DNA from: a virus
Virus record (IMG/VR): IMGVR_UViG_3300041964_000099
Span: 1-64,000 of that record
Direction: 5' to 3' (one strand)
DNA length: 64,000 bases
How positions within the stretch are numbered: position 1 is the first letter of the stretch; the number at the start of each line of letters is the position of its first letter. The position numbers and the translations under genes were made by a program. The notes beneath the pieces are model-generated. The model ran no database searches. It was not told where the DNA came from and saw only the letters and a list, made by a program, of their open reading frames with translations. This document shows, in pieces, positions 1 to 64,000 of this stretch.

Positions 1-1053
1 TTGTCTGGAATCGTGGATTTGCGGCCTAACAAAGATCGTCCGATTTTCGGGGATAATTTACCGCCCAACACAACTAAAAAGCAAATCAGCGAGTTTCTGG
101 CCTTAAATTGGGATTCGCTCGCAGCTTTTAGCTATGAAGGCTATCTGCTTCAAGGTCGAGGTTTAATTCTTCTTGACTGGGATAACTCGCTGAATAAAGC
201 GCTCGATCTGATTGAGATTAATAACTCATTGACAGTTGAGCTGCAATGCTTTTACAGTCCGTCAATCTATCTTGGTGAGCGCTCAGAGCTGACGCAGGCA
301 ATGCGCCAAGACGAAGGGTTTGCAAAGCTGTTTGATTACTTTATTAATCGATATGTGCCAGAAACATCAGTAACTTTTGTGCTGGTGTGGGGAGTTACAT
401 CCGATCGCAGCGGGGGTGAGTATGAGCCTTTTACCGTGGCAATATACAATGCCGAAACACCTGTTGAACTTTATAAAAGACAGCGATCGCGACAATCAGA
501 GTTTGAGGTAGGGCCATCCAGGTCAGAAGCTCGCCAAGAAACCTACGATGAATTTGTCAAGAAATACATGCTCTGGAACAGGGAAAACCACGATGTTCTA
601 GAGCCACCGGAATCAAACGCGGATCAGCATCGGTTTTTGGCAGATCATCAATTTCAATTGATGATCTCCTACACCTACTATTACAATCACCACTCAGAGC
701 GTGGCGTTGTTCTAGTGCTGAGAATGCCTGACGGCCATTGGGGAACTTACTATCTGCCCGAACGTGACTTCGACATGGTGTTAGACGGCTGGCAGTCTCC
801 TGAGACGCAGATTGCTGAGTTTCTAAATAGTTTTGACCGGGAGCATGGGTTTGTCTGTGTTCTCTACTATGCCGATAGCGGCGTCTATCGAAGCTTTTCA
901 TTTGAAATACTAGGTGGGGTCAATGCTGGGCCGCCGATGCCCAAAGAGTTTGATATCGACCGACATCTGCCTGTCCAACCCAGCCTGGACGTGCTGCACA
1001 TGCGGCGGCTGTTGGCTGAGCAGTGCAAGAAACATCGCAAGACGAATGTTTAA
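1..1053 (+). CDS. Hypothetical protein, possibly incomplete at the left edge
   Basis: The frame is open from base 1, where a TTG could be a start, so the gene may begin outside the window. The 350 visible residues fall into two halves joined by a polar stretch around residues 160-205. Each half has alternating beta-like hydrophobic strands (VTFVLVWGV, VLYYADSGVY) and acidic or aromatic turns. There is no signal peptide and no recognised catalytic motif. It ends eight bases into the next small gene, so the two are probably translationally coupled. I do not recognise the family. Confidence 0.75.
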   Translation: MSGIVDLRPNKDRPIFGDNLPPNTTKKQISEFLALNWDSLAAFSYEGYLLQGRGLILLDWDNSLNKALDLIEINNSLTVELQCFYSPSIYLGERSELTQAMRQDEGFAKLFDYFINRYVPETSVTFVLVWGVTSDRSGGEYEPFTVAIYNAETPVELYKRQRSRQSEFEVGPSRSEARQETYDEFVKKYMLWNRENHDVLEPPESNADQHRFLADHQFQLMISYTYYYNHHSERGVVLVLRMPDGHWGTYYLPERDFDMVLDGWQSPETQIAEFLNSFDREHGFVCVLYYADSGVYRSFSFEILGGVNAGPPMPKEFDIDRHLPVQPSLDVLHMRRLLAEQCKKHRKTNV

Positions 1054-1198
1054 TGCGGCAGTTATTCTTTTGATGAGCATCTGGCTGATACTGCCGGGGG
1101 GAAGCTGGCTGGCTCGATCGGCTGTAGCGATCGCGCTGCTGGTTACGGTCTGGACAGTTTGGCGAGCGCGATCGCGTAGGTCGCCTCCCAAAATTTAG
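1046..1198 (+). CDS. Small two-helix membrane protein
   Basis: This 50-residue reading frame starts with an ATG that overlaps the stop of the preceding gene by eight bases, the usual arrangement for translational coupling. It has two hydrophobic stretches, about residues 3-17 (AAVILLMSIWLIL) and 23-41 (WLARSAVAIALLVTVWTVW). A basic tail follows (RARSRR), predicting a hairpin in the cytoplasmic membrane with both ends inside. No family is recognised. A holin-like or partner role for the upstream protein is possible but unsupported. Confidence 0.5.
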   Translation: MFNAAVILLMSIWLILPGGSWLARSAVAIALLVTVWTVWRARSRRSPPKI

Positions 1199-1239
1199 GG
1201 TGCGCCTTTTAAGCCAAAATGGTGCACCTTGCACCCTAA
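1195..1239. repeat. Inverted repeat, 9-bp arms TTAGGGTGC/GCACCCTAA
   Basis: The arms lie at 1195-1203 and 1231-1239 with 27 bases between them, just after the stop of the small membrane protein. The same arms with the same 27-base spacing occur at 57594-57638 inside a gene near the other end of the window. It could be a small repeat element, a protein-binding site or a weak terminator. Confidence 0.5.
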
Positions 1240-1321
1240 GTTTTTGCAGAGGGCGATCGAAGCCGCTGCCCAGCACGCCAGCAGATGATATGATGAAATC
1301 TGCACTTCGGGCGCTAAATCT

Positions 1322-1359
1322 GACAAAAGGGGCAGCCAATTTTGGTTGCCCCTTTTGTC
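1322..1359. terminator. Strong hairpin between convergent genes
   Basis: The arms at 1322-1339 and 1342-1359 pair over 18 positions with one G-T wobble and a two-base loop. The outer arms contain CAAAA/TTTTG, so an A-run on one side and a T-run on the other suit termination in both directions. It sits between the plus-strand genes ending at 1198 and the minus-strand gene ending at 1443. Confidence 0.7.
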
Positions 1360-1442
1360 GTGAATCGCTTATCCTACAAGAACAGGAAACGGTTCTTTTC
1401 CAACGCAAAAAGTGGGTGCAGTCATTTGATTGCGCCCGCTTT

Positions 1443-2003
1443 TTATGTGAATCGCCATTGCTCAGCAGTCATGAACGGCACACCAGCCGCGATCGCTGCC
1501 GCATTGTCTTCTGGGCGATCGCCCACCATTAATGCTTTCACCTGTGGAATAGGGTTGTAGCTTGCCTGATTGTGCGCGATCGCCAGCATCAGCATTCCAG
1601 CGTTCGGCTTCCGATAGTGGCCTGCAAATTTCTCGTACTGCGGCCATTGCTCGTGAACTGCAATGTTTTGCACTCCACTAACACGCCAGCAGAGTAACCC
1701 AGAGAAGTCAGGACAGAAGTACGCTTCACTCACCTTGCCATTGAAAAACTCCAGGCAAAATAGCATCTCTGCGATCGTGGATTCAAGCGTCTTGTGTCCG
1801 GCTTCAACTCCGCCCTGGTTCGAGACAATCGCAGGCTGCCAGCCATCGGCAACATAGCGATCGATCGCGGCTGCAACCCCTGGCAGCAGCTCTTGATCAT
1901 TAAAATCTTGCACGTATCGCTGGCCGGACGCAGGTTTAACTAGCGTGCCATCTTTATCTAGCAGCAGCAGCTTCAGAATCTGGCCCGTATCATTCCGTGT
2001 CAT
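1443..2003 (-). CDS. HAD superfamily (class IIIA-like) phosphatase
   Basis: All four HAD motifs are visible in the 186-residue product. Motif I is DKDGT at residues 16-20 (nucleophile Asp16, acid/base Asp18) and motif II is SNQ at 61-63. Motif III is the Lys in RKPNAGM near 131, and motif IV is GDRPED near 159. The RKPNAGM and SNQGG patterns resemble histidinol-phosphate and heptose-bisphosphate phosphatases and polynucleotide kinase 3'-phosphatases. The substrate is unknown; a nucleotide or DNA-end phosphate would suit the neighbours. The start overlaps the stop of the upstream MazG-like gene by four bases (ATGA), so the two are co-translated. Cytoplasmic. Confidence 0.9.
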   Translation of the reverse strand: MTRNDTGQILKLLLLDKDGTLVKPASGQRYVQDFNDQELLPGVAAAIDRYVADGWQPAIVSNQGGVEAGHKTLESTIAEMLFCLEFFNGKVSEAYFCPDFSGLLCWRVSGVQNIAVHEQWPQYEKFAGHYRKPNAGMLMLAIAHNQASYNPIPQVKALMVGDRPEDNAAAIAAGVPFMTAEQWRFT

Positions 2004-2305
2004 TTCGTGTCATTCCGTGTTATCAGCTCGTCAGTTTCTTGTCTTCCTCTATTGCACAACTGAATTGCGCCTTGGACTGCTGTGGCAGCAACTTGAATAA
2101 GTTCAAAAGGATCGGGGTCATTTTCTTTGACGCTATCCCAGAACTCGTCTAGTTCCTCTAGCAATACCGCATAAAGCTCATGTGAGCTATTGAATCTGCC
2201 ATGTTCAGCAGCAGCGGCAACCATTTCATCTTGAACCGCATCAAAGATGGTTGTTGATGTAATTTGCAATGCTTTGTTTGTATGTCGCTTCATTTTAGAT
2301 GCCAA
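2000..2305 (-). CDS. MazG-like nucleotide pyrophosphohydrolase, putative
   Basis: The 101-residue protein is predicted to be mostly helical. Its core, EELDEFWDSVK followed by ELIQVAATA, matches the E-x2-D style acidic helices of all-alpha NTP pyrophosphohydrolases (MazG/dUTPase-like) often seen in phages and plasmids. Those enzymes bind magnesium through such acidic helices and hydrolyse NTPs or dNTPs to the monophosphate. A second ATG at 2293 would avoid overlap with the recombinase stop at 2295 and is an equally good start. It sits between the recombinase and the HAD phosphatase on the same strand. Family assignment is by motif only. Confidence 0.6.
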   Translation of the reverse strand: MASKMKRHTNKALQITSTTIFDAVQDEMVAAAAEHGRFNSSHELYAVLLEELDEFWDSVKENDPDPFELIQVAATAVQGAIQLCNRGRQETDELITRNDTK

Positions 2306-3281
2306 GTTTCAAAGCCTGAACTGCCTCATGCTTCTTGTCTTCCTGCCGCTGGTCATACTTTGCCGTCGTTGCCGGATCGGAGTGCCCGACCAGGCGCTGC
2401 ACAAGAATGATATCGACCCCGGCCTTAAGTAAGTATGTGATAAAAGTTCGGCGAAAGTCATGCGGTGAACAGTCTGGAATGCCAGCTTGTTGCACCCGCT
2501 TTTTGAGCATCACAAGCACCGCTTGAGACTGAAGCGGATTAGGAGAATAGATTAAATTGTCTCCCCGGTTAATCGGGCAGAACAATGGCCCCGGTCTATC
2601 ACCCCGGCGATCGAGCCAGCGCTGTACAGGTGGGATAGCATAGGTCGGCAGGTAAGTAATGCGCGACTTGCGCCCTTTACCATTTAGCACTTTGACGCTG
2701 CCAGTGGTGAGATCAACTTCTTCGCGCATCAGATTCACGACTTCCGATCGCCGCAGGCCCGCGCACAAAATGCCGAGCATTCCAGCATCGCGATCGCCCG
2801 CTGCGGTGGCTTCAGCCTCGCAAACTGCAAACAATTTGCCCAGCTCCGCTTCAGTCAGGGCACGGCCAGACTGAAACTCTTCGGCTTTGATGTCAGCAAT
2901 GTTTGCCGCGCGATGGAAAGTTTCTGTCTCCATCTGCCCCAGCTCCCAGGCTGCACGCAGCGTCTTGCGCAACGCGCAGAGCATTCGATTTGCAGTCTTC
3001 GGAGCATAAAGCGTCATCAGCACCGATCGCAGCGCGACCGTGTGCTGATAGCGCAGTTGTGCCCAGTCGAAGGAGACTGCATCATGCTGCCCGCTCGTGA
3101 GTAGCCCTGCCATCTTATTGAGAGCGCCCAGCATGGTCGGGCGCGAAGATGCCCCTAACTGTGCCAAATAAAGCAGTGCAGGCCGCTCATCTGAAGGGCG
3201 CGGGGAGACCCAGCCCAGCTCGCCAGAGGGAGAGTGAACAAGGGTAGCTGGGATAGGTAGAGGAGCGACACGAGCAGTCAT
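2295..3281 (-). CDS. Tyrosine recombinase / phage-type integrase
   Basis: Numbered from the ATG at 3281 (328 residues), the C-terminal catalytic domain has the full active-site set. These are Arg in AGLRRSE (about 177), Lys in GKGRKSR (about 203-205), His-x-x-Arg in HDFRR (274-277), His in VGHSD (300) and the nucleophile Tyr309 in TAKYD. Residues 30-130 form the helical core-binding (SAM-like) domain. An upstream ATG at 3344 would add 21 residues and overlap the next gene. The enzyme would integrate, excise or resolve the element by site-specific strand exchange. It is of XerC/XerD size with no obvious arm-binding domain. No attachment site could be identified by eye. Confidence 0.93.
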   Translation of the reverse strand: MTARVAPLPIPATLVHSPSGELGWVSPRPSDERPALLYLAQLGASSRPTMLGALNKMAGLLTSGQHDAVSFDWAQLRYQHTVALRSVLMTLYAPKTANRMLCALRKTLRAAWELGQMETETFHRAANIADIKAEEFQSGRALTEAELGKLFAVCEAEATAAGDRDAGMLGILCAGLRRSEVVNLMREEVDLTTGSVKVLNGKGRKSRITYLPTYAIPPVQRWLDRRGDRPGPLFCPINRGDNLIYSPNPLQSQAVLVMLKKRVQQAGIPDCSPHDFRRTFITYLLKAGVDIILVQRLVGHSDPATTAKYDQRQEDKKHEAVQALKLGI

Positions 3282-3321
3282 GAGAAGTGAAAGTGAGAAG
3301 TTAAACCTAGTGTTCCCAGCG

Positions 3322-3669
3322 TCAGAGACTGCCCTGAACGACATGATCGCGCAGCTCTAAACCCAAGAAGCCGCGAGAAATGTAAGGGGTGTCTTTCCCA
3401 ACCAAAATTTTGAGTTTGAGATCGGGTCGGTTGAGTTTGGCGATCGCATCGTCTCGCCAGTTCTCCATCACTGAAACCATCTCCTCGCTGTGCATCACCA
3501 GCAGCACTGAGGAACCACGGCTCGCTGTTGCGATCGCATCCACGAGCATTGCAGTGGTGCGGCCTGAGCGCCGGGGATATTCAGGATTGACCCGTGCTTT
3601 CTCTTGAAAAAATTCGATCGGTTGCAGGCTGAGCTGCTTGAGAATTTCATCTTGGTTCAGGCTAGTCAT
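3322..3669 (-). CDS. Small P-loop-like protein of unknown function
   Basis: This 115-residue protein contains PRRSGRTTAML (about residues 32-42), which resembles a degenerate Walker A motif of the GRTT type. It is followed by a helix and a beta strand (SSVLLVMHS) as in P-loop folds. The Walker lysine is replaced (Arg in SGRTT), and no clear Walker B is seen in so short a protein. It may be a truncated or regulatory NTPase-like domain. It lies upstream of the recombinase on the same strand with a short overlap if the longer recombinase start is used. Confidence 0.6.
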   Translation of the reverse strand: MTSLNQDEILKQLSLQPIEFFQEKARVNPEYPRRSGRTTAMLVDAIATASRGSSVLLVMHSEEMVSVMENWRDDAIAKLNRPDLKLKILVGKDTPYISRGFLGLELRDHVVQGSL

Positions 3670-3690
3670 GGTGGAAAGGAAAAGTAAAGG

Positions 3691-4062
3691 TCATGAGGAT
3701 GTTTGCTCATCCTTCCCTAATTCTGATTGCTGGAGCGCGGCCACGATCGTCCGATGCCCTTGCAGTGCAGCATCCCAGCTTTCATAGCGCCACTGGACTT
3801 TTGGCAGTTTCGCTTCTATCTCCTCATCTTCTGCAAACAGCATCGTTTCAAATAAAATTGCCTCACCGCCTGGTCGATACTGCAAGTTCATGGGTGTGAA
3901 GACGGTACAGACCCGAACTCCCTTTACCCTGTCTGCTCCAACGATGCAGCTCGCTTCATTTTCCGCGTGCCAGATGGCGGCAGACAGAAAATCGGTAGGA
4001 ATCGGCTGGCGATCGCTGCCCAAGATATAGAACGAAAACCGTTTTTTAAGGTCTGGCCGCAT
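3691..4062 (-). CDS. Hypothetical protein, first gene of the minus-strand recombinase cluster
   Basis: The 123-residue product begins MRPDLKKRFSFYILGSD and is a soluble mixed alpha/beta protein with no recognised motif. It is the promoter-proximal gene of the minus-strand run ending with the HAD phosphatase. Upstream, a TATAAT hexamer on the minus strand (4093 to 4088) is a candidate -10, without a convincing -35. The 164 bases to the divergent gene at 4227 would hold the shared control region. Confidence 0.6.
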   Translation of the reverse strand: MRPDLKKRFSFYILGSDRQPIPTDFLSAAIWHAENEASCIVGADRVKGVRVCTVFTPMNLQYRPGGEAILFETMLFAEDEEIEAKLPKVQWRYESWDAALQGHRTIVAALQQSELGKDEQTSS

Positions 4063-4226
4063 AAATGTATTTTGCCCTGAAACACTGATTATAGGAAGCT
4101 AAAATGTACCTTTTAGTTGTCTATTCCCTGTCAAGGGTGTTGCACCTCTGATTGCAGGCTGATTACAGCTCTAGACCCCCACACCCGATCGTGGGAATCC
4201 TAAACTTATTCTCCCTGAGCAAAATC

Positions 4227-4631
4227 ATGACCTCAACTGAATCGCCAACGCCGACCCGTCGCCGCAGGCAAACCAAAAAAACGATCGCGCAGCCCGCGCA
4301 GCCTGCGCCTTCATCAGAAATTGCAACAGGACTATCGATCGACACACTAATTTCACGAATTGAGGGGTCACAGCCCCTTGACGAAAATACCCCTACTCTG
4401 CTGCAAGGTGAAATTGTCGCTGTACTATTTACCGCTGAATCAGCACAGAAGAAATCAATCAATCTTTCAGCTCGAATCTCGACAAGTTCAGACAGGTTGA
4501 AAAAAGATTTGTCATCACTTTGTTATCAACTATCGTTAGGGTTGATAGATGCTGTCTGGTTGTCAGACGCCATCGGTGCAACAGTTCTAGTTCGTTCGAG
4601 TCTTGCATTTGAAGCGGAAAAATCCGCTTAA
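4227..4631 (+). CDS. Hypothetical protein with basic disordered N-terminus
   Basis: I chose the ATG at 4227 (134 residues). An upstream in-frame ATG at 4152 would add 25 residues of unlikely sequence. Residues 5-30 are basic and low in complexity (TPTRRRRQTKKT), suggesting DNA or RNA contact. The rest is predicted helical with no known motif. It is the first gene of the plus strand and is divergent from the recombinase cluster. Confidence 0.55.
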   Translation: MTSTESPTPTRRRRQTKKTIAQPAQPAPSSEIATGLSIDTLISRIEGSQPLDENTPTLLQGEIVAVLFTAESAQKKSINLSARISTSSDRLKKDLSSLCYQLSLGLIDAVWLSDAIGATVLVRSSLAFEAEKSA

Positions 4632-4718
4632 AGATAGAGCAAAACTCGCTACGGATAACGCCTTTGAGTGCTGGCTGTTACACTTAAACTTGACAGAAAA
4701 TACTTAATTCATTCACTC

Positions 4719-5426
4719 ATGAAGCGTATTTTGACTGTAGAAAAAGTGGCAGAAACTTCAATCTTCATGCCTCAAAGTGGCAATCGCGCCCGACAGAAAG
4801 AACAGAGACCTCGTTACACTCTCTATGTTCCTGCAACGCTAGCGAAAGAAATTGAAGCAACACGCTTGCCAGGAGATTTGCAGACCGAACCGCTTTCCCG
4901 CTTGCTGCGGCGGCTGGTGGTTGCAATTCGCGAGCGAAAAGCGCCCAAACCGCCAAATCGCTTCGATATACCAGCGCTGGAGACGCGAACAGAGCTGTAT
5001 TCGTTTCGGCCTGAGATGTGCGGCAATCGCCTGATCGAGAACTGGCTGAGGCGCTGGGAGCGAGAGCATGGTAAACGCAACAAGCAAGCTGTGCTGAACT
5101 ATCTATTTGAGTGGGCCGTACAATTGCCCAGTTGCCCGCCGATCGAGTCAGCAGTTGAGGCAGCCTTCTGGCTGCCTCAAGATGAGCGCTTCTCGGTTCT
5201 CACTGCACTGTTACATCTGCGGCTGCGGTGCAGTGACAGTCATGCTCGGCAGTTTCTCAGCGAACTGGAACAGCTCGATCACATCAAATTAATCCATTGC
5301 CACAACCTACCCCGATCGATGCCCTCGCTGGTCGTGGGCGGACGGCAAGTAAATGTAGTTCTTCGCCATGACTCACTCAAAGGGGCCATCCAAGGGGCGA
5401 TCGGGATACCGCAAGCCCAACGCTAA
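4719..5426 (+). CDS. Hypothetical DNA-binding-like protein, paralogue A
   Basis: With the ATG at 4719 the product has 235 residues. It starts with a basic segment, then RYTLYVPATLAKEIE, a strand-helix pattern like a ribbon-helix-helix domain, followed by LSRLLRRLVVAIRERK. The middle (LYSFRPE) and the C-terminal half, including a CSDSHARQFLSELEQLDHIKL stretch, align with the gene that follows and overlaps its end. The pair is a tandem duplication that has diverged. A DNA-binding role is inferred from the N-terminal pattern and the basic charge only. Confidence 0.65.
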   Translation: MKRILTVEKVAETSIFMPQSGNRARQKEQRPRYTLYVPATLAKEIEATRLPGDLQTEPLSRLLRRLVVAIRERKAPKPPNRFDIPALETRTELYSFRPEMCGNRLIENWLRRWEREHGKRNKQAVLNYLFEWAVQLPSCPPIESAVEAAFWLPQDERFSVLTALLHLRLRCSDSHARQFLSELEQLDHIKLIHCHNLPRSMPSLVVGGRQVNVVLRHDSLKGAIQGAIGIPQAQR

Positions 5427-5967
5427 ACGGCAGAAGTATTCCTGGTCAACGACGCTGACTCAGCAGGACAGAATCAGACTGCATCGCTTTGAAGGTGAGG
5501 ATTTACAACCTTGCCTTAATCGCCTGCTCAGACGGCTGGCGATCGCCATTGAGAACAATTCAGCGCCACCGGAACCAGCCGCACTGAATGAGCCGAATGA
5601 AGCAGTTTATTCACTGCGGCCTGAGCCAATTGTTGCAGCACTGATAGAGCAGCGGCTTCAGAAAGAGGAGGGTCGCGGCAGAGTGCAGCGAGCCTTGTTT
5701 AGCCTGGTAAATTGGGCGCTGGAGTTGCCAGTTACAGGGCAGCTCGCTTCGGCTGAGGAAGCAATGGGAGTGCTGCGGCAGTTTCGCGGCCAGCGGCTGA
5801 AGGCTGAAGACGTGAAGGATTTGCTGACGAACCAATGCACCGATGCCCAGGCCCGATCGTGGCTGTGGGAGCTGCACAGCGCTGGCAAAATCCGCCTAGT
5901 TACTTCGCCCAGCAAAGGCATTCAGATAGGCTCAAAAAACAACTACTACTACATTGATTTCTTCTGA
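5368..5967 (+). CDS. Hypothetical DNA-binding-like protein, paralogue B
   Basis: The 199-residue product shares with its upstream neighbour the order basic N-terminus, LNRLLRRLAIAIE, VYSLRPEP, a central helical part ending NWALELP, and a C-terminal CTDAQARSWLWELHSAGKIRL. The C-terminal part looks like a small winged-helix-type domain. The start overlaps the end of paralogue A by 59 bases in another frame. It ends in an unusual YYYIDFF. No function is assigned. Confidence 0.65.
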   Translation: MTHSKGPSKGRSGYRKPNAKRQKYSWSTTLTQQDRIRLHRFEGEDLQPCLNRLLRRLAIAIENNSAPPEPAALNEPNEAVYSLRPEPIVAALIEQRLQKEEGRGRVQRALFSLVNWALELPVTGQLASAEEAMGVLRQFRGQRLKAEDVKDLLTNQCTDAQARSWLWELHSAGKIRLVTSPSKGIQIGSKNNYYYIDFF

Positions 5968-6030
5968 TTTTAGGCGTTCGTTTTTAGACATCTATGCAAT
6001 CTGGCTGACAAAAATTGCTGCAACAATAGC

Positions 6031-6114
6031 GCGTGGATCGCTCGATCGAGTTGAGGCAAAATCGTCAGCGATCCACGCATTCGTGATCCACAAGGCGAAC
6101 GATCCAGCGATCCA
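6031..6114. repeat. GATCCA repeat cluster with 12-bp inverted repeat
   Basis: The inverted repeat GCGTGGATCGCT (6031-6042) and AGCGATCCACGC (6067-6078) frames a 24-base spacer. GATCCA recurs in direct orientation at 6070, 6085, 6101 and 6109. The pattern suggests a regulator or initiator binding array upstream of the promoter at 6223. Coincidence with the CGATCG-rich background is possible. Confidence 0.4.
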
Positions 6115-6222
6115 CTGATCCCCTAGAAAACCAGTATTCGGGAGCGCTGTATTCTTTGCTATGAGAGAGTTTCAACCTGTATGCCAAAGTTGCGGCTTCA
6201 TGAAAAATTTGCTAAAATGGTC

Positions 6223-6251
6223 TTGACAACGAATCGCGAATAAGGTATAAG
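6223..6251 (+). promoter_or_regulatory. Sigma-70-type promoter
   Basis: TTGACA at 6223-6228 and TATAAG at 6246-6251 are separated by 17 bases, a near-consensus arrangement. It points toward the gene at 6548 and gives a long leader. Confidence 0.6.
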
Positions 6252-6547
6252 GAAACCTCGCTGTTTGGCGTCTCTTCATGTTTGTAAAGTTTGTGTAAAG
6301 TCTGAGCGCTTTTGGACAACTACCGAAGTTTGTATGCAATATTGAATTCACGGCGCAAGTCACTCACTCACCGCCAACAAAGTTAGAAGTTGATAGTACG
6401 CTTACAGCCGATCGCGACTGTACAGCCGATCTCGATTTCTCAAGACTTTTACCCCGCTAGCGATAGCAATTGTGCATTCTGATAGGTTGCACTTCTGCTA
6501 TCGGTAATCGGTAGCAATTCACCCTAAATTTTGGAGATCTTCAAGTC

Positions 6548-7240
6548 ATGCGTATTCAACTAAGCAACCTAGATCGCTCGGTATCCCAAGAAATCAAGGT
6601 AGCCAAAACAGCGAAATCCTTCACAACCTATCGCCTAACAAATCGAGGTGAATCAGGCGCAATCTGGCAAATTTACAATGAAAAATCACCTCAGCCGATC
6701 GTTCTAATTCAGTTGGATGTTGACTTTGGCATCAAATGGGCGATCGTTGGAACGATTAGCGCTGTAGAAGTTGAGAAGTTGTTTAACGTCCTACTTCTTG
6801 AAGCGTTCGATCACTTGCCGAATCAAGATTTTAATCTGTCCACTGCAACCGGATCGATCCTGTTGGCGGTAGCGCTGCAAGTGATGGATGTAGCAGGAAT
6901 TGATTTTTCAACTGCTGGAATCAATGCTTCACCTAGCCTTAACATGGCAACGGCTGAGGATTGGTTAGAGGCTTATCAAACTGTCAGCACTCGCGCTAAC
7001 CTCGATCCTCGATTCTTTGCCGAATTCGTTTCGATCATGTCCGATCACAACGTCACGATCAAAACTTCGATCCCTATCACTGAGGCAGAAGCCACACCGC
7101 AAACTGAGGCAGAAGCCACACCGCAAACTGAGGCAGAAGCCACACCGCAAACTGAGGCAGAAGCCACACCGCAAACCACATCTAAGCCTAGAAATAAGCG
7201 CAAAGCGGAGGAAGTGCAAACCGTAGCAGTATCAGTCTAG
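6548..7240 (+). CDS. Hypothetical protein with repetitive C-terminal tail
   Basis: The 230-residue product has an acidic alpha/beta N-terminal part (residues 1-175). Four perfect copies of the octapeptide TEAEATPQ follow, then a basic tail (SKPRNKRKAEE) like a nucleic-acid or nuclear-localisation-type patch. A weak GGAG lies 14 bases before the ATG. It is the first gene after the long leader and is followed by a hairpin and the larger gene at 7305. The unusual leader and repeat tail suggest a structural or DNA-associated abundant protein, which is speculative. Confidence 0.7.
   Translation: MRIQLSNLDRSVSQEIKVAKTAKSFTTYRLTNRGESGAIWQIYNEKSPQPIVLIQLDVDFGIKWAIVGTISAVEVEKLFNVLLLEAFDHLPNQDFNLSTATGSILLAVALQVMDVAGIDFSTAGINASPSLNMATAEDWLEAYQTVSTRANLDPRFFAEFVSIMSDHNVTIKTSIPITEAEATPQTEAEATPQTEAEATPQTEAEATPQTTSKPRNKRKAEEVQTVAVSV
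7079..7174 (+). repeat. Four perfect 24-bp tandem repeats in coding sequence
   Basis: The unit starts ACTGAGGCAGAAGCC and is repeated at 7079, 7103, 7127 and 7151 with no substitutions. It encodes TEAEATPQ four times. Perfect identity implies recent expansion, and the copy number may vary between strains. Confidence 0.95.
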
Positions 7241-7250
7241 ATCTCTCGCT

Positions 7251-7273
7251 TGGGGAGAGGCTACCTCTCCCCA
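7251..7273. other. Intergenic hairpin
   Basis: TGGGGAGAGG (7251-7260) pairs exactly with CCTCTCCCCA (7264-7273) over a three-base loop. It is followed by an A-run rather than a T-run, so it is probably not a plus-strand terminator. It may stabilise the upstream mRNA end or modulate readthrough. Confidence 0.5.
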
Positions 7274-7304
7274 AAAAATCAACCTTACCCAAACTTTAAG
7301 CATT

Positions 7305-8810
7305 ATGAAAGGCTTAAGCGAATCCCCGATCGATCGTAAAAAATCTCTAGACTCTCGCATTGTTCGCGTTGTGCAAGTCATGCCAACCGAACCGATCGAG
7401 ATTGACTGGAATAGGGCAGGAATTCAAAAAACTGATGATTATGATTGCCGTGCGCAAAATTCCGCCAAAGTAGCAGAATCGGCAGAAGTGCGATCGCTAC
7501 CTCACCACACTACCGATCGGCAGATTAAGCATTATGGCCTAGATCGATCGCGTCAAAAATTGGTGAATGGTCGCATCATTCAGGATTCCAAGGTAGGTAC
7601 ATCTGCCGATCCTTTTACAGGTTGGCAAGCGCAAACCGTGCCTAGCTTTTTCGAGTTGATGTGCTGTCTTTCTCTTCAGGTATCCCACGAATCCCTAGCA
7701 CTGCTGGAAACACTAGGCTATGAGAAAACTTTTTTAGATACTCTCTCAATTGGTGATCTAGTCACAGCCAGAAAACTACTTAAAAAACATCCGTTTGCCT
7801 ATACCGAACGCGGATCGTTATGGGAACAATTGCCCACGTCGATCCGTATTACTCCCAAAATTTGCCTAACTACTGCGATCGTTTGTTCTATGCTTCTGCC
7901 CAAACAGGGCGATCCGCTAGTTTCTAAATTCTTGCGATCGCTCGTTTGGAACAAACAGCCATCAAACAAAGTACGGATCGAAGTTGATATTTATCACACT
8001 GAAACTAGCGCTAGGTTTGCGATCGGACGGGTTAAGCCAATCGCAAGAAATCGAGTAGTCGGGGAAGTCAAAAAAATTGCAGCATCGTCTAAAACTCGCT
8101 TCACTGAAGCAACAAACGAAACCGCCAAACAACTGAATGAGGCTAGGCTAAATTACGATACTCGCTACATTCACGGCACTATTGAGATCGTTTTGTCGCC
8201 ATCTAACAATCGAGGGAAGCATATTTGCGCGGTGACAGCGATCGATCTCAATAGCGGGCGCATTATCCCGCTAGGCACAATCCGCCACAAAGATGGCAAG
8301 CTGTTCTATGTGTTCAAAGATATTTTGGCTGGAGATGGCGATCGTCAAGCGCTAGAAGGCGCATTAAAAAAACGATCGATCGCGCCCGGTAAAATGGCCG
8401 CAGAAATTGCCGACACTAAAGCAAAAATTTCGGCTAAAAATAGAGAGATTGAGGAGATGAAAGGCAAGATCAAGACGGTTAGGGATCTAGCACTCACCAA
8501 GAAACTAGAAGCGCTACGGATTGAGTTAAAACAGCTACACGCGGATCTAGCTTCCCTCTCATCTCCCAATAATGCGGATCACATCCGCCAAAACTTGCAG
8601 AAGTTTGATCAATCGCTACTCTTTCCGATCGTGTCTGCCCTATCTTCTCTAGGCTTGCAGTTTAATCACTGGGTTCGCTGTATTCCCTCACAATCGCCCC
8701 TATCCTCTCCCCGATACTGGGCAGACAAATTTGGCGTACTGGTTTGCTATGACGATGATCAGATCAAGGCTAATAAACCGATCGAGTTCGTGAAAGACTT
8801 ACGCAAGTAA
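7305..8810 (+). CDS. Large hypothetical protein with coiled coil
   Basis: The 501-residue product has a polar N-terminus (about residues 1-95), a central alpha/beta part (EVDIYHTETSARFAIGRVK, IEIVLSP) and a coiled coil at about residues 360-420 rich in Lys and Glu. The C-terminal part ends near DKFGVLVCYDDDQIK. The sequence is unusually dense in GATC. There is no signal peptide and no catalytic motif that I can name. It follows the repeat-tailed gene and ends in a clear terminator, so the two may form one unit driven from 6223. Confidence 0.7.
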   Translation: MKGLSESPIDRKKSLDSRIVRVVQVMPTEPIEIDWNRAGIQKTDDYDCRAQNSAKVAESAEVRSLPHHTTDRQIKHYGLDRSRQKLVNGRIIQDSKVGTSADPFTGWQAQTVPSFFELMCCLSLQVSHESLALLETLGYEKTFLDTLSIGDLVTARKLLKKHPFAYTERGSLWEQLPTSIRITPKICLTTAIVCSMLLPKQGDPLVSKFLRSLVWNKQPSNKVRIEVDIYHTETSARFAIGRVKPIARNRVVGEVKKIAASSKTRFTEATNETAKQLNEARLNYDTRYIHGTIEIVLSPSNNRGKHICAVTAIDLNSGRIIPLGTIRHKDGKLFYVFKDILAGDGDRQALEGALKKRSIAPGKMAAEIADTKAKISAKNREIEEMKGKIKTVRDLALTKKLEALRIELKQLHADLASLSSPNNADHIRQNLQKFDQSLLFPIVSALSSLGLQFNHWVRCIPSQSPLSSPRYWADKFGVLVCYDDDQIKANKPIEFVKDLRK

Positions 8811-8827
8811 ATTTTCACTAGAAACCA

Positions 8828-8870
8828 ATCAACCCCGCTTCGGCTACCAGGTCGAAGCGGGGTTGATTTT
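8828..8870 (+). terminator. Intrinsic terminator
   Basis: The arms at 8828-8842 and 8853-8867 pair perfectly over 15 bp with a 10-base loop, ending in TTTT. It lies directly after the stop of the gene at 7305. Confidence 0.8.
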
Positions 8871-8934
8871 CGTTCTGAGGATAAATCCGTTGACGCCGAT
8901 AAACTCTCTGCTGGCAGGTCATTTTGGGTCGGGA

Positions 8935-9273
8935 TCATCGGGATCGGCATCTAGCAGCATAGTAGCCCTGCCAATAGGCATCGCTGCGATCGCAGTCAGG
9001 CTTGGCAGCTCGCTGGGTCAAATCCTCATGTTTGGGTGTTGTTTTGCGGCCACGCTTGCGCTTGCCATCAGTCAAGCGCTCAAGGTTGTCTGGGTCGTTC
9101 TCATTGCGATCGCCGCTGATGTGATGAACAACGCTTCCATCATTCGGCTCTGCGCCAGCAATGCGGCGATAGGATCGCCGACCATCCTTGTAGGCTGGGT
9201 TGTTCTCGCCTTCAAGAGCTTTGGATCGCTTGCGCTTATGTTCTGCTGATTGGGTGTATCCGGGTTTAGGCAT
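8935..9273 (-). CDS. HNH-type endonuclease, NUMOD-like N-terminus
   Basis: Counted from the ATG at 9273 (112 residues), the N-terminal SAEHKRKRSKALEGENNPAY resembles the NUMOD3-type DNA-binding motif of phage homing-type nucleases. VVHHISGDRNENDPDNLERL gives the His-His-Asn core of an HNH site (His50, His51, Asn58/Asn63). Such proteins nick or cleave DNA using one metal ion. An upstream in-frame ATG at 9351 would run through the iteron array and is unlikely. It is encoded opposite its neighbours and abuts the decayed replication-gene copy, as expected for a mobile nuclease gene. Confidence 0.75.
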   Translation of the reverse strand: MPKPGYTQSAEHKRKRSKALEGENNPAYKDGRRSYRRIAGAEPNDGSVVHHISGDRNENDPDNLERLTDGKRKRGRKTTPKHEDLTQRAAKPDCDRSDAYWQGYYAARCRSR

Positions 9274-9285
9274 GGGATTAGTGTG

Positions 9286-9600
9286 CCCGACTGGAGCGCG
9301 GTTGATCAAACGATCAGCTCTGATGATCAAACGATCAGTGTCATTGATCAAACGATCATTGGTGCTGATCGTTTGATCAATGAGGCATACCTCAAACCCT
9401 TGCCAGAAGGCAGTTTGGGCGTTTCCCCCAATTATTTATCAATTATCTATCAATTTCTTTTCAAATAGAGAGAGAGAAAGGGCAGCCGACTTGCTTAAAA
9501 AACAGCTTCAACCCGCTTCGTTGCCAGAACTGACAGGTTTAATTACGGCAGTGAGAGACACGGGTAAGGATCGCTTTTCCGCCGCGCAAATTTTGTGTAA
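9286..9600 (+). pseudogene. Decayed copy of the iteron-bearing replication-like gene
   Basis: This stretch aligns with about 59196-59510 of the replication-like gene at 58887. It shares the same four 21-bp repeats, a CCCCCAATT-rich AT segment, a run of GAGAGAGA encoding RERE, GCTTCGTTGCC and TTCCGCCGCGC. The frame is broken: the first part reads in one frame to a stop at 9468 and the second part in another. The N-terminal HTH-coding part is absent. It is a fragment left by duplication or recombination. Its iterons and AT-rich stretch could still act in cis. Confidence 0.75.
9301..9384. repeat. Four 21-bp iteron-like repeats, the last inverted in core
   Basis: Units begin at 9301, 9322, 9343 and 9364. 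The first three carry GATCAAACGATCA and the fourth carries the reverse form GATCGTTTGATCA in the same 21-bp register. The array matches the one at 59211-59294. Confidence 0.85.
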
Positions 9601-9602
9601 AA

Positions 9603-9638
9603 CCAGCCTTCGATCACTTTCGAGTCTACGAAGGCTGG
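9603..9638 (+). terminator. Hairpin before the diguanylate cyclase gene
   Basis: CCAGCCTTCG (9603-9612) pairs with CGAAGGCTGG (9629-9638) over a 16-base loop. No T-tract follows, so termination is uncertain. Confidence 0.35.
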
Positions 9639-9661
9639 ATGCCCATTAAGTCAAAACAAGC

Positions 9662-10216
9662 ATGAACAATATACACGAGACGATCGCCACACTGCGGGCT
9701 GAAATCACGGCACTACGCAGAGAAAATGCACTACTCAAAGACATGGCGCTTCGTGATGCGCTGACCGGAATCTACAACCGTCGCATGTTTGACGTGCGGC
9801 TGGAAGCAGAATGGTCGCGAGCGCAGCGCCAAGCTACACAGATATCGATCTTGATGATCGATATCGATCACTTCAAGCGCTTTAACGATCAGCACGGGCA
9901 TGTTGCGGGCGATCGACTGCTGCATCAACTGGCAGCCGCGTGGAGCTGCATCAAAATGCGCGGGAATGATCTGCTGACTCGCTACGGCGGAGAAGAATTT
10001 GCAGTGATTTTGCCTGATACGACTCTTGTAGGAGCGACAAAGCTGGCCGATCGCCTGCGAATGGTGGCTGAGGCGCAAGGAATAACAGTATCCATTGGGA
10101 TCGCAGCGATCAAGCCGACCGTGAACAATGACCCGCGAATTTTGCTGGCACAAGCTGACCAAGCGCTGTACACGGCAAAGCAGTCTGGGCGCAATCGAGC
10201 CGTCTGCTACAGTTGA
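9662..10216 (+). CDS. Diguanylate cyclase (GGDEF domain only)
   Basis: The 184-residue protein is a short helical N-terminus (possible coiled coil, residues 1-27) joined to a complete GGDEF domain. The signature is GGEEF at 109-113, with the metal-binding Asp in MIDIDHFKRFND (65-76). An RxxD inhibitory site, RGND at 100-103, stands five residues before the signature as in product-inhibited enzymes. It should make cyclic di-GMP from two GTP in the cytoplasm. There is no sensor domain or membrane segment, so any input must come through the N-terminal helix or a partner. It is unusual on an accessory element and could alter host motility or biofilm behaviour. Confidence 0.93.
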   Translation: MNNIHETIATLRAEITALRRENALLKDMALRDALTGIYNRRMFDVRLEAEWSRAQRQATQISILMIDIDHFKRFNDQHGHVAGDRLLHQLAAAWSCIKMRGNDLLTRYGGEEFAVILPDTTLVGATKLADRLRMVAEAQGITVSIGIAAIKPTVNNDPRILLAQADQALYTAKQSGRNRAVCYS

Positions 10217-10379
10217 CGATCGCCCGTCAGCATAAGTACAAATGAACTATCAATAAAAATTCAACCCGTTGAATCAAAAGGTAGTAATCCCCTGAAGAAC
10301 AAACGCGATCGACAACGCGAGAACTCCCGCTGGCACATCGACTGGCCTCGATCGCCTGCTCATTAGAGCAATCAACACA

Positions 10380-10410
10380 CCCACTGCACTTCCGCAGTGG
10401 GTTCTTTTTT
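10380..10410 (+). terminator. Hairpin plus T-tract
   Basis: CCCACTGC (10380-10387) pairs with GCAGTGGG (10394-10401), followed by TTCTTTTTT. It lies just before the small secreted-peptide gene and is one of many such elements in the block that follows. Confidence 0.7.
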
Positions 10411-10424
10411 ATGGAGACCCCAAA

Positions 10425-10568
10425 ATGCGTTCCACAACAACCCTAATTGTCTCAGTTGCATTTGGCCTCTCTAGCCTATTCGGGCTTCCAAGTAGCGCTA
10501 ATGCTGAGACTCAACCCCCTCAACAGCAGACCGAGACCCCTTCGTTGTATCGAGGTAGCGGTCGCTAA
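10425..10568 (+). CDS. Small secreted peptide with Sec signal
   Basis: This 47-residue reading frame has a classic signal peptide: a short basic start (MRSTTT), a hydrophobic core (LIVSVAFGLSSLFGL) and a likely cleavage site after SSANA. The predicted mature part is about 20 residues, rich in Gln, Pro and Thr (ETQPPQQQTETPS), ending LYRGSGR. A GGAG stands nine bases upstream. No homologue is recognised. It might be an exported signal or a lipobox-free peptide. Confidence 0.5.
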   Translation: MRSTTTLIVSVAFGLSSLFGLPSSANAETQPPQQQTETPSLYRGSGR

Positions 10569-10656
10569 TTCACGATGAAAATCAGTGCTGTCGGCTGTCA
10601 AAGCTGATGGCACTGATTAATGCCAGTCGATCGAAAATAGCAGCGAAACAAGCTTT

Positions 10657-11331
10657 ATGCTAAACACTGTCAACATTATTGGGGGGGAAGCTGGCTATCA
10701 AACTGATCCTTTCCCCCAGACTTCCTATTGGAAAAGCGACGCTGAATCACATGATGGAATTTTTTGTCTCACGGATGTGACAAAAAAGAAAGATGCTGCG
10801 AAAGAGCGTTATCAACTTATCCGTCTACAGCCTGCCTGGTCAGACATGGCTTGGAATGAAGACTACGTGATTGGATCAGAAGCACTCAACTTGGCTACAA
10901 AAGTCACAAGGCTATCACTTTCCTTCAACGCTGTTTTTCTTCAGCCTGATAGTCGAAGGTTCGACGGCTACAAAGCAAATGTGCGTGTCAGATTAAATAT
11001 TCCAGATGTAACCCAGCTCGATCGATATGAGCTGAGTAGCAATGAATCTGGGCATCAGCTTTGGGAGCCTGATGCGATGCTGAAGGCACAGCAGTTAATC
11101 GACTGGTACAGGCGCGAGCGCGAGCGATCGAAGCTGCCAGATGCCGTGGGGCCAGCCGCCGCCACCAGCGTTATTGATGCTTCCAGCCTGTTGCAGTCGC
11201 GCTTTTACCACGGCAATCCGATGGCTAAGCAGCCGATCGAGAAACAATGCTGGCTAGTCTTTGACTCCAGCAAAAGCCTAGAAGATATGGAGCTAATTCC
11301 ATATCTTGATTACGTCTACGATCAAATCTAA
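10657..11331 (+). CDS. Hypothetical protein
   Basis: The 224-residue soluble product begins MLNTVNIIGGEAGYQTD, and the N-terminal 130 residues are rich in predicted strands (VRVRLNIPDV). This resembles small single-stranded-DNA-binding or phage OB-fold-like proteins in layout, but no signature is visible. Residues 145-160 are helical and basic (WYRRERERSK), then a flexible Ala-rich part. No clear ribosome site precedes the ATG. It is followed by a terminator hairpin. Confidence 0.65.
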   Translation: MLNTVNIIGGEAGYQTDPFPQTSYWKSDAESHDGIFCLTDVTKKKDAAKERYQLIRLQPAWSDMAWNEDYVIGSEALNLATKVTRLSLSFNAVFLQPDSRRFDGYKANVRVRLNIPDVTQLDRYELSSNESGHQLWEPDAMLKAQQLIDWYRRERERSKLPDAVGPAAATSVIDASSLLQSRFYHGNPMAKQPIEKQCWLVFDSSKSLEDMELIPYLDYVYDQI

Positions 11332-11378
11332 TCCTGCTTAACCCGCCACGCGATCGCACTCTAACTCAACAACTGTTC

Positions 11379-11412
11379 ATCCCCGCTGCACTACCGCAGC
11401 GGGGATATTTTT
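11379..11412 (+). terminator. Hairpin plus T-tract
   Basis: ATCCCCGCTGC (11379-11389) pairs with GCAGCGGGGAT (11396-11406), followed by ATTTTTT. The ribosome site GGAGG of the next gene begins within ten bases. Confidence 0.75.
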
Positions 11413-11422
11413 TGGAGGTTCT

Positions 11423-11959
11423 ATGAGCTTGAGAGATTATCCAGAAGCCGTGTTTTGGTCAAATGACCAGATCGCCGCATGGCGGCAAGAAATGTGGGAA
11501 GCCTTGCAGCCTGAAGCCTTTCGAGCGTGGCTGCAACAATTTCCACCAGAAACAGTGATTGGCAGCGCTCATCACGTCGATCAGTGCCCCATTCATAACT
11601 ATCTAAATTCAGTTGTGCCCCATCTAGATCCTTGGGTTGGGCAAAACGCAATTTCTTGCCGATTCAGTCGGCCTTTCGTCCCGAACTGCAACATCATGAT
11701 GAACGGCCAAGATAGTCTTTATTACCTGGGCAAAATTACGCTCGGACGTTTAGGGGGTCGTGATGTGCCGCCTTGGGTTTCTGAGTTCATCCGGCTCATA
11801 GACGACAAATTCATGAACCACACCGAAGACTACAAACGGTGGTGCGCTAATACGCTGGCGATCGACATCACAAAACATTTCTGGCCTGTGACAGCGGCCA
11901 ACGCGATCGAAGCGCTGGATGAAGTGCTGGCCCGCAGAAAGGAGTCTGTCAATGTCTGA
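11423..11959 (+). CDS. Hypothetical protein
   Basis: The 178-residue protein has a strong GGAGG site and a Trp- and Pro-rich sequence (WLQQFPPETVIG, DVPPWVSEFIRLIDDKF). It also has scattered Cys and His (HHVDQCPIHNYL) that could bind a metal. No signal peptide or membrane segment is present. Its end overlaps the next gene by eight bases, so the two are coupled. Family unknown. Confidence 0.65.
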   Translation: MSLRDYPEAVFWSNDQIAAWRQEMWEALQPEAFRAWLQQFPPETVIGSAHHVDQCPIHNYLNSVVPHLDPWVGQNAISCRFSRPFVPNCNIMMNGQDSLYYLGKITLGRLGGRDVPPWVSEFIRLIDDKFMNHTEDYKRWCANTLAIDITKHFWPVTAANAIEALDEVLARRKESVNV

Positions 11960-12680
11960 GACAGCTACCGAAGCTCGCTTCGCTGTTGATATTGTCAGCG
12001 TGCTGGCTCTGGCATCCGTCAGCCTGCACGAGTGGGCAGGATTTGATGACTACGATCCAACCAGCAAATCGCTCAGGCTTCTAAACATTGATCCCGTTCG
12101 ACGTAGCAACCCGATCGATGCCATTCTCAGATTTCCTGAAGATGTCTACTTCATCTTTGTCGAAAATTTAGGCGGCATTGGCGCAGTAGGCCAGTCAAAC
12201 CGCCAAGTTTTTCTAGAAGCGTATGAGTGCCCTGGCGTTCATACAGTACGCTGCGACAATGGAGATTGCGATATCGCGATTCGCTTAGAAGCCATCACAC
12301 AAGAGATGGTTGAGACGATCGTTGCGCTCGAAGACTGTTCAATCCTGGATGAATCTGTGTGGAGCGACTTTGAGGCCGAAGCTCGCGACAACAGTTGGGA
12401 TAGCTGGGTCAGATGGAATTTTGAGCGCGATCTTTGCTCTCGCCTGTCTACTGATGACATCGCAGTAGAAGTAGAAGGCGAACTGCAACCCTTGTTTGAA
12501 CAGTTGCGCGAGCAGGCTGGCGAACAGTGGGAGTATAACGAGCAAGACAATTCTTGCTCAATCAATATCAGCGCCATCGTCAAAATCGCGACGATCGATC
12601 GATTGCTGGACTATCGCGGCATTGATGCCACACTTGATGATGGGATGGTCACTTTCACTTTTCCAGAAGTAGAAGGCTGA
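11952..12680 (+). CDS. Hypothetical acidic protein
   Basis: I chose the ATG at 11952, preceded by AAAGGAG, giving 242 residues. The protein is strongly acidic (Asp and Glu rich), which is reminiscent of DNA-mimic or counter-defence proteins, but the sequence shows no specific signature. It contains VYFIFVENLGGIGAVGQSN, a possible nucleotide-binding-like loop, and ends in TFTFPEVEG. It is translationally coupled to the gene before it. Confidence 0.65.
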   Translation: MSETATEARFAVDIVSVLALASVSLHEWAGFDDYDPTSKSLRLLNIDPVRRSNPIDAILRFPEDVYFIFVENLGGIGAVGQSNRQVFLEAYECPGVHTVRCDNGDCDIAIRLEAITQEMVETIVALEDCSILDESVWSDFEAEARDNSWDSWVRWNFERDLCSRLSTDDIAVEVEGELQPLFEQLREQAGEQWEYNEQDNSCSINISAIVKIATIDRLLDYRGIDATLDDGMVTFTFPEVEG

Positions 12681-12742
12681 TCTTCTTCACATCTCCTGCG
12701 GACAAGCGCGGGAGGGCTACATTTCGATCTCCAATTTCAGAG

Positions 12743-12771
12743 CCAGCAGCTTGCCCACTGCTGGTTTTTTT
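12743..12771 (+). terminator. Hairpin plus T-tract
   Basis: CCAGCAG (12743-12749) pairs with CTGCTGG (12758-12764), followed by seven T. It separates the acidic gene from the next start at 12785. Confidence 0.7.
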
Positions 12772-12784
12772 ATGGTCAAAATTC

Positions 12785-13099
12785 ATGAAAGAGAAACTAG
12801 AACAGCGATACCCGCATACATGCGAATTGGATTACGAATTGGTGCTGTACGACGGTATGGGACGTTTGACGATTGAAACTGGCTCATACCTGCAATTGCG
12901 CCTCATAGCGGCTGTGTTCATCCAGCAGCATCGGAAACCTCGTCAGCCCACAATCAAAAATCGCGGCTGGGAATGGAATTTGCCCAAAGGCATCCTTGAA
13001 ATCCACTGCATTACGCCAGCAGAGCCGATCGACTGGGATGTACTGCTGGATTTTGTCGATGATGCCGCCTTGGAGCTGTTTGACGTTGTTTATCCATAG
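12785..13099 (+). CDS. Hypothetical small protein
   Basis: The 104-residue acidic-to-neutral protein alternates strands and helices (ELDYELVLYDGMGRLTIETG). The C-terminal part (WDVLLDFVDDAALELFDVV) is strongly acidic. The start lies right after a terminator hairpin with a leader GGTCAAAATTC that resembles the leaders at 23713 and 24399. No ribosome site is obvious. Function unknown. Confidence 0.6.
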   Translation: MKEKLEQRYPHTCELDYELVLYDGMGRLTIETGSYLQLRLIAAVFIQQHRKPRQPTIKNRGWEWNLPKGILEIHCITPAEPIDWDVLLDFVDDAALELFDVVYP

Positions 13100-13111
13100 G
13101 GAGAGAGCGTT

Positions 13112-13582
13112 ATGTCCGATCGCAAAGGTGCGCAAAAAGCCGCGCAGGAAGTTGCAAACCTGTACATCGAAATGCGGCATCAAGCAGTATCCCCTTCAGA
13201 AATTTGCGACTGTCTGCGGCGAGCGCAAATGCTGTATGAGCGCTACAGCAGCTCTGCCAGCGAGTATGACTTCTCAGTAGCAGAGATGAAAATTGACGCG
13301 CTGTGGTGGGAGCTGCGCGTTATTCCGTGGCCCACCGATCCAATCTGGAAGCGGCGAAACTCCCCTTACTTTGGCAGACAAGGCGAATTCAAACGCATAG
13401 AAGATCTGAACGAAGGGGAGATGTTTCGTGCAGAGGATACAAACCAACTGTCGATCGTCACTCACACAACAGCCTCTCGATTGACCGTGTGTGATATCGG
13501 AACGAACGGCCCCAAAGCTAAAGCAACCGTGCTGGCTTATCGAGACTTCTACTATATCCGGGTCTTGGCGCATAAGCCCTAG
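13112..13582 (+). CDS. Hypothetical protein
   Basis: The 156-residue product has an alpha-helical N-terminal half (residues 1-75, KAAQEVANLYIEMRHQ) and a beta-rich C-terminal half (LSIVTHTTASRLTVCDIG, DFYYIRVLA) resembling a small barrel. It has a good GGGAGAG ribosome site 12 bases after the previous stop, suggesting one operon with 12785. No known motif. Confidence 0.65.
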   Translation: MSDRKGAQKAAQEVANLYIEMRHQAVSPSEICDCLRRAQMLYERYSSSASEYDFSVAEMKIDALWWELRVIPWPTDPIWKRRNSPYFGRQGEFKRIEDLNEGEMFRAEDTNQLSIVTHTTASRLTVCDIGTNGPKAKATVLAYRDFYYIRVLAHKP

Positions 13583-13640
13583 CCGTCTGAACAATGCCCT
13601 TTTCTAGGGGCCAACAAACCTTCTAATTACTAACAACAAC

Positions 13641-14519
13641 ATGGAACGTTCTCTCATGGAGCGTGATCTTGCGATCACGCTCATTTCCGAGTCTCTATCC
13701 TCAGAAATCGAGCAAAGTTTTCAGAGTAGCACCTCTGCTTACTCTGAACTTCTCAGCAGAGAAGAAAATTCAGCGCTCTCGCGCTACTTCAGCCAGCAAG
13801 ACTTGACAGAATCAATGCCTCGGATGCTAGCCGACTTCAAAATAGACATCGAACCAGTCATGATTGATGCGATCAAACTGGTTAAAAAAATCACCGAGCA
13901 ATTCGATAGTGCATGGCGCAAAAAATTCACTTTTGAACAGCTCTATGAGCTTGACAGGTATGCAGCGCACAGTGCATTACTCGGTGCGCTCGGCCACGGA
14001 GTTTGCGCAAGCGATCGACCACACATTAGCGCTTATTTTGCGGCATTCGGCATTGAAGAACCACGATGCAACTTCGAGAGCCTAGAGACCTTTGAAATCG
14101 CGGCTGAAGTGGTCTGCCGTCTAATGCTGGAGACGCGATCGACTAAGGTTTTATCCACGGGGCCATACACGACCCTGGCGATCGATGCAGATGGCGATTT
14201 GGTCATTGTGGTCAGGCCAGACGTTCTGGTAGAAATCGAATCCCTACTGGCAAAACCAGAGGCCGAAGCGATCGGCGAGCTGCTGGAATATCACATCAGC
14301 AATGGTTGGGAGTCGCTTAACCCCGACGACATCAACGCCTTAGTGGGTGAAACAGCGGTAATCCTCTCCGACGAGGTTGAGCGGGACGATCGCGGCGATT
14401 TGGTCAAGGTGGGTCGCATCTTCTGGCACACCAATTACCAGTTTGAATCGTTTGTGAAAAAACTTCTGATTGACGGCAGCGTGTGGCTTTTCGCGCCTGA
14501 AGAAGTAAAAGCAGCATAA
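13641..14519 (+). CDS. Hypothetical protein
   Basis: The 292-residue soluble protein begins MERSLMERDLAITLISE, so a second ATG at 13656 is possible. It is predicted mainly helical with acidic patches (DIEPVMIDAIKLVKKITEQ) and a C-terminal beta section (VGRIFWHTNYQFESFVKKLL). I recognise no domain. No ribosome site is visible, and the leader is ACAACAAC-rich. It may be a separate unit from its upstream neighbour. Confidence 0.65.
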   Translation: MERSLMERDLAITLISESLSSEIEQSFQSSTSAYSELLSREENSALSRYFSQQDLTESMPRMLADFKIDIEPVMIDAIKLVKKITEQFDSAWRKKFTFEQLYELDRYAAHSALLGALGHGVCASDRPHISAYFAAFGIEEPRCNFESLETFEIAAEVVCRLMLETRSTKVLSTGPYTTLAIDADGDLVIVVRPDVLVEIESLLAKPEAEAIGELLEYHISNGWESLNPDDINALVGETAVILSDEVERDDRGDLVKVGRIFWHTNYQFESFVKKLLIDGSVWLFAPEEVKAA

Positions 14520-14557
14520 CTCTAAAATCTGTAAAGCCTTCTCAACCCACAAACCTC

Positions 14558-15079
14558 ATGGCTGACTATGCAATTTGTGATGGTGCTGGCATCACCATCA
14601 CAATCGATCACCAAAAGGATCAAATTGTTGTGAACCTGCCCAAGAAGCCAAAACGCTTTATGCAGGACAATCTGCACAGCACCGGCCTTGTGCGCAGGAA
14701 CGGCTCAGACTCTCGCGAGTGGTACGCCAAGTACAACTTCGAGCATTTTGTTCGCGTTCATGCGGTGCTGGGCGTGCCTCTTGTGCCACCGCACGCCATC
14801 CAGGTCGCCGACATGCTGCGACAAAAAAGAGGCGCTTCCAAGCGACCTATGCTATTTGTCCTGGTGCTAGAGCGGCGCTGGGCCTTCGTCAAGAACGACC
14901 TCCCACCGGAAGAAAGGCTAAAGCTGGAAATTTTCAATGAAGGCTTCGTTGAGCCACGGATTCGCAACAAACCAGCCAGCGGCGATCGCTGGTTCGCCCG
15001 TACTAGCCGACTGCTCAAAACTGTGCAGCTTGGCAGAAGTCACTACGACATTTTCGAGTTGAGCAAACTACCACTATGA
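14558..15079 (+). CDS. Hypothetical basic protein
   Basis: The 173-residue protein has an N-terminal beta section (ITITIDHQKDQIVVNLP) followed by lysine-rich turns and a helical centre. Its many Arg and Lys residues (KKPKRFMQ, RQKRGASKRP) suggest nucleic-acid contact. It overlaps the next gene by four bases (ATGA), so translation is coupled. Family unknown. Confidence 0.65.
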   Translation: MADYAICDGAGITITIDHQKDQIVVNLPKKPKRFMQDNLHSTGLVRRNGSDSREWYAKYNFEHFVRVHAVLGVPLVPPHAIQVADMLRQKRGASKRPMLFVLVLERRWAFVKNDLPPEERLKLEIFNEGFVEPRIRNKPASGDRWFARTSRLLKTVQLGRSHYDIFELSKLPL

Positions 15080-15510
15080 GCCAAAAACATCAGAAACAAA
15101 TTGCTTCCTTTCTGGGGTATCAGGTAGAGCCGCTGGGCTGGATCTTTGACCAGTGCGATACGTTAGTCGGCACGATCGATGAAACGCCTGATGCGACGAT
15201 CAGCGCTGCTGCGACTCATGATCTAATGGTCGAACTGCATCCTGAAATTGAACCGGCCCCCGGAGAAAGAGGCAGTTTCGGAACGTACTACCGCATGGCC
15301 CTGGCCCTGGCCGCCAAGGGATATCGCGTCATTGACGCAGAAGGCTGGCGGCGCAAAGAAAACAGCAGCTACTCGATTTTAGATCTGCCCCCATCAACAG
15401 CAGAAACGATCGAGCTGCGGTTTGAAGACGGCAGAACGATGACAGCTTTGCTGCTGCCACAGGTAAAAGTTGCCGCGTTACCGGCGTACAACGCCTCCGT
15501 TGAAAACTAG
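15076..15510 (+). CDS. Hypothetical protein
   Basis: The 144-residue protein is coupled to its upstream neighbour by an ATGA overlap. It has an alternating alpha/beta pattern, including TYYRMALALAAKGYRVIDAEGW, with no recognised motif. Its 3' end contains a promoter-like sequence for the following gene. Confidence 0.65.
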   Translation: MSQKHQKQIASFLGYQVEPLGWIFDQCDTLVGTIDETPDATISAAATHDLMVELHPEIEPAPGERGSFGTYYRMALALAAKGYRVIDAEGWRRKENSSYSILDLPPSTAETIELRFEDGRTMTALLLPQVKVAALPAYNASVEN

Positions 15511-15527
15511 AACAGGCGTTCTATACT
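15500..15527 (+). promoter_or_regulatory. Promoter-like sequence
   Basis: TTGAAA (15500-15505) and TATACT (15522-15527) are separated by 16 bases, just upstream of the gene at 15550. The inverted repeat AACGCCT/AGGCGTT (15490-15496 and 15514-15520) overlaps it and could be an operator. Confidence 0.45.
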
Positions 15528-15549
15528 TGACAGGAAAATCACAAAATTT

Positions 15550-16116
15550 ATGCCGAAACTAACTGACCTTTCCCCAGAGCAGCGGCTTGCACTGTATGAC
15601 TATCGGGCTGAATGGCTCAAGCTTGAGTTAAAGCCTGACCCTGAGATTCGCACTTGGAAAGCTCAGCTTCTTGCCGACTGGCTAGAGGCCAAATATTTCT
15701 GGACGCACTGGCAAGAAGGCCCGCGCAACTATCTATTGCAGCGCATTCGCAACCAGTACGGCCCAACGTGGCTAGACAAGCTGAAAGAATCAGAGTTCGA
15801 TCAGCCGCTTTTCAGTTTTGATGAAATCGTAGCTGAGCTGAGCAAGTACAGCTACGAAGATTTGGATGAAATGGAAACGCTCAAAAGCGGGCAGTACAGC
15901 AACCTAAAAATCAAAACGCCGCATTATGCAGTGTGGCTCGATCGCTCCTCAATCACCGCGTACTTTGATGCTCTTGGGGATGATGCCCCAACACGAGTAG
16001 TCATTGTTGTAGCCCCTACAGGAGCGCGTCTAGGCTGCTATCTCGCATCAGGAGAGAACGACGGCTACAACTCTTATCGTCACAACATTCTTCAACAAGA
16101 AAACCAAAGGAGTTAA
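15550..16116 (+). CDS. Hypothetical protein
   Basis: The 188-residue product starts after AGGAAAA and is helical in its first 120 residues, with several Trp and Tyr (ADWLEAKYFWTHWQEGPRNYLL). It then has a beta section (VVIVVAPTGARLGCYLASG). No motif is recognised. It is five bases from the next start, so they form an operon. Confidence 0.65.
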   Translation: MPKLTDLSPEQRLALYDYRAEWLKLELKPDPEIRTWKAQLLADWLEAKYFWTHWQEGPRNYLLQRIRNQYGPTWLDKLKESEFDQPLFSFDEIVAELSKYSYEDLDEMETLKSGQYSNLKIKTPHYAVWLDRSSITAYFDALGDDAPTRVVIVVAPTGARLGCYLASGENDGYNSYRHNILQQENQRS

Positions 16117-16121
16117 TCATC

Positions 16122-17447
16122 ATGGCAATGTCACTAATAAACATTCTGGACAAGATTAACAGTGATGACTGGGAACAGCTAAGCATCTATGAGCTTGAAA
16201 ACGTTCAAGAGTGGGTGAATTTTGCAGCGCTTCTAACAAACGAAGAATGGATCGATCGCGTTGAAGCATTACTGGTTCAGTCAAGACAATGCACTTCAGC
16301 GCAATTTAGAGCAATGCTTCCAAAGCAGCAACCCAGTCTTGAGCAACTGATTGAAGCTGCTCGTGCCACTGCCGAGATAATTCAGGCGCAGAATTTGCTG
16401 AAACAGCAGCAAGAGGAGATGGAAGCTCAAGAGCAATTCGAGGCTGTCAAAACTGCGGCGATCGAGAAATTTAAGCTAAAGCTTCAAGCCGATGTTGCCC
16501 CTCATATTCTCGAAGCCATTGGAGTGCGCTACCAAGCAGAGCCAACCCTCGTTCATGGCAGCTATCAACCTGTTGCCCGTTTTCCACTAATTGACGAAGC
16601 CGGAACAGAGTGGAACGCAAAGCTAGTTTACGACGACTCAGATCTGCGGATACAGTGCCCAGACCTCAAGCAACCGCTATCGACGCGAAACGTAAACGAA
16701 TATTTGTGGAAAACCCTTCAACCGGCTGAAGGTTATTCCTGGAATCTATTTCTGCCGCTCCTGATCGATGAATGGAACCAACAGGTTAATGAGCTTAAGG
16801 CCAAGGCCGAACAGAAACGGCAACAGCAGGAAGAAAATCGCTTGCGCAAAGAGCAGCAAGCTGAAGAACAGGCAAAGCTTCACGCAATGGTTCGCGAGCA
16901 AGATGCGGAGATCGACGCAGTGGTAGACCCCCTGCTAGAGCAGGCTGAATGGAATCCAGCGATCGGCTCACCGCTAAAAGTGTATCTCTGGAAGTGGTGC
17001 AAGGGCGGTTTTTCCCATCAGCACGATGATGGGGAAAGCTTTGATTACGACCACGCATACACCGTCAGAGACACATTAGACGCACAAGGATATCTGCATG
17101 ATATCCAAACCGATCGCCACATCAAGCTTGATCCGCTGGTTCACAAGCCAGTGGTTGAGCGGCTAACTTTTGCCGATGCCCGATCGCTGCTGGCGAGATG
17201 GGAACGAACTTACAAGCTCAAGATCTATGGCATCCGAATCTGGCGGATTACAAGTAGGCCAGATGATTATCACTGGGTCTGGGCGAGTCCCGATTCCTAT
17301 GTTGAGGTTGATATCTGCGCTCCTCCCGACTGGCTACTCAAAGCGTTCATCCTGCCTCGGCCACAAGAGCGCATCGACCTGACGCCACCTCCCAACATAG
17401 AGCTAATTCCAAGGTCGGATCAGGAGTTTGACGACATTAACTTTTAG
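16122..17447 (+). CDS. Hypothetical protein with coiled coils
   Basis: The 441-residue product has Gln/Glu-rich coiled coils at about residues 85-125 and 215-260 (KAKAEQKRQQQEENRLRKEQ). Globular parts lie between and after them (ARFPLIDEAGTEWNAKLVYDD; WRITSRPDDYHWVWASP). AAGGAG stands upstream of the ATG. It could be a scaffold-like protein. No enzymatic motif is visible. A 30-base perfect palindrome follows directly. Confidence 0.7.
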   Translation: MAMSLINILDKINSDDWEQLSIYELENVQEWVNFAALLTNEEWIDRVEALLVQSRQCTSAQFRAMLPKQQPSLEQLIEAARATAEIIQAQNLLKQQQEEMEAQEQFEAVKTAAIEKFKLKLQADVAPHILEAIGVRYQAEPTLVHGSYQPVARFPLIDEAGTEWNAKLVYDDSDLRIQCPDLKQPLSTRNVNEYLWKTLQPAEGYSWNLFLPLLIDEWNQQVNELKAKAEQKRQQQEENRLRKEQQAEEQAKLHAMVREQDAEIDAVVDPLLEQAEWNPAIGSPLKVYLWKWCKGGFSHQHDDGESFDYDHAYTVRDTLDAQGYLHDIQTDRHIKLDPLVHKPVVERLTFADARSLLARWERTYKLKIYGIRIWRITSRPDDYHWVWASPDSYVEVDICAPPDWLLKAFILPRPQERIDLTPPPNIELIPRSDQEFDDINF

Positions 17448-17450
17448 GTT

Positions 17451-17480
17451 GCAGTAGGGGCGATCGATCGCCCCTACTGC
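17451..17480. terminator. Perfect 30-base palindrome
   Basis: GCAGTAGGGGCGATC and its exact reverse complement abut at 17465/17466 with no spacer. It lies four bases after the stop of the gene at 16122. There is no T-tract, so it may be a terminator stem, an mRNA-end stabiliser or a dyad protein site. Confidence 0.6.
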
Positions 17481-17513
17481 ACTCACAGTTAGAACACTCG
17501 AAGGATAGTCAGC

Positions 17514-17900
17514 ATGAGCAGCATTACTTTTCATCTAACAATCGAGCCAGAAACCGAACCAATTTCCTTTGACTCAGGCGACGCTAAGCGCGATCGTGCG
17601 CTTAAAACAAGACTTGAGAAAAGACTAGACGATGGCGATTTGTGGGCTTGGTGTGTGGTTGTGGTTACGGCTCGCTGCGGTGAGCTAGAAGGCTTCACCA
17701 CGTTAGGAGCTTGTTCTTATCGCGATGCAGAACAATTCAAAAAGGGTGGCTATCTCCAAAGCATGAAAGCGGATGCACTTACGGAGCTAAAGGCAAACGC
17801 TGATCGCATGAGATTGTCGCTGAGTGACTTCGACAGCGCCTATCCTGCCTTGCAATCACAAAAACCTGATGACTCGATCGAAGTCGAAGCAGGTATTTAG
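17514..17900 (+). CDS. Hypothetical protein
   Basis: The 128-residue product has AAGGATAG upstream. It reads beta (ITFHLTIEPETEPISFDSGD), then a helix, then a strand (WCVVVVTARCGELEGFTTLGACSY), with a helical C-terminus. The compact size and pattern resemble small plasmid proteins of unknown role. No catalytic residues stand out. Confidence 0.6.
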   Translation: MSSITFHLTIEPETEPISFDSGDAKRDRALKTRLEKRLDDGDLWAWCVVVVTARCGELEGFTTLGACSYRDAEQFKKGGYLQSMKADALTELKANADRMRLSLSDFDSAYPALQSQKPDDSIEVEAGI

Positions 17901-17958
17901 CTGGCGATCGCCCCTAAATTCCTATTCCCACAACAGCAAAAAACCAGATAAACAAAAG

Positions 17959-18333
17959 ATGCTGCGACTTCAACTATCGTGCTGGTCAATCTACCAGGCT
18001 GACTGCCTGCGCCAAGGATTAGGAGCGATCGGTATTGAGCTTGATCAGCCGGAAAACTGGCAAAAGCTAGAGTCTCGGTTGCTTGACTCGCCTGATTTGG
18101 CAGATGAGAAATCGCCAGAAATCCATTATTGGATTGACAAGTTGAATCTATCCCAAATTGAGCAAGTCAAAAAAGCTGCCAGGGATTGCCATCTCAGCCT
18201 AAAAATAAAGCTTGGCGAATTGGAGTGGGTTGTGTGTTCACATCCGATCTATTTCCACGTCTGCGACCCTTCGCAGCCATCAAGTGAAAACACTTTAGAA
18301 GAAGGAGAACTACGAAATGAAAATCATCGCTAA
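17959..18333 (+). CDS. Hypothetical protein
   Basis: Starting at the ATG at 17959 the product has 124 residues. An upstream in-frame start at 17824 lies inside the previous gene and would add an unlikely low-quality segment. It is mainly helical (SQIEQVKKAARDCHLSLKIK). Its end overlaps the next gene by 17 bases, and the ribosome site GAAGGAG for that gene lies inside it. Confidence 0.6.
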   Translation: MLRLQLSCWSIYQADCLRQGLGAIGIELDQPENWQKLESRLLDSPDLADEKSPEIHYWIDKLNLSQIEQVKKAARDCHLSLKIKLGELEWVVCSHPIYFHVCDPSQPSSENTLEEGELRNENHR

Positions 18334-19225
18334 AGTGGGCTGGAACAACCAGCACAGTGCCGTAGAAGTCAAATATATTCGCTACAGTGCCGTAGAAGTC
18401 AAATATCCTCGCTCTGATCGAGAGCATCAAGATTCCTATCTGCGATTTCTCGACCTTCCCCCGCAAATCAAAAATACGCTGTGGCTAGAGTACACAGCAG
18501 ACGGTTATGTGTTGAGCGGTAAGGGTCTCGCTACCAGTCTGGAGAGTTGGCAAGCTAAAGCAGTCGAAGAGAAAAAAGCCATACTGCTGCCAAACAATCA
18601 GTTTTTATTTGATGTTGAAATGCCTCAAGAAAACAGTCAGATTAGACGGTCTGACAGCTTGACATCTTGGGACTGTTCTTTTAACGGCCAACAGTTTGAC
18701 GGGTTTGAAACTCGGCTGCAAGCTGAGCGCTTTTTGGCACGGCTGTGGCAGCGATCGAAAGGGTTATACTTCATCGACTTAGACGATGACGATCGCCTCA
18801 AAAAATTGCAGGCCGAATACCAAAATCCTAACTTGGGGCGCAGTCGCCAAGCCTATTGTGACTTGCAAAAATACTGCATCTCTGTTGGCTTTGAAGCTGT
18901 GCCGTGGTGCATCCGCGCCGAAGCAAATGATGTGACGGAAAAGGGCGATTCCATCTGGTTTGATTTTCAAGCACTGCCAAAATGGACAGGCAATTACTAT
19001 GCTGTGCAGGCAGCAATAGACGGCACAGAAGACTTTGGCGCTGCAATTGTTAAAGCTGATGTTGTCAGCTTTACGCTCCACACCCTGATCGATGCAGCCG
19101 TAGGGTGGTTTGCAGATAACGAGACCGGCAACATGCAAAGCATTAAGATGCAAGCCGAAAAAGTGCAGCAGGCGATCGCCGCAGCCGTAAAAGCAGAAAT
19201 TGTAGGAGCTGCCGATAGCGATTGA
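18317..19225 (+). CDS. Hypothetical protein
   Basis: The 302-residue product has an excellent GAAGGAG site. Near the N-terminus a ten-residue unit is duplicated (SAVEVKYIRY, SAVEVKYPRS). The rest is mixed, with ADGYVLSGKGL, an acidic loop DLDDDDRLKKLQ, and an Ala-rich helical C-terminus (AEKVQQAIAAAVKAEIV). No known domain. Confidence 0.65.
   Translation: MKIIAKVGWNNQHSAVEVKYIRYSAVEVKYPRSDREHQDSYLRFLDLPPQIKNTLWLEYTADGYVLSGKGLATSLESWQAKAVEEKKAILLPNNQFLFDVEMPQENSQIRRSDSLTSWDCSFNGQQFDGFETRLQAERFLARLWQRSKGLYFIDLDDDDRLKKLQAEYQNPNLGRSRQAYCDLQKYCISVGFEAVPWCIRAEANDVTEKGDSIWFDFQALPKWTGNYYAVQAAIDGTEDFGAAIVKADVVSFTLHTLIDAAVGWFADNETGNMQSIKMQAEKVQQAIAAAVKAEIVGAADSD
18354..18406 (+). repeat. 23-bp direct repeat in coding sequence
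   Basis: A 23-base unit starting ACAGTGCCGTAGAAG is present at 18354-18376 and 18384-18406. The start-to-start distance is 30 bases, so the frame is kept and ten codons are duplicated. Confidence 0.9.
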
Positions 19226-19272
19226 CTGGAGCAATGGAGACTTCGATCGAGTAGAGGAACAGCTAAAAAACC

Positions 19273-19563
19273 ATGTTGAGCAAAGCAATTCCGTTTGAGC
19301 AGGCGATCGAATACGTCGGCTATGTGGTCGATGATGCCTTAAATGGCCGCAGAGTTGAAGATGACCAGCACGCCGTTGTTACAGACAATAGCGTGTTGGT
19401 CGGCTGGCAGTGCGGTTTCGAGCCGATGTTTGTTGCCGTCAATTCTGCCTGTGGCGGCAAGCTGGGAACAGGAGATGCTGAGCAGATCGCGACCGACTAT
19501 CTCCTAGAAATCGGCTGGCTCACAGAAGAGAGATATCCCGAACACATTCTTGTAAAGGAGTAA
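19273..19563 (+). CDS. Hypothetical small protein
   Basis: The 96-residue protein starts with a helix (AIPFEQAIEYVGYVVDDAL) followed by a beta section (SVLVGWQCGFEPMFVAV). No motif is recognised. It lies three bases before the next ATG, whose ribosome site AAAGGAG overlaps its stop, so both genes are on one transcript. Confidence 0.6.
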   Translation: MLSKAIPFEQAIEYVGYVVDDALNGRRVEDDQHAVVTDNSVLVGWQCGFEPMFVAVNSACGGKLGTGDAEQIATDYLLEIGWLTEERYPEHILVKE

Positions 19564-19566
19564 AAA

Positions 19567-20544
19567 ATGTCTTTTCACAATGCAACCTACGATGCAACCC
19601 AGCCCCTAGAAAATTGTGAATTTAAGCACTTAAACAACCAAATTGGGGTGACGGTCAGCGAACTCTTGAAAGAACATGCTGGCGTTGGTGGGCCAGCAGT
19701 TGAAATCACCACAGAAAATGCCACCATCTCAACCATAACCACTGCTGACTGGGTTCGAGTTGAGAACTGGCCCCAAGCAGCAGCCAGCAACCTAGAGGCA
19801 GCAGTCAACAAGTTGGACGTATTAATCAAGGAGCTGACGCGGCATCGCGATCGCCTGCGAAAGGAACAGGAAAAGCTGCATTCAGATCATGATTTGGGCT
19901 ATCTGCCCCCTCGAATCAGCACCAGGCTAACGCTGCCAGAACTAATTGCTGTGTTTGGCAGTCGCGACCAAAAGAAAACCGACTACGGCACAACAATTCA
20001 CAGCGGCCACCTGTTTGCAGGTACAAGCGATCGGGCTGTGTCTATCCTTCGCAAACTGCTGCCGAGCAGCTTTTATTTAATTAGCGGCTGGTCAAACCGT
20101 GATTTTCGCGGGATTTGGCTTTCAGACGAGCTGAAGGCCGAATTTACCTATGCTGAAGGCGATACTTCAATCGAAGTTGCTAAAACAGCAGAACAATACA
20201 CTGCTCTTGTGCAGAGTTCGCATGAATTCTACACGATTCAAGAACGGACTGGGCACAGCATAATCACAAACAAGCTGCCGCTGGCCCAGGCAGCGATCGC
20301 TTTACTGAGCGACGACTGGCGAAGGTTCAAGCTGCTCCGGTGCGAAGAACTGATTACCAGCAGCTTAGATATTAAAGAGCTGTGGGAGCGGGCAGAACTG
20401 GAACTAAAGACCAACCCCGCAATGCTAGGGATTGAAGATCCCACGGGCTGCCGCGTCAACTTTGATGCCCAATCGATCGAGACTGCCAAAGCGGAAGATA
20501 GTTGGATATTACAGACCTTCCCAAAGCCTTTAGACCTGGCGTGA
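19567..20544 (+). CDS. Hypothetical protein sharing a domain with the gene at 23740
   Basis: The 325-residue product has a coiled-coil-like segment (about residues 75-108, LDVLIKELTRHRDRLRKEQ). About 100 residues after it closely match the gene at 23740: WLSDELKAEFTYAEGDTSIE here against WLSDELKACFSYCEGDTSIE there. The shared blocks also include the flanking YGTTI/RGTTI and SSHEFY/SAHSFY positions. No function is known. The shared domain is likely the working part, while the N-terminal part may mediate oligomerisation. Confidence 0.7.
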   Translation: MSFHNATYDATQPLENCEFKHLNNQIGVTVSELLKEHAGVGGPAVEITTENATISTITTADWVRVENWPQAAASNLEAAVNKLDVLIKELTRHRDRLRKEQEKLHSDHDLGYLPPRISTRLTLPELIAVFGSRDQKKTDYGTTIHSGHLFAGTSDRAVSILRKLLPSSFYLISGWSNRDFRGIWLSDELKAEFTYAEGDTSIEVAKTAEQYTALVQSSHEFYTIQERTGHSIITNKLPLAQAAIALLSDDWRRFKLLRCEELITSSLDIKELWERAELELKTNPAMLGIEDPTGCRVNFDAQSIETAKAEDSWILQTFPKPLDLA

Positions 20545-20569
20545 AACTGAATGAACCGGAAAAGTACAG

Positions 20570-20602
20570 GCGATCGATTTCATTGCGAAGTCGATCGCTT
20601 TT
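20570..20602 (+). terminator. Hairpin plus T-tract
   Basis: GCGATCGATTT (20570-20580) pairs with AAGTCGATCGC (20588-20598) with one wobble, followed by TTTT. Confidence 0.6.
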
Positions 20603-20658
20603 GCTAAGGAGCCAAATTTCTAGACACCGTTGAACTTTTAATTTTCTAGGGGGTTATT

Positions 20659-21144
20659 GTGAAGCGATTCTATCAACTGAATGAGTCGGAACAGCAGGCA
20701 GCAATCGATCTCTGTCTGTCCAGCTTTTTGGAGCGTGTTTGTAATGGAGACATGCGCCTTGATGACACAGATCTGCAATCTCGAATCGATCAACTAGCGG
20801 CAGAACTGAGGCAAAAGAATCAAGCTTGGCGCTTGCTCGACCATTTGAAGCAAGATGAAACCGTTGTAGCAGCAGTGCGATCAATGGCAGAAGCAATGGC
20901 TAAAAAGGCCCGCTACACTGAGCCTGGAGAAGTCGCGATCGCTAACATCGCTTCTGAGTCAAATGCCGCTGAAGAAACGATCACCTGCCCTAAATGTCAA
21001 GGAATTGCAGGTGACACAGAGTTTGGCAGCGAAGCCTTTGTTGAACATGGCGAGTGGGAAGGAAAGCGATACGAAGTTGAAGGCAATTGCTCAGCCTGGG
21101 ATTGCACAGAATGCGCTACGACTTTCTACATTCTTGAGGATTAG
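20659..21144 (+). CDS. Hypothetical protein with C-terminal zinc-ribbon-like Cys pairs
   Basis: The start is GTG at 20659 after AGGGGG (161 residues). The N-terminal two thirds are helical (LNESEQQAAIDLCLSSFLE). The last 50 residues carry CPKC and CTEC about 40 residues apart, the layout of a zinc ribbon. It may bind nucleic acid. It directly precedes the sliding-clamp-like gene and might be functionally linked to it. Confidence 0.65.
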   Translation: MKRFYQLNESEQQAAIDLCLSSFLERVCNGDMRLDDTDLQSRIDQLAAELRQKNQAWRLLDHLKQDETVVAAVRSMAEAMAKKARYTEPGEVAIANIASESNAAEETITCPKCQGIAGDTEFGSEAFVEHGEWEGKRYEVEGNCSAWDCTECATTFYILED

Positions 21145-21201
21145 CGCTGTTCTGTAGCCCTACCACGACAGTTTTTTACTACTCTACAAACCAGAAACAT
21201 C

Positions 21202-22410
21202 ATGAAATTCATTGCAAACATATCCCGCGAGCTGCGGGCGATCGCCGCCTGCGTTGCCGCCAAGCCTTCAGACCTTCTTCGCTACGTCAAAATAACAGCA
21301 ACCAACACAACGAATACAGTCTTTCTAACCGCATCCACCGAGAATGAAGTCATTCACTTCTCAACCAAGGCAGAGGTAATGCAGCCTGGAGAAGATTGCT
21401 ATCGACTCAGTGACCTGGCTGCACTCTTCAAAGAAGCAAAGGTACGCGGCAGCGCTGAAATGGAATTTGATAATGAAAATGTTGCTGTTTGCGAAGTCAA
21501 CAAAGTCATTAGCACCAAGCCAGTCAGCAAATTCCCCAAATTAGACTATACGATCGCCAATCCAGACCAGATGATAGAGATACCCCGCTTTGACCTTGGC
21601 AATATTGCCGATCGGGTTGCCTATGCCTGTAGCAATGACCCGACAAAACCAAATCTTACAGGGGTTCACTTCCAGGGTAATTATGCTGCTGCAACAAACG
21701 GGCATCGCATAGCCCAGCTCAGGTTGAATTTCTGGGTTAAAGAGCCTTTCATGTTTCCAGTGTCTTCGCTCAAGCGTGTCAGTCTATTGCTTAACAAAAC
21801 TGACGAAGAAGGGCGAACTGTGCAGATTGGACTTCATAGCCCCAGCGAAATTCTTGTGAAAGCCGATGGCGAGGGCAATACTACGCTAACAGTTCAGATC
21901 AAGACAGCCAAGGCCGCACACCCCCACTATCAAAACTTGATTCAGCATCACTTCAGCAAGCAAATTGGCGTCTCAAGAAAACAATGGTGCAATGCGATTA
22001 AAGAGCTGATTCCCTTCAGCGAGCCGAGTGAAGTTGTGAAGGGATCGGCGATCGTCACGCTGTCACAGTTTGACAACGATGGCGGATGCACAATTACAGG
22101 CCGATCGCAGCCGATTGCTGGCCTGCGGTTAGACTGTGAAATCATCAATGACGACCCAAAGAATCCTTTGGTGGACAACAACGGCGATGGCTATCACATC
22201 AACGTTGAAGGTCGATATTTGCGAGAGGCGATCGCTGCTTGCTCAGGTGAAAAAGTGATTGTTTCCTTCAATGGAAACACCTCACCGTTTGTCGTGAGGT
22301 GCAGCAACGATGAAACTCATTTGCTCATGCCAGTCACCGGCTCTACAGATCGAAACAGCGGTCAGCTAAGACTCGCAAAACACTGCAAACCATTGTTTAG
22401 AAAGGCTTAG
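21202..22410 (+). CDS. DnaN-like DNA sliding clamp (divergent)
   Basis: The 402-residue length is close to that of bacterial beta clamps, and three-domain landmarks are visible. Near residues 128-170 there is a middle-domain start of the type DLGNIADRVAYACSNDPTKP, followed by LTGVHF and ATNGHRIAQL; bacterial clamps have LxGVLFE and ATDGHRLA at these places. HPHYQNLI near 239 matches the PDYxxxIP element. The last domain has YLREAIAAC near 346, SPFVVR and HLLMPV near 383, like the YLLD...SPxxIR...YLIMPM ending. Clamps tether polymerases to DNA as dimers. The N-terminal 120 residues are the most divergent. The host chromosome surely has its own dnaN, so this is an accessory clamp. No polymerase or loader gene is nearby. 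Confidence 0.8.
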   Translation: MKFIANISRELRAIAACVAAKPSDLLRYVKITATNTTNTVFLTASTENEVIHFSTKAEVMQPGEDCYRLSDLAALFKEAKVRGSAEMEFDNENVAVCEVNKVISTKPVSKFPKLDYTIANPDQMIEIPRFDLGNIADRVAYACSNDPTKPNLTGVHFQGNYAAATNGHRIAQLRLNFWVKEPFMFPVSSLKRVSLLLNKTDEEGRTVQIGLHSPSEILVKADGEGNTTLTVQIKTAKAAHPHYQNLIQHHFSKQIGVSRKQWCNAIKELIPFSEPSEVVKGSAIVTLSQFDNDGGCTITGRSQPIAGLRLDCEIINDDPKNPLVDNNGDGYHINVEGRYLREAIAACSGEKVIVSFNGNTSPFVVRCSNDETHLLMPVTGSTDRNSGQLRLAKHCKPLFRKA

Positions 22411-22417
22411 AAAAACA

Positions 22418-22783
22418 ATGACAAATCTAATTGAAGCCTGCGAGAACACAATCCAGCGTAAAGACGGCTGGCTCGACGAATTGACGCGAGCGATCGCTAT
22501 TTCCGAAAAGTCAGATTGGCACAGCTTGTATGAGCGAGGGGTTGAGCTGCTAGCCGACCCAGCCAATCCCCAGCGGCTCGATCGACTTAATGACGCCTGG
22601 ATATACTTTCTCCGCTGGAAATGTTCTGGTTGTAATGACCACGGACAAGAGCGTTACTCCTGCGGCTGTTATGCAGGCCGCTATTGCGATATCCACTGGG
22701 ACAGCAGCGGGTATCGCGACGAGGGCGATCGCATCGACTATTTAGATGCTGGGGAGTATGAAACAGAGATAGATGCCTACTGA
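22418..22783 (+). CDS. Hypothetical Cys-rich small protein
   Basis: The 121-residue product has a helical first half. A cysteine/histidine cluster (CSGCNDHGQERYSCGC, then CDIH) in the middle to C-terminal part could hold one or two zinc ions. It starts seven bases after the clamp-like gene, implying co-expression. The acidic C-terminus ends EYETEIDAY. Family unknown. Confidence 0.6.
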   Translation: MTNLIEACENTIQRKDGWLDELTRAIAISEKSDWHSLYERGVELLADPANPQRLDRLNDAWIYFLRWKCSGCNDHGQERYSCGCYAGRYCDIHWDSSGYRDEGDRIDYLDAGEYETEIDAY

Positions 22784-22810
22784 CGCAGACCAGCTTTTCA
22801 TGCCTGCCGA

Positions 22811-22836
22811 TCGCCCGTAATTACGGGCGATTTTTT
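22811..22836 (+). terminator. Hairpin plus T-tract, CGCCCG family
   Basis: TCGCCCGTAA and TTACGGGCGA form a perfect palindrome (22811-22830) followed by six T. It is one of five closely similar elements (also 23681, 24369, 25602 and 27920). Confidence 0.75.
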
Positions 22837-22868
22837 ATGCTGGCAATGCCAAATTTGAGAGCAGTTCT

Positions 22869-23348
22869 ATGGACAAGATTTTAGGGGGTCATACCTCATT
22901 CGAGACCGCTTTCATTCAAGATGACTATCCTTATGGTCAAACATTATTGCGCTGCCAGAGAGCTGTCTGGGTGGAAACAGCGACCAAAGGAAAATGCAAC
23001 AATGACATGCGATTCTGCTATCGCATGACAAACCCTCGACAGAATGATCGCTGGAACAATCGTCAGGCCGAACTCTATTACCCGTTCGTGATGATGTACA
23101 TCAACGATACGACCGAGGGCGCGATCAATCAAATCAAGCGCATTGAACTTCGCTGGAAAACATCAGCAAAAGAGCTTGATGATTTTAAGGCGAAATGGAT
23201 GAATCAAATTCAAGAGCAGCCCTACATCCTCAAGCGTTTTGAAATGTATGAAAAATGGTGGCAATACATTCAAGAAAGAGTAATCAACTCAGCCCGACTG
23301 CAAGGTATTGACGAAGCGACAGCTCTGTACAGCTTTTCTAACCTCTAG
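22869..23348 (+). CDS. Hypothetical protein
   Basis: The 159-residue product is rich in Tyr, Trp, Asn and Arg (MTNPRQNDRWNNRQAELYYP). It has a long helical C-terminal half (RFEMYEKWWQYIQERVINSARL). There is no signal peptide and no recognised motif. It is flanked by hairpins on both sides, so it may be an independently controlled unit. Confidence 0.6.
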   Translation: MDKILGGHTSFETAFIQDDYPYGQTLLRCQRAVWVETATKGKCNNDMRFCYRMTNPRQNDRWNNRQAELYYPFVMMYINDTTEGAINQIKRIELRWKTSAKELDDFKAKWMNQIQEQPYILKRFEMYEKWWQYIQERVINSARLQGIDEATALYSFSNL

Positions 23349-23390
23349 CACTGCTCACAATTTCACTCGATCGCCTGCAAGGAAGGGGAT

Positions 23391-23654
23391 ATGTCCAAAT
23401 CTAAAAGCACCAAGCGTCATGTGACGCTGAGAGTTTGCAATGGAGAGTATGGGCATACTCTCCACATTTTGATTGAAGGCGGAGGCTTGCGGTACGCCAC
23501 AACTGTGGCCCGAAATTACTACGACCATCTCAACCGCAGAGATGGGAATGTGTTTTATTTCAACCTTGATGAAGTGTCTGTACAAGTTCAAACCTGTGAA
23601 CCCATCACAGAAGAAGAGTTTGAGACACTTGCAAAGTTCTTGCCTGTTATGTAG
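23391..23654 (+). CDS. Hypothetical small protein
   Basis: The 87-residue product follows a strong AAGGAAGGGG site. It begins with a basic tail (MSKSKSTKRHVTLRV), then strands and a helix, and ends in an acidic helix (EEEFETLAKFL). Size and charge suggest a small nucleic-acid-associated protein; nothing specific is recognised. Confidence 0.6.
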   Translation: MSKSKSTKRHVTLRVCNGEYGHTLHILIEGGGLRYATTVARNYYDHLNRRDGNVFYFNLDEVSVQVQTCEPITEEEFETLAKFLPVM

Positions 23655-23680
23655 CTCTGCACTGTAATTTCATTCACTCG

Positions 23681-23711
23681 ATCGCCCGTAATGTCTTGCG
23701 GGCGATTTTTT
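23681..23711 (+). terminator. Hairpin plus T-tract, CGCCCG family
   Basis: ATCGCCCG (23681-23688) pairs with CGGGCGAT (23699-23706), followed by T to 23711. The loop TAATGTCTTG is identical in the element at 24369. Confidence 0.8.
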
Positions 23712-23739
23712 CATGTCTAAAATTCATTCAGGTAACACC

Positions 23740-24357
23740 ATGACATACCCAACCCGTGCCGAATTAGAAGCGCAAGGATTGAAACTGCGCGGAACCTATA
23801 CAGGCCCATTGACGCTGGAATATGCGAAGGGAATTCTTGCTGATTTTCAGGCAAAGACTTTTGCCGATGGATCGCCGACTTTTCCCAATGTGCAGATTGT
23901 CAGTCAAGACACCGGCTACAACGTGGTCTACACCGAGGAATCGGCCCCAGAGTGGCATCCGACTGGAAATGCAAGACTCGATCCCCTAATCAATTGCTTT
24001 GGCAACAAAGAGATTGACACCAGCGATCGCGGCACAACCATTTACAGAGGCTTCACGCTGAGCGAATTCCTCAACATCTCTAACCTGGAAAGCTCCTTTC
24101 ATGAAGTCGATAGCTGGGCAGATGGCTTCTATCGCCGCGTTTGGCTCTCCGATGAACTGAAAGCCTGTTTCAGCTACTGCGAAGGCGATACTTCGATCGA
24201 GATTGCGGCTGATGATTCGCAGTATCGAAAAATGATTTGGAGCGCTCACAGCTTCTACTGCGGTCGCGAAGGTAAAGATACCGAATTGCCGCAGGCATTG
24301 ACGATCGCCGCTGAAGCGCTGGGCCTGTACTCTAATCCCAGCCCAGCTAACAACTAA
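23740..24357 (+). CDS. Hypothetical protein sharing a domain with the gene at 19567
   Basis: I chose the ATG at 23740 (205 residues). The ATG at 23713 sits directly on the T-tract of the hairpin and belongs to a repeated leader sequence, so it is unlikely to be used. Residues about 95-190 match the C-terminal part of the gene at 19567 (WLSDELKACFSYCEGDTSIE). The N-terminal part (TYPTRAELEAQGLKLRG) is different. No function is known. Confidence 0.65.
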   Translation: MTYPTRAELEAQGLKLRGTYTGPLTLEYAKGILADFQAKTFADGSPTFPNVQIVSQDTGYNVVYTEESAPEWHPTGNARLDPLINCFGNKEIDTSDRGTTIYRGFTLSEFLNISNLESSFHEVDSWADGFYRRVWLSDELKACFSYCEGDTSIEIAADDSQYRKMIWSAHSFYCGREGKDTELPQALTIAAEALGLYSNPSPANN

Positions 24358-24368
24358 ACCCTCACTCG

Positions 24369-24398
24369 ATCGCCCGTAATGTCTTGCGGGCGATTTTT
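24369..24398 (+). terminator. Hairpin plus T-tract, CGCCCG family
   Basis: ATCGCCCG (24369-24376) pairs with CGGGCGAT (24387-24394), followed by TTTTT. Loop and flanks are nearly identical to the element at 23681, including the downstream CATGTC. Confidence 0.8.
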
Positions 24399-24428
24399 CA
24401 TGTCCAAAACACCTATAGAAGGCTTGAT

Positions 24429-25580
24429 ATGACTGAAGAAACCCGATCGCTGGAGGAAAAGCGCGAAGCCATTCGCAAATTTGGTCTGACCATCACCCAA
24501 ACCAAAACCCAGCCGACTCGTGCAAGCAAAAAGCCTCGCGACGTTTGGGAAATCGATGGCGTCAACAAGCGCAAATATGAATACATCTTGCGCGACCAAC
24601 TGGGCTTAAAAATGTGGCGCGGCAAATTCACAGCATGGTCAGACCCAACCGATGCACTGCTGGCAGCGCTGGAAGAAGGTGAAGCGCTGACTGTAGCAGA
24701 GATTCAGGAATATGCTGCCGATCGATCGCTGACCAGGGCGCAACGGTTCAGCCAGCGCAGCAGCAAAGCAGTACAGGAGCGCAACCGCCGCCGTCAAGCC
24801 TCCAGTCAAATTGCTGAACAATTCTATGGTGGTCAGCCGATTCTAGTCGGGCATCACTCCGAACGTCGGGCGCGACGCGCTCAGGCTCGAATGTGGAACC
24901 ACATGACAAAAAGCGTCGCGGCTGACAAAAAAGCAAAAGCGCTTGACAGACGTGCAGCAGGCGCAGAGAGCCGCGCCGAAATGAAAACTGACTACACGCT
25001 CGAATATGCAGGCAACCGGCTCAAAGAGGCCAAAGCCGAATTTAATACGGCTGTGCGCAACGTTACGGTTCAGCGTCTCAACTATGTCTGGTATCGCGGC
25101 GATAATGCCGACTTCAAAGACCAGCAGGCTGAGGTGCTGGAGGTCTCCAAAGATCGCAAAACTGTCAACCTCTGCTTCGAGCAGAAGAATGCGGATGGAG
25201 AGACTGACTGGCCGACACTGATGGATGTGCCAATGAAACAGGTAGAGCTAGTGGCAAGCGAAGCCTACCTGCACGACCAGGCGCTACGCCGCAAGAATGC
25301 AGAAGAAGCGATCGCCCACTGGACAGCCGAAGTCGTGCGGCTGGGAGGCGATCGCTACAGCAAAGACACCATTAAGGTCGGTGATTTTGTTTGTTCGGGG
25401 TGTGGGCTGAGCGAAGTGGTGCGCGTCAATGCGAAGTCAGTCACGGTCAAAACTGAATATTCCTGGACGGAACCCGTGCCCTATCACAAAATCAAGCAGC
25501 ATTTTACAGCCGCTCAAGTGAAAGAAGCGCAGGCAAAGAAAGCCGCCAAAGCCGCAGCAAAAGCCGCTGCCGCAGAGTAA
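24429..25580 (+). CDS. DUF3560 domain protein
   Basis: From the ATG at 24429 (383 residues), the centre carries GGQPILVGHHSERRARRAQA (about residues 134-153). It is followed by a basic helical region ending near DRRAAGAESR, the signature of DUF3560, a plasmid and phage family of unknown role. The C-terminal part contains a small barrel-like section (IKVGDFVCSGCGLSEVVRVN) and ends in an Ala/Lys-rich helix (KKAAKAAAKAAAAE). The N-terminal 100 residues may be a separate small domain. It lies next to genes separated by near-identical hairpins. Confidence 0.8.
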   Translation: MTEETRSLEEKREAIRKFGLTITQTKTQPTRASKKPRDVWEIDGVNKRKYEYILRDQLGLKMWRGKFTAWSDPTDALLAALEEGEALTVAEIQEYAADRSLTRAQRFSQRSSKAVQERNRRRQASSQIAEQFYGGQPILVGHHSERRARRAQARMWNHMTKSVAADKKAKALDRRAAGAESRAEMKTDYTLEYAGNRLKEAKAEFNTAVRNVTVQRLNYVWYRGDNADFKDQQAEVLEVSKDRKTVNLCFEQKNADGETDWPTLMDVPMKQVELVASEAYLHDQALRRKNAEEAIAHWTAEVVRLGGDRYSKDTIKVGDFVCSGCGLSEVVRVNAKSVTVKTEYSWTEPVPYHKIKQHFTAAQVKEAQAKKAAKAAAKAAAAE

Positions 25581-25601
25581 TTCAACCTCTCTTAACGTTC
25601 G

Positions 25602-25632
25602 ATCGCCCGTACTGTCTCGCGGGCGATTTTTT
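25602..25632 (+). terminator. Hairpin plus T-tract, CGCCCG family
   Basis: ATCGCCCG (25602-25609) pairs with CGGGCGAT (25620-25627), followed by a T-run. The downstream leader TTGCCAATTTCAC is shared with the element at 27920. Confidence 0.8.
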
Positions 25633-25660
25633 GTTGCCAATTTCACTCTAGGAAAAAGTT

Positions 25661-26986
25661 ATGAAGCTTGCAGAACTGAATGCTTTCCGTGTCAAAATCC
25701 GCAAACTGGAAGCCACACCGCAGGAAATCAAAGACAAATGGGTTGAGTTTAAGGCTAGCCAAAACGCGATCACAGCCGAACTCAAGCAGCTCCAAAAGAA
25801 GCAATTGCTGAGAATGTGCGGCTATGGTTGCAGCACCGCTTTCAGAAAAGATCGCCTGGTCAGCATCGCTTTGAAAAACATGATGCAATCATTCGCCCCT
25901 GGCGATACGTTTACTTATGAGCCACACAATCAAACGGTTGAACAAGCCGTTGATGAACAGGTAGAGACCTGGACAGATGAGCTGATTGCAGCGTTGAAAA
26001 ATCCGAAACCGCAACCGGCCTACACACCCCCACCCCCCAGCCCGAAAGAACTTCAACGCCGTGAGGAAGAAGCTAAAGGTGAGGAATGGCTGAAGCTGCA
26101 CAAGCCGAGCTGGGCTGAAGCTGTGATCGTGGCAGAACTGCATCGCGACACATCAGACACACTATCTGACTATCACGGCAGCGAAGTTGAAAAATTTGTG
26201 GTGCTGGCCTGGAGCAAACACACTCGCGATTTGTTCTCTGAAATGAGGCAAGCTGCCGATCGATATCCAGAAACACAGCATTTAGGCACAGACAAGGGGA
26301 TTTTCCGAATTTACAAAAACCCCAACCCTGACTATCCCGATGAACGCAATCGCCGATTATTTGAGTACAACGGGAAAGACTGGTGGCCCACGCTCGAAGA
26401 AGCTGAAGCCGTTGCCCAGGAAGTTGAGCGGCGGGATGCTGAACATATTGCCAAGCGTAAAGCTGGAGTCATTGACCATTCCTACGTCACTCAACTGCCG
26501 TTTGGCTACTTCATTAAAGGCAGTGAAGACAAGATCGAAAATCGAGAAAAATACGCGATGGGGCATGGCTATTATCTGGGCCATGATCGATATAGAGGCT
26601 GGCAAGTTTTCAAGCGGCAGTTTAGTTCTGGAATGGCAGAGGTGGCCGCAGCAATCGGGCGCGGCGACCACATACTTGAGGTTAATCCACCGCAGCAGGC
26701 TCAGCGCTCATCAAAGCGATCGACTAGCCCAGTTCAGCCCAAAGACATCAAGCCACTGACGTTGCCAGAAGGCGTGGAATTGACAATTATCGAATCCCAG
26801 CACACCCAAACAAAAGAAAAGCTGTGGTGTGTGAAAATTTCGCAAAAAGTGGAACGCTCACTTTACAACGAACTCAATAATCGCGCTAAGCAGCTAGGGG
26901 GATACTATTCCAGCTTTAGGCGAGATGGCGCGATTCCTGGCTTCTTATTTAAGGAAGAAGCCAAAGCCAAGCTGTTCATTAGCTAA
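25661..26986 (+). CDS. Large hypothetical protein
   Basis: The 441-residue product has a helical N-terminus (KVEFKA-type coiled coil, residues 1-50), a Pro-rich linker (TPPPPSPKELQ, about 122-132) and a central domain. The C-terminal part has LWCVKISQKVERSLYNELNN followed by GGYYSS and GFLFKEEAKAKLF. That ending resembles a small domain seen at the end of plasmid-encoded methyltransferase or antirestriction-type proteins; I could not name it. A good AGGAAAAAG ribosome site is present. Confidence 0.65.
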   Translation: MKLAELNAFRVKIRKLEATPQEIKDKWVEFKASQNAITAELKQLQKKQLLRMCGYGCSTAFRKDRLVSIALKNMMQSFAPGDTFTYEPHNQTVEQAVDEQVETWTDELIAALKNPKPQPAYTPPPPSPKELQRREEEAKGEEWLKLHKPSWAEAVIVAELHRDTSDTLSDYHGSEVEKFVVLAWSKHTRDLFSEMRQAADRYPETQHLGTDKGIFRIYKNPNPDYPDERNRRLFEYNGKDWWPTLEEAEAVAQEVERRDAEHIAKRKAGVIDHSYVTQLPFGYFIKGSEDKIENREKYAMGHGYYLGHDRYRGWQVFKRQFSSGMAEVAAAIGRGDHILEVNPPQQAQRSSKRSTSPVQPKDIKPLTLPEGVELTIIESQHTQTKEKLWCVKISQKVERSLYNELNNRAKQLGGYYSSFRRDGAIPGFLFKEEAKAKLFIS

Positions 26987-26998
26987 TGACTATAAACT

Positions 26999-27022
26999 GG
27001 CAGCAGCGGCCTTGCTGCTGCC
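26999..27022 (+). terminator. Weak terminator-like hairpin
   Basis: GGCAGCAGC (26999-27007) pairs with GCTGCTGCC (27014-27022) over six bases, followed by AAACTTTT. Confidence 0.45.
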
Positions 27023-27042
27023 AAACTTTTCGGAGATTTTTC

Positions 27043-27465
27043 ATGGGGTCAGCAGCATACAGACGGGGTAGCAAACTTGTTCGCGAACAAATCGACGTAG
27101 ACCAAGCTGCCAATCAGCCGTCAGCATTAAAAGTCGCGATCGAAGCTCAGTCCCAGCAGTTCGCAGAAGCAAAAGCAAAAGTTGAAAAGCTAGAAACAGA
27201 TTTGCTAACTGTTAGAAATGCTTATGCGCGTCGTAATGCAGAAGCTAAAGCTCTGAAACTTGAAATTCAAGAGCTACGAGCTGAAGTGAAGCGGCTGCAA
27301 GAAGTTGATGCCAACCAATCTAAACGGCTAAAAGAAATGCGACGGCGCTGGCTTGTAGCTAGCGGAGTCTTGAGAAATCAATTCTCTTCAGAGGACATCG
27401 ATCGCATGAAAGAAGAAGTTTATCAGCAGCATCCAGAGCTGCGGCGCAATGACTCAACCACTTGA
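27043..27465 (+). CDS. Coiled-coil protein
   Basis: From the ATG at 27043, preceded by CGGAG, the product has 140 residues. Residues 25-110 form a continuous coiled coil (EAKAKVEKLETDLLTVRNAY; EIQELRAEVKRLQEVDANQ). This predicts a rod-like dimer. The C-terminus is basic and helical. It overlaps the next gene by 17 bases. Function unknown. Confidence 0.6.
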   Translation: MGSAAYRRGSKLVREQIDVDQAANQPSALKVAIEAQSQQFAEAKAKVEKLETDLLTVRNAYARRNAEAKALKLEIQELRAEVKRLQEVDANQSKRLKEMRRRWLVASGVLRNQFSSEDIDRMKEEVYQQHPELRRNDSTT

Positions 27466-27895
27466 ACAAACGGCCCCGGCCCCGATCGCCTGCAACTGCG
27501 GCTTAGGCGTTTTGATGTGCAAAACCTGCCCTTGCACCGTCACTCCTGATGAAGCTCGCTGGCTGTACAACCGAGGCTATGGCGATCGCCTTATGCTCAA
27601 CTGGATTGGCGATCAGCAGCAACCCGATGCCGTGTTCCTAATGTGCGCAGTCAAAGGGTTCTGTGGGCAAATCGCCCCAGAGCAGTTTCACTCAAGCTGC
27701 ACATTCTTGGATGGGCGCGATCGCTGTGAGCTGCACAGCAAAGGACTCAAACCACTTGAAGGGGCAACGGCCTGCTGCCAGCGGCCCAATGCAGCGGCAT
27801 CAGAACTGCATGATCGGATTACTCAGCTTTGGATGCAGCCGGAAAATCAAGCCTTTCTTGAGCGTTGGAAGACTAAGTATTTAGATATCCGCTAA
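27449..27895 (+). CDS. Cysteine-cluster protein (possible metal-binding)
   Basis: The 148-residue protein has many Cys in ordered groups: CNCGLGVLMCKTCPC near residues 15-29, then single Cys at about 67, 72, 83 and 93, and CC near 109. The pattern followed by TPDEARWL recalls YkgJ-type zinc or iron-cluster proteins, but the exact spacing differs. It may bind a metal or iron-sulphur cluster. Translation is likely coupled to the coiled-coil gene. Confidence 0.6.
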   Translation: MTQPLEQTAPAPIACNCGLGVLMCKTCPCTVTPDEARWLYNRGYGDRLMLNWIGDQQQPDAVFLMCAVKGFCGQIAPEQFHSSCTFLDGRDRCELHSKGLKPLEGATACCQRPNAAASELHDRITQLWMQPENQAFLERWKTKYLDIR

Positions 27896-27919
27896 ACCGA
27901 AATCAACCAGTCAACCTCG

Positions 27920-27950
27920 ATCGCCCATGCTGTCTTGCGGGCGATTTTTT
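27920..27950 (+). terminator. Hairpin plus T-tract, CGCCCG family
   Basis: ATCGCCC (27920-27926) pairs with GGGCGAT (27939-27945), followed by six T. The leader ATTGCCAAATTCACC that follows matches the one at 25633. Confidence 0.75.
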
Positions 27951-27981
27951 ATTGCCAAATTCACCATAGGAGCATTGCATC

Positions 27982-28701
27982 ATGAATCAGATGAATCTAA
28001 TGAATCGCACTTGGCATCTCACCGATGCTTTAGCAATGAGCTTGAACGAATACAGCTTATTCTGCAAAATCAAACCCCTGCCAGCGGAAGGGTCTGAAGA
28101 ATTGCTAAAAGCGATCGCGGCCAAAGAACACTTCAGCGACTTTGAACACACGACTGAAGAAGAAGAGAAATACCCTGAACCTGGTGACACTATCTTTGTG
28201 CCTACCAAGTGCCCGATCGAAGGGGGCAACTGGAAATGTGAATCCATCAGCCCCAAGCTTTATGAAAACTTGGGCATTGAACTTGCGCACGCGCCCAAAG
28301 AAGTTGCTTCCAGCTTCTTCAAATATGGGGAGATAGTTGCGATCAACCCTGAGAAGAAAATGACTTTTGAGCATGATTTTCGAGAAGCAGTTTTGGCAAT
28401 GCACCAGATGCCAGATGTGCCGATCGAAGTAGATGCAGAGCTGTATGAATACTTCTTGAATGTGCTGCCGCCGTTCGCCTGCCACGTTCGATTGGAATAT
28501 CCTGAAATCATTCGCAAGCTTTTGCCAGACTGCCCGCAATATCGAGCGGTTGAGTACATCACAGGTGAAGGAGATCATAAAGGCGGCTTTCGATCTGGCG
28601 AGCAATACTACATGCTTGGCATCTCCAAAAATGTGATCGTCAAAAGACCAGGTGATAAAGACAAAACAGCCGATCAGCTATATTTCTCCCACACCCTCTA
28701 A
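27982..28701 (+). CDS. Hypothetical protein
   Basis: The 239-residue product has an AGGAG site. It contains PGDTIFVPTKCPIEGGNWKC, which reads like a small barrel, and later KYGEIVAINPEKKMTF. The rest mixes helices and strands with no recognised domain. The position between the hairpin at 27920 and the methyltransferase gene suggests possible co-regulation. Confidence 0.65.
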   Translation: MNQMNLMNRTWHLTDALAMSLNEYSLFCKIKPLPAEGSEELLKAIAAKEHFSDFEHTTEEEEKYPEPGDTIFVPTKCPIEGGNWKCESISPKLYENLGIELAHAPKEVASSFFKYGEIVAINPEKKMTFEHDFREAVLAMHQMPDVPIEVDAELYEYFLNVLPPFACHVRLEYPEIIRKLLPDCPQYRAVEYITGEGDHKGGFRSGEQYYMLGISKNVIVKRPGDKDKTADQLYFSHTL

Positions 28702-28728
28702 GGCAACTGCCCGATCGCTTCTTCCCCG

Positions 28729-28759
28729 TGCCTGCGCTGAACTCAGTGCAGGCATTTTT
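28729..28759 (+). terminator. Intrinsic terminator
   Basis: TGCCTGCGCTGA (28729-28740) pairs with TCAGTGCAGGCA (28743-28754) with one wobble and a two-base loop, followed by TTTTT. Confidence 0.8.
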
Positions 28760-28779
28760 CTAACTGAATTCTTCAATTT

Positions 28780-30246
28780 ATGTTCTGGGAATACGAGCTA
28801 TATCCAACAAATTACCCAATCATCCACCAAATGATTAGGGAGCTGAAAGTGTCTGTGCATAATCGCCGCCGCATTTGCGACCCATCGGCAGGCGATGGAC
28901 GTATTTTAAGCGTCCTGAACAAAACGCACGGCATTTCTAAACGATCGCTATTTGCCTGCGAAATTCAAGATGACCTCGTGACCTTGCTGCAAAGCAAGGG
29001 TTATAAAGTGCTGGAACGTGATTTCCTCCAGTACAACGAGCCGATTCAGTTTGATTTAATTCTGGCAAATCCGCCATTCAGCATGGGTGTGCGTCACGCT
29101 CTGAAGATGTGGAACTGCTTAGAACCTGATGGCGAGATGGTGATTTTGCTCAATTGGCTGTCAATCAGCTTTTTAGAAGAAATCACAGAGAAGACAATCA
29201 ATACCTATCAAGAGCATCTAGGCAATCTGATTAAACAGCATGGCCGATTTAAGCGGCTGGGCCAATGCTTCCGCCAGTCAGAACGTCCTACTGACGTTGA
29301 AGTAGTGATGATCTATCTGCGAAAGCCCAAAGCTAAGCACACCGGCCCCGACTTTGATGGGATCAACGTCACTGAGGATGAAGCAGCAGCAGTAGATGCT
29401 GCATTTACAGAGAATGCGCTAGCCTCAGCCGACATGATCAAATCGATCGTGGCCCAATATCAGTATGCAGTCGAAGGTCTGAAGCTTCGGGCTAAAGGTC
29501 AGACAATGCTTGACTTCTCCAGACGTGGCCTACCTCGCAGAATTGAAGGGGCAACAACGACAGAAGAAGACAACTCATTAATCCAGCGAGTTCCGTTCGA
29601 TCGCCAGGTGTTTGCCCTCAAAGCAGAATTTTGGGCCTTAATCTTTGAGAAAACCTCGGTTGGAAAGCGAGCAACCAGCGACTTTAGGAAGAAGGTTGAA
29701 ACGTATGCCCTAGAAAATGCAAGCATGTCCTTCTCAGAGGACAACATTCGCATCGTCTTGGGCGTGTTCATGTCCAAAATTGGGAGATACATGCAAGATG
29801 CGATCGTTCGCATTTTTGATCAAGCAACGGCTTATCACAAAAACAATACAGTTCACTATCAAGGCTGGGTGACAAATAAGGCTTGGAAAATTAATGACCG
29901 CATCATTATCCCTGACGGCGTGATTTTCAATAATTTCATTAGCGACTTTAGCGCTCACACCACAGTTCTAGACTTTCTCAGGGACTTCGATCGCTGCCTC
30001 TGCTGGATTTCCAATACCGACATCACAGATCCAAGCTTTTTTAGTGGCGCTGAAGCCTTATCCGATAAATGCTACCAAGCAAACAAGGGTGAGGATTACA
30101 AGCCAGAATTTTTCAGCACATTCTTTCGGCTGAAGATGCACAAAACAGGAACGTTGCACATTGATGTGCAAGACCCGCTGCTGCTTGCAGAATTCAACCG
30201 CTGTGCGGCAGAAGGCAAGAACTGGATTGGTGGCAAAGGTTTTTAA
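28780..30246 (+). CDS. DNA adenine-N6 methyltransferase-like protein with DUF4942 domain
   Basis: The 488-residue product starts with a compact Rossmann methyltransferase domain. The SAM-binding motif I is DPSAGDGR at residues 34-41. The catalytic motif IV is NPPF at 97-100, typical of enzymes that methylate an exocyclic amino group, usually adenine N6. The C-terminal half (about residues 220-480) shows the DUF4942 pattern (VTNKAWKINDRIII, DFLRDFDRCLCWI), often fused to such plasmid methyltransferases. No clear target-recognition domain or restriction partner is adjacent. It may protect the element from host restriction. Confidence 0.85.
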   Translation: MFWEYELYPTNYPIIHQMIRELKVSVHNRRRICDPSAGDGRILSVLNKTHGISKRSLFACEIQDDLVTLLQSKGYKVLERDFLQYNEPIQFDLILANPPFSMGVRHALKMWNCLEPDGEMVILLNWLSISFLEEITEKTINTYQEHLGNLIKQHGRFKRLGQCFRQSERPTDVEVVMIYLRKPKAKHTGPDFDGINVTEDEAAAVDAAFTENALASADMIKSIVAQYQYAVEGLKLRAKGQTMLDFSRRGLPRRIEGATTTEEDNSLIQRVPFDRQVFALKAEFWALIFEKTSVGKRATSDFRKKVETYALENASMSFSEDNIRIVLGVFMSKIGRYMQDAIVRIFDQATAYHKNNTVHYQGWVTNKAWKINDRIIIPDGVIFNNFISDFSAHTTVLDFLRDFDRCLCWISNTDITDPSFFSGAEALSDKCYQANKGEDYKPEFFSTFFRLKMHKTGTLHIDVQDPLLLAEFNRCAAEGKNWIGGKGF

Positions 30247-30390
30247 TTTGATATTGCCACTAGGAACAAACTTTTCAAAGTTTCAAACTCACCTTATCGC
30301 TTCTGAAATCGACCGCAGCTCGATCGCGTTTCAGTCCTGCGCTGGGGCGTTTCTTGTTGTCCACCCTAACACCAATACCTACTAACGATC

Positions 30391-30798
30391 ATGCAAAGAG
30401 ATTTTTCTCAGTTTCAACAAATCGCTGATGAATTGGGGATTGCCTCAGACAAAGCGCTACAAGAATGTGCCGCACGGGAAGCAATCAACAAACTATGCTC
30501 TCTATGGAGCGAATGGCTTTCAGATTCGGATCTGACAGACGATCTTCTTCTCTCAGATATCAACGAAGTGATCCTAAATCTCAGCAAATGGAAAAATGCG
30601 ATCGCTGCAAAACTGATGACAGAACCTCACAGCGACTCAAAAGGTAAAGGTACTTACGTTGTTGATGTGCCATGCCTTGATAAGCAGTGGGAAGAGGTAG
30701 ACACTTTTGATTCGTGGGAAGAAGCCGTTGCGTTTTGCGAGAACAATTTCGGGGCCGACGAAAATGGGTGCGTCTCGCTCATCACCGAAGTTGAATGA
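30391..30798 (+). CDS. Hypothetical acidic protein
   Basis: The 135-residue product is acidic and helical in its first 85 residues (SDLTDDLLLSDINEVILNLS). It then has a short strand-rich part (TYVVDVPCLDKQWEEVDTF) and an acidic C-terminal helix. No motif is recognised. It is separated from the methyltransferase gene by 144 bases with no clear promoter. Confidence 0.6.
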   Translation: MQRDFSQFQQIADELGIASDKALQECAAREAINKLCSLWSEWLSDSDLTDDLLLSDINEVILNLSKWKNAIAAKLMTEPHSDSKGKGTYVVDVPCLDKQWEEVDTFDSWEEAVAFCENNFGADENGCVSLITEVE

Positions 30799-30899
30799 AG
30801 CAAATGAGGTAGAAAAAGTCAGCAACGAATTTTCTCACAAAGCAAGCCCGATCGCGCCTCAGACAAACCTTTCAAATTCAACTTATTAGGAGATTCATC

Positions 30900-31373
30900 A
30901 TGTCCAACAACGCAGCTCAACCGATCGTCGTTCAGCATCAAGAGCGCCCAGATTCAAACATCGATGCTCGGATAGAAAACTTGCCGCCCGACTTGTTCGC
31001 CGCGATCGCCAAGCTAATTCAAGATTTCAAGCCGCTGCCACCTGGCTGCAAGCCTTACAAAGCCACGATTAGAATCATGCAGGATGGCTTTCAATATGAT
31101 TTTGACGAGCTGTTTGTAGCCTCGGCTGAAGAAGACTACAACGACATTGCAGACACAATTGGCCTGTTCTGGCTGCATACGCCGGACGGCTTAGAGCCAG
31201 ATGAAGACGATTACGAAGACGCCGCCGAACAAAACGAAAACGACGAGCGCAGTGTTGAAGTGTTTCGCGAGGAGATTTCACCTGTAGATTACTACTTGAA
31301 GCGCGGCCATCTTCGCGGGGGAAATCCTTCAGACACGGAACTTCAAGTTTATCTGAAACGGAAAGAGCAATAG
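30900..31373 (+). CDS. Hypothetical acidic protein, partly duplicated downstream
   Basis: The 157-residue product has an AGGAG site. It contains a very acidic run (EPDEDDYEDAAEQNENDE) in the C-terminal half followed by YYLKRGHLRGGNPSD. The DNA coding its last 25 residues recurs with changes at 31886-31955. Acidic proteins on mobile elements can mimic DNA, but there is no direct evidence here. Confidence 0.65.
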   Translation: MSNNAAQPIVVQHQERPDSNIDARIENLPPDLFAAIAKLIQDFKPLPPGCKPYKATIRIMQDGFQYDFDELFVASAEEDYNDIADTIGLFWLHTPDGLEPDEDDYEDAAEQNENDERSVEVFREEISPVDYYLKRGHLRGGNPSDTELQVYLKRKEQ

Positions 31374-31536
31374 CGATCGCTTGCCGCTAGCTTGGGCGAT
31401 CGTCTCATCTTCAGTCAGCTTGCGAGTCAGAATGAAGTGCGGCTGGAGATGGATGACGATCGTTCAACGCCGCAGCAACTTCGTTAATCCGTTTTATGAT
31501 AAATAGTTTCTGAATCTAGATTCTAGGGAGTGATTT

Positions 31537-31806
31537 GTGAACGTTTTTGCAACAGGTTTGACCTATCGAGGCTGGAATATTGAGATAGGAGAGGATAAAG
31601 GGTATCACTATCGCATGTTTGAGCCAGAGATCAACTATGGTGGCTGGGTGAAGAAACATTTAGCCGATCCTGTGGCAGTGATCATTGCTGCCAAGCAAGA
31701 TATCGACGTGACTGTAGATGGGCGCGATCGCCAGCACAATCGACTTTCATGTGCGATCGAGCTGGCTTGCCATTGGCAAGTTACTCCAATTGTTGTAGAG
31801 GTTTAA
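31537..31806 (+). CDS. Hypothetical small protein
   Basis: The start is GTG at 31537 after AGGGAG (89 residues). It reads as strands and a helix (GLTYRGWNIEIGEDKGYHYR; DPVAVIIAAKQDIDV) with no signature. The 163-base gap before it contains CGATCGC-rich sequence and no clear gene. Confidence 0.6.
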   Translation: MNVFATGLTYRGWNIEIGEDKGYHYRMFEPEINYGGWVKKHLADPVAVIIAAKQDIDVTVDGRDRQHNRLSCAIELACHWQVTPIVVEV

Positions 31807-31885
31807 TCAACGCCTCCTGATTGGGCATTGAATGCAGTGAGCAATCCTCAACAATGACAAAAATTCCAGGCTGGCAAAAGATTAT

Positions 31886-31955
31886 TACTTAAAGCGCGGC
31901 CATCTTCGCGGGGAAAATCCCTCAGAAACGGAAAGAGCGATAGCGATCGCTCATC
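31886..31955 (+). pseudogene. Duplicated fragment of the 3' end of the gene at 30900
   Basis: The sequence matches about 31297-31382 almost base for base (shared blocks AAGCGCGGCCATCTTCGCGG and GAAACGGAAAGAGC). Internal deletions break the frame. It is a remnant of a tandem duplication spanning the gene at 31537, or of a lost second copy. Confidence 0.8.
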
Positions 31956-31971
31956 CCTAAATCGAATTCGA

Positions 31972-32008
31972 CAAACGCCTTTGCACATTGCAGAGGCGTT
32001 TGTTTTTT
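31972..32008 (+). terminator. Intrinsic terminator
   Basis: CAAACGCCT (31972-31980) pairs with AGGCGTTTG (31994-32002), followed by six T. Confidence 0.8.
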
Positions 32009-32032
32009 GCGCCAACTCATTCATTTAGCAAC

Positions 32033-33109
32033 ATGCTGACATTTTCATCAACGCCACTCCCTACAGCGGTGTTAGAGGCGATCGTCCAGAGTCCAGTGCG
32101 CAAACTGGGCGATCGCAGCTATGCCCTCGAATTGCCGCCCATGAGCCACGAGGATTATCAAGCCTGCAAGAAAGTCATGGTGGCTCTGCGGGGAATGTGG
32201 AGCAGTTCAAAGCAGGCCCACCTGTTTAGCTATGACCCGACTGCGGCGATCGCCAGCCTGATTCAAGCTGGAACGTTCCCCAAAACCAATCCGCATCAGT
32301 TTCACCCAACACCAGAAATTGAAATTGAAGACTTGCTGGATTTCATCGGCCTCTGTGATTGGCCCTGGCAGGAAGACATCACAGGATTAGAGCCGAGCGC
32401 TGGAGATGGCCGATTGGCTCTAGCTGCTCAAAAACGCAGTCCCAGAGCGAAGCTCGATGTCGTTGAGATTGACCCATTCAATCGCGAAATTCTCGCGGGC
32501 CTGGGCCTGCATCTAGTGGGCAGTGACTGGCTTAAAACCACGCTTGAGAAAGAATACGATTTTGTCGTCCTCAACCCGCCATTTAAGGGAACCCAGTACG
32601 TTGACCACACTTTGAAGGCGTTCGACGCTCTAAAAATGTTTCGGCAGCTTGGGGCGATCGTGCCAGAAATAATGCTGTCAGACTCATCTCCAAAAGTGCG
32701 ACGCTTTCGCAACCTCATTGCGGAGTGCGGCTGGTGGGAGCCAATCGGCGCTCCGTTTAAAACAACCAAAACGCGCTGCCTGATGATCCGGCTCGATCGC
32801 CTCAGTCAGGCCGAGCGCGATCGCGGCTGGCAGCAGATGGGCGCATACGAATCGCGATACCACTGCGATATCGAGCAGGCACTCGAAACCGATGGGCAAT
32901 GGTATGAATTCATGCAGTCGCTGGCTAAAGAGGAGTCTAAGGCCCACGTCAAAGCAATGCTGCCCGTCCGCCTGACTCAAGCCGTAGAGCGAATGATTCG
33001 CGAAGAATACTGCTGTTTTCTCTACAACGATCGCGTGAAGGCGCAACTGATGCGATCGCTACTGCGCGAGCTGGGCCTTGAGCCTGATCAACGCTGGCAA
33101 GCTGCTTAG
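32033..33109 (+). CDS. DNA adenine-N6 methyltransferase-like protein
   Basis: From the ATG at 32033 the product has 358 residues. An N-terminal domain of about 100 residues (LELPPMSHEDYQACKKVMVA; helicase- or recognition-like in character) precedes a methyltransferase core. Motif I is EPSAGDGR at 120-127, and the acidic motif II Glu lies in VVEIDPFN. Motif IV is NPPF at 181-184. It is a second NPPF enzyme within 5 kb, but apart from the core motifs it does not resemble the first. No restriction endonuclease is adjacent, so it could be an orphan modification enzyme. The next gene follows within ten bases. Confidence 0.8.
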   Translation: MLTFSSTPLPTAVLEAIVQSPVRKLGDRSYALELPPMSHEDYQACKKVMVALRGMWSSSKQAHLFSYDPTAAIASLIQAGTFPKTNPHQFHPTPEIEIEDLLDFIGLCDWPWQEDITGLEPSAGDGRLALAAQKRSPRAKLDVVEIDPFNREILAGLGLHLVGSDWLKTTLEKEYDFVVLNPPFKGTQYVDHTLKAFDALKMFRQLGAIVPEIMLSDSSPKVRRFRNLIAECGWWEPIGAPFKTTKTRCLMIRLDRLSQAERDRGWQQMGAYESRYHCDIEQALETDGQWYEFMQSLAKEESKAHVKAMLPVRLTQAVERMIREEYCCFLYNDRVKAQLMRSLLRELGLEPDQRWQAA

Positions 33110-33118
33110 GAAAAAACT

Positions 33119-33610
33119 ATGGGACTACGACAGCTCAATTGGGAAGAAGCGATCGGGCAGAAGGTGCGAATTTATCGCAACCTGAACAACGGCACGATGT
33201 CGATTCAGCAAAAAATTGAGAAAAGCTGGAAAGTCACCGGCCACATCACTGAAGCTGTGTTGAAAGATGTGCGCTTCGTCGTTTCAGAGGCAAGCCGTCA
33301 GCGAGTGATTCGTGAACGTTGCAAAAATGTTCACGCTTATGGTGAAGGAATTTTGGTCGGGATGCGTGATGAAACGATTTATGCGCCCTATCGCCTAGCG
33401 TACAACCCTTACACCGATTGTAAGTTCCTCGATCGCGAGTCACGCCAGACGATCGAGCGCTGCGCGTTTCTCGTGGTGCGCAACAACTTGGTCTTCGTCA
33501 GTGCGGATGCACTGCCCGCGAATGATCGATCGCCCGCTGCTCGCCGTAGTCCCAAGCTGCCGCAGTTCAACTTGATTCAGTTCCAGCAGTTTGCGATCGC
33601 TGCGGCTTAA
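33119..33610 (+). CDS. Hypothetical protein, partner of the methyltransferase gene
   Basis: The 163-residue basic protein starts nine bases after the methyltransferase stop, so the two are probably co-translated. It has a strand-rich centre (GQKVRIYRNLNNGTMSIQQ; WKVTGHITEAVLKDVRFVV) like plasmid beta-barrel proteins, and a basic tail. A recognition or helper role beside the methyltransferase is inferred from position only. Confidence 0.65.
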   Translation: MGLRQLNWEEAIGQKVRIYRNLNNGTMSIQQKIEKSWKVTGHITEAVLKDVRFVVSEASRQRVIRERCKNVHAYGEGILVGMRDETIYAPYRLAYNPYTDCKFLDRESRQTIERCAFLVVRNNLVFVSADALPANDRSPAARRSPKLPQFNLIQFQQFAIAAA

Positions 33611-33665
33611 GCCAGATCACGATCGCCAACAGCACGTAAAAAAATCCACTTACAACGTCAACCCT

Positions 33666-33965
33666 ATGCTGACGCATTTATCCTATTGCGGCTCTGATCA
33701 TGGCGTGCAGCTATACGATCGTTTCCGCTTTCCACTAAATTTCTCACGCCCTGACGAAATCTACCCTTACACCTGGAGGGCGATCGCCTTTGGTGGCCCT
33801 GGCCGCCCAGAAACCGTGCTGGTAGAGCGGCTGCACGACGGCTGCCAGCGCTGGCTTTCGACGCGGCTGGCGTCACATTATCTGCTGTATGACTATCACC
33901 GTGCGCAGCGGTTTAATGAACTTTGGGGGGAAAGACTGCGCAAATATCGAGCAAAAACTCGGTAA
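33666..33965 (+). CDS. Hypothetical small protein
   Basis: I chose the ATG at 33666 (99 residues). The upstream start at 33591 overlaps the preceding gene and adds a low-complexity basic stretch. The product is aromatic and basic (RFRFPLNFSRPDEIYPYTWR; YLLYDYHRAQRFNELW) with no known motif. Confidence 0.55.
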   Translation: MLTHLSYCGSDHGVQLYDRFRFPLNFSRPDEIYPYTWRAIAFGGPGRPETVLVERLHDGCQRWLSTRLASHYLLYDYHRAQRFNELWGERLRKYRAKTR

Positions 33966-34096
33966 AACTCGATCGAGTTGTTCACGTTTACGGTGAGCTT
34001 GAATCAAATCACGATCGCCAACATCAAACAAGCAAAACTGCTGTTAGCGATTGGTACGCTTGTTCTACTATTGACATTAAATCAAGGAGTTGAATC

Positions 34097-34423
34097 ATGC
34101 AGATCATGGCAGAGAAAGACGGATTTCATTATGGAGACGTTAAAATTCAGCGGCTTAGCCTGCGCACTAAAGAATCGCCGCACAACCTTGCCGATCGCGC
34201 AGTGTTCGGCGATCGTCCCGCTAGCGGAACACTAACTTACACCAAAGGCTTGCAGCATTGGACTGTGACGGCGAGCGGCAATACCCTAACCAATGTCCTT
34301 CATGCCAGCTTGCACCGCGCCAAGGACATTGCGAACAAAGTTGCGCTTGGAGCATCTGATCCTGTGGATATTGCCGCTGATCTAGAAGCAGCAGGCTGGG
34401 AAGTTTACCCGGAGTTGCCATGA
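34097..34423 (+). CDS. Hypothetical small protein
   Basis: The 108-residue product has an AAGGAG site. It reads as a beta-rich domain (FHYGDVKIQRLSLRTKES; ASGTLTYTKGLQHWTVTAS) followed by helices. It overlaps the next gene by four bases (ATGA), making a tight operon with the two that follow. Confidence 0.65.
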   Translation: MQIMAEKDGFHYGDVKIQRLSLRTKESPHNLADRAVFGDRPASGTLTYTKGLQHWTVTASGNTLTNVLHASLHRAKDIANKVALGASDPVDIAADLEAAGWEVYPELP

Positions 34424-34626
34424 GCCTAATGCAAGATTTAGAGCAATCGCTGAGTTTTTTGGGGCTGAGCTTAGTCGATATCAGCGATCGCCCTCCGTAC
34501 AACGAGCGCAAAGGTAAAACCTACGGTGTGTTCCAAGGAGCGCAAATGCTTTGCTCTTATGCCACACCTCGGCAGATCCGAGATTGGATGACTAGAAAAA
34601 TCAGCAGCAAAAAAAGCCATGAGTAA
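34420..34626 (+). CDS. Hypothetical small protein
   Basis: The 68-residue product is coupled by ATGA overlap to the gene before and overlaps the next by eight bases. It begins with a helix (MQDLEQSLSFLGLSL) and ends basic (TRKISSKKSHE). The tight packing supports real expression. Function unknown. Confidence 0.6.
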   Translation: MSLMQDLEQSLSFLGLSLVDISDRPPYNERKGKTYGVFQGAQMLCSYATPRQIRDWMTRKISSKKSHE

Positions 34627-34945
34627 AGCACCAAAACTATCTGAATACCAGCGCGACATCCTAGCTGCCATGCGGAGATGGTTTGACCAGAATCCTGCTC
34701 CAGTGAAAATTGGGGCGCTGGTTCGCCTCAAAGCAAATAGCGGTCTGTTGGCAAATCCTGAATGCGATGCGGTCATCATTGGAGCCACGACAGAATGCGC
34801 CCTTGATTTAGATGATGATCGCGAATACCTCAGCGATCGAATTTGGGTCTATTATGTGCAGCCGCTGCTGCGCGACAAAGACGGGGATGACTGGCAAGAC
34901 GGCAAGGCTGAGCCAGAAGACATTCTGTTTGTCTATTCGGAATGA
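34619..34945 (+). CDS. Hypothetical small protein
   Basis: The 108-residue product starts inside the previous gene. A helical segment (EYQRDILAAMRRWFDQNP) precedes a probable small barrel (VKIGALVRLKANSGLLANPE) and an acidic C-terminus. No motif is recognised. Confidence 0.6.
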   Translation: MSKAPKLSEYQRDILAAMRRWFDQNPAPVKIGALVRLKANSGLLANPECDAVIIGATTECALDLDDDREYLSDRIWVYYVQPLLRDKDGDDWQDGKAEPEDILFVYSE

Positions 34946-35020
34946 TTTTGCGGGCCGCAGCCGCCGTAGGTTGTGGCTGCGATCGTTGACACTATCAACA
35001 TTCAATTTTGAGGAGTAGCC

Positions 35021-35533
35021 ATGTCCAGCGGATATAACGAGGAAATTGATGCAGCGATTATTGCCAAAAATTTAGAATCTGAGCTGATTGACGATTTGGT
35101 TAATGCCTATTTTGAGCTGTCTTCGTTTCCAGAAAGTCTGTCAGAATTTCCTGACTGGTTTCAAGAGAAGGTCGCAACAGAAGTACAGGAGTTTGACAAC
35201 AACACAGACTATGCCGAAAGCGGCGACGCGCAAGAAATCTTGAAGCGATACCCACAGTACGATTCCAACTTAAGCATTGAATCTTCCACAATCGAATGCA
35301 GCGTAGACCTTAAGGGGCTGCTGAGTTCAGTAGCCGCTGCTGTCCTTGAAAAAGCTGTTTACGCAGCACTTGATCAGCGGTTTTACACGATCTCCCAACT
35401 TGACTGGGATGAAATCGTTCAAGACTATCGCGATGGAGGCATGGAGATCGAATGGTCTCCAGACGATTCACCTTGGCCGGATTCGGAAGAACTTCGAGAA
35501 ATTATCACTGAAACTGTCACTGTAGAAGGATAA
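35021..35533 (+). CDS. Hypothetical acidic protein
   Basis: The 170-residue strongly acidic product follows GAGGAG. It is predicted helical throughout (NLESELIDDLVNAYFELS; GLLSSVAAAVLEKAVYAALD). No basic patches or catalytic motif are present. The next gene starts five bases after its stop with its own AAGGA site, so they form an operon. Confidence 0.65.
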   Translation: MSSGYNEEIDAAIIAKNLESELIDDLVNAYFELSSFPESLSEFPDWFQEKVATEVQEFDNNTDYAESGDAQEILKRYPQYDSNLSIESSTIECSVDLKGLLSSVAAAVLEKAVYAALDQRFYTISQLDWDEIVQDYRDGGMEIEWSPDDSPWPDSEELREIITETVTVEG

Positions 35534-35538
35534 AGCCG

Positions 35539-36468
35539 ATGTCTTCAATTCAACCTCCAAATCAACATTTAGTTGGCAAAAAGTTCATCGACCCCGACGA
35601 CAGCCAAGGGCTGTTGGAAGTCGTTGAAGTGTGCAGCGCAGAGCCTGAATATGTGCTAGTCAGATTTATAGGCACTGAAACAGTCTGGCAGCAATCAACA
35701 GAGTCTGTTGAAGCATTGCTGCACAGTGTTGTAGCAGATCTTTCAAAACACGGAACGTTTGAAACTTTCGACAATCCCGATCGGTCTGCCAAACTTCATT
35801 ATTATTCTGAATATCTGTGCAATGGGTATCGATTTGAAATTGCTGAAGAAGAGGGAACCGATACCACCCCTTCCCTTTTCTCAGTTACTGCTATTGGCTC
35901 AACTCCTAGTGCTTCAAACCAACCAGGTTTACGCACGAAGATAAAAATCAATTGCAAAGAGCGTTGGGAGGCAAAAAGCTGGGGCGAAGCTGAAATGATA
36001 GCTTTCCCAAGGATTTACCGTCATGCGTTTCTGGCAGACGGAATTACTTACTCTCAGCTTGAGAAGCTGTATCAGCAAGGGCAAGCTCAGTTTGCCGTCG
36101 ATCACATCAACCATCGTGAAATTGTGTGGCGAGGCACACGCTATTACTGCGGCTGGTCTTCCGAAAAAACCGATACTACTCCAGGCTGGATCGTTTACGA
36201 CGCAGCCAAAGAAATCAATCTGTCGCTTATTGATGTGGCCGTTGTGCCGATGGCTAAAGCTGAGCGAGTGAAGTCATTCAGTCAGTATGAACAAGAAATT
36301 TCAGCACTGATTAAGTCTGCTACTCCTAGCGATTATCTTGTAGACCTTGATAAGCAAGATCTAGACGAAATCAAAGGTCAAATCTTGACTCATTTAATGC
36401 AAAATAATGGCCGAGTTTCTGACTCAGATGTTTGCGCCATTGTCCGTGAAATACTTGCCAAGCTCTAG
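35539..36468 (+). CDS. Hypothetical protein
   Basis: The 309-residue product starts with a strand-rich part (KKFIDPDDSQGLLEVVEVCS). It continues through HREIVWRGTRYYCGWSSEKT and ends with a helical domain (IKGQILTHLMQNNGRVSDSD) that resembles a small HTH-like bundle. No function can be assigned. The arrangement with 35021 and 36489 suggests a three-gene unit. Confidence 0.65.
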   Translation: MSSIQPPNQHLVGKKFIDPDDSQGLLEVVEVCSAEPEYVLVRFIGTETVWQQSTESVEALLHSVVADLSKHGTFETFDNPDRSAKLHYYSEYLCNGYRFEIAEEEGTDTTPSLFSVTAIGSTPSASNQPGLRTKIKINCKERWEAKSWGEAEMIAFPRIYRHAFLADGITYSQLEKLYQQGQAQFAVDHINHREIVWRGTRYYCGWSSEKTDTTPGWIVYDAAKEINLSLIDVAVVPMAKAERVKSFSQYEQEISALIKSATPSDYLVDLDKQDLDEIKGQILTHLMQNNGRVSDSDVCAIVREILAKL

Positions 36469-36488
36469 AAGCAACAAGGAGAGAACCC

Positions 36489-37370
36489 ATGCCGATTAAA
36501 TTTATGTCCTACCTCAATACAGATGAAATATCGATCGAGGAGCTTCAAGCGCTCGCCAAAGAAGAAGAGATTGTTGCCCGTGCAGAATTTTCTGGCTCAG
36601 AAGGCTGCTTCGTTGAAGTGTGTCGCTGGAACCCAGCCACACAATGCTTTGAAAGATACTGCTTTGAAAAGTTTCTAGGGGGTGAGCTGGGTAATGATGC
36701 AAATGCACTTGATACCGCGATCGCCGTCGCCGCACAAATTGCGCCGCTGACGCCCGATCATCGACTCTTCAGGTCTATGTCTAGGTGGTCTGGCCTGCAA
36801 ATCAAAAGTGAATCATCTCCTGCTCCAATTCAACCTTCAAGAAAATTAAGCTTTATTCAATCGAGTAGAGCTGGATACTTTGAAGCTGCTCGAAGCAAAA
36901 TGCGAGGGCAAGGCATCGTAGACGATGTAATCCTCTTCGTTGAAGACGAAGAAAGCAGAATCGAAGCGATCATGACTTGGTATGTGCTTCCTAATCAAAA
37001 CTGGCCTTCTCCTGTTCTGGAACTGTTTGATGAAGCATGGAGAATGTTCAACGTGCTTCCAGACCTGTTTCAAAATCTCGCTGAAATCAGCAAAGCTCAA
37101 TCAGAACGAAGTATTCAACCTGCCGAATTTTGCAAGCTGCTGAAACAGCTTGGATTTGTAGATGAAACCATACAAGGCCCAACGGTCAAAGAATACGATG
37201 CCTTAAAAGCGGCTGCACATCATTATGGTGTGCAGTGGAAAGGATTCTTAAAAGACTGCTGGAGAACAGGTAAGTTTCCACAGGCGCTTGCAGGGCAGGT
37301 AGACGAGTTGCGGGCATTGCATCGTCGGCTGGGGGAATCCTGGCTGAATCCGTTTGAGCTGCGTCTGTAG
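36489..37370 (+). CDS. Hypothetical protein
   Basis: The 293-residue product has AAGGAGAG upstream. The N-terminal half is acidic with a C-x7-C pair (EGCFVEVCRW). The C-terminal half is helical (FDEAWRMFNVLPDLFQNLAE; ALKAAAHHYGVQWKGFLKD) and ends in WLNPFELRL. No domain is recognised. Confidence 0.65.
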   Translation: MPIKFMSYLNTDEISIEELQALAKEEEIVARAEFSGSEGCFVEVCRWNPATQCFERYCFEKFLGGELGNDANALDTAIAVAAQIAPLTPDHRLFRSMSRWSGLQIKSESSPAPIQPSRKLSFIQSSRAGYFEAARSKMRGQGIVDDVILFVEDEESRIEAIMTWYVLPNQNWPSPVLELFDEAWRMFNVLPDLFQNLAEISKAQSERSIQPAEFCKLLKQLGFVDETIQGPTVKEYDALKAAAHHYGVQWKGFLKDCWRTGKFPQALAGQVDELRALHRRLGESWLNPFELRL

Positions 37371-37455
37371 CTATCAATCTCATCCATGCCCGACTTGATG
37401 CGATCGAAAAACGGCTAGACAAAGATTAACAATTTCACTTATCAGGAGAACGCCC

Positions 37456-38367
37456 GTGCCTAGAAAACCCAAACTAACCAATGAGCAATTTTTAGCGCTG
37501 GTTAATTCAGTGCTTGAAGCACTGAATAAGCTTGACACCGATCGCACCTGGTCGATCTCCAGCGAAAGCGGCGCTCAAATCAGATTTGGAGCTAATGGTT
37601 CGCTTCTTACAAACATTTGGTATCGAGCGCAATCACACCAGTTGGTTATAGGTGAAGCTTCAAAGTTTACAGTTTCTGCCAACAAGCCGATCGATGAAAT
37701 TGCTCGCACCATTCACGTCAAATATGTCATTCCTGCCGTAGAACGCAGCAAGCAGTATTGGGCAAAACGACAGGAAGAGAAGGAGCTTGAGGACGCCAAA
37801 CACAAATTGGCCGCTGAGCTAGCGGCCTTGATTGGAGATGTGGTTACAGAACACCGTCCATACCATTTCAGTCATTTTTTGGGTGAGGGCTACCAAGGGA
37901 TTTATGTTTCAGGGAAAGTCAACTCGCTAGATTCGATCGAGTTGAACATCGTTCAACTCAAATCCAAAGAGCAGGCGATCGCCCTGCTGGAGTTTCTGAA
38001 AGAGTTGAACTCAGCCGATCGATCGGCCACCAAACAGCAGCAGCTCCAACGACAATTAAGAGATGGCAATATGAACGAAGGTATTGACAAAGCAGTAGAG
38101 GCAGCATCAGCAAGCGATCGCTTCAAGCAGAAAATTGCGACTATTCCGGTCGAGCAGCTTCGATCGGTACAGTTCGCGGTTGAAAGCCTGCCTGAGATGC
38201 CGCATCAAATCCTGGGCAGCGATCTGATAGAGCAAAAGGCAATAGACGCCAATTTAATCCGCTGGCTGATTCAGCGTGAGCTTGACACCAGAAAAGCAGG
38301 TGAACTGCCATATTCTTACGGGGAAATGTATTTGGCAATGGGCATTCCCAAAGAGTTTTTACGTTGA
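37456..38367 (+). CDS. Hypothetical protein
   Basis: The start is GTG at 37456 after AGGAG (303 residues). The N-terminal part is helical (NEQFLALVNSVLEALNKLD). A beta section follows, then a Lys/Glu-rich helix (KRQEEKELEDAKHKLAAELA). The C-terminal 100 residues hold several Arg-rich helices (LIRWLIQRELDTRKAGELP). No known domain. It overlaps nothing downstream. Confidence 0.65.
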   Translation: MPRKPKLTNEQFLALVNSVLEALNKLDTDRTWSISSESGAQIRFGANGSLLTNIWYRAQSHQLVIGEASKFTVSANKPIDEIARTIHVKYVIPAVERSKQYWAKRQEEKELEDAKHKLAAELAALIGDVVTEHRPYHFSHFLGEGYQGIYVSGKVNSLDSIELNIVQLKSKEQAIALLEFLKELNSADRSATKQQQLQRQLRDGNMNEGIDKAVEAASASDRFKQKIATIPVEQLRSVQFAVESLPEMPHQILGSDLIEQKAIDANLIRWLIQRELDTRKAGELPYSYGEMYLAMGIPKEFLR

Positions 38368-38402
38368 TTCCCGGCAGCCTTACACACTCGATCGATTCCA
38401 CC

Positions 38403-38609
38403 ATGATTTACGAATTCAGAAATCTAAACACAATTGAAGACCGGAAGTTTGAAGCAGACAGTTTCATCGAGGCTCTAAGTTTGGTCAGTAAAGAATGGTT
38501 TGACGGTTCACCTGTTATTGATTTTGTCCGAGATGACAGTTCTAGGGTCACGCTTCTGAGCAACAACCCACACGCAAACGTGATCGGCAGAGTTTACTTT
38601 TGGGATTAA
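38403..38609 (+). CDS. Hypothetical small protein
   Basis: From the ATG at 38403 the product has 68 residues, mainly strands around a helix (FEADSFIEALSLVSKEWFDG) with VIDFVRDDSSRVTLLSN after it. No motif is recognised. No strong ribosome site is present. Confidence 0.5.
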   Translation: MIYEFRNLNTIEDRKFEADSFIEALSLVSKEWFDGSPVIDFVRDDSSRVTLLSNNPHANVIGRVYFWD

Positions 38610-38664
38610 AGCGATCGACAGCGATCGATGTGATAACAGCTAGCTAACTCAAAAGGACAATCTT

Positions 38665-38973
38665 ATGAGCATTCAAACAGAAACTGTACAGCATCAAATG
38701 CCATATGCTTTTTCTGACCGAGCAGGATACGAAACAATTCAGCCAATAGTTTGTCCAGGCGATCAAATCACAATCACGAACTTCTGGGCTGATCCAGTCG
38801 TGGGCACGGTGCTACAAGTTTCGGAGGCTGGCTTGCTGTGGGTCGATGTGCCTGTTGCCACGAATGGAGGAGGCCCAGCGGTAGTAGTGTCGCGAAGCTA
38901 CGTGACTCGCATTGAAAGAGGCGAGTGCATCTGGGAGCGAAATCCAGCGATCGCCTGCGATAACAACGGCTAA
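38665..38973 (+). CDS. Hypothetical small beta-barrel-like protein
   Basis: The 102-residue product has an AAAAGGA site. Its centre (PGDQITITNFWADPVVGTVL) and the following strands (GLLWVDVPVATN) resemble an SH3- or KOW-like small barrel, similar in style to the gene at 47612. Such folds often bind nucleic acid or proteins. Assignment is by pattern only. Confidence 0.55.
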   Translation: MSIQTETVQHQMPYAFSDRAGYETIQPIVCPGDQITITNFWADPVVGTVLQVSEAGLLWVDVPVATNGGGPAVVVSRSYVTRIERGECIWERNPAIACDNNG

Positions 38974-39005
38974 ATCAAGAGAACAATCTTATTACTGTGC
39001 AGACC

Positions 39006-39593
39006 ATGACAACCTCCTTACGCCTATTTGACACTGGCAACCAAACCGAAATTCTCGTTTTTCAAACCGATCGGCATGAGTTTAGATCTATTCCTGTTGC
39101 CGAGCAAAATCATCGGTTTTACAAGCGAAATCTGCAACAAACCTTTCAAACCTGCGTTGTCGATGAAGCGGACTTGTCCATCCAAGAAAAGCGTCTCAGA
39201 GATAACGCAAAGCGTCTGCCAGTCTACTTCACACAGGATTACGAAGTCTCTGCTAGCGTTCAGATAATTGAAGCAGACAAAGCGATTTTGACGTTCGAGC
39301 CGCTGGCACATCCCATCTGGCTGGAGAACGACGCAAGGCATCGAGCTTACAATCTGCCTGAGACGGCAGAAGTGTCGATGCCTGTGTCTAGTCTGCTCGC
39401 AGCAACAATTCGCGAATGGCGCATAGGCAAGCAAAAGCCCAGCGATACAGACGCACCCACGAAAATCACAGGCTACGTTTATAGCCTCATCAACACGAGG
39501 GTAGGGCTACAGGTTTCGTCAGTTAGCTGGCAAAGCGGAGCGTTTGGGGCAGGAATCACTTTTTGCCATGTTACGATTCGCCTCCCGTCCTAA
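39006..39593 (+). CDS. Hypothetical protein
   Basis: I chose the ATG at 39006 (195 residues); an in-frame GTG at 38997 would add three. The product is strand-rich in its first 120 residues (TEILVFQTDRHEFRSIPV; VSASVQIIEADKAILTFEP), with a short helical part and a C-terminal strand pair. No recognised motif. Confidence 0.6.
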   Translation: MTTSLRLFDTGNQTEILVFQTDRHEFRSIPVAEQNHRFYKRNLQQTFQTCVVDEADLSIQEKRLRDNAKRLPVYFTQDYEVSASVQIIEADKAILTFEPLAHPIWLENDARHRAYNLPETAEVSMPVSSLLAATIREWRIGKQKPSDTDAPTKITGYVYSLINTRVGLQVSSVSWQSGAFGAGITFCHVTIRLPS

Positions 39594-39628
39594 AAAAAAT
39601 ATTATCTATCACCTGCCAAGGAGTTTGC

Positions 39629-39862
39629 ATGTCAACCAATTCAGAAACGACCGTCATTAAAACACCCGAAGGAGATGGGGAGCTAACCAACGAAGGTAAG
39701 GGGGGATGGCTTGTCAATCTTCCTTTTGCGAGCTTCAGATATGTTGGAACACGCGCCCAGGTTCGGCAGCTAATCAAGAGAAGTATTGACCAATATCAAG
39801 AGGAAGCAAAAAACAATGACGACGCAACAAAACTGGAACGCCATTCACTATCAACCCGATGA
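39629..39862 (+). CDS. Hypothetical small protein
   Basis: The ATG at 39629 has AAGGAG upstream (77 residues). A strand-rich centre (GELTNEGKGGWLVNLPFASF) is followed by a helix (RAQVRQLIKRSIDQYQEEA). Its last 47 bases overlap the next gene in another frame. Function unknown. Confidence 0.6.
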   Translation: MSTNSETTVIKTPEGDGELTNEGKGGWLVNLPFASFRYVGTRAQVRQLIKRSIDQYQEEAKNNDDATKLERHSLSTR

Positions 39863-40229
39863 CAACTCAACCATCGACAAATACGCTCGCATCCATTCGA
39901 TGCAAGATGTCTGGTACAAGTTAAAAAACTTGTTTCCAATCATTCAAGAACACTGGCTAGGAACGTTTGAAGCGCGTCGCTATGGGCACATTGCTGGCCT
40001 GATCGAACACGACGATCGATTTGCTGCAATTCGTGACCCAATGGGGCCGAAAAATAAAGAAGAATGGGTTCTTTTGGCTCAAGCAGTGATGGAAGCGATG
40101 TATGGCGTTCAGCTAACAGAGCAGGAACTGTATGAGCAAAAATCTTTTGGGCCTTATGACCCCTACAAGCTGCACAACCAGAGAGTTCAGCAGCAGATTG
40201 AAAACCGCTGTTCAAACAAAGAAAAGTAA
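39816..40229 (+). CDS. Hypothetical protein
   Basis: The ATG at 39816, preceded by AAGAGGA inside the previous gene, gives 137 residues. It is helical and aromatic (MQDVWYKLKNLFPIIQEHW; EEWVLLAQAVMEAMYGVQL). The pattern suggests a compact helical bundle. No known family. Confidence 0.6.
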   Translation: MTTQQNWNAIHYQPDDNSTIDKYARIHSMQDVWYKLKNLFPIIQEHWLGTFEARRYGHIAGLIEHDDRFAAIRDPMGPKNKEEWVLLAQAVMEAMYGVQLTEQELYEQKSFGPYDPYKLHNQRVQQQIENRCSNKEK

Positions 40230-40231
40230 CC

Positions 40232-40729
40232 ATGAATCCCAACGATCACCCCACTATGATCACGCTGATCGGCCAAGTCCGCAAAATTTGGGACGATCAC
40301 TATGCCGCCAACAGGCGCAAATTTGGAGAGCCGGAAGAAGAAGAGTGTTATTTTCATTTGACGCCTTGTTACCGATGCTCAGCTCCTTCCTGGCAGGAAC
40401 CCTGTCCGTGGTGTCACTTTTACCATATGGGCCGTGCTGATGCGAACGAAGCCGAGCAGAATCGCGAGAAAAATCGCCTTCCATTTGAACGATTCAAAAG
40501 CGCCGTAGACACGCATGGCAATTTTGCTGCGCTCTACTTCCGTTGCCACCACAACCCCAAACAATCGGCGATCGATGCGGCTGCGGCGCTGACTGACTGC
40601 CCCACTCCCGAACAAATTTGGGAAGCCGTCACAGGCTTAAACCCTGAGCAGCCGCGATCGGTTTACCCCATCCCCGTAGACCAGCGGGAGGCTCTGTTAA
40701 AACAGCGGTTAGAAGACGACAATTTCTGA
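40232..40729 (+). CDS. Hypothetical protein with zinc-binding Cys pairs
   Basis: The 165-residue product has PCYRCSAPSWQEPCPWC at about residues 45-61, two CxxC pairs ten residues apart, as in a small zinc knuckle. The N-terminus is helical and the C-terminus has a Pro-rich section (RSVYPIPVDQREALLKQ). It is adjacent to two other small genes, with a one-base overlap at 40729. Confidence 0.65.
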   Translation: MNPNDHPTMITLIGQVRKIWDDHYAANRRKFGEPEEEECYFHLTPCYRCSAPSWQEPCPWCHFYHMGRADANEAEQNREKNRLPFERFKSAVDTHGNFAALYFRCHHNPKQSAIDAAAALTDCPTPEQIWEAVTGLNPEQPRSVYPIPVDQREALLKQRLEDDNF

Positions 40730-41109
40730 TGAACAATTCCCCAAAAGCTCTGTTTCCCTCAATCAACGGTGAAGTCAACCCTGACAATCTAATCTGCTCT
40801 GGCCTGATTCCAGCGGAATTGAAGGGCAAACCCTGCCCCTACTCAATCAACGGACGGTTGCCCGACCTTGTTCCACTTGATGAAACCGATCCCAATTACA
40901 GCTCTGACAAAGGCAAGCCTGGAGACCTTTGCCCACCCTGCGCAAAACAACAGCTTGCTCATTTGGGCCACTGGCAAGGGCATCAACAGCAAGCGTTTCC
41001 TGAAGACCTCTTGCCCCTACGGTTGTTCAAGTGCCGCATGTGGTTTTGGCTGGTTATTCCTGGGCTGCATGATGCAGAGCCAACAAAGCTAAGCGAAAAC
41101 AACTCTTAA
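40729..41109 (+). CDS. Hypothetical Cys-containing protein
   Basis: The 126-residue product contains C23, C36, CPPC (about 68-71) and a late C near 101, possibly metal ligands. It ends with an aromatic stretch (RMWFWLVIPGLHDAEP). It starts on the stop of the previous gene, indicating coupling. No family is known. Confidence 0.6.
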   Translation: MNNSPKALFPSINGEVNPDNLICSGLIPAELKGKPCPYSINGRLPDLVPLDETDPNYSSDKGKPGDLCPPCAKQQLAHLGHWQGHQQQAFPEDLLPLRLFKCRMWFWLVIPGLHDAEPTKLSENNS

Positions 41110-41127
41110 AAAGGAAAGTGACCTAAC

Positions 41128-41607
41128 ATGGAACCGAGCAAAGTAACAATTTTCACGCCCTCGGAAGAGATCATTTTTGAGAAGACCCTACAAGATGGCC
41201 GGGTTGTAACGGTTCATCCAGCCTATGAAAACGCCAAAGTATTTAGGGTCAAATGTGGAGACAAATTCACCCGCGACTCTTATCAAAAACTCGCTGGCGT
41301 CAGAGGGGGAGGGTTTTGCCTTCCCTTTGGCAAAGATGCGGCGTTTGCAATGTCGCCCGAAGAGATCGATCAATTTAATCAGCAATGGCAATCATACCTT
41401 GACCGATTAGATGCACAGCATTTAGCGCAATCTGCTGCTCGCCGCGCTGCATTGGATCAAGTTCATCCCCGACTTAATTGGGCGATCGATACCTACGGCA
41501 CTTATGAAGAGGCCCAGCGCCAAGAAGATACGTTTGCCGCTGATTTGTTGCTGCAATTTGAATCAGGCACAATCGGACTCCCTTTGAACGATTCAGAGGG
41601 AGATTGA
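41128..41607 (+). CDS. Hypothetical protein
   Basis: The 159-residue product has AAAAAGGAAAG upstream. A strand-rich first half (VTIFTPSEEIIFEKTLQDGR; KVFRVKCGDKFTRDSY) leads into a long helix rich in Gln and Ala (QSYLDRLDAQHLAQSAARRA). No motif. It is the last gene before the PAPS-reductase-family gene. Confidence 0.6.
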   Translation: MEPSKVTIFTPSEEIIFEKTLQDGRVVTVHPAYENAKVFRVKCGDKFTRDSYQKLAGVRGGGFCLPFGKDAAFAMSPEEIDQFNQQWQSYLDRLDAQHLAQSAARRAALDQVHPRLNWAIDTYGTYEEAQRQEDTFAADLLLQFESGTIGLPLNDSEGD

Positions 41608-41666
41608 ACAGTGCTAGAAGCTAGATCATTGATAGCTGCGATTGCGATTCTTTATCGTCAATAACC

Positions 41667-42725
41667 ATGCAATCGTCACAACTACGACTCAATCTCTTCT
41701 CAGCTTCCTGGGAGGAGTTTTTTTTAGATGCGATCGATTTATCCTCCTACGATCGCATCGTTATTTTTCTCTCCGGCGGTAAAGACTCAGTTTGCTGCTT
41801 GCTGATTGTCAGATATCTATTAGAGAAGCAAGGACTGCAAGACAAAATTGAAGTCGAAGCATGGCATCACTGCGTAGATGGGCGCGAAGAAGGCTTAAAT
41901 CTGATGGATTGGGCCTATACAGAGTCCTACTGCCAGAAGCTCTGTGATGCCTTCAATATCAAGCTCTACTTCTCGTGGCTTGAAGGAGGCATGGCGCGAG
42001 AACTGGTCAGGGAAAACCAAGCCAAATCGCGCACCTGGTTTGAAACGCCAGACGGTCTTATGTGTGCCGGTGGTAACTCAAAAGACCTGACTACTCGCCT
42101 GAATTTTCCGCAAACCAGCAATGATCTTAATGTGCGCTGGTGTAGCCCTTACTTAAAAATTGATGTAGGCCGCATCGCTGTTCGCAATCAAAAACGGTTC
42201 AAAGGCAGCCGGACGCTGCTAGTTTCAGGCGAGCGAGCAGAAGAAAGCCCAAAACGAGCCAAGTATTTGCAAATTGAGCCGGATGAAACGCATTGTGCCA
42301 GCCGCTATGTCGATCGCTGGCGACCCGTGCATCACATCGACCAGGTGATAGTTTGGCAGATTATTCAATATTTTGGCGTCAATCCAGCGCCGTCGTATCT
42401 GCTGGGTTTTGGCCGCAAAAGCTGCCGCAACTGCATTTTCAACGGAGATGACGAATGGGCCACGCTGCGGCAAATTGACCCAGAAGGCTTTGCCCGCATT
42501 CTCGCGTTCGAGTTGCTATTCCAAAAAACCATCTTCAACAGCAAGTTGCCGTTTGAGGAGCGCACGATCGAGGCCCGCGCCAATCGCGGCACACCGTTCC
42601 CAAACATGCAGCCCGACGACATTCGCGCTGCCCTCAGCTCCACATTCGATCGTCCAATCCTGCTACCTCCTGACAAATGGAAGTTGCCCGCAGGCGCGTT
42701 TGGCCGTAACTGTGGCCCCACTTAA
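41667..42725 (+). CDS. PAPS-reductase-family ATP pyrophosphatase-like protein
   Basis: The 352-residue product carries SGGKDS at residues 36-41, the PP-loop of N-type ATP pyrophosphatases that adenylate or reduce sulphur substrates. Further conserved-looking blocks are RWCSPYLKI, SGERAEESPKRA near 190-201 and a Cys pair CRNC near 250. This combination is seen in phage and plasmid phosphoadenosine-phosphosulphate-reductase-like proteins. It is related in fold to DndC, the sulphur-handling protein of DNA phosphorothioation, but shorter. The substrate is unknown. It opens a cluster ending with a DGQHR/DndB-like protein at 45072. Confidence 0.8.
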   Translation: MQSSQLRLNLFSASWEEFFLDAIDLSSYDRIVIFLSGGKDSVCCLLIVRYLLEKQGLQDKIEVEAWHHCVDGREEGLNLMDWAYTESYCQKLCDAFNIKLYFSWLEGGMARELVRENQAKSRTWFETPDGLMCAGGNSKDLTTRLNFPQTSNDLNVRWCSPYLKIDVGRIAVRNQKRFKGSRTLLVSGERAEESPKRAKYLQIEPDETHCASRYVDRWRPVHHIDQVIVWQIIQYFGVNPAPSYLLGFGRKSCRNCIFNGDDEWATLRQIDPEGFARILAFELLFQKTIFNSKLPFEERTIEARANRGTPFPNMQPDDIRAALSSTFDRPILLPPDKWKLPAGAFGRNCGPT

Positions 42726-42730
42726 ACACT

Positions 42731-43000
42731 ATGGGAAAAAGAATACCGATCGAAATCAAGTTTGACAAGCTGCAAGCCCTGACCAGAGAAACAATTTGCC
42801 GTGAAGCTCAAAAGCTAGATTACGACGGCAAAGTAGACATCTATCGAAATCGAATTGTCACTCTCAAAACAACAGCGAAACAAATCATTTCTAAAGTTTT
42901 GGAAGAGTACAAACAAGCCTCGATCGAGCTGTTTGGAGAGGAAGATTACACAGATCAAGAGCTGGCTGACTTTAACTACCTCAAGTCGTTAGTTAAATAA
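42731..43000 (+). CDS. Hypothetical small protein
   Basis: The 89-residue product follows the ATP-pyrophosphatase gene by five bases. It is basic at the start (MGKRIPIEIKFDKLQALTRE), helical in the centre and acidic at the end (FGEEDYTDQELADFNYLKS). Co-transcription with the upstream gene is likely. Function unknown. Confidence 0.6.
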   Translation: MGKRIPIEIKFDKLQALTRETICREAQKLDYDGKVDIYRNRIVTLKTTAKQIISKVLEEYKQASIELFGEEDYTDQELADFNYLKSLVK

Positions 43001-43002
43001 CC

Positions 43003-43030
43003 AGCGCATTCGATCGCAACTGTGGCCCCA
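43003..43030 (+). repeat. Boundary repeat of a tandem duplication, copy 1
   Basis: A 28-base sequence beginning AGCGCATTCGATCGCAAC recurs at 43939-43966 with a single C/T change. The two copies mark a 936-bp duplicated unit that contains the gene at 43128 and the start of a gene like that at 44720. Confidence 0.85.
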
Positions 43031-43127
43031 GCCAGCTTTCAAACAGCAAATCAACTCGATCGAGGCAGTGTCAACCGGCGCTGCCTCGATTTTGTTCAAG
43101 TTCAAGTCAACCGCATTGGAGGTTTAT

Positions 43128-43859
43128 ATGTGTTTGCAATCTGATCAACTGAAAAGCCCATTACTCGCCATCAGCTACAGCAAGCCGGAAACGCACCACG
43201 GCTACACTTCCGCAAAAATGTCGGCCTGTCCTGCATGGCGAGACGAGAGCAACGATATTCGCTGCTTCAGCAAATACCGACAATACCCCGATCGTTTCTA
43301 TCAGTCTCTGCGGCTGCAAACCTATGTGTCAGCGGACTCAAAGAGACAGTATGCCGATTCTAAAATCGCATACTTCGATCCCTACTCAGTCAATGCCGAG
43401 GAAGCGGAAATGATGCACAAAACATTGCAGCGGATTCGGCGGCAAATGTCGAAGTTCAATGACAAATTTGCCTACCCCGAAACCTTTGGAGGCGAAATAA
43501 ACCGACTTGCTTGGATAGTTGGGGCAAAAGAAATTTGGATTTGGCGAACAGAAAAAACGGGCGTATCACTGAAGCCAGCCGACGCGATCGAGGTCATAGA
43601 CCAGGACTGGATGCACCTTCAGACTGAATGCCAAATCAAGGCCGGAACCTATGACGGCGTAGTGAAATGCTTCACAACGGCCCCAGTTGAATACGACGGG
43701 TTTGGCACAGTAGCGCCGGAGACCCGCGAGATCAAAGGGCAGACCGTCCGGCTAGTTGAGATTGAAGGCCGCTACTATCGCTGGCAAGTCGATCGCTATC
43801 GCAGCGGACTGTACCTCACGACTCGCACCGAAGCAGAGATGACGCGCTATCTCAAGTAG
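43128..43859 (+). CDS. Hypothetical protein, tandem paralogue A1
   Basis: From the ATG at 43128 with TTGGAGG upstream the product has 243 residues. It closely matches the gene at 43998: the same YRQYPDR-type block, RRIRRQMSK helix, EIWIWRTEKTG and CQIKAGTYDGVVKC followed by TTAP, then VRLVEIEGRYYRWQVDRYRS near the end. The conserved Trp, Arg and Cys positions suggest a specific fold, unnamed. It is part of a tandem duplication. Confidence 0.75.
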   Translation: MCLQSDQLKSPLLAISYSKPETHHGYTSAKMSACPAWRDESNDIRCFSKYRQYPDRFYQSLRLQTYVSADSKRQYADSKIAYFDPYSVNAEEAEMMHKTLQRIRRQMSKFNDKFAYPETFGGEINRLAWIVGAKEIWIWRTEKTGVSLKPADAIEVIDQDWMHLQTECQIKAGTYDGVVKCFTTAPVEYDGFGTVAPETREIKGQTVRLVEIEGRYYRWQVDRYRSGLYLTTRTEAEMTRYLK

Positions 43860-43871
43860 TGCTGGAAGCCG

Positions 43872-43997
43872 ATGGCGATCGGCTTCCAGCACAAGGCACA
43901 CCCCTACCGGCTGGAGCTGCATCAGTTTCACTTCCGCAGCGCATTCGATCGCAACCGTGGCCCCAAGTTTTTCATTCAATCAACTAGGAGATTAACT
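43872..43997 (+). pseudogene. Truncated 5' fragment of a gene like that at 44720
   Basis: The frame from 43872 reads MAIGFQHKAHPYRLELHQFH, matching the start of the gene at 44720 (IEFQYEGHPYRLDLHQYHYH). It then runs into the boundary repeat at 43939. It is the remains of the first copy of gene B in the duplicated A-B module and is unlikely to be functional. Confidence 0.7.
43939..43966 (+). repeat. Boundary repeat of a tandem duplication, copy 2
   Basis: It matches 43003-43030 with one change and is the junction where the truncated copy of gene B meets the duplicated leader. A 13-base part (AACTGTGGCCCCA) also occurs once more near 42708. Confidence 0.85.
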
Positions 43998-44723
43998 ATG
44001 TCAGACGACAAAAAGCATCTAAAACCAATAATCGCTATTTCCAAAGGCCAGCCAGAATCGCATTACGGTTCAGTCCATGCAAAGATTGTGGCCTATCCTG
44101 CTTGCCAAGAAGAAGATGGAGTTGTTTATGGCTTGGGCAATAATTATCGATACCCTGATCGAGCTTATCAATCATTGGGAATGCACACATGGGTGTTTTC
44201 AGATACAAAGTCCTGTGGAGAATGCAAAATTGCTTATCGCGATGTCTATGAAATAGATTTTGACGACATGGAACGAATGAGCAAGACGATGCGCCGCATT
44301 CGCCGCCGTATTACTCAATATGTCGATAAAAACGGCTATGTTGAGACTTTTGGGCATCGTGTAGCGCGATTTGCTTGGGTTTTGAATGCCACACAAGTTT
44401 GGATTTGGCAGACAGAAAAAACCGGCATTTTGCTCAAGGTCGATGATGCGATCGATATCCTTAACCAAACTTGGGAGAATTTGCATATCGACTGCCAAAT
44501 CAAAGCTGGAACCTATGACGGCGTAGTGAAATGCTACACAACTGCGCCTGCGGACTATGACGCCTTTGAAAGCAAAACGATCGAACATTACAAAATTAAA
44601 GACAAGACAGTTCGCGTCGTTGAGATTGAAGGTCGGCATTACAATTGGCACGTCAGCCGCTATCAAAGCGGAATGCACATCACGACGCGCACTAAAGAGG
44701 AAATGGCTCTCTGTGTTGGATGA
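43998..44723 (+). CDS. Hypothetical protein, tandem paralogue A2
   Basis: From the ATG at 43998 with AGGAG upstream the product has 241 residues. It is paralogous along its length to the gene at 43128, including YRYPDRAYQSLGM, MRRIRRRITQ, VWIWQTEKTG and KAGTYDGVVKCYTTAP. It has an extra CGEC motif in the first half. It overlaps the next gene by four bases. Function unknown. Retention of both copies suggests that dosage or divergence matters. Confidence 0.75.
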   Translation: MSDDKKHLKPIIAISKGQPESHYGSVHAKIVAYPACQEEDGVVYGLGNNYRYPDRAYQSLGMHTWVFSDTKSCGECKIAYRDVYEIDFDDMERMSKTMRRIRRRITQYVDKNGYVETFGHRVARFAWVLNATQVWIWQTEKTGILLKVDDAIDILNQTWENLHIDCQIKAGTYDGVVKCYTTAPADYDAFESKTIEHYKIKDKTVRVVEIEGRHYNWHVSRYQSGMHITTRTKEEMALCVG

Positions 44724-45043
44724 AAACTATCACTATCGAATTCCAGTACGAGGGCCACCCCTATCGCCTGGATCTGCATCAGTATCATTATCACTTCTAC
44801 GAAAAGCGAGCGCTCACCGTCTGGGAGGGCGCTTTATTTTTGGCAGCCGTTACAGACCCGACCACGTTTGAGCGCATCAACCCCAGCCGCGAGCTGGCCG
44901 TTGCTGCGCTGCAAGCCATCAAAGTGTTGCCCGCTGCTCAGCGGCGCAGGATTGCACGACGGGCGATCGATCGCGTCGTTGCTCTCCTCACTGAGGACTA
45001 TGTGAAAAATCTGCAAATCTGCCAATCGATCGGCGTACTTTGA
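44720..45043 (+). CDS. Hypothetical protein, partner B of paralogue A2
   Basis: The 107-residue product is coupled to A2 by an ATGA overlap. It starts with a strand-rich part (ITIEFQYEGHPYRLDLHQYH) and ends in a basic helical part (LPAAQRRRIARRAIDRVVAL). A truncated duplicate lies at 43872. It precedes the DGQHR/DndB-like gene by 28 bases. Family unknown. Confidence 0.7.
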   Translation: MKTITIEFQYEGHPYRLDLHQYHYHFYEKRALTVWEGALFLAAVTDPTTFERINPSRELAVAALQAIKVLPAAQRRRIARRAIDRVVALLTEDYVKNLQICQSIGVL

Positions 45044-45071
45044 CCACTAATTCATTCAAGGAGTTCATTCA

Positions 45072-46196
45072 ATGGCAACAACACGACGAACAAAACGCGC
45101 GACTCGCGAAGAATTGCCAGATGAGCTGGCAAACAGCTTTTACGAGTTTGAATGCGTCCAGTTTCTCCAGTCAAAGCACAATGCTTGGGTTGCTACTATT
45201 CCCGCTAGACAAATTCACAGCTTATTTGCTCTGCGCGAGGCTCGCGCTAGTAATCCGCTGGAATGGTGGCAACGTGGTATCAATTTCAGTCGAGTCAAGA
45301 AACTGGTTAAGTATGTGATCGATGCGATGCTGTCTAACCGCCAGAAACGTTACATTCTGCCTTGTGTCACAGTCGCCATCAATGGCGATGTGGACTTTGA
45401 AGAGTATTTTCAAGATCGCAACGATCGGCACAGCGGCATTCTAAAAGTTCAATATGGCGCAGTGTTTTGCTGCGTTGATGGACAGCATAGGCTGTGCGGG
45501 CTGGGAGATTCCTTTAGCGCTCAGCCTGACCTGATGCAGTGTGAATCAATTGCCGTGATGTTTTTTGTTGACTTGGGAGGGCACTTCAAGGAACAAGCTT
45601 TTCTCGATATCAACACAAATGCTGTCCGGCCCAGTCCGTCAATTTTTGCATTATTCAACCACAATGACCCGATCGCAGAAGCGGCGCGGCAGGTGGCGAC
45701 GACAATTCACGCTTTCAAATTAGTGACCGACATGGAAAACACGAACATCCGGCCACGCGACACTTTGAACATTTTCACCCTCAATGCAATCAACGCCGCT
45801 TGCAAGGAATTGTGGAAAGGCATTGAGCTTGAAGAAAATGTTGATCTAGTGGCCGAGACCTTACAATTTTGGTCGATCGTAGAAAAGCACATGGGTGCAT
45901 GGAAAATCATCAGAAGTCTTAACGTCAACAAGTCATTATTTCTATCTGACTACATTGCCTGCAATGCCTTGACTTTGATGGCATTGGGAATGCTGGGCAA
46001 TGTGCTGCGAAAGGAAGGAACCGATTGGGAGTCGGTTCTTCCGCGCCTCGCAACTGTTGACTGGGGGCGGCACAACCCTGAATGGAGAGATCTATTTATC
46101 TTCAACGGCAATCTGGTTAAAACTCAGCAAACATGCCGTGCCTTCGCGACCTGGCTCTACGGCCACGTCAAGACCAGCGATAAACCCGCTGAATAA
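45072..46196 (+). CDS. DGQHR/DndB-like protein
   Basis: The 374-residue product has AAGGAG upstream. It contains VDGQHRLCGL (DGQHR at residues 136-140), the hallmark of DGQHR-domain proteins including DndB, the regulator of DNA phosphorothioation clusters. A second landmark, DINTNAVRPSPS (about 179-190) followed by LFNHND, matches the DLNRHAVRP-type motif of DndB-like proteins. The basic N-terminus (MATTRRTKRATREE) could bind DNA. In known systems DndB represses dnd operons. Here no dndD or dndE is seen, but a PAPS-reductase-family gene lies 3.4 kb upstream in the same orientation. Confidence 0.8.
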   Translation: MATTRRTKRATREELPDELANSFYEFECVQFLQSKHNAWVATIPARQIHSLFALREARASNPLEWWQRGINFSRVKKLVKYVIDAMLSNRQKRYILPCVTVAINGDVDFEEYFQDRNDRHSGILKVQYGAVFCCVDGQHRLCGLGDSFSAQPDLMQCESIAVMFFVDLGGHFKEQAFLDINTNAVRPSPSIFALFNHNDPIAEAARQVATTIHAFKLVTDMENTNIRPRDTLNIFTLNAINAACKELWKGIELEENVDLVAETLQFWSIVEKHMGAWKIIRSLNVNKSLFLSDYIACNALTLMALGMLGNVLRKEGTDWESVLPRLATVDWGRHNPEWRDLFIFNGNLVKTQQTCRAFATWLYGHVKTSDKPAE

Positions 46197-46260
46197 GCAG
46201 AACATCAGAACATCTATCTGATTTTCAAAAAGTTCTGAAAATTGTAGTCTAGTACCCTTG

Positions 46261-46292
46261 TTTTGATTGTATGCAACTGCATACAATCAAAA
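46261..46292. promoter_or_regulatory. Perfect 15-bp inverted repeat
   Basis: TTTTGATTGTATGCA (46261-46275) and its exact reverse complement (46278-46292) are separated by two bases. The core TTGTATGCA/TGCATACAA looks like a dimeric repressor operator. With flanking T and A runs it could also end the DGQHR gene in both directions. Confidence 0.6.
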
Positions 46293-46372
46293 CAATTCAC
46301 TCAAGTTGTTCGCAATTCACAACCTGTAACGATGCAAGGAAGCGCGATCGCGCTCCTTCTGAACCTAAATTT

Positions 46373-46840
46373 ATGACTGACTGGACAAAACGCAACGAAG
46401 CATCTTCAGTTTCATTCCGTGATGCTAAAGTCAAAAGCTCGCTGGTCAATCGTGGTCGGCCTGGAGCGATTGCCAAGCGAGACCTGACCCGCTTCTACCT
46501 GCTGCTAAATCACGCACTTGAGACAGTTGAGCTAACCCCTGAAGAAGCGATGCTGCTCTGTGACGCGCTCAATGGCTTGCGGTTTGACTTCAACATCGAT
46601 CCAAGTCGATCGCTATTTTCTGAAATTCAAGATGCGATTGAGACCGATGATCTTGCTAATAAATGGCAAGTTGATGGCAGCGGCCTGCTGATGAAGATCA
46701 AAAGCTGTTCCACATTACAGGCTGTTGCGATTATTGACGCGATCGAGCGATTTTGGAGTGCTCCGAAGCAACCCTTGAAAGGACACGATGAAAGACTTAA
46801 GTGTGTTCGACTCATCCGAGGAAATTCCACCTCGAACTGA
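46373..46840 (+). CDS. Hypothetical protein
   Basis: I chose the ATG at 46373 (155 residues); an upstream ATG at 46271 lies inside the palindrome. The start is basic (TKRNEASSVSFRDAKVKSS; VNRGRPGAIAKRD). It is followed by a helical part with LNHALETVELTPEEAMLLCD, a pattern seen in small phage or plasmid proteins of unknown role. It overlaps the next gene's start. Confidence 0.6.
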   Translation: MTDWTKRNEASSVSFRDAKVKSSLVNRGRPGAIAKRDLTRFYLLLNHALETVELTPEEAMLLCDALNGLRFDFNIDPSRSLFSEIQDAIETDDLANKWQVDGSGLLMKIKSCSTLQAVAIIDAIERFWSAPKQPLKGHDERLKCVRLIRGNSTSN

Positions 46841-46982
46841 GGTTGCATTGCTGCGATTTCGTGGCGACGATCCTTACTGGGTTCGGGGCTATGAAATTTT
46901 CGACCCCAGCCTAGAGCATTCAACCAACAAAGGTTGTATGTCGTTAAAGTTCCAACGATTCGATCGAATTTGGTCTATCTAG
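46788..46982 (+). CDS. Hypothetical protein, N-terminal part of a probably frameshifted gene
   Basis: The 64-residue frame begins MKDLSVFDSSEEIPPRTEVA and reads sensibly to about STNKG near 46932. The last 15 residues (MSLKFQRFDRIWSI) look unrelated. The frame of the next entry continues more naturally, so one base may have been lost around 46930-46935, or a ribosomal frameshift is used. Confidence 0.45.
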   Translation: MKDLSVFDSSEEIPPRTEVALLRFRGDDPYWVRGYEIFDPSLEHSTNKGCMSLKFQRFDRIWSI

Positions 46983-47194
46983 TTCGTCAAGGGCAACAGG
47001 GGAAGCCGATCGCTTACCCACTTTCGCAAATCAGAAAAATTCAGCCAGGGAAACACTACTGGACTCACGCTGAAGTTTTTGGGACTGTAAGCGAGACGCA
47101 AGGGGTCTCGATCACAGTCACAGCTCACGAAGCGGAGCCAGAGGATTTATCGCTAGCTGACGACTTAAACAACAACGAAAATGAAGAATTCTGA
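46934..47194 (+). CDS. Hypothetical protein, C-terminal part of a probably frameshifted gene
   Basis: The frame opens with a TTG at 46934 and reads YVVKVPTIRSNLVYLVRQGQ, then an acidic C-terminus ending NNNENEEF (86 residues). It has no ribosome site of its own and joins smoothly to the preceding frame after STNKG. I read the two as one gene of about 134 codons broken by a single-base change. Confidence 0.45.
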   Translation: MYVVKVPTIRSNLVYLVRQGQQGKPIAYPLSQIRKIQPGKHYWTHAEVFGTVSETQGVSITVTAHEAEPEDLSLADDLNNNENEEF

Positions 47195-47204
47195 GGCAAC
47201 TGAT

Positions 47205-47591
47205 ATGGAAAAGAGCTGTAATACTTGCTATTGGGGAGCGGTTATCTGCGGAACCCGCACGGTCACAGGTCAAGAGCGGCTGGACTGCTACAACGAAGAC
47301 TCAGATGCAGTGTTTGAGTTCCTTGAGCAGCATGGCTGCGAAGATGGCAGCAACGTTACGCCTGAATGGGGCGCAGAATGTCCAGGCTGGATTGAAAAAA
47401 TAATCGAACCTGACCCAGAGCCAGAGCCAGAGCTGACGCCGGAGGAACAAGAGAAGCTGCGGCTATCTGCCGAAGTGTCCGATCGCGCCTACCTGATTTC
47501 GATCGGCCACATGACTGAAGAAGGAGAGCTGACAGATAGTTATTATCACGCTGCTGATTTTGCATATGACGCTGCCAGAGAGCGGCGATAA
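47205..47591 (+). CDS. Hypothetical small protein with N-terminal Cys cluster
   Basis: The ATG at 47205 has GAGG upstream (128 residues); an earlier ATG at 47181 is possible. The first half carries CNTCYWGAVICG, then C35, C49 and C64, possible metal ligands. An acidic Pro/Glu linker (EPDPEPEPELTPEEQEK) leads to a helical C-terminus. Family unknown. Confidence 0.6.
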   Translation: MEKSCNTCYWGAVICGTRTVTGQERLDCYNEDSDAVFEFLEQHGCEDGSNVTPEWGAECPGWIEKIIEPDPEPEPELTPEEQEKLRLSAEVSDRAYLISIGHMTEEGELTDSYYHAADFAYDAARERR

Positions 47592-47611
47592 CGCAGTGAG
47601 GAGCAAAATTT

Positions 47612-47794
47612 ATGATTGAAGGTGTTCAACCATTTTTTGTGGGCGATCGGGTTGAGTGGATATCGGAAAGTCGTCTTGCAGGCAAAAAAGGCAAGATTAC
47701 AAATTCCGGCAGTATTTGGAGTTTCGTAAAAATTGACGGTTCGGAACAGGAAGAGTACACCAGAACCGCCCTACTTAAGCTGGTGGAAACGTAA
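47612..47794 (+). CDS. Small KOW/SH3-like barrel protein
   Basis: The 60-residue product follows GAGGAG. VGDRVEWISESRLAGKKGKI is the pattern of a KOW-type strand-loop-strand, and SFVKIDGSEQEEYTRTALLK completes a small barrel. Such domains contact RNA or protein. The end overlaps the convergent gene at 47775 by 20 bases. Confidence 0.6.
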   Translation: MIEGVQPFFVGDRVEWISESRLAGKKGKITNSGSIWSFVKIDGSEQEEYTRTALLKLVET

Positions 47795-48026
47795 TCGCGT
47801 CTTCACTTCCGTCAATTTCCTCCACATCCAATACCGCCAGCGCAGTTGCTAAGCAGTTTGTCTCAAGCAACTTGCGCTGTTGTTTGCCATACGGTTTTTC
47901 AAAAACTTGCCAGCAGCCTTGATGCACTAACCAGCGATCACCGCAGGTTAGATAAGCTGCTTTGGTTTTGAGAAGGCGGGCGATCGCCTCCTCAGATAAA
48001 GTTTCAGGGTGCGATGAACAAGACAT
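47775..48026 (-). CDS. Hypothetical small protein
   Basis: The 83-residue product has a helical start (ETLSEEAIARLLKTKAAYLT), a central strand pair (GDRWLVHQGCWQVFEKPYG) and a helical, acidic end. It lies on the minus strand and converges with the gene at 47612. Coding is plausible but the gene is small. Confidence 0.5.
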   Translation of the reverse strand: MSCSSHPETLSEEAIARLLKTKAAYLTCGDRWLVHQGCWQVFEKPYGKQQRKLLETNCLATALAVLDVEEIDGSEDAITFPPA

Positions 48027-48046
48027 ATCAATTAGCTAGGAGGATT

Positions 48047-48205
48047 ATGACTCGCACAACACGCAAAAAGCGCTATCGCAAAATTGAACGCAACCAGCGC
48101 CGCTTAAACCCAGCCCCAAAAGAAACGCCAGTGGAGGAAGCATCTAGAGTCGGCGAAGAGTTCGTATTTGGGGTTGTCAGGTTGATCAATTGGTTCAGAA
48201 GCTAA
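48047..48205 (+). CDS. Small basic protein
   Basis: The ATG at 48047 has a strong AGGAGG site (52 residues). The first 22 residues are highly basic (MTRTTRKKRYRKIERNQRR) like an RNA- or DNA-binding arginine-rich arm. The C-terminal half is helical and hydrophobic (EEFVFGVVRLINWF). An in-frame ATG at 48014 is less well placed. Confidence 0.5.
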   Translation: MTRTTRKKRYRKIERNQRRLNPAPKETPVEEASRVGEEFVFGVVRLINWFRS

Positions 48206-48212
48206 AACGATC

Positions 48213-48239
48213 GCGCCCCACCTATTTCAGGTGGGGCGC
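48213..48239. terminator. Bidirectional hairpin between convergent genes
   Basis: GCGCCCCACCT (48213-48223) pairs with AGGTGGGGCGC (48229-48239) over a five-base loop. It separates the plus-strand basic gene from the minus-strand gene ending at 48255. Confidence 0.7.
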
Positions 48240-48254
48240 TGCTGAAAATGAACA

Positions 48255-49055
48255 TTAGCCGACGATCGAGGCTGGATTTACATCTTCAATTGCAATGTTT
48301 TTTGCAACCTCAAAAAGATTGCCAAACGCATCGGTCACACGACGATATTGATTCACAAACCTGCGATAGTTTGTGTGGTTGATATCAGCCAGAAAACGCG
48401 CTTCAACAATGCTGTCTGGATTATCTGGCTCTAAGGTATCAAGCAGCCGCAGCAAATCCGGCAATTCAGCAGGGCGCACATAGTCTTCCCGCCGAAAGGT
48501 TACAGCCTCCACAAGGTTTCGCCTTGGCGTCATGATTCGTGAGCTTTCAGTCATGGCGACTTGCTTTTGGTTGGAAACTCGTACCAGTCCTTGCCGCCAC
48601 TCTGGATGCTCTAAGAACTCTCCCAATACGTGATAAATAGGCAAAGATATGTACAGTTTGCCGAGCTGCAATCCTGGAACAGCTAAAATTTCGCTTGGAA
48701 ACGAATTGGTTTGCATAAGTCTCCTCTCAAATTGAATGTCTTGATAGTTCTTTATGTCGATCGTAATAGGTCTGCCGCATTGCGGCCATGCAAAGCGTAG
48801 CTGACTTACAGACCGGCCTGAAGCAATCATCTGCTGGGCAAAAAAATGATTGTGTTGATGCAGCAAGCGAGCATCAGTACGATCGCGGCAGTGAAAAGTA
48901 ATACTTTCCACGTTTGAAGTGGCTTCAGCGCAAAACAGCCTTGTAGCCAGGTCAGTTTCTCCCAGCTTCATCAAAACTGCAACACACTCCGCCTTAAATA
49001 GCTGGCCGTGATGTAGCGTTAAATCGCGTGGATACTCAAATTTCAACTGCTTCAT
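48255..49055 (-). CDS. Hypothetical protein, co-transcribed with an HTH regulator
   Basis: The 266-residue soluble product has an N-terminal beta and helix domain (FEYPRDLTLHHGQLFKAECV). The C-terminal part contains TESSRIMTPRRNLVEAVTFR and REDYVRPAELPDLLRLLDTL and has the rhythm of a PAS-like sensor domain; that is a guess. Its start overlaps the end of the HTH gene by four bases, so the two are made together and may interact. Confidence 0.65.
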   Translation of the reverse strand: MKQLKFEYPRDLTLHHGQLFKAECVAVLMKLGETDLATRLFCAEATSNVESITFHCRDRTDARLLHQHNHFFAQQMIASGRSVSQLRFAWPQCGRPITIDIKNYQDIQFERRLMQTNSFPSEILAVPGLQLGKLYISLPIYHVLGEFLEHPEWRQGLVRVSNQKQVAMTESSRIMTPRRNLVEAVTFRREDYVRPAELPDLLRLLDTLEPDNPDSIVEARFLADINHTNYRRFVNQYRRVTDAFGNLFEVAKNIAIEDVNPASIVG

Positions 49056-49720
49056 ACTCGCTTCCCTTCTCTTCTACTTGATCCGTTTTTGCGCTTTCCA
49101 GCGCTCATCAGCTCAGCTACTGACCACTCCTGCCCACCTGGTTTGGTCAGAATTCTCGCCAAACATTCAGCCTGATGCAACGTAATTGACGCTCCGCCAA
49201 GCAAGCTATCAATTACGGCTGGCTCTAGCAGCACGTCCTCTGCAAACGCTTCGATCCGCTGCCTACCAGCAAGGTGACTCCAGGCGCGATCGGGCTTTGC
49301 CATCTCACCCACAATTAACTGGGCAATCGTCAGCTTTGACGAATCGATCTGCATTTGATCGATCAGCAGTTGCACCAGCTCAAATTTTTCTTCTTCTGAA
49401 AGAGTGGAAGCCCATGCCGCAACTCGCGACACGGTTAAAACTTCCCCCTGCGGCGACGCTCCGAAATTTTCCAGCAAAACTGCAAGTGTAATGTCGCCGT
49501 GCAAATAGAGTTCAATCTGGGCCACAGTTGTGCCCAAATAATCTGCCAGCTTGATGCGAGCGCCGCGCATTCGATCGCCTCTGGCCCAGCGTCGCAAAGT
49601 GTCGCGAGAAATTCCAATCAGCTTGGCAGCTTCCGCCTCACTGCGATTTCCGCGCAGACGTTTGATTAAATCAACTTGATTTTTGCGACGGGGATCGGCA
49701 GATGAATTCATGTCTTTCAT
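49052..49720 (-). CDS. HTH transcriptional regulator, putative
   Basis: The 222-residue product (or 219 from the ATG at 49711) has an N-terminal helix-turn-helix SEAEAAKLIGISRDTLRRWA, about residues 27-46, of the homeodomain/MerR-like or resolvase HTH type. Several helical segments follow with no named domain. It is transcribed divergently from the membrane-protein operon at 49961. The intergenic region has an 18-bp direct repeat that may be its operator, so autoregulation and control of the divergent operon are plausible. Confidence 0.75.
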   Translation of the reverse strand: MKDMNSSADPRRKNQVDLIKRLRGNRSEAEAAKLIGISRDTLRRWARGDRMRGARIKLADYLGTTVAQIELYLHGDITLAVLLENFGASPQGEVLTVSRVAAWASTLSEEEKFELVQLLIDQMQIDSSKLTIAQLIVGEMAKPDRAWSHLAGRQRIEAFAEDVLLEPAVIDSLLGGASITLHQAECLARILTKPGGQEWSVAELMSAGKRKNGSSRREGKRV

Positions 49721-49729
49721 TAAAGCAAC

Positions 49730-49820
49730 ATCGGCAGAAAATCTACACCCCTGGCCTGAAATTAATCGCTTGAAGTTGAGCTGTCAATCAAACAAGTCAA
49801 CCAATCGGCAGAAAATCTAC
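49730..49820. repeat. 18-bp direct repeat in the divergent control region
   Basis: ATCGGCAGAAAATCTACA occurs at 49730-49747 and 49803-49820, a start-to-start distance of 73 bases (about seven helical turns). Both copies lie upstream of the promoter at 49840, so they are good candidates for regulator sites. Confidence 0.7.
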
Positions 49821-49839
49821 ATATCCTGTCGAAAACCTG

Positions 49840-49869
49840 TTGACTTTGCCAGAAGCGCGTGCCTATACT
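49840..49869 (+). promoter_or_regulatory. Sigma-70-type promoter of the 49961 operon
   Basis: TTGACT (49840-49845) and TATACT (49864-49869) are separated by 18 bases. It is followed by a leader with three 10-bp tandem repeats before the first gene. Confidence 0.6.
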
Positions 49870-49910
49870 GACCTCAACCAGTCGAAATCCGTCAAACCCG
49901 TACCACAGAC

Positions 49911-49940
49911 AGGTTCAGACAGGTTCAGACAGGTTCAGAC
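49911..49940 (+). repeat. Three 10-bp tandem repeats
   Basis: AGGTTCAGAC is repeated exactly at 49911, 49921 and 49931, then degenerates (AAGTTG). The 10-bp period places all copies on one face of the helix. The array lies between the promoter at 49840 and the gene at 49961. Confidence 0.9.
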
Positions 49941-49960
49941 AAGTTGTTTAAGCTGCTGTG

Positions 49961-50260
49961 ATGAAGACGATCGATGTGACTGCCGGTGCAACTTCTGTCC
50001 TGCCTCAAAGCTGGGCAGAAGTTGCACAACAATACAACGTCCACCCCAAAGCAATCGAGCGCGATCGCGCTGCACTCGGTCGCCACAACGACCCGATTAA
50101 TAGAGATTTACTGAAGGAAATTGGCCTGATGCGGCGCTGGCTAGCGTTAGGCAATGGAGGCCGGAGCCGATTTAATCGCCCAAATTTTATTGATTTGAAA
50201 AATAAGGGATTACTTGAAGCCCAACTACAGGCAGCAGAAGCCTGTCAAGCCAGCAAGTAA
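49961..50260 (+). CDS. Small HTH-like protein
   Basis: From the ATG at 49961 the product has 99 or 100 residues. QSWAEVAQQYNVHPKAIERD followed by RAALG has the shape of a helix-turn-helix that recognises DNA. The rest is basic (RRWLALGNGGRSRFNRPN). It is the first gene of the membrane-protein operon and could regulate it or bind the adjacent tandem repeats. Confidence 0.6.
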   Translation: MKTIDVTAGATSVLPQSWAEVAQQYNVHPKAIERDRAALGRHNDPINRDLLKEIGLMRRWLALGNGGRSRFNRPNFIDLKNKGLLEAQLQAAEACQASK

Positions 50261-50343
50261 TTTCAAGCTGTCCGATCATGTCTGAAGGCGTCCTTCAGAC
50301 AGCTTCACCCCAGTTCACCCTAGTTCACAAGGAGTTTGATGAA

Positions 50344-50919
50344 ATGATCACATCCTTACAAACCAGCGCTCAAAATGCTTGCGACTACCGTGAGCGTCTT
50401 GAAATGTTGACAACGGCGATCGAAGAAGACGGTCTATGGGACAACGCAGGCAAGCCAATTCGTTCCGAAGAAATTCGGGCGATCGCTCAAGTAGCCACGG
50501 ACATTACATCTGAGCTGACAAAATACTGCCCTGTGGAAGGCTGGATACCACTTGAGCCAGAAGAATTGAAAAGCCACATGATGAATGCCGCCCAAGAAGT
50601 TTTAGACGGTTATCGCTATTTCAACGGTCGATTACCAGACAGTCATGAGTCTCAAGTCCAAGAGCGAGTTTATTTTCTGCTTGGAAAGGTTAAGCCGCTT
50701 CATGTCCGACTGGCAGATTGGCTCAGCCGCATCAACCCCGCTGTTCTAAAAACACTGGCTGTACTTGTTTTGGCTGTTTTATGTCTCGCGCTTTTTCATC
50801 CTACTGGTCAACCCAGCCCTAGCAGCTTCTCCTCTCAAGTTCAACACCTTGGCAAAAACGCATTGAAAAAATTCTGCGTTACGCCAAATGATGTGCCCTT
50901 GAGCTTTGAACTGGACTAA
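50344..50919 (+). CDS. Single-pass membrane protein
   Basis: I chose the ATG at 50344 because GGAG stands nine bases upstream (191 residues). An in-frame ATG at 50278 would add 22 residues with no ribosome site. The N-terminal 120 residues are helical and acidic. One membrane helix (VLKTLAVLVLAVLCLALF) is at about 136-153, and a short tail follows. The topology puts the large domain in the cytoplasm. Family unknown. Confidence 0.6.
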   Translation: MITSLQTSAQNACDYRERLEMLTTAIEEDGLWDNAGKPIRSEEIRAIAQVATDITSELTKYCPVEGWIPLEPEELKSHMMNAAQEVLDGYRYFNGRLPDSHESQVQERVYFLLGKVKPLHVRLADWLSRINPAVLKTLAVLVLAVLCLALFHPTGQPSPSSFSSQVQHLGKNALKKFCVTPNDVPLSFELD

Positions 50920-50989
50920 ACCAGTCTGAAGCTGTCCAAATCCTCTGATGTCACCCACTTCACTTCGTTCCACTATCTACCGTTAAGTC

Positions 50990-51655
50990 ATGACAGGTTT
51001 TCAAACATTTTCAGCTCAACAAATCTACGCTGCACATCGCATCCTCGCCAAGGATGTCGAAGCGATCGCCGAATACCTGGGATTTGCCGAATCTCGGTTT
51101 AGCAATCTGCAAGTAGAGCAAATTATCAAATTTGTAAAGGAGGCAAAGCAACACGGCAAAACGATCAACCAGTTCATCGCGAGTCTGAAGTCTGCACAGG
51201 CAGAACAGGCAGAACAGCCACAACAAGAAGTGACGCCGGACTTTGGCGGCGACCAGCCAGCCGTAAGCACTGAGTCAGCCCTTGCAAAAGTTCATTTGCA
51301 ATCGAGACAGGATGCACTGCTCGCAGGAGTTGGCGCACAGCTTCAGGAATTCAAAGATTTTGGCAAAGGCAAGCAACTGGTCGTAGAGCTGCTGAATGGC
51401 GATCGCGTTCCTGCCAGCGAATTAGAGCAAGCCATTCTCGATAATGCAAAAGCTTCACTGGCAGCAGCAGCTAAGGGTTTTAACTCTTTTTTGTCGCGCG
51501 ACGGGGGGAAGCTGCAATTTATGACAGCGGATACCCAGCCGCTGACGCTGACAGATGCGATTCAGGCGCACCTCGATCGAAACAACCTCAAGTTGGCAGC
51601 TCTACCAGCAGACCAAACAGTAGATGTCCAAAGCCTGCCCGCAGCAGCCCTATAA
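50990..51655 (+). CDS. Hypothetical soluble protein
   Basis: The 221-residue product begins TGFQTFSAQQIYAAHRILAK and is predicted helical. It has a Gln/Glu-rich linker (AEQAEQPQQEVTP, about residues 70-84) and an Ala-rich C-terminal part (NAKASLAAAAKGFNSFLSRD). No membrane segment. It may be a cytoplasmic partner of the operon. Not recognised. Confidence 0.65.
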   Translation: MTGFQTFSAQQIYAAHRILAKDVEAIAEYLGFAESRFSNLQVEQIIKFVKEAKQHGKTINQFIASLKSAQAEQAEQPQQEVTPDFGGDQPAVSTESALAKVHLQSRQDALLAGVGAQLQEFKDFGKGKQLVVELLNGDRVPASELEQAILDNAKASLAAAAKGFNSFLSRDGGKLQFMTADTQPLTLTDAIQAHLDRNNLKLAALPADQTVDVQSLPAAAL

Positions 51656-51672
51656 GCAGAGAGACCGCCCCG

Positions 51673-52374
51673 ATGAAACCCAACTGGATAGGTTCTCTTC
51701 CCCCCTCAGTTTCACGCCCGTTGTGTGGCGTGGTTTTGGCCGTGGCCTGCATCGGTGGCGGCCTGGAACTTGCAAAGCAAGCCTTTGGGCTTGACGTTCC
51801 GCCGTTGAAGCAGACGGCAGTTCCAATTGCTGCAACCGGCCTGTTTGTAGGCATTTGGTTTTCGACCGAGAAAAATCCTTCAGAAGAATTCGTTTCTTCT
51901 GAAGAAGCTGCGGCTGCTCCACCCTCCCCAACCGGCTCGCCGGATGAAAATACTCGTGCGATCGATCTGTACGTGGGATGGGCCAACACGCTGCCAGAGG
52001 ATCGAGCCGTTCAAGCGATCGATCGACTGGCTCAAGTTGCTGCAATGCGTGAGGAAATTAAAAAGCAGCCGTTGCCGCAACAGACACGCCTGTATGGGGA
52101 AATGCCCTGGCAGACGGTCGATCGATTTGTCGTGCCACAGCAAGCCGAACTGCCACCGGCTTCAGCCCCAGCAATCACTTCCCCTGTACGTGAGGAAAAA
52201 ATCAATGAACCTGTTAATCGAAGTTCAGCAGCAGCGCCCACAAGTCCTCAGTCCTTCCGGCTCGAAGAACCTTGCGGCGCGGCCTCAAATGGTTCAACTC
52301 CAGCCTCAAGCGCACAAAAGTTTGAAGCCGTCTTCAACTCAGATACTTGGGCTGATGAGTCGATACCCGTCTAA
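51673..52374 (+). CDS. Membrane protein with long Pro/Ala-rich domain
   Basis: The 233-residue product has two hydrophobic helices near the N-terminus (CGVVLAVACIGGGLELA at about 18-34 and AVPIAATGLFVGIWF at about 49-63). A largely polar, Pro/Ser/Ala-rich region extends to the C-terminus. A helical island (LPEDRAVQAIDRLAQVAAMR) breaks it. It overlaps the next small gene. It may anchor a complex at the membrane. Confidence 0.65.
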   Translation: MKPNWIGSLPPSVSRPLCGVVLAVACIGGGLELAKQAFGLDVPPLKQTAVPIAATGLFVGIWFSTEKNPSEEFVSSEEAAAAPPSPTGSPDENTRAIDLYVGWANTLPEDRAVQAIDRLAQVAAMREEIKKQPLPQQTRLYGEMPWQTVDRFVVPQQAELPPASAPAITSPVREEKINEPVNRSSAAAPTSPQSFRLEEPCGAASNGSTPASSAQKFEAVFNSDTWADESIPV

Positions 52375-52504
52375 GCGATCATTCCACCGCTGGGGGTTTC
52401 GCATTGGAGCGCTGGCGATCGCCTTGTGTGCGATCATCCTGCCCAGCTTGAGCGGAACTCATGCAATGGCCGCTGAGCCAAATTCAACAAAACTCGTCAG
52501 TTGA
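52355..52504 (+). CDS. Small protein with signal-peptide-like N-terminus
   Basis: From the ATG at 52355 the product has 49 residues. It has a basic start (RYPSKRSFHRWGFR), a hydrophobic core (IGALAIALCAIILPSLS) and a likely cleavage site after THAMA. Only about ten mature residues would remain. An in-frame ATG at 52205 is possible but lies inside the previous gene. It may be a true tiny exported protein, or the missing signal peptide of the next gene in a shifted frame. Confidence 0.4.
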   Translation: MSRYPSKRSFHRWGFRIGALAIALCAIILPSLSGTHAMAAEPNSTKLVS

Positions 52505-52517
52505 GATCGAGGTAGGG

Positions 52518-53207
52518 ATGCAAATTGAACTAAGAAATGTAGGGAGCATTGTTTTCAACACGGGCGCAGAAAATCAAACTGTCTGGCCTGAAATGAGAGC
52601 GCAATTAGAGCCAGCGCCCTCACCATTGCCATCCCTACCCGCTGCATCTCAAAAGCAAATTGCTGCTTCAGACACATCGCCGCCATCAGCGGCGATCGTT
52701 CCCGCTCCTGCCGGGAAAATCGTTCAACCGCTGCCAACGCCGATTCCAACTCGGCCAGTCGTGCCGATGCAGCCGCCAACGCCACCACCGAGCGTTTTGG
52801 CGTTCCGCGCTGCCAAGCAGCGGCAGCAGATGCAAACTTTTTTGCCGCCACCACCGGCAAGTTTGCAGTTGCCGCCACCGCCCGCAAGCTTGGAGCAGTT
52901 GCAATTAGAACCAGAAAATGTAGAGGAAGAAAATAGCAATTCTTTCTGGTTTGGATTTCTGGATTCTTTTATTGACATTTCACTCATAGTTTTAACCATC
53001 TTGCTAGCTGGCGTAATGGCAATGCGATGGTATGAGGAAAGATCCCAGCCTGAATCGCAAACTCCGGCTCCAACTTCAACGCCACGACCCCAACGCCGAC
53101 CCCAACGCCGACGCCCAACGCCGACCCCAACTTCAACGCCAACCCCTGCGGCTGGCTCTCAGCCTGTTCCAGTTCCAGCAATCCCAATTCCGCAAGGAAG
53201 ACAATGA
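52518..53207 (+). CDS. Proline-rich single-pass membrane protein
   Basis: From the ATG at 52518 (GAGGT upstream) the product has 229 residues. The N-terminal 130 residues are rich in Pro, Ala and Gln (TPIPTRPVVPMQPPTPPPS; LPPPPASLQLPPPPASLEQL). One membrane helix (DISLIVLTILLAGVMAM, about 154-170) precedes an Arg/Pro/Thr-repeat tail (TPTPTSTPTP). TonB- or VirB10-like proteins use such Pro-rich stretches to span the periplasm, but there is no sequence evidence of homology. It overlaps the next gene by four bases. Confidence 0.65.
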   Translation: MQIELRNVGSIVFNTGAENQTVWPEMRAQLEPAPSPLPSLPAASQKQIAASDTSPPSAAIVPAPAGKIVQPLPTPIPTRPVVPMQPPTPPPSVLAFRAAKQRQQMQTFLPPPPASLQLPPPPASLEQLQLEPENVEEENSNSFWFGFLDSFIDISLIVLTILLAGVMAMRWYEERSQPESQTPAPTSTPRPQRRPQRRRPTPTPTSTPTPAAGSQPVPVPAIPIPQGRQ

Positions 53208-53680
53208 CCATCAATCCACCTGATGAATGGCGAGAGTGGACAAACACAGTGCATGTCTACAATGAGCCTGTCCCAGAAGAATCGCCAAATCCGCAGCAGA
53301 ACCCTGAAAATAACGCGAAGCCCATTGCGATCGCGATTACTACCTTTCAGTGGCGAGCGATTTTTATGGAAACGTTTTTCTATGCCACAACAGCTTTTGT
53401 CGCGTTCTGGGTGATAGAGAAATTTCTAGGTTTCCTGCTGACTGCTGCCATTGTCTTGATGTCCGTGGCGCTGGCCGCCGCGTTCCTAGTGTATTGCCAT
53501 CGCAGCGGGCCGCTGATTGTGCGAGCCGTGCGGCTTAGCCAGCTTTCTCAGACAGTGAACCTGCGCAGAGACTGGGATGAGTCTATCCATCTCCTGTACC
53601 AGGTCGCCGCGCAATTCGTTTTCCTGTGCGAATTGGCGATCGCCCTGGCAATTGCCTTAAGTTTGACAATTTTGTTGTGA
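53204..53680 (+). CDS. Multi-pass membrane protein
   Basis: The 158-residue product has a polar N-terminus and then at least two helices (FYATTAFVAFWVIEKFLGF; LLTAAIVLMSVALAAAFLV). A third lies at the C-terminus (LCELAIALAIALSLTILL). Translation is coupled to the Pro-rich gene before it (ATGA overlap). It would be an inner-membrane component next to the FtsK-like ATPase gene. Confidence 0.7.
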   Translation: MTINPPDEWREWTNTVHVYNEPVPEESPNPQQNPENNAKPIAIAITTFQWRAIFMETFFYATTAFVAFWVIEKFLGFLLTAAIVLMSVALAAAFLVYCHRSGPLIVRAVRLSQLSQTVNLRRDWDESIHLLYQVAAQFVFLCELAIALAIALSLTILL

Positions 53681-53686
53681 AGTGAA

Positions 53687-55240
53687 ATGCTGGCCCGATC
53701 GCTAAATGCAAGTGAGCAAAGATGGCTGTATGAAGCTGTTCAATATGCTTTGGCAACAAAGCAGACGCCAAAAAACTTTGAAGCGCTGTTAGTTGACAGC
53801 TTTCCAGAAGAGTTGCTGCCACAAGCCAAAGCGCTTTCAGTTCAGCATTATCAACACATTGTTAGCACTCAGCCGCAGTTAGTTGCTAATCCAGAGACTC
53901 CATATGAACCCCCCCTAGAAAATCAGCCGCCTGCACATAGCGCTTCTGATTCTGAACCTGTTTATGAACCAGTCTATGAGCCGCAGACTGAAGAAAGTTA
54001 TCAGCAGTACACCACAACTACAACGACAGCGCCCGCAGATGCAGCAGAACCCGATCCGCGTCCCTACTCAGAACCATTCCCGTTAGACCGCAATCCGACG
54101 CGAGAGGAACTTGAGGCAAAGGGGCAAGAACTGCTGTGGATTTGTCGCCGCCGTCGCGCTTCTTGTCTGCCGGTGAACCTTCTCAACAGCGCTCGGTTCT
54201 ATGAATTTCAGATTGTGCCAGACATAGAACAAAACGTTGCCGTTGACGCAGTTATGAAGCTGCAACAAGATTTTATTGTTCATGCTGGCCTTCCCCAATC
54301 GACCTTGCTAGAGCGGCAGTCTGGCTCAATCGGGATTCAAGTGCCAAAAGTGGAATGGGAGCCGCTGCGCTTCCTCAATCACTTTACGCCCAAAGTTATG
54401 CCGCCACAGCCAGAGCTGCCCCTCACGGCCTACATTGGCTTGGATAAAAGGCTGGAATGGATTAAGCAAAGAATTTTAGGAGTGGCGCTAGGTGGTGCGT
54501 TTGAAAGCGGCAAAAGCTGCTGGATCAAGCAAGTTGTTTTGTCGCTGATGGCAAGTCGCAACCCCAATGATTTCAAGGTCATCTTCGTTGATGTCAAGCC
54601 TGAAGGCTATGACATCTTCGATCGATCGCCCTGGTCGCTGGGATGCGACGATTTCTTGTCAACTGAGAGCAACAAATTAGATTGCTTGAGAGCAAAATGC
54701 TCAATTAAAGACCCAGGAGATTTTTACACTTTTCTGCAACTGGCCCTAATAGAAGGGGCTGAACGACAAACGTTGTTTCGCGCACACGGAACAAACAACC
54801 TCTTGGATTTCAACCAGGTGCAGCCGAACATGGCGCTGCCACAGATCCTCGTGATTGTTGATGAAACAGGAATGACGCTCGGCTCACCTGGCAGTAGTTG
54901 GCGCAAAAAAATTGGCCCGCTCTCGATCCAAGCTGTCAAAGCGCTGCGATCGTCAGGGTTCTGCTGGGTTTTTGGTGATCAGCGTCCGGCCAATCGGGTC
55001 ATCCCCGAAGACGTTGACACCAACCTGACGCTGCGAATTGGTTTTCAGGTTGGGGATAAAAATGACAGCGAAATTGTTTTAGGCCGGGGCTACCCCCAAG
55101 CCATGTATTTGCGAGGGCATGGTGATGGCTTTTGTCGCAGTGGCGGGGAATTGCAGCGCTTTCAATCTGCGCTAGTCAAGGACTCTGACATCCTCTCATT
55201 CCTGAGATGGAGCACTCAAAAATATCGAAATTTAGGCTAA
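53687..55240 (+). CDS. FtsK/SpoIIIE-like DNA translocase ATPase
   Basis: The 517-residue product has a helical N-terminal domain (1-65), a disordered Pro/Thr/Glu-rich linker (66-135) and a C-terminal motor domain. Walker A is GAFESGKS at 270-277 and Walker B is ILVIVDE at 387-393. The late TLRIGFQVGDKNDSEIVLG matches the FtsK block (RIxFxVxxxxDSxxxL) with the sensor/arginine-finger region. It has no membrane helices of its own, unlike FtsK, and lacks a recognisable gamma domain. The membrane proteins just upstream may anchor it. The family pumps double-stranded DNA. A role in transfer or segregation of this element is inferred from context. Confidence 0.85.
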   Translation: MLARSLNASEQRWLYEAVQYALATKQTPKNFEALLVDSFPEELLPQAKALSVQHYQHIVSTQPQLVANPETPYEPPLENQPPAHSASDSEPVYEPVYEPQTEESYQQYTTTTTTAPADAAEPDPRPYSEPFPLDRNPTREELEAKGQELLWICRRRRASCLPVNLLNSARFYEFQIVPDIEQNVAVDAVMKLQQDFIVHAGLPQSTLLERQSGSIGIQVPKVEWEPLRFLNHFTPKVMPPQPELPLTAYIGLDKRLEWIKQRILGVALGGAFESGKSCWIKQVVLSLMASRNPNDFKVIFVDVKPEGYDIFDRSPWSLGCDDFLSTESNKLDCLRAKCSIKDPGDFYTFLQLALIEGAERQTLFRAHGTNNLLDFNQVQPNMALPQILVIVDETGMTLGSPGSSWRKKIGPLSIQAVKALRSSGFCWVFGDQRPANRVIPEDVDTNLTLRIGFQVGDKNDSEIVLGRGYPQAMYLRGHGDGFCRSGGELQRFQSALVKDSDILSFLRWSTQKYRNLG

Positions 55241-56181
55241 TGAACAAAGTATCGCGACGAAGATTTCTGCGTATTGGTGGCGCTTCAGTAATCGGGCTAA
55301 CAGCCTTCACTGAAGCTGAAACTTTGCAGCCGCAGGAAGAATCAATCAGCAGTTCTGTGCCGCTCGACGCGCACGAGCAATCGCTATTAGTCCCTCTAAA
55401 TCAACCTGTTGCTTCGCCTGCTGCGGCCAGGTCGCCCGCTGCCCCTGCGCCTGCGCCGCGATCGCCCACGACGCCACCCCCACCCCCACCAGGCAGTGAA
55501 TTTCGGCGACAAGGGAGGCGCGTTGTGCCTGTGGTCGATAACGATCGACCACAGGCGCGATCCTATACTCCGGCCAAAGGCATGACGCCAGAGATTGAAA
55601 GTCGGGTTTGGGCCGCCTTCCAGCGGGTAATTATGTTCGCCGAAGGAACCTGGTATCGGGGCAGCCCGCATAACGGTTACTTAATCATGTACACAGGCAA
55701 AAATATCAGAGATATCCTGCCGAACTTTCAATATGAAAAGCATCCCTATTTCCTAGTGCCAGCAAATCGCCGCAGCTCTGTAATACCCTGTGGCCTGATT
55801 AAAGGCAGGCGTGTGTGTAGCTGGGCCAGCGGTATTGGGCAGTTTATGCCCGATACGTGGACGGAGTTTTGGCACAAATATCCCAAAGTTTGGTTTCAGT
55901 CGATTCCAGAATTTGGAGCGCAAAATCAAGACCGCATGATCCAAATCCTCGCCGGAGAGTGCGGCGCGTATTGGGCGCTGATGCGCGGCGTGGCGATCGC
56001 TGCTGGCAAAGCAGAGGTGAACCGCGATAATTTGCGCACAGCCATTGTCAAGGCCAGTCCAACTTGGGCTGGTTTGCCAAATTGGTTAGACGAAAGTGCC
56101 CTTGATCAGAATGCTAAGCCGATGGCGGAGCTGGAGAGACTGTTTTATCGTGAACTCAATGATTTACAGCGAGCAGTTTGA
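55240..56181 (+). CDS. Tat-exported lysozyme or transglycosylase-like protein
   Basis: From the ATG at 55240, which overlaps the stop of the ATPase gene, the product has 313 residues. It starts with a twin-arginine signal (VSRRRFLRIGGASVIGLTAF). A Pro/Ala-rich periplasmic linker (about 45-85) follows. The C-terminal domain resembles lambda-type endolysins: FAEGTWYRG with a likely catalytic Glu, CGLIKGRRVCSWASG with a Cys pair, then GQFMPDTW and NQDRMIQIL. It should cleave peptidoglycan in the periplasm. Such enzymes open the wall for conjugation machines. Coupling to the ATPase gene supports a shared complex. Confidence 0.8.
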   Translation: MNKVSRRRFLRIGGASVIGLTAFTEAETLQPQEESISSSVPLDAHEQSLLVPLNQPVASPAAARSPAAPAPAPRSPTTPPPPPPGSEFRRQGRRVVPVVDNDRPQARSYTPAKGMTPEIESRVWAAFQRVIMFAEGTWYRGSPHNGYLIMYTGKNIRDILPNFQYEKHPYFLVPANRRSSVIPCGLIKGRRVCSWASGIGQFMPDTWTEFWHKYPKVWFQSIPEFGAQNQDRMIQILAGECGAYWALMRGVAIAAGKAEVNRDNLRTAIVKASPTWAGLPNWLDESALDQNAKPMAELERLFYRELNDLQRAV

Positions 56182-56678
56182 TGTCTAGAGGCGTTGATGC
56201 GTTTTGGTATAACGCTAGAACAGTTGCACTAATCAGCGCCGCCTTTGCGACGATGGGCGCGACGATCGCGTTGACCTACCTGAGCTGGTGGCTTGCCCTT
56301 TCGACCGTCTTGTGGCTGTGGCTGGTTTGGGCGATCGGTGTTGGCTGCGGTTTGATGCTTGCAATTCGGCTGCATCATCTTCGCTCTAGAGCCTCACCAG
56401 CCTCGATCGCGCAACCTAAGCTGGTAACAGACGCTCAGCCAGTCCAAAGGGTCTCTGACTCGCTTCCGACCCCACCCAGGCACGTTTTACGCTCAGCGAT
56501 CGCAGAGCTGACTGAAAAAGCAATCAGCCTCGAAGGGTTCTGCGTCTATTGCCAAGCGTCGGCTCAAGACTTGCTCGATCGCCCCTACGATCCGAGCCTA
56601 CACGCTGAAGACTGCCCGATCCCAATCGCGCACAAGCTAGTGCAACTGGAGGCCCAAGCCACCCATAAACAAAACTAA
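56181..56678 (+). CDS. Two-helix membrane protein with cytoplasmic Cys motif
   Basis: The ATG at 56181 overlaps the stop of the lysozyme-like gene. The 165-residue product has two adjacent membrane helices (VALISAAFATMGATIALTYL and LWLWLVWAIGVGCGLMLAI). A basic and Pro-rich linker follows. The C-terminal soluble domain has CVYC and a later C near 142. It belongs to the same operon. The soluble domain could bind a metal. Function unknown. Confidence 0.65.
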   Translation: MSRGVDAFWYNARTVALISAAFATMGATIALTYLSWWLALSTVLWLWLVWAIGVGCGLMLAIRLHHLRSRASPASIAQPKLVTDAQPVQRVSDSLPTPPRHVLRSAIAELTEKAISLEGFCVYCQASAQDLLDRPYDPSLHAEDCPIPIAHKLVQLEAQATHKQN

Positions 56679-56741
56679 GTGATTGATATTTGTTAGAAAG
56701 TATGTAAACCTTTGATCGATCCCGATTCCAGGATTCAGGCC

Positions 56742-56954
56742 ATGATTACTGCCTCCTCCCTCTTAGATCCTCCGCCCATCGAAGCTGACAACATCAGTGA
56801 TAACGAAAATAGCGAAACCAATGTTTCACTATCCGTCGATGTGCCACCAAATGTACGCACGCGAATTCGGATTCAAGCAGCTCTTAAAAATGAGCCAATA
56901 AGAAACGTTGTCATTCGATATTTAGAGCAAGGACTTTCAGCCGACGAAGGCTAG
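56742..56954 (+). CDS. Ribbon-helix-helix DNA-binding protein
   Basis: From the ATG at 56742 the product has 70 residues. A TTG at 56712 is an alternative start. After a polar start, VSLSVDVPPNVRTRIRIQAA and NEPIRNVVIRYLEQGL give the beta-strand, helix A and helix B of an RHH/CopG-type dimer, with the strand SLSVDV likely contacting DNA. On plasmids such small proteins act as partition factors or antitoxins and copy-number repressors. It ends the ATPase operon. No ParA-type ATPase was found beside it. Confidence 0.75.
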   Translation: MITASSLLDPPPIEADNISDNENSETNVSLSVDVPPNVRTRIRIQAALKNEPIRNVVIRYLEQGLSADEG

Positions 56955-57235
56955 ACAATAAAACCTCGCCGCCCGATCGCTGAAACCCAGACCAAGGGCG
57001 CTCTACCGATGTCACCCAGGTAGAAGCGCACACAGCAAAAAAACCGCTTTGTGGGCTTCTGCCCTTAAGCTCGAAAAACTCAAAAGTAAAAGACGGCCCT
57101 TCCCCTGATGTCACCCAGTCGCAAGGCCGCCTATCGGTTCCTTTCACTTTGAAACCATGACTAACACCTTAGCCGATCCAAACGGAATCGAGCAAGGAAC
57201 GCAGCTACGCAAAATGGCTGAATTCCTTGCTGTAC

Positions 57236-57258
57236 ATAGAAAAAAAAATTTTTTCTAT
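57236..57258. repeat. A/T-rich inverted repeat
   Basis: ATAGAAAAAA and TTTTTTCTAT form a 10-bp inverted repeat around three A. In either direction it would read as an A-run/T-run stem, a candidate small terminator or bent-DNA site. Confidence 0.5.
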
Positions 57259-57263
57259 CGCAA

Positions 57264-57323
57264 AAACCTTCAAAGACCCTTGACACCGTATGTAGGTAGT
57301 CAGGGCTTGAAGGTTTCTTTTTT
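57264..57323 (+). terminator. Long hairpin followed by T-tract
   Basis: AAACCTTCAAAGACCCT (57264-57280) pairs with AGGGCTTGAAGGTTT (57302-57316) with a two-base bulge. A CTTTTTTT tract follows. The loop of 21 bases is large for a simple terminator, so an RNA-based control element is possible. Confidence 0.55.
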
Positions 57324-57425
57324 TAAGAATTCCTTTCGAGTGCTGCTGATACATTACGGCGTCAAGTGTTCTTCAGGAACATTATTGCAGCAAACGGCGT
57401 GCATTCGCGGGCCATAGGACAGTAA

Positions 57426-57459
57426 AAGGCCACCGTTGTCATCACACAACGGTGGCCTT
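57426..57459 (+). terminator. Terminator with perfect 14-bp stem
   Basis: AAGGCCACCGTTGT (57426-57439) pairs exactly with ACAACGGTGGCCTT (57446-57459) over a six-base loop, followed by CGCTTTTCTT. Confidence 0.7.
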
Positions 57460-57514
57460 CGCTTTTCTTGTCTCAAGTCATTCAGTATCCAGTCATCACA
57501 GAAGGAGAACCAGC

Positions 57515-57910
57515 ATGGCTCATGCTGACGCTGCCACGTCTCATTGTCCAAATATAGCAACAGTTTGTAAACTCCCCCGCAAATCCAAAGGGCTTAGGGT
57601 GCAACAAGCGGCTGAACCGCCCAAAAAGCGCACCCTAAACGCTGCCGTACTGCTGAGAGATGCCGCCACACTGCCTGACGCCGAAATTGAATCTCTGATC
57701 GAAGCGCTGCACGGGCTGCTCGATGCTCGAAAGCTCGAAGCTGAACCAGAGCCTGAGTCCGGTGGCGATCGCCAAAGCACAGCCAGCAAGGGGCAAGGCG
57801 GTCACTTTGTTCGGAAAATGATCAACAACTGCGGCCCCTATCAATATCTGCGCTTCCGCAGTGGGGGAAAATACCGCTCTGTCTACCTTGGCAAAGCTAA
57901 GGAGGCGTGA
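57515..57910 (+). CDS. DUF6788-like protein, putative
   Basis: The ATG at 57515 has GAAGGAG upstream (131 residues). The N-terminal two thirds are variable and helical (PDAEIESLIEALHGLLDARK). The C-terminal end has NCGPYQYLRFRSGGKYRSVY followed by LGK. This matches the GPYxYLRxxxxGKxRSxYxGK ending of small cyanobacterial and plasmid proteins grouped near DUF6788. Function unknown; a nucleic-acid-contacting basic tail is plausible. It is the first gene of the replication operon and overlaps the next by one base. Confidence 0.6.
   Translation: MAHADAATSHCPNIATVCKLPRKSKGLRVQQAAEPPKKRTLNAAVLLRDAATLPDAEIESLIEALHGLLDARKLEAEPEPESGGDRQSTASKGQGGHFVRKMINNCGPYQYLRFRSGGKYRSVYLGKAKEA
57594..57638. repeat. 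Inverted repeat, 9-bp arms TTAGGGTGC/GCACCCTAA
   Basis: The arms at 57594-57602 and 57630-57638 are separated by 27 bases, the same arms and spacing as at 1195-1239. Here the element lies inside the gene at 57515. Confidence 0.5.
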
Positions 57911-58308
57911 TGGAGAAGCCAGAACGTGATGAAGTGCAAACGGCACTAGCAATTGTTAAGCTGCATCCCGGCATCACGCGAGAGTCGCTGGCCGTCCAGC
58001 TCGGCTATACCCCAACGATCGAGCGGGCTGGGCGCGATGGCCGAATTCCTCGCGCAAAGATCACCCGAATTGTTGAAATCCTGAAGCAAAAACATAAGGT
58101 TCAAATCGTTGAACCAAAATTCAAGGATTCTCACGCTCAGCTTCGGCTGTACGCCCACGGCGCAAAAATTCCGCAGCCCAAACCGATATTTCAAAGCAGG
58201 GTTGAACCTGCCTGCAATGTCTATGTTGACCCTGCAATTAAAGGGAGCTGGAAGCCGCCGAACTCCTCACGCCAACGCCAACAAATCAATCACAGGAGAC
58301 AAGCATAA
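57910..58308 (+). CDS. Winged-helix-like protein
   Basis: The 132-residue product starts on the stop of the gene before it. TALAIVKLHPGITRESLAVQ then LGY and RAKITRIVEILKQKHKVQIV describe a helix-turn-helix with a following wing, as in small winged-helix regulators. The C-terminus is basic and extended (SSRQRQQINHRRQ). It may regulate or assist replication of the element. Confidence 0.6.
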   Translation: MEKPERDEVQTALAIVKLHPGITRESLAVQLGYTPTIERAGRDGRIPRAKITRIVEILKQKHKVQIVEPKFKDSHAQLRLYAHGAKIPQPKPIFQSRVEPACNVYVDPAIKGSWKPPNSSRQRQQINHRRQA

Positions 58309-58769
58309 TGCGCGGAATTTTATGGGCTGTACTGGTTCAACCAGAGCAACTGGAAATCGATCGACGCTATCCTTGCGGCGATCCCCACCACATCACCCTG
58401 AAATATGATGTTGAGCTTGGCAGAATTGAGGCGCTGAATTGTCTGGGCACAGAGTTTGACGCGATCGTTTGGGCTGAAGCTGCTAACAATCGCATTCAAG
58501 CTTTGCAGGTAAAAGTGCCTGGTTTTATTCCTTCAGAGAATCCGTTCCCGCACATTACGGTGAGCTACATCGAAGGAGTTGAGCCATGCGAATCCAACCA
58601 AATGTTGGCGGACTATGCAAGTAATCCGGCGCTCAAAGCGATGGCTGAGGCTCGCGGCCAAATCCGCTTTTTTGACAAGTCGCGAATTGTGAAATGCCGA
58701 ATTGAGTTTCAGGAATTTCCTCCAACTGAAACTAATGCGATCGAATTTCAAACAGATATTTGCTCTTAA
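58308..58769 (+). CDS. 2H phosphoesterase-like protein
   Basis: The 153-residue product has two copies of the HxT/S motif that defines the 2H superfamily. They are HHITLKY at about residues 27-33 and PHITVSY at 81-87, each in a strand context. The length of about 150 residues fits a minimal 2H domain (LigT/CPDase fold), which acts on 2'-5' or cyclic phosphate ends of RNA or nucleotides. On mobile elements such enzymes can repair RNA or degrade immune cyclic-nucleotide signals; that is inference. AGGAG precedes the ATG. Confidence 0.7.
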   Translation: MRGILWAVLVQPEQLEIDRRYPCGDPHHITLKYDVELGRIEALNCLGTEFDAIVWAEAANNRIQALQVKVPGFIPSENPFPHITVSYIEGVEPCESNQMLADYASNPALKAMAEARGQIRFFDKSRIVKCRIEFQEFPPTETNAIEFQTDICS

Positions 58770-58776
58770 AGAAAAA

Positions 58777-58806
58777 CCCCAGTAGTCCTGGCCGGGATTA
58801 CTGGGG
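58777..58806. other. Hairpin upstream of the leader peptide
   Basis: CCCCAGTAGTCC (58777-58788) pairs with GGATTACTGGGG (58795-58806) with one wobble and a six-base loop. There is no T-tract on the plus strand. On the minus strand a T-run follows the stem (AAAAA at 58772-58776). It may control the initiator gene's leader. Confidence 0.5.
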
Positions 58807-58830
58807 CCACAGAACTATCAAATCAAGATC

Positions 58831-58890
58831 ATGACACAAACCAGCTTGAAACTGCTTCCGCACAGCCTGACGGCGAGGAGCAGGAAATGA
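58831..58890 (+). CDS. Leader peptide coupled to the replication-like gene
   Basis: A 19-codon reading frame (MTQTSLKLLPHSLTARSRK) ends in an ATGA that supplies the start of the next gene, whose ribosome site GAGGAGCAGG lies inside it. Short coupled leaders are common before plasmid replication-initiator genes. Its start MTQTS echoes the MTQTT of the initiator-like gene, so it may derive from a duplication. Confidence 0.5.
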   Translation: MTQTSLKLLPHSLTARSRK

Positions 58891-60038
58891 CACAAACCAC
58901 ACCTCAACCCAAAGACAAACCGCACTATCGGTTTTACCTTGAACAGATAAAAGAAGACTACGAACAAGGCAATTTAACCGCGAAAGGAGCGCTACTCATG
59001 GCTCTGCGGATCATGCGGAGACCGGGGCATCAGCTCAGAATCACGAACATGGATGACTTTGCCAAGATCATTGGCTGCAATGCCCGCACCTGCTACAGCT
59101 CAATTAACAGGCTGAAAGAAGAGAAGCTAATTGAGTGGAAAGATGTCGCGGGCATTGATATCTGGATTCCCGTCAGGAAAGAATCAGCCGTTGCTAAACG
59201 CAAAATTGGCATTGATCAAACGATCAGTGGCACTGATCAAACGATCAATCCTACTGATCAAACGATCAGTGGCACTGATCAAACGATCAATGACACCCCC
59301 TTAGAATCCTTGTCAGAGGCCGATTCTAGCGATCCCCCCAATTCTTTCTCAGATAATTCTTCAATTTTTTCTCAAAGAGAGAGAGAAAGCGCGGAAGATT
59401 TTGAAAAATTAGAACAGCCGTCTGCTTCGTTGCCGGAACAAAACGAACCCCCCACAATCCCAGACAACACGGGTGGAGACCAAAGTTCCGCCGCGCCTGC
59501 TGCGGCCCCGTTCGACTGGAAAACTTATCACTGGGCTGGATACGAAAAGGCTGGAGATGGTGGCAGCGATCCTAAGTTTTGGGATTGGGCCAGAGACTTT
59601 GTTGTTGGACTGGCTGAAAAACGCGCAAATTCAGATAGCCCGATCGGTGAAATTGATGCCTATACCCGCAAGTGCATCCAGACCCGTGCAGCAGCAGGGT
59701 ATGAAAAATATCTGATTTCGATCGGGGTTTTAGCACCTCCTCAAGCCCCACCCCAAGCTGCAAGTCAAACTGAATCGGTGAGAGGTCGCGGCATTCATTG
59801 GTCTGAATCAGGCAGTTGGGAAAATCCTCCCAGTGATTTGAGCGAGGAATTTGCCCTCTTTAAGATTCATTGGTCGCGTTTAGAGCTGGGCTGGAAGAAT
59901 CCGGCCTTCCTGGAATGGATTGAAAAAGCTCAGGCCCTGCAAGCTTTCCGTTGGGATAACTACAGCAGTCTGCACACCTTGCCGGACTGGGCTGTAGCGA
60001 AGCTAGCTCACGATCTTTCAAACACAAAATTCCTATGA
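58887..60038 (+). CDS. Replication-initiator-like protein (lambda O-style) with iterons inside the gene
   Basis: The 383-residue product begins with a helical wing/HTH domain (about residues 10-95: AKIIGCNARTCYSSINRLKE then KLIEWKDV), as in winged-helix initiators and DnaD/lambda O-type proteins. Codons 109-136 fall in four 21-bp repeats that encode (I/T)DQTI(S/N)xx. An AT-rich and GAGAGA-rich stretch follows (about 59340-59420). The C-terminal half (from FDWKTYHW) has a helical domain. N-terminal DNA-binding domain, iterons and AT-rich segment inside the reading frame is the organisation of lambda O/ori. It overlaps the next gene by four bases. Confidence 0.75.
   Translation: MTQTTPQPKDKPHYRFYLEQIKEDYEQGNLTAKGALLMALRIMRRPGHQLRITNMDDFAKIIGCNARTCYSSINRLKEEKLIEWKDVAGIDIWIPVRKESAVAKRKIGIDQTISGTDQTINPTDQTISGTDQTINDTPLESLSEADSSDPPNSFSDNSSIFSQRERESAEDFEKLEQPSASLPEQNEPPTIPDNTGGDQSSAAPAAAPFDWKTYHWAGYEKAGDGGSDPKFWDWARDFVVGLAEKRANSDSPIGEIDAYTRKCIQTRAAAGYEKYLISIGVLAPPQAPPQAASQTESVRGRGIHWSESGSWENPPSDLSEEFALFKIHWSRLELGWKNPAFLEWIEKAQALQAFRWDNYSSLHTLPDWAVAKLAHDLSNTKFL
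59211..59294 (+). repeat. Four 21-bp iterons inside the replication-like gene
   Basis: Units start at 59211, 59232, 59253 and 59274, each with GATCAAACGATCA. They alternate between two forms (…CAGTGGC and …CAATCCT/CAATGAC). The 21-bp period equals two helical turns, as in classical iteron arrays. The same array, in part inverted, occurs at 9301-9384. Confidence 0.9.
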
Positions 60039-60490
60039 GCATTCCAAAAATTCGCTTAAAGGCTGATTGCCCCTTGGCAAAGCTGAACGAAATTTTCCCC
60101 AAAGGTGTGCCGGTCGGCTCTACTGAGCCATTGCTTCTTGTGCAGAATCAGCCTTGCTTAGCGCTGTTCCTACGAACTCCGACCGCACGCTTACATGATG
60201 AGCTGATTGATCAAGTTCTAGCCGCACTTCAAGATGATGCCGTTCCTGTGAGCATCACGCTCACAGTAGCAGAGGCGGCGATCGTGCCAATTTTGCCTGA
60301 ATGGGTTGAGTCTCCTGAAGAAGAAGCCCACGGGTTAATTCAGCAGTTTGAAGCGTGGAACTCATTGACTGCCGAGCAGCGTACCAAAACAGTGCTGGCA
60401 GCCAATCGCCTCGTTGCGCTTGACTCAGGCCCAATCAGCTTTCCACTCTGGCTGAAATTGCTCAATTGGAGAGATTCTAAATGCCAATAA
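60035..60490 (+). CDS. Hypothetical protein
   Basis: The 151-residue product is coupled to the replication-like gene by an ATGA overlap. It has a strand-rich first part (PLLLVQNQPCLALFLRTPT; VPVSITLTVAEAAIVPILPE) and a helical C-terminus (LTAEQRTKTVLAANRLVAL). No motif. Position suggests a replication-accessory role, unproven. Confidence 0.65.
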   Translation: MSIPKIRLKADCPLAKLNEIFPKGVPVGSTEPLLLVQNQPCLALFLRTPTARLHDELIDQVLAALQDDAVPVSITLTVAEAAIVPILPEWVESPEEEAHGLIQQFEAWNSLTAEQRTKTVLAANRLVALDSGPISFPLWLKLLNWRDSKCQ

Positions 60491-60786
60491 GAAGTTTGAT
60501 GCAAGTAGGCGCGGTCGCCCACCACATTCCAACACGGCTGCTGTTAATCGTTGCTGCAATTGAAACCTATGCCAAGAAGTGCTGGCTGTGGGATGCTCCC
60601 CGACCAGGAGGCAATCGCTATCCAGTCGAGGAGTGTGAATTGGCACGGCTGGAACATCTGACTGCGGCAGTTTTAGTCATGGGCCAAACCTTGATTTCAG
60701 TAGTGCGGCAAGGCGATCTGATTATTCTCAGCAACGACCATCGCCGCATTGGAGTGCGGCTCAACCATTCAGGCAGGAGGAACTAA
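60481..60786 (+). CDS. Hypothetical protein
   Basis: The 101-residue product overlaps both neighbours. It is helical in the centre (PTRLLLIVAAIETYAKKCWL; LEHLTAAVLVMGQTLISVVR) with a basic C-terminus (RRIGVRLNHSGRRN). The short hydrophobic helices are not long enough for clear membrane spans. Function unknown. Confidence 0.6.
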   Translation: MPIRSLMQVGAVAHHIPTRLLLIVAAIETYAKKCWLWDAPRPGGNRYPVEECELARLEHLTAAVLVMGQTLISVVRQGDLIILSNDHRRIGVRLNHSGRRN

Positions 60787-60962
60787 TGCGCTACTCAGAG
60801 CTTGAGCAACTGCTGAAACAAAACCTTGATCCTAAGTTGCGGATTGATCTGCAACTAACGATGAGGAAGCTATCAGAGCAGGACATGGCGGCGCTGAATG
60901 ACGCGATCGCCCTGCTGCGCGAATCAGCTTCAATGGAGCCGATACCGAAACAACCCCTATGA
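60786..60962 (+). CDS. Small helical protein
   Basis: This 58-residue reading frame starts on the stop of the gene before it and ends inside the start of the next (ATGA). It is amphipathic helical (MRYSELEQLLKQNLDPKLRI; LSEQDMAALNDAIALLRES). The tight coupling on both sides supports it as a real gene. No family. Confidence 0.55.
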   Translation: MRYSELEQLLKQNLDPKLRIDLQLTMRKLSEQDMAALNDAIALLRESASMEPIPKQPL

Positions 60963-62041
60963 CTTTGGCTGATTGCGAGGCTATAAAGGAACAGATCAGG
61001 CTATTGTCACCCCAGCCTGACGAAAATCTCCATGCGCCATCGTCAAGACCTTGCCTGCACAGCGATCGGGCAGAAAATGCTGCGTCAACTGATGGCAGCA
61101 CCGCTCGGCCTAAGCACGAAGGCCATCGCCGATCACGCCGTCGAGACGGAAACCCTGACGCGCCGCCGTCTCTACCAGCTTGTCGGGACAGGCTGGGTAA
61201 AAGTGAAGGGCGACAATCCGCTGACCTGGCAGCCGTCTCAGAAGCTGATTGCCCAGCCACCGAGCTGTCCGAACCTGGCGACGGCCTAACCGCCCCAGCC
61301 GTACCGCCTTATCCGATCGGCAAAAAGCTGCAACGACATTCCAGCGGCCATGTGTATGAGATTCGTCACGCCTCCGCTACCCATGCAACCTTAAATTGTG
61401 AGCTGGGTGGCAGGGTTATCTCATCGCTGCTGACCTGGGCAGAAGTTGAAGCTGAATTCGATGTTTTGGCCGACCTGTTTCGATCGGCTGGTTTTGAATG
61501 CCTGCGAATCAAGAAAACGCTGCATGTCCTGATTGGCACTGCTCAGCAGATTGATGAACTGTTCAAGCACTGCTGCTCAACAAAAACGATTCAGGCAGGC
61601 CGGATCAAAGGCGTGCAGACCTTAGTAGGAAAGCGCTGGACATATTTAGGCGGCTGTTTTGCTGGCGAGAAAGGCCGAAAGTATGCCGATATTTATGAGC
61701 TGCTGCCAGAAGGCACGAAGCTGCGGCCTGTGCGCTACTCCTATCAAGGCCGAATGGTCAGCTACCGCAAGCAAAATTATGTGCTGGGGCAGAAAGTGGT
61801 GGCCTGCGCGAAATGGTGGTTCCGCGAGCTGGAGCGCGATCACATCACTTCGAGAGTTCCTGCCCCAAACAATCCTACAAGCGATCGCCTTCAGAAAATC
61901 GCACAACTTGAAGCTGAATGCGATCGCATTCAGGCTGAAGGCGAAATTGCACCTGCAAACTGCTGGCTAGAGCGCCCCCCCGTGCCACAGCAACAAAGAC
62001 AATCGGCAAGTCTTTTACCGCTCGAAGCAAGCGATTTTTAA
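60959..62041 (+). CDS. Hypothetical protein, probably a composite of shifted frames
   Basis: The 360-codon frame begins MTLADCEAIKEQIRLL. Residues about 30-110 are low-complexity, Arg/Ser/Pro-rich and unlike a folded protein, and the same DNA encodes a convincing wHTH in another frame (61032-61289). From about residue 115 (PYPIGKKLQRHSSGHVYEI) the frame looks genuine: strands, LIGTAQQIDELFKHC, a basic patch and QNYVLGQKVVACAKWWFRE. A GTG at 61352 is a possible internal start. The last 20 residues again look shifted relative to the next small gene. Frame changes at both ends suggest ancestral frameshifts. Confidence 0.55.
   Translation: MTLADCEAIKEQIRLLSPQPDENLHAPSSRPCLHSDRAENAASTDGSTARPKHEGHRRSRRRDGNPDAPPSLPACRDRLGKSEGRQSADLAAVSEADCPATELSEPGDGLTAPAVPPYPIGKKLQRHSSGHVYEIRHASATHATLNCELGGRVISSLLTWAEVEAEFDVLADLFRSAGFECLRIKKTLHVLIGTAQQIDELFKHCCSTKTIQAGRIKGVQTLVGKRWTYLGGCFAGEKGRKYADIYELLPEGTKLRPVRYSYQGRMVSYRKQNYVLGQKVVACAKWWFRELERDHITSRVPAPNNPTSDRLQKIAQLEAECDRIQAEGEIAPANCWLERPPVPQQQRQSASLLPLEASDF
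61032..61289 (+). CDS. Winged-helix-like small protein nested in another frame
   Basis: The 85-residue frame reads MLRQLMAAPLGLSTKAIADH then AVETETLTRRRLYQLVGTGW and VKVKGDNPLTW. This is a good helix-turn-helix plus wing with conserved-looking hydrophobic positions. It uses a different frame from the larger frame at 60959, whose sequence over this DNA is low-complexity. I believe this frame is the coding one here. It may once have been the N-terminal domain of the protein continued from 61290. Confidence 0.55.
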   Translation: MRHRQDLACTAIGQKMLRQLMAAPLGLSTKAIADHAVETETLTRRRLYQLVGTGWVKVKGDNPLTWQPSQKLIAQPPSCPNLATA

Positions 62042-62072
62042 GGCTGTCCGGCCTAAACCTGGCAGTCCCAAG

Positions 62073-62213
62073 ATGGTCAAACGTCGCTACGTTGGCATGG
62101 CTGGCAGCGACGAAGACATCGCGGCCCAGGCCGCGATTAAGCGCCGCAATCAACTGCGGCAGCTCCGGCTTCAAATTCAACAGCTAGAAAAGGAGACCTC
62201 GATCGATGGGTGA
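62073..62213 (+). CDS. Small basic protein, possible shifted C-terminus of the preceding gene
   Basis: From the ATG at 62073 the product has 46 residues. The reading frame is open from 61971 and reads QVFYRSKQAIFKAVRPKPGS followed by PKMVKRRYVGM before a Glu-rich coiled helix (QLRQLRLQIQQLEKET). Continuity from 61971 suggests the segment was once the C-terminus of the 60959 protein. It overlaps the next gene by eight bases. Confidence 0.45.
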   Translation: MVKRRYVGMAGSDEDIAAQAAIKRRNQLRQLRLQIQQLEKETSIDG

Positions 62214-62655
62214 TTCAAAACGACGCAAATTGACAGATCCCAACTATGGAAGGCCACAGTGGTTGTGGAAGTCGCCGCCGACAGAAGACGATTTGCGCCG
62301 ATGGGCGCGAATTGTTCCTGAAGCTTTATCAATTGAGATTGCCTACAAAATTCGCACGAAAGAACTTGTGCCGCCTGAAAATGCCAGGATGCCCGCTGAC
62401 TGGCCGTACTATATGCGCTGTTTGGAGGTTTATCCCCCTGCAAATGACTGGATTGAGCAAGAAATCTACAAGCTAATTCAGCAAAAGTTAGTGCCCGAAT
62501 TTCGATCGAGAGATCAGGCGTATGTGCGATTACTGCTGATTTTAGGAGCGGCCCAAGCATTTGCTGAGATCTGTGAAGTCGATGACCGCAAATTTTTAGG
62601 AAGCTTAAACAATGCCCCTAATTTCATATCAGCCCTGGAAAGCCGAAAAAGTTGA
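62206..62655 (+). CDS. Hypothetical protein
   Basis: The 149-residue product has a strong AAAAGGAG site inside the previous frame. It begins with a basic segment (KRRKLTDPNYGRPQWLWKSP) and is helical thereafter (IEQEIYKLIQQKLVPEFRSR). It overlaps the next gene by 44 bases in another frame. Unknown family. Confidence 0.65.
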   Translation: MGDSKRRKLTDPNYGRPQWLWKSPPTEDDLRRWARIVPEALSIEIAYKIRTKELVPPENARMPADWPYYMRCLEVYPPANDWIEQEIYKLIQQKLVPEFRSRDQAYVRLLLILGAAQAFAEICEVDDRKFLGSLNNAPNFISALESRKS

Positions 62656-62992
62656 ATTGGCCGAATGTTTTCAGACAATTCGCCAAATTCGCAAGTACCC
62701 AATCAAAGTGGGCGATCGCCTGCATCACTGGCAGCAGCAGCGTAGCCCAAAGCGCCGCAAGCTAGGCGAGTCAATCTGCACAGAGATAAAGCCAATTTCC
62801 ATTTCAACGGAAGGAACAATCTGCCTAGACAGCAAACCACTAGACATTTACGCCGCTCGCATCTTCGCGATCGCCGATGGTTTTGAAAATTTAGATACTT
62901 TTTTCAACTTTTTTCAACAAGGTTATAGCTTTCCTTTTAGCGGAGTTGTAATTTGTTGGAAAGAGTTTGAAAAGTGGCAGGAACAAAGCTAA
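62612..62992 (+). CDS. ASCH-domain-like protein
   Basis: The 126-residue product carries QTIRQIRKYPIKVGDRLHHW (about residues 21-40) followed by QQQRSPKRRKLGES and CTEIKPISI. This is the order seen in small phage and plasmid ASCH-type proteins (TIR...GDxLxLyxgxRxxxcrKLge...C). ASCH domains are RNA-binding or RNA-modifying PUA relatives. The C-terminal half is aromatic and helical (ENLDTFFNFFQQGYSFPFSG). Confidence 0.65.
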   Translation: MPLISYQPWKAEKVELAECFQTIRQIRKYPIKVGDRLHHWQQQRSPKRRKLGESICTEIKPISISTEGTICLDSKPLDIYAARIFAIADGFENLDTFFNFFQQGYSFPFSGVVICWKEFEKWQEQS

Positions 62993-63023
62993 TTTTTGCC
63001 CCTAGAAAAAGACATAATATTCT

Positions 63024-63209
63024 ATGAGACTTACTGAAGACGCCAGACGAATGCTATCCACGATCGCGAATAGCGCTGAAACAAATCCGATCGAAATGAT
63101 CCATGCGTTAATTCATGAGGCGTACTATCGCCCTCACGGAGATTGGAACGAAATTTTAGCCAATTTCCGATCGCGATCGCAGTCAACCCCAACTGGAGAA
63201 TCAGAGTGA
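63024..63209 (+). CDS. Small helical protein
   Basis: The 61-residue product is helical (DARRMLSTIANSAETNPIEM; IHALIHEAYYRPHGD) with a polar C-terminal tail. It overlaps the next gene by four bases (GTGA). It could be an RHH-like or antitoxin-sized protein, without a clear signature. Confidence 0.5.
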   Translation: MRLTEDARRMLSTIANSAETNPIEMIHALIHEAYYRPHGDWNEILANFRSRSQSTPTGESE

Positions 63210-63514
63210 CAAATTTACCGATTGAACCTGAACAGAAAAATGAAATTCCGCTTGGAATTGCGGCTGAACGCCTCTTCTACGAGGCGCTAAACCAAGAGCG
63301 CACGGTTATCCTGCCGATGCTCCCTCCCGATAATGATAAGGGTCTTAAACCGGGAGAAACGGCTCCAGCGACCGGAGGTTTGCCCGCCAACTGTAGTGGT
63401 TTAGTGATTGCCGCTCACTGTTCAAGCGCTGATGCAAAAGAATTGATATCGATGGTTCTCTACTGGCAACAGAAACGCATCCACAGAGCAGAAGCTCAAG
63501 CACAAGCAAATTAA
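63206..63514 (+). CDS. Hypothetical small protein
   Basis: I chose the GTG at 63206, coupled to the gene before it (102 residues). An upstream ATG at 63143 would lie inside that gene. It has an acidic N-terminus, a Pro/Gly-rich centre (PPDNDKGLKPGETAPATGG) and a helical end (DAKELISMVLYWQQKRIHRA). Unknown. Confidence 0.55.
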   Translation: MTNLPIEPEQKNEIPLGIAAERLFYEALNQERTVILPMLPPDNDKGLKPGETAPATGGLPANCSGLVIAAHCSSADAKELISMVLYWQQKRIHRAEAQAQAN

Positions 63515-63528
63515 GCGGGGCAATCGTT

Positions 63529-63966
63529 ATGCCAATGATTCGCAACCTTTATCCGAAAAATTGGGATACGATCGCCCGACGCATTAAGCGAGAAGCCAAT
63601 TGGCATTGCGAAAGTTGCCAGCGGCCCTGCTTAATGCCGGGAGAAGACCCCTGTGATTTCTGGATTGGGCTGAACTGGTCAATTGGCGCGATCGCCCAGG
63701 CTGTTTCTGACGAGCGAAATCAAATGCAGTTTGGCAAGCTGAAGCGGTTTGAATTGGGCGTGGCCCACCTCAACCACAACCCACCCGATTGCTCGCGAGA
63801 AAACTTGATTGCGCTCTGTACTGTTTGTCATACGCGCATGGACTTGCAGGCAATAGGCACAAAACGACGGCTCAAGCTAGAACGCAACGGGCAACTTAAC
63901 CTATTGACTCCGATGGTTGATAACGACCCTGCCAAAGTTCAACTGCCGATCGAGGGGGTTATTTAA
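63529..63966 (+). CDS. HNH endonuclease
   Basis: The 145-residue product has the full HNH layout. An N-terminal zinc pair (CESC at 27-30) is followed by a catalytic region around GVAHLNHNPPDCSRENLIAL (His80, Asn82 or His83, Asn92). A second zinc pair (CTVCH at 97-101) closes the site. The fold cuts or nicks double-stranded DNA with one divalent metal. No associated methyltransferase or recombination gene is adjacent. It is the last complete gene in the window. Confidence 0.85.
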   Translation: MPMIRNLYPKNWDTIARRIKREANWHCESCQRPCLMPGEDPCDFWIGLNWSIGAIAQAVSDERNQMQFGKLKRFELGVAHLNHNPPDCSRENLIALCTVCHTRMDLQAIGTKRRLKLERNGQLNLLTPMVDNDPAKVQLPIEGVI

Positions 63967-64000
63967 TAGGGCATTGCCGATTTAATTGTGAGAGGTTGGC

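What the first reader, a model, noticed from the sequence alone, without database searches (positions are those of the whole stretch)
9286..9600. Broken second copy of the iteron-bearing gene 50 kb away
Seen directly: 9286-9600 aligns with about 59196-59510 (four 21-bp repeats in the same register, AT-rich segment, GAGAGAGA, GCTTCGTTGCC, TTCCGCCGCGC), but the reading frame is broken and the N-terminal HTH part is missing. One repeat is inverted in its core. Inference: a duplicated origin region whose cis sequence (iterons plus AT-rich DNA) survived while the protein decayed. It could be a second origin or an incompatibility/handcuffing site controlling copy number.
Basis: partly seen in the sequence, partly recalled or inferred. 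Interest (0 to 1): 0.7.

Follow-up and report, generated by a model that had tools for sequence, protein, structure and literature searches.

The report
Orphan second copy of replication origin
A virus of cyanobacteria carries, 50,000 bases from its replication-starter gene, a truncated second copy of that gene in which the protein is broken but every DNA signal of a replication origin is intact, so it may be a spare origin or a sponge for the starter protein, though an inert leftover is not excluded.

Summary
Four 14-bp dyads, TGATC-AAAC-GATCA, sit at 9303-9379 on an exact 21-bp pitch; the fourth is the exact reverse complement. They match the array inside the HTH gene at 58887-60038. Homology runs 9302-9530 (71% identity), at protein level to 9586, far above shuffles; the HTH part and C-terminus are absent and one net frameshift breaks the rest. 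Cores are identical (0/42 mismatches, 0/14 for the flipped one), while spacers differ at 14/21. The AT-rich stretch 51 bp past the last core is the least stable 50 bp of the 121-kb record.

The HTH gene belongs to an apparently unnamed family on cyanobacterial plasmids, most with their own in-gene 18-21-bp arrays; on one plasmid dnaB follows. A genuine Phage_rep_O gene elsewhere carries the same grammar. This is lambda-O-like origin architecture, although P0001 itself fails the Phage_rep_O model.

So 9302-9586 is the origin core of a second, truncated initiator gene, probably still bindable by P0001. Whether it fires, titrates the initiator or is a young inert relic is undecided; I lean to a functional cis element (0.47). 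None of 11 relatives searched (3 in part) has a second array.

The parts
9303..9379 (.). Array 2: four 14-bp dyads TGATC-AAAC-GATCA at 21-bp pitch (9303, 9324, 9345 on +; 9366 on -)
   Evidence: Exact matches, none elsewhere in 121 kb except array 1; 0/42 core mismatches for the three direct copies, 0/14 for the fourth as reverse complement, against 14/21 in the spacers
9430..9479 (.). AT-rich stretch (candidate unwinding element) of array 2; starts 51 bp past the last core
   Evidence: Least stable 40- and 50-bp window in the whole 121,302-bp record; the matching stretch of array 1 starts at the same distance (distance line)
9301..9586 (+). Truncated, frameshifted remnant of an initiator gene like P0001 (residues about 109-203); HTH domain and C-terminus absent
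   Evidence: tblastn of P0001: 9301-9486 E 4e-7, 9425-9586 E 1e-4 in a second frame; no similarity left of the array or right of 9600
8935..9274 (-). HNH/NUMOD3 homing-endonuclease-like gene; its likely ATG lies about 27 bp from array 2
   Evidence: Pfam HNH_3 E 2e-6 and NUMOD3 E 8e-6; start read from the sequence, the longer TTG start at 9351 would run into the array
9662..10216 (+). Single-domain GGDEF (diguanylate cyclase) gene downstream of array 2
   Evidence: Pfam GGDEF E 6e-45
58887..60038 (+). P0001, candidate replication initiator (winged HTH + in-gene origin + C-terminal part)
   Evidence: Model of residues 1-98: H-H-b-H-H-b-b winged helix, mean pLDDT 81; weak hits to phage DnaD-like and O-like initiators; relatives on cyanobacterial plasmids
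59213..59289 (+). Array 1: four 14-bp dyads at 21-bp pitch inside P0001
59340..59389 (.). AT-rich stretch of array 1
   Evidence: Ranks 9th among separate least-stable 50-bp sites in 121 kb

Best explanation
9302-9586 is the origin core of a second lambda-O-type initiator gene that has lost its HTH end and its C-terminal end and has a frameshift, but keeps four perfect initiator-binding dyads and the adjoining AT-rich unwinding stretch. P0001, made 50 kb away, binds it in trans, probably one dimer per dyad on one face of the helix (21 bp is two turns). It thereby acts as a retained cis element of the same replicon: an accessory origin and/or a site that titrates or couples initiator and so limits firing at the in-gene origin. 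Shown: sequence, homology, core conservation, AT-rich stretch, truncation. Inferred: that P0001 is an initiator, that it binds both arrays, that array 2 is in use. Of the two uses I put titration and accessory origin about equal.
For: Exact cores and pitch in both arrays; cores 0/42 vs spacers 14/21 (Fisher p 3e-9) and vs flank 71/206 (p 2.5e-7); no third-codon-position excess of mismatches across 9301-9440 (15, 14, 11), so conservation there is at DNA level. AT-rich stretch at the same 51-bp offset, and the least stable site of the record. Homology starts at the first core, so what survives is close to the cis-acting origin core. Relatives on plasmids carry their own in-gene dyad arrays on 18-21-bp pitch, followed on T. 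variabilis plasmid B by dnaB. A Phage_rep_O protein on another viral contig has TGATCAGTCGATCA at 21-bp pitch in the same gene position. Precedents: lambda ori lies inside O, four dyad iterons plus 40 bp AT-rich, bound by dimers (PMC5043065); ectopic lambda ori copies lower available O and stop replication (PMC4488673); in V. cholerae chromosome 2 an iteron cluster 40 kb from ori2 titrates RctB (PMC6090056).
Against: No relative tested has a second array, so it is not a family feature. Only one frameshift and no further stop in the two overlapping frames, so the relic may be too young to show selection. No close relative of this virus was found in which to see whether array 2 persists. Initiator role of P0001 rests on architecture, neighbours of relatives and weak profile hits. 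GC skew gave no clear support for either site.
Confidence: 0.47

Rival explanations
1. Inert young relic: recombination with a related element (or an HNH-endonuclease-associated insertion) left a piece of that element's initiator gene; the cores match because both elements shared one initiator specificity, and too little time has passed for decay.
For: Both gene ends missing, one frameshift, otherwise open frames; mild third-position excess of mismatches in 9425-9586 (20, 24, 31 of 54 each), as for sequence that once was coding; HNH/NUMOD3 gene starts about 27 bp away; no second array in relatives.
Against: The retained piece coincides with the origin core; the AT-rich stretch is more meltable than that of the working gene.
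Confidence: 0.36
2. Decoy against related elements: in the lysogen the array soaks up the initiator of an incoming relative with the same specificity, blocking its replication.
For: Ectopic lambda ori copies on a multicopy plasmid arrest lambda replication (PMC4488673).
Against: That effect used 20-40 plasmid copies; one extra array beside the existing one adds little; it would also tax the virus's own replication.
Confidence: 0.07
3. Operator: P0001 bound at array 2, in the divergent intergenic region, controls the HNH gene and the GGDEF gene.
For: Array 2 lies between divergent genes.
Against: No sigma-70-like promoter found in 8700-9800 (a crude test); homology and AT-rich stretch point to origin ancestry.
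Confidence: 0.07

Closest known systems
Phage lambda O gene with ori-lambda (Phage_rep_O, PF04492)
   Same: Origin inside the initiator gene: four dyad iterons followed by about 40-50 bp AT-rich DNA; N-terminal DNA-binding domain of winged-HTH type in P0001, as inferred for O
   Different: P0001 does not match PF04492; iterons are 14-bp dyads at 21-bp pitch; a second, gene-less array exists 50 kb away
V. cholerae chromosome 2 distal RctB-binding cluster (datA-like)
   Same: Initiator-binding repeats tens of kb from the origin on the same replicon
   Different: There the sites are scattered over 74 kb and titration is reported; here one compact array with an AT-rich stretch, derived from an initiator gene, untested
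Iteron-plasmid incompatibility arrays (P1 incA type)
   Same: Extra array of the initiator's iterons away from the core origin
   Different: incA-type arrays lie near rep and have measured copy-number effects (own knowledge); here 50 kb away and inside a rep-gene remnant
In-gene-array HTH proteins of cyanobacterial plasmids (pNLP3, pAQ5, T. variabilis plasmid B and others)
   Same: N-terminal HTH, in-gene tandem array at 18-21-bp pitch, a SLSEGERE-like stretch behind it
   Different: Core sequences differ; none has a second array in the sequence examined

Membership tests
Phage_rep_O (lambda O) initiators | Match to PF04492 | tested here: not met
   P0001 and its N-terminal 98 residues give no PF04492 hit up to E 10, while the L017 protein does (34.3 bits, cut-off 28.7) in the same run
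Phage_rep_O (lambda O) initiators | Iteron array plus AT-rich stretch inside the initiator gene | tested here: met
   59213-59289 and 59340-59389 inside 58887-60038
Phage_rep_O (lambda O) initiators | Protein binds the iterons and opens the AT-rich stretch | not testable with these tools
   Needs purified protein
In-gene-array HTH proteins of cyanobacterial plasmids | Homologous N-terminal domain | tested here: met
   tblastn E 2e-9 to 6e-6 to three Nostocales plasmids
In-gene-array HTH proteins of cyanobacterial plasmids | In-gene tandem array at 18-21-bp pitch behind the HTH | tested here: met
   Period 21 found in P0001; 18-21 or 42 in the plasmid relatives; strong in most, weaker in pAQ5 and Fischerella
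DnaD-like helicase loaders (phrog_186) | Significant full-domain match | tested here: inconclusive
   E 4e-4, 21 bits, residues 34-154 of P0001; HTH part alone E 0.0018
Copy-control (incompatibility/titration) iteron locus, for array 2 | Same iterons as the origin, outside the core origin | tested here: met
Copy-control (incompatibility/titration) iteron locus, for array 2 | Changes copy number or exerts incompatibility | not testable with these tools
   Needs genetics

The most novel reading that the evidence does not exclude
A temperate cyanophage replicates from two lambda-type origins served by one initiator: the usual in-gene origin and an orphan origin made by stripping a second initiator gene down to its cis core, so that origin number or initiator titration is tuned by a fossil gene.
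Probability: 0.2. Interest if true: 0.75.

Novelty: new variant of a known kind. Interest (0 to 1): 0.46.

Why it matters
Origins that lie inside initiator genes tie cis and trans evolution together. A locus where the protein has broken while the cis part stays intact is a natural separation of the two, and would show how an orphan origin or an initiator sponge arises. It also draws attention to a family of candidate initiators on cyanobacterial plasmids, pAQ5 of the laboratory strain PCC 7002 included, whose in-gene origins could be tested directly.

Tried and rejected
Searches for close relatives of the virus or of either array: P0001 and the dyad pattern in viral contigs and cyanobacterial genomes, portal, orphan protein P0006, remnant ORF, and DNA of 9250-9660 in phages and plasmids: nothing close. 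The portal has only distant relatives in cyanobacterial genomes. L015 and L016 from the pattern scan: two cores each, L016 inside an unrelated lysozyme-like gene, not pursued. GC skew as origin marker: minimum at 108 kb, maximum at 38 kb, uninformative. DnaA boxes: one near array 2 among 8 in the record, not telling. Promoter scan: none. Fold search: only generic winged-helix matches, none at E<=0.001 in PDB and one unnamed protein in the viral library, so no functional assignment. The window part used a wrong sequence through a name clash and was redone; only the plasmid lines and the distance line are used. The GATC content of the cores (8 per array, the two densest clusters of the record) suggested methylation control, but the plasmid relatives' cores lack GATC, so it is left as an idea.

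Full report
What the window is. It is the first 64 kb of a 121,302-bp virus record classed as linear, possibly a fragment. HIP1 (GCGATCGC) occurs 120 times against 1.9 expected, spread along the record, which points to a cyanobacterial host. An integrase lies at 2295-3344, a portal near 110 kb, so a temperate virus is likely; the exact borders were not found, and I cannot fully exclude that the leftmost few kb are host DNA.

The observation. Array 2 (9303-9379) and array 1 (59213-59289) each hold four exact TGATCAAACGATCA dyads on a 21-bp pitch, array 2 with the fourth one flipped. Homology extends from 9302 to about 9530 at 71% and weakly on to about 9600. It is not only the repeats: the part outside them scores 77 against a shuffle maximum of 33. 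Left of the array there is no similarity (428 of 500 shuffles do as well) and none right of 9600.

What it derives from. tblastn of P0001 reads through 9301-9486 in one frame and 9425-9586 in another. So the segment descends from a gene like P0001 (residues about 109-203), with the HTH end and the C-terminal end missing and one net frameshift in the AT-rich stretch.

What P0001 is. The N-terminal 98 residues fold in the model as a winged helix (mean pLDDT 81). Profiles give weak hits to phage DnaD-like and O-like initiators; Phage_rep_O is not matched. Homologues occur on plasmids of Nostoc, Anabaena and Sphaerospermopsis, and one of these (P0002) leads to 17 plasmid records in ten genera. I examined ten such plasmid genes plus three others: tandem arrays of 18-21-bp pitch lie behind the HTH, clear in most and weaker in pAQ5 and Fischerella, with different core sequences. 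pNLP3 has TCCGCAAACGCGGA, pANA01 TCCCACACACGGGA, both with dyad symmetry like TGATCAAACGATCA. On T. variabilis plasmid B the gene is followed directly by dnaB, and in one cyanobacterial genome a dnaB-like frame lies downstream (L021, read by eye). A viral contig (L017) holds a true Phage_rep_O gene with TGATCAGTCGATCA three times at 21-bp pitch in the same position and a very AT-rich stretch behind. Lambda's origin lies inside O with four dyad iterons and 40 bp of AT-rich DNA (PMC5043065). By anatomy, P0001 works like lambda O; by profile it is not shown to be a member.

Is the cis part kept? Cores show 0/42 mismatches (plus 0/14 for the flipped one) where spacers show 14/21 and flank 71/206 (p 3e-9 and 2.5e-7). 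In the array the mismatches show no third-position excess, so the constraint is on DNA. The AT-rich stretch starts 51 bp past the last core in both copies, and that of array 2 is the least stable 40- or 50-bp window of the whole record, array 1's ranking 12th and 9th (distance line, 90). These facts show shared initiator specificity. They do not prove present use, because the same pattern could have been laid down while the segment was still part of a working gene in this or a related element; one frameshift and two truncations are all the decay seen.

Is a second array normal? No. Records or stretches searched with a single array: pNLP3, pANA01, S. kisseleviana plasmid 1, pAQ5, T. variabilis plasmid B, Scytonema plasmid 4, most of Dolichospermum pUHCC0315b, 50 of 70 kb of N. 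commune pANSO36C, half of Fischerella plasmid 3, the genome holding L022, and the L017 record.

Mechanism. I favour a retained cis element: P0001 binds array 2 in trans and either starts replication there or is held there. Extra origin copies are reported to reduce available lambda O and stop lambda replication (PMC4488673), and iterons 40 kb from ori2 titrate RctB on V. cholerae chromosome 2 (PMC6090056), so distance is no obstacle. The chief rival is an inert young relic, possibly connected with the HNH/NUMOD3 gene that starts about 27 bp away. The sequence alone does not decide between them.

Literature. I found no paper on the in-gene arrays of these plasmid proteins in the searches made, which cover only open-licence papers; novelty of the family is therefore tentative.

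Noticed in passing
L012, L013, L014, L033-L038 (plasmid records): HTH genes on cyanobacterial plasmids (pAQ5, T. variabilis plasmid B, pNLP3 and others) share an in-gene tandem array and look like an unnamed family of replication initiators with the origin inside the gene.
   Followed up: partly
L013:5995-7499 and L014:6010-7508: Two adjacent HTH genes: the first shares the HTH but has a different, nuclease-like-looking tail and no array; the second bears the array.
   Followed up: no
window 59213-59289 and 9303-9379: The two arrays are the densest GATC clusters of the record (8 GATC per 80 bp); GATC is methylated by DmtA in most cyanobacteria (PMC4390886), so hemimethylation could affect initiator binding.
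   Followed up: partly
window 7305-8810: 501-residue protein P0006 upstream of array 2 without any relative found in Pfam, PHROGs, plasmids, viral contigs or 386 cyanobacterial genomes.
   Followed up: partly
window 9662-10216: Stand-alone GGDEF domain gene in a virus record.
   Followed up: no
window 53687-56181: FtsK/SpoIIIE-like gene followed by an endolysin-like gene within the non-structural half.
   Followed up: no
window 43503-43930 and 44367-44787: Tandem 68%-identical duplication of about 430 bp.
   Followed up: no
L011:6492-8579: Portal protein fused to an inorganic-pyrophosphatase-like (InPase) domain.
   Followed up: no
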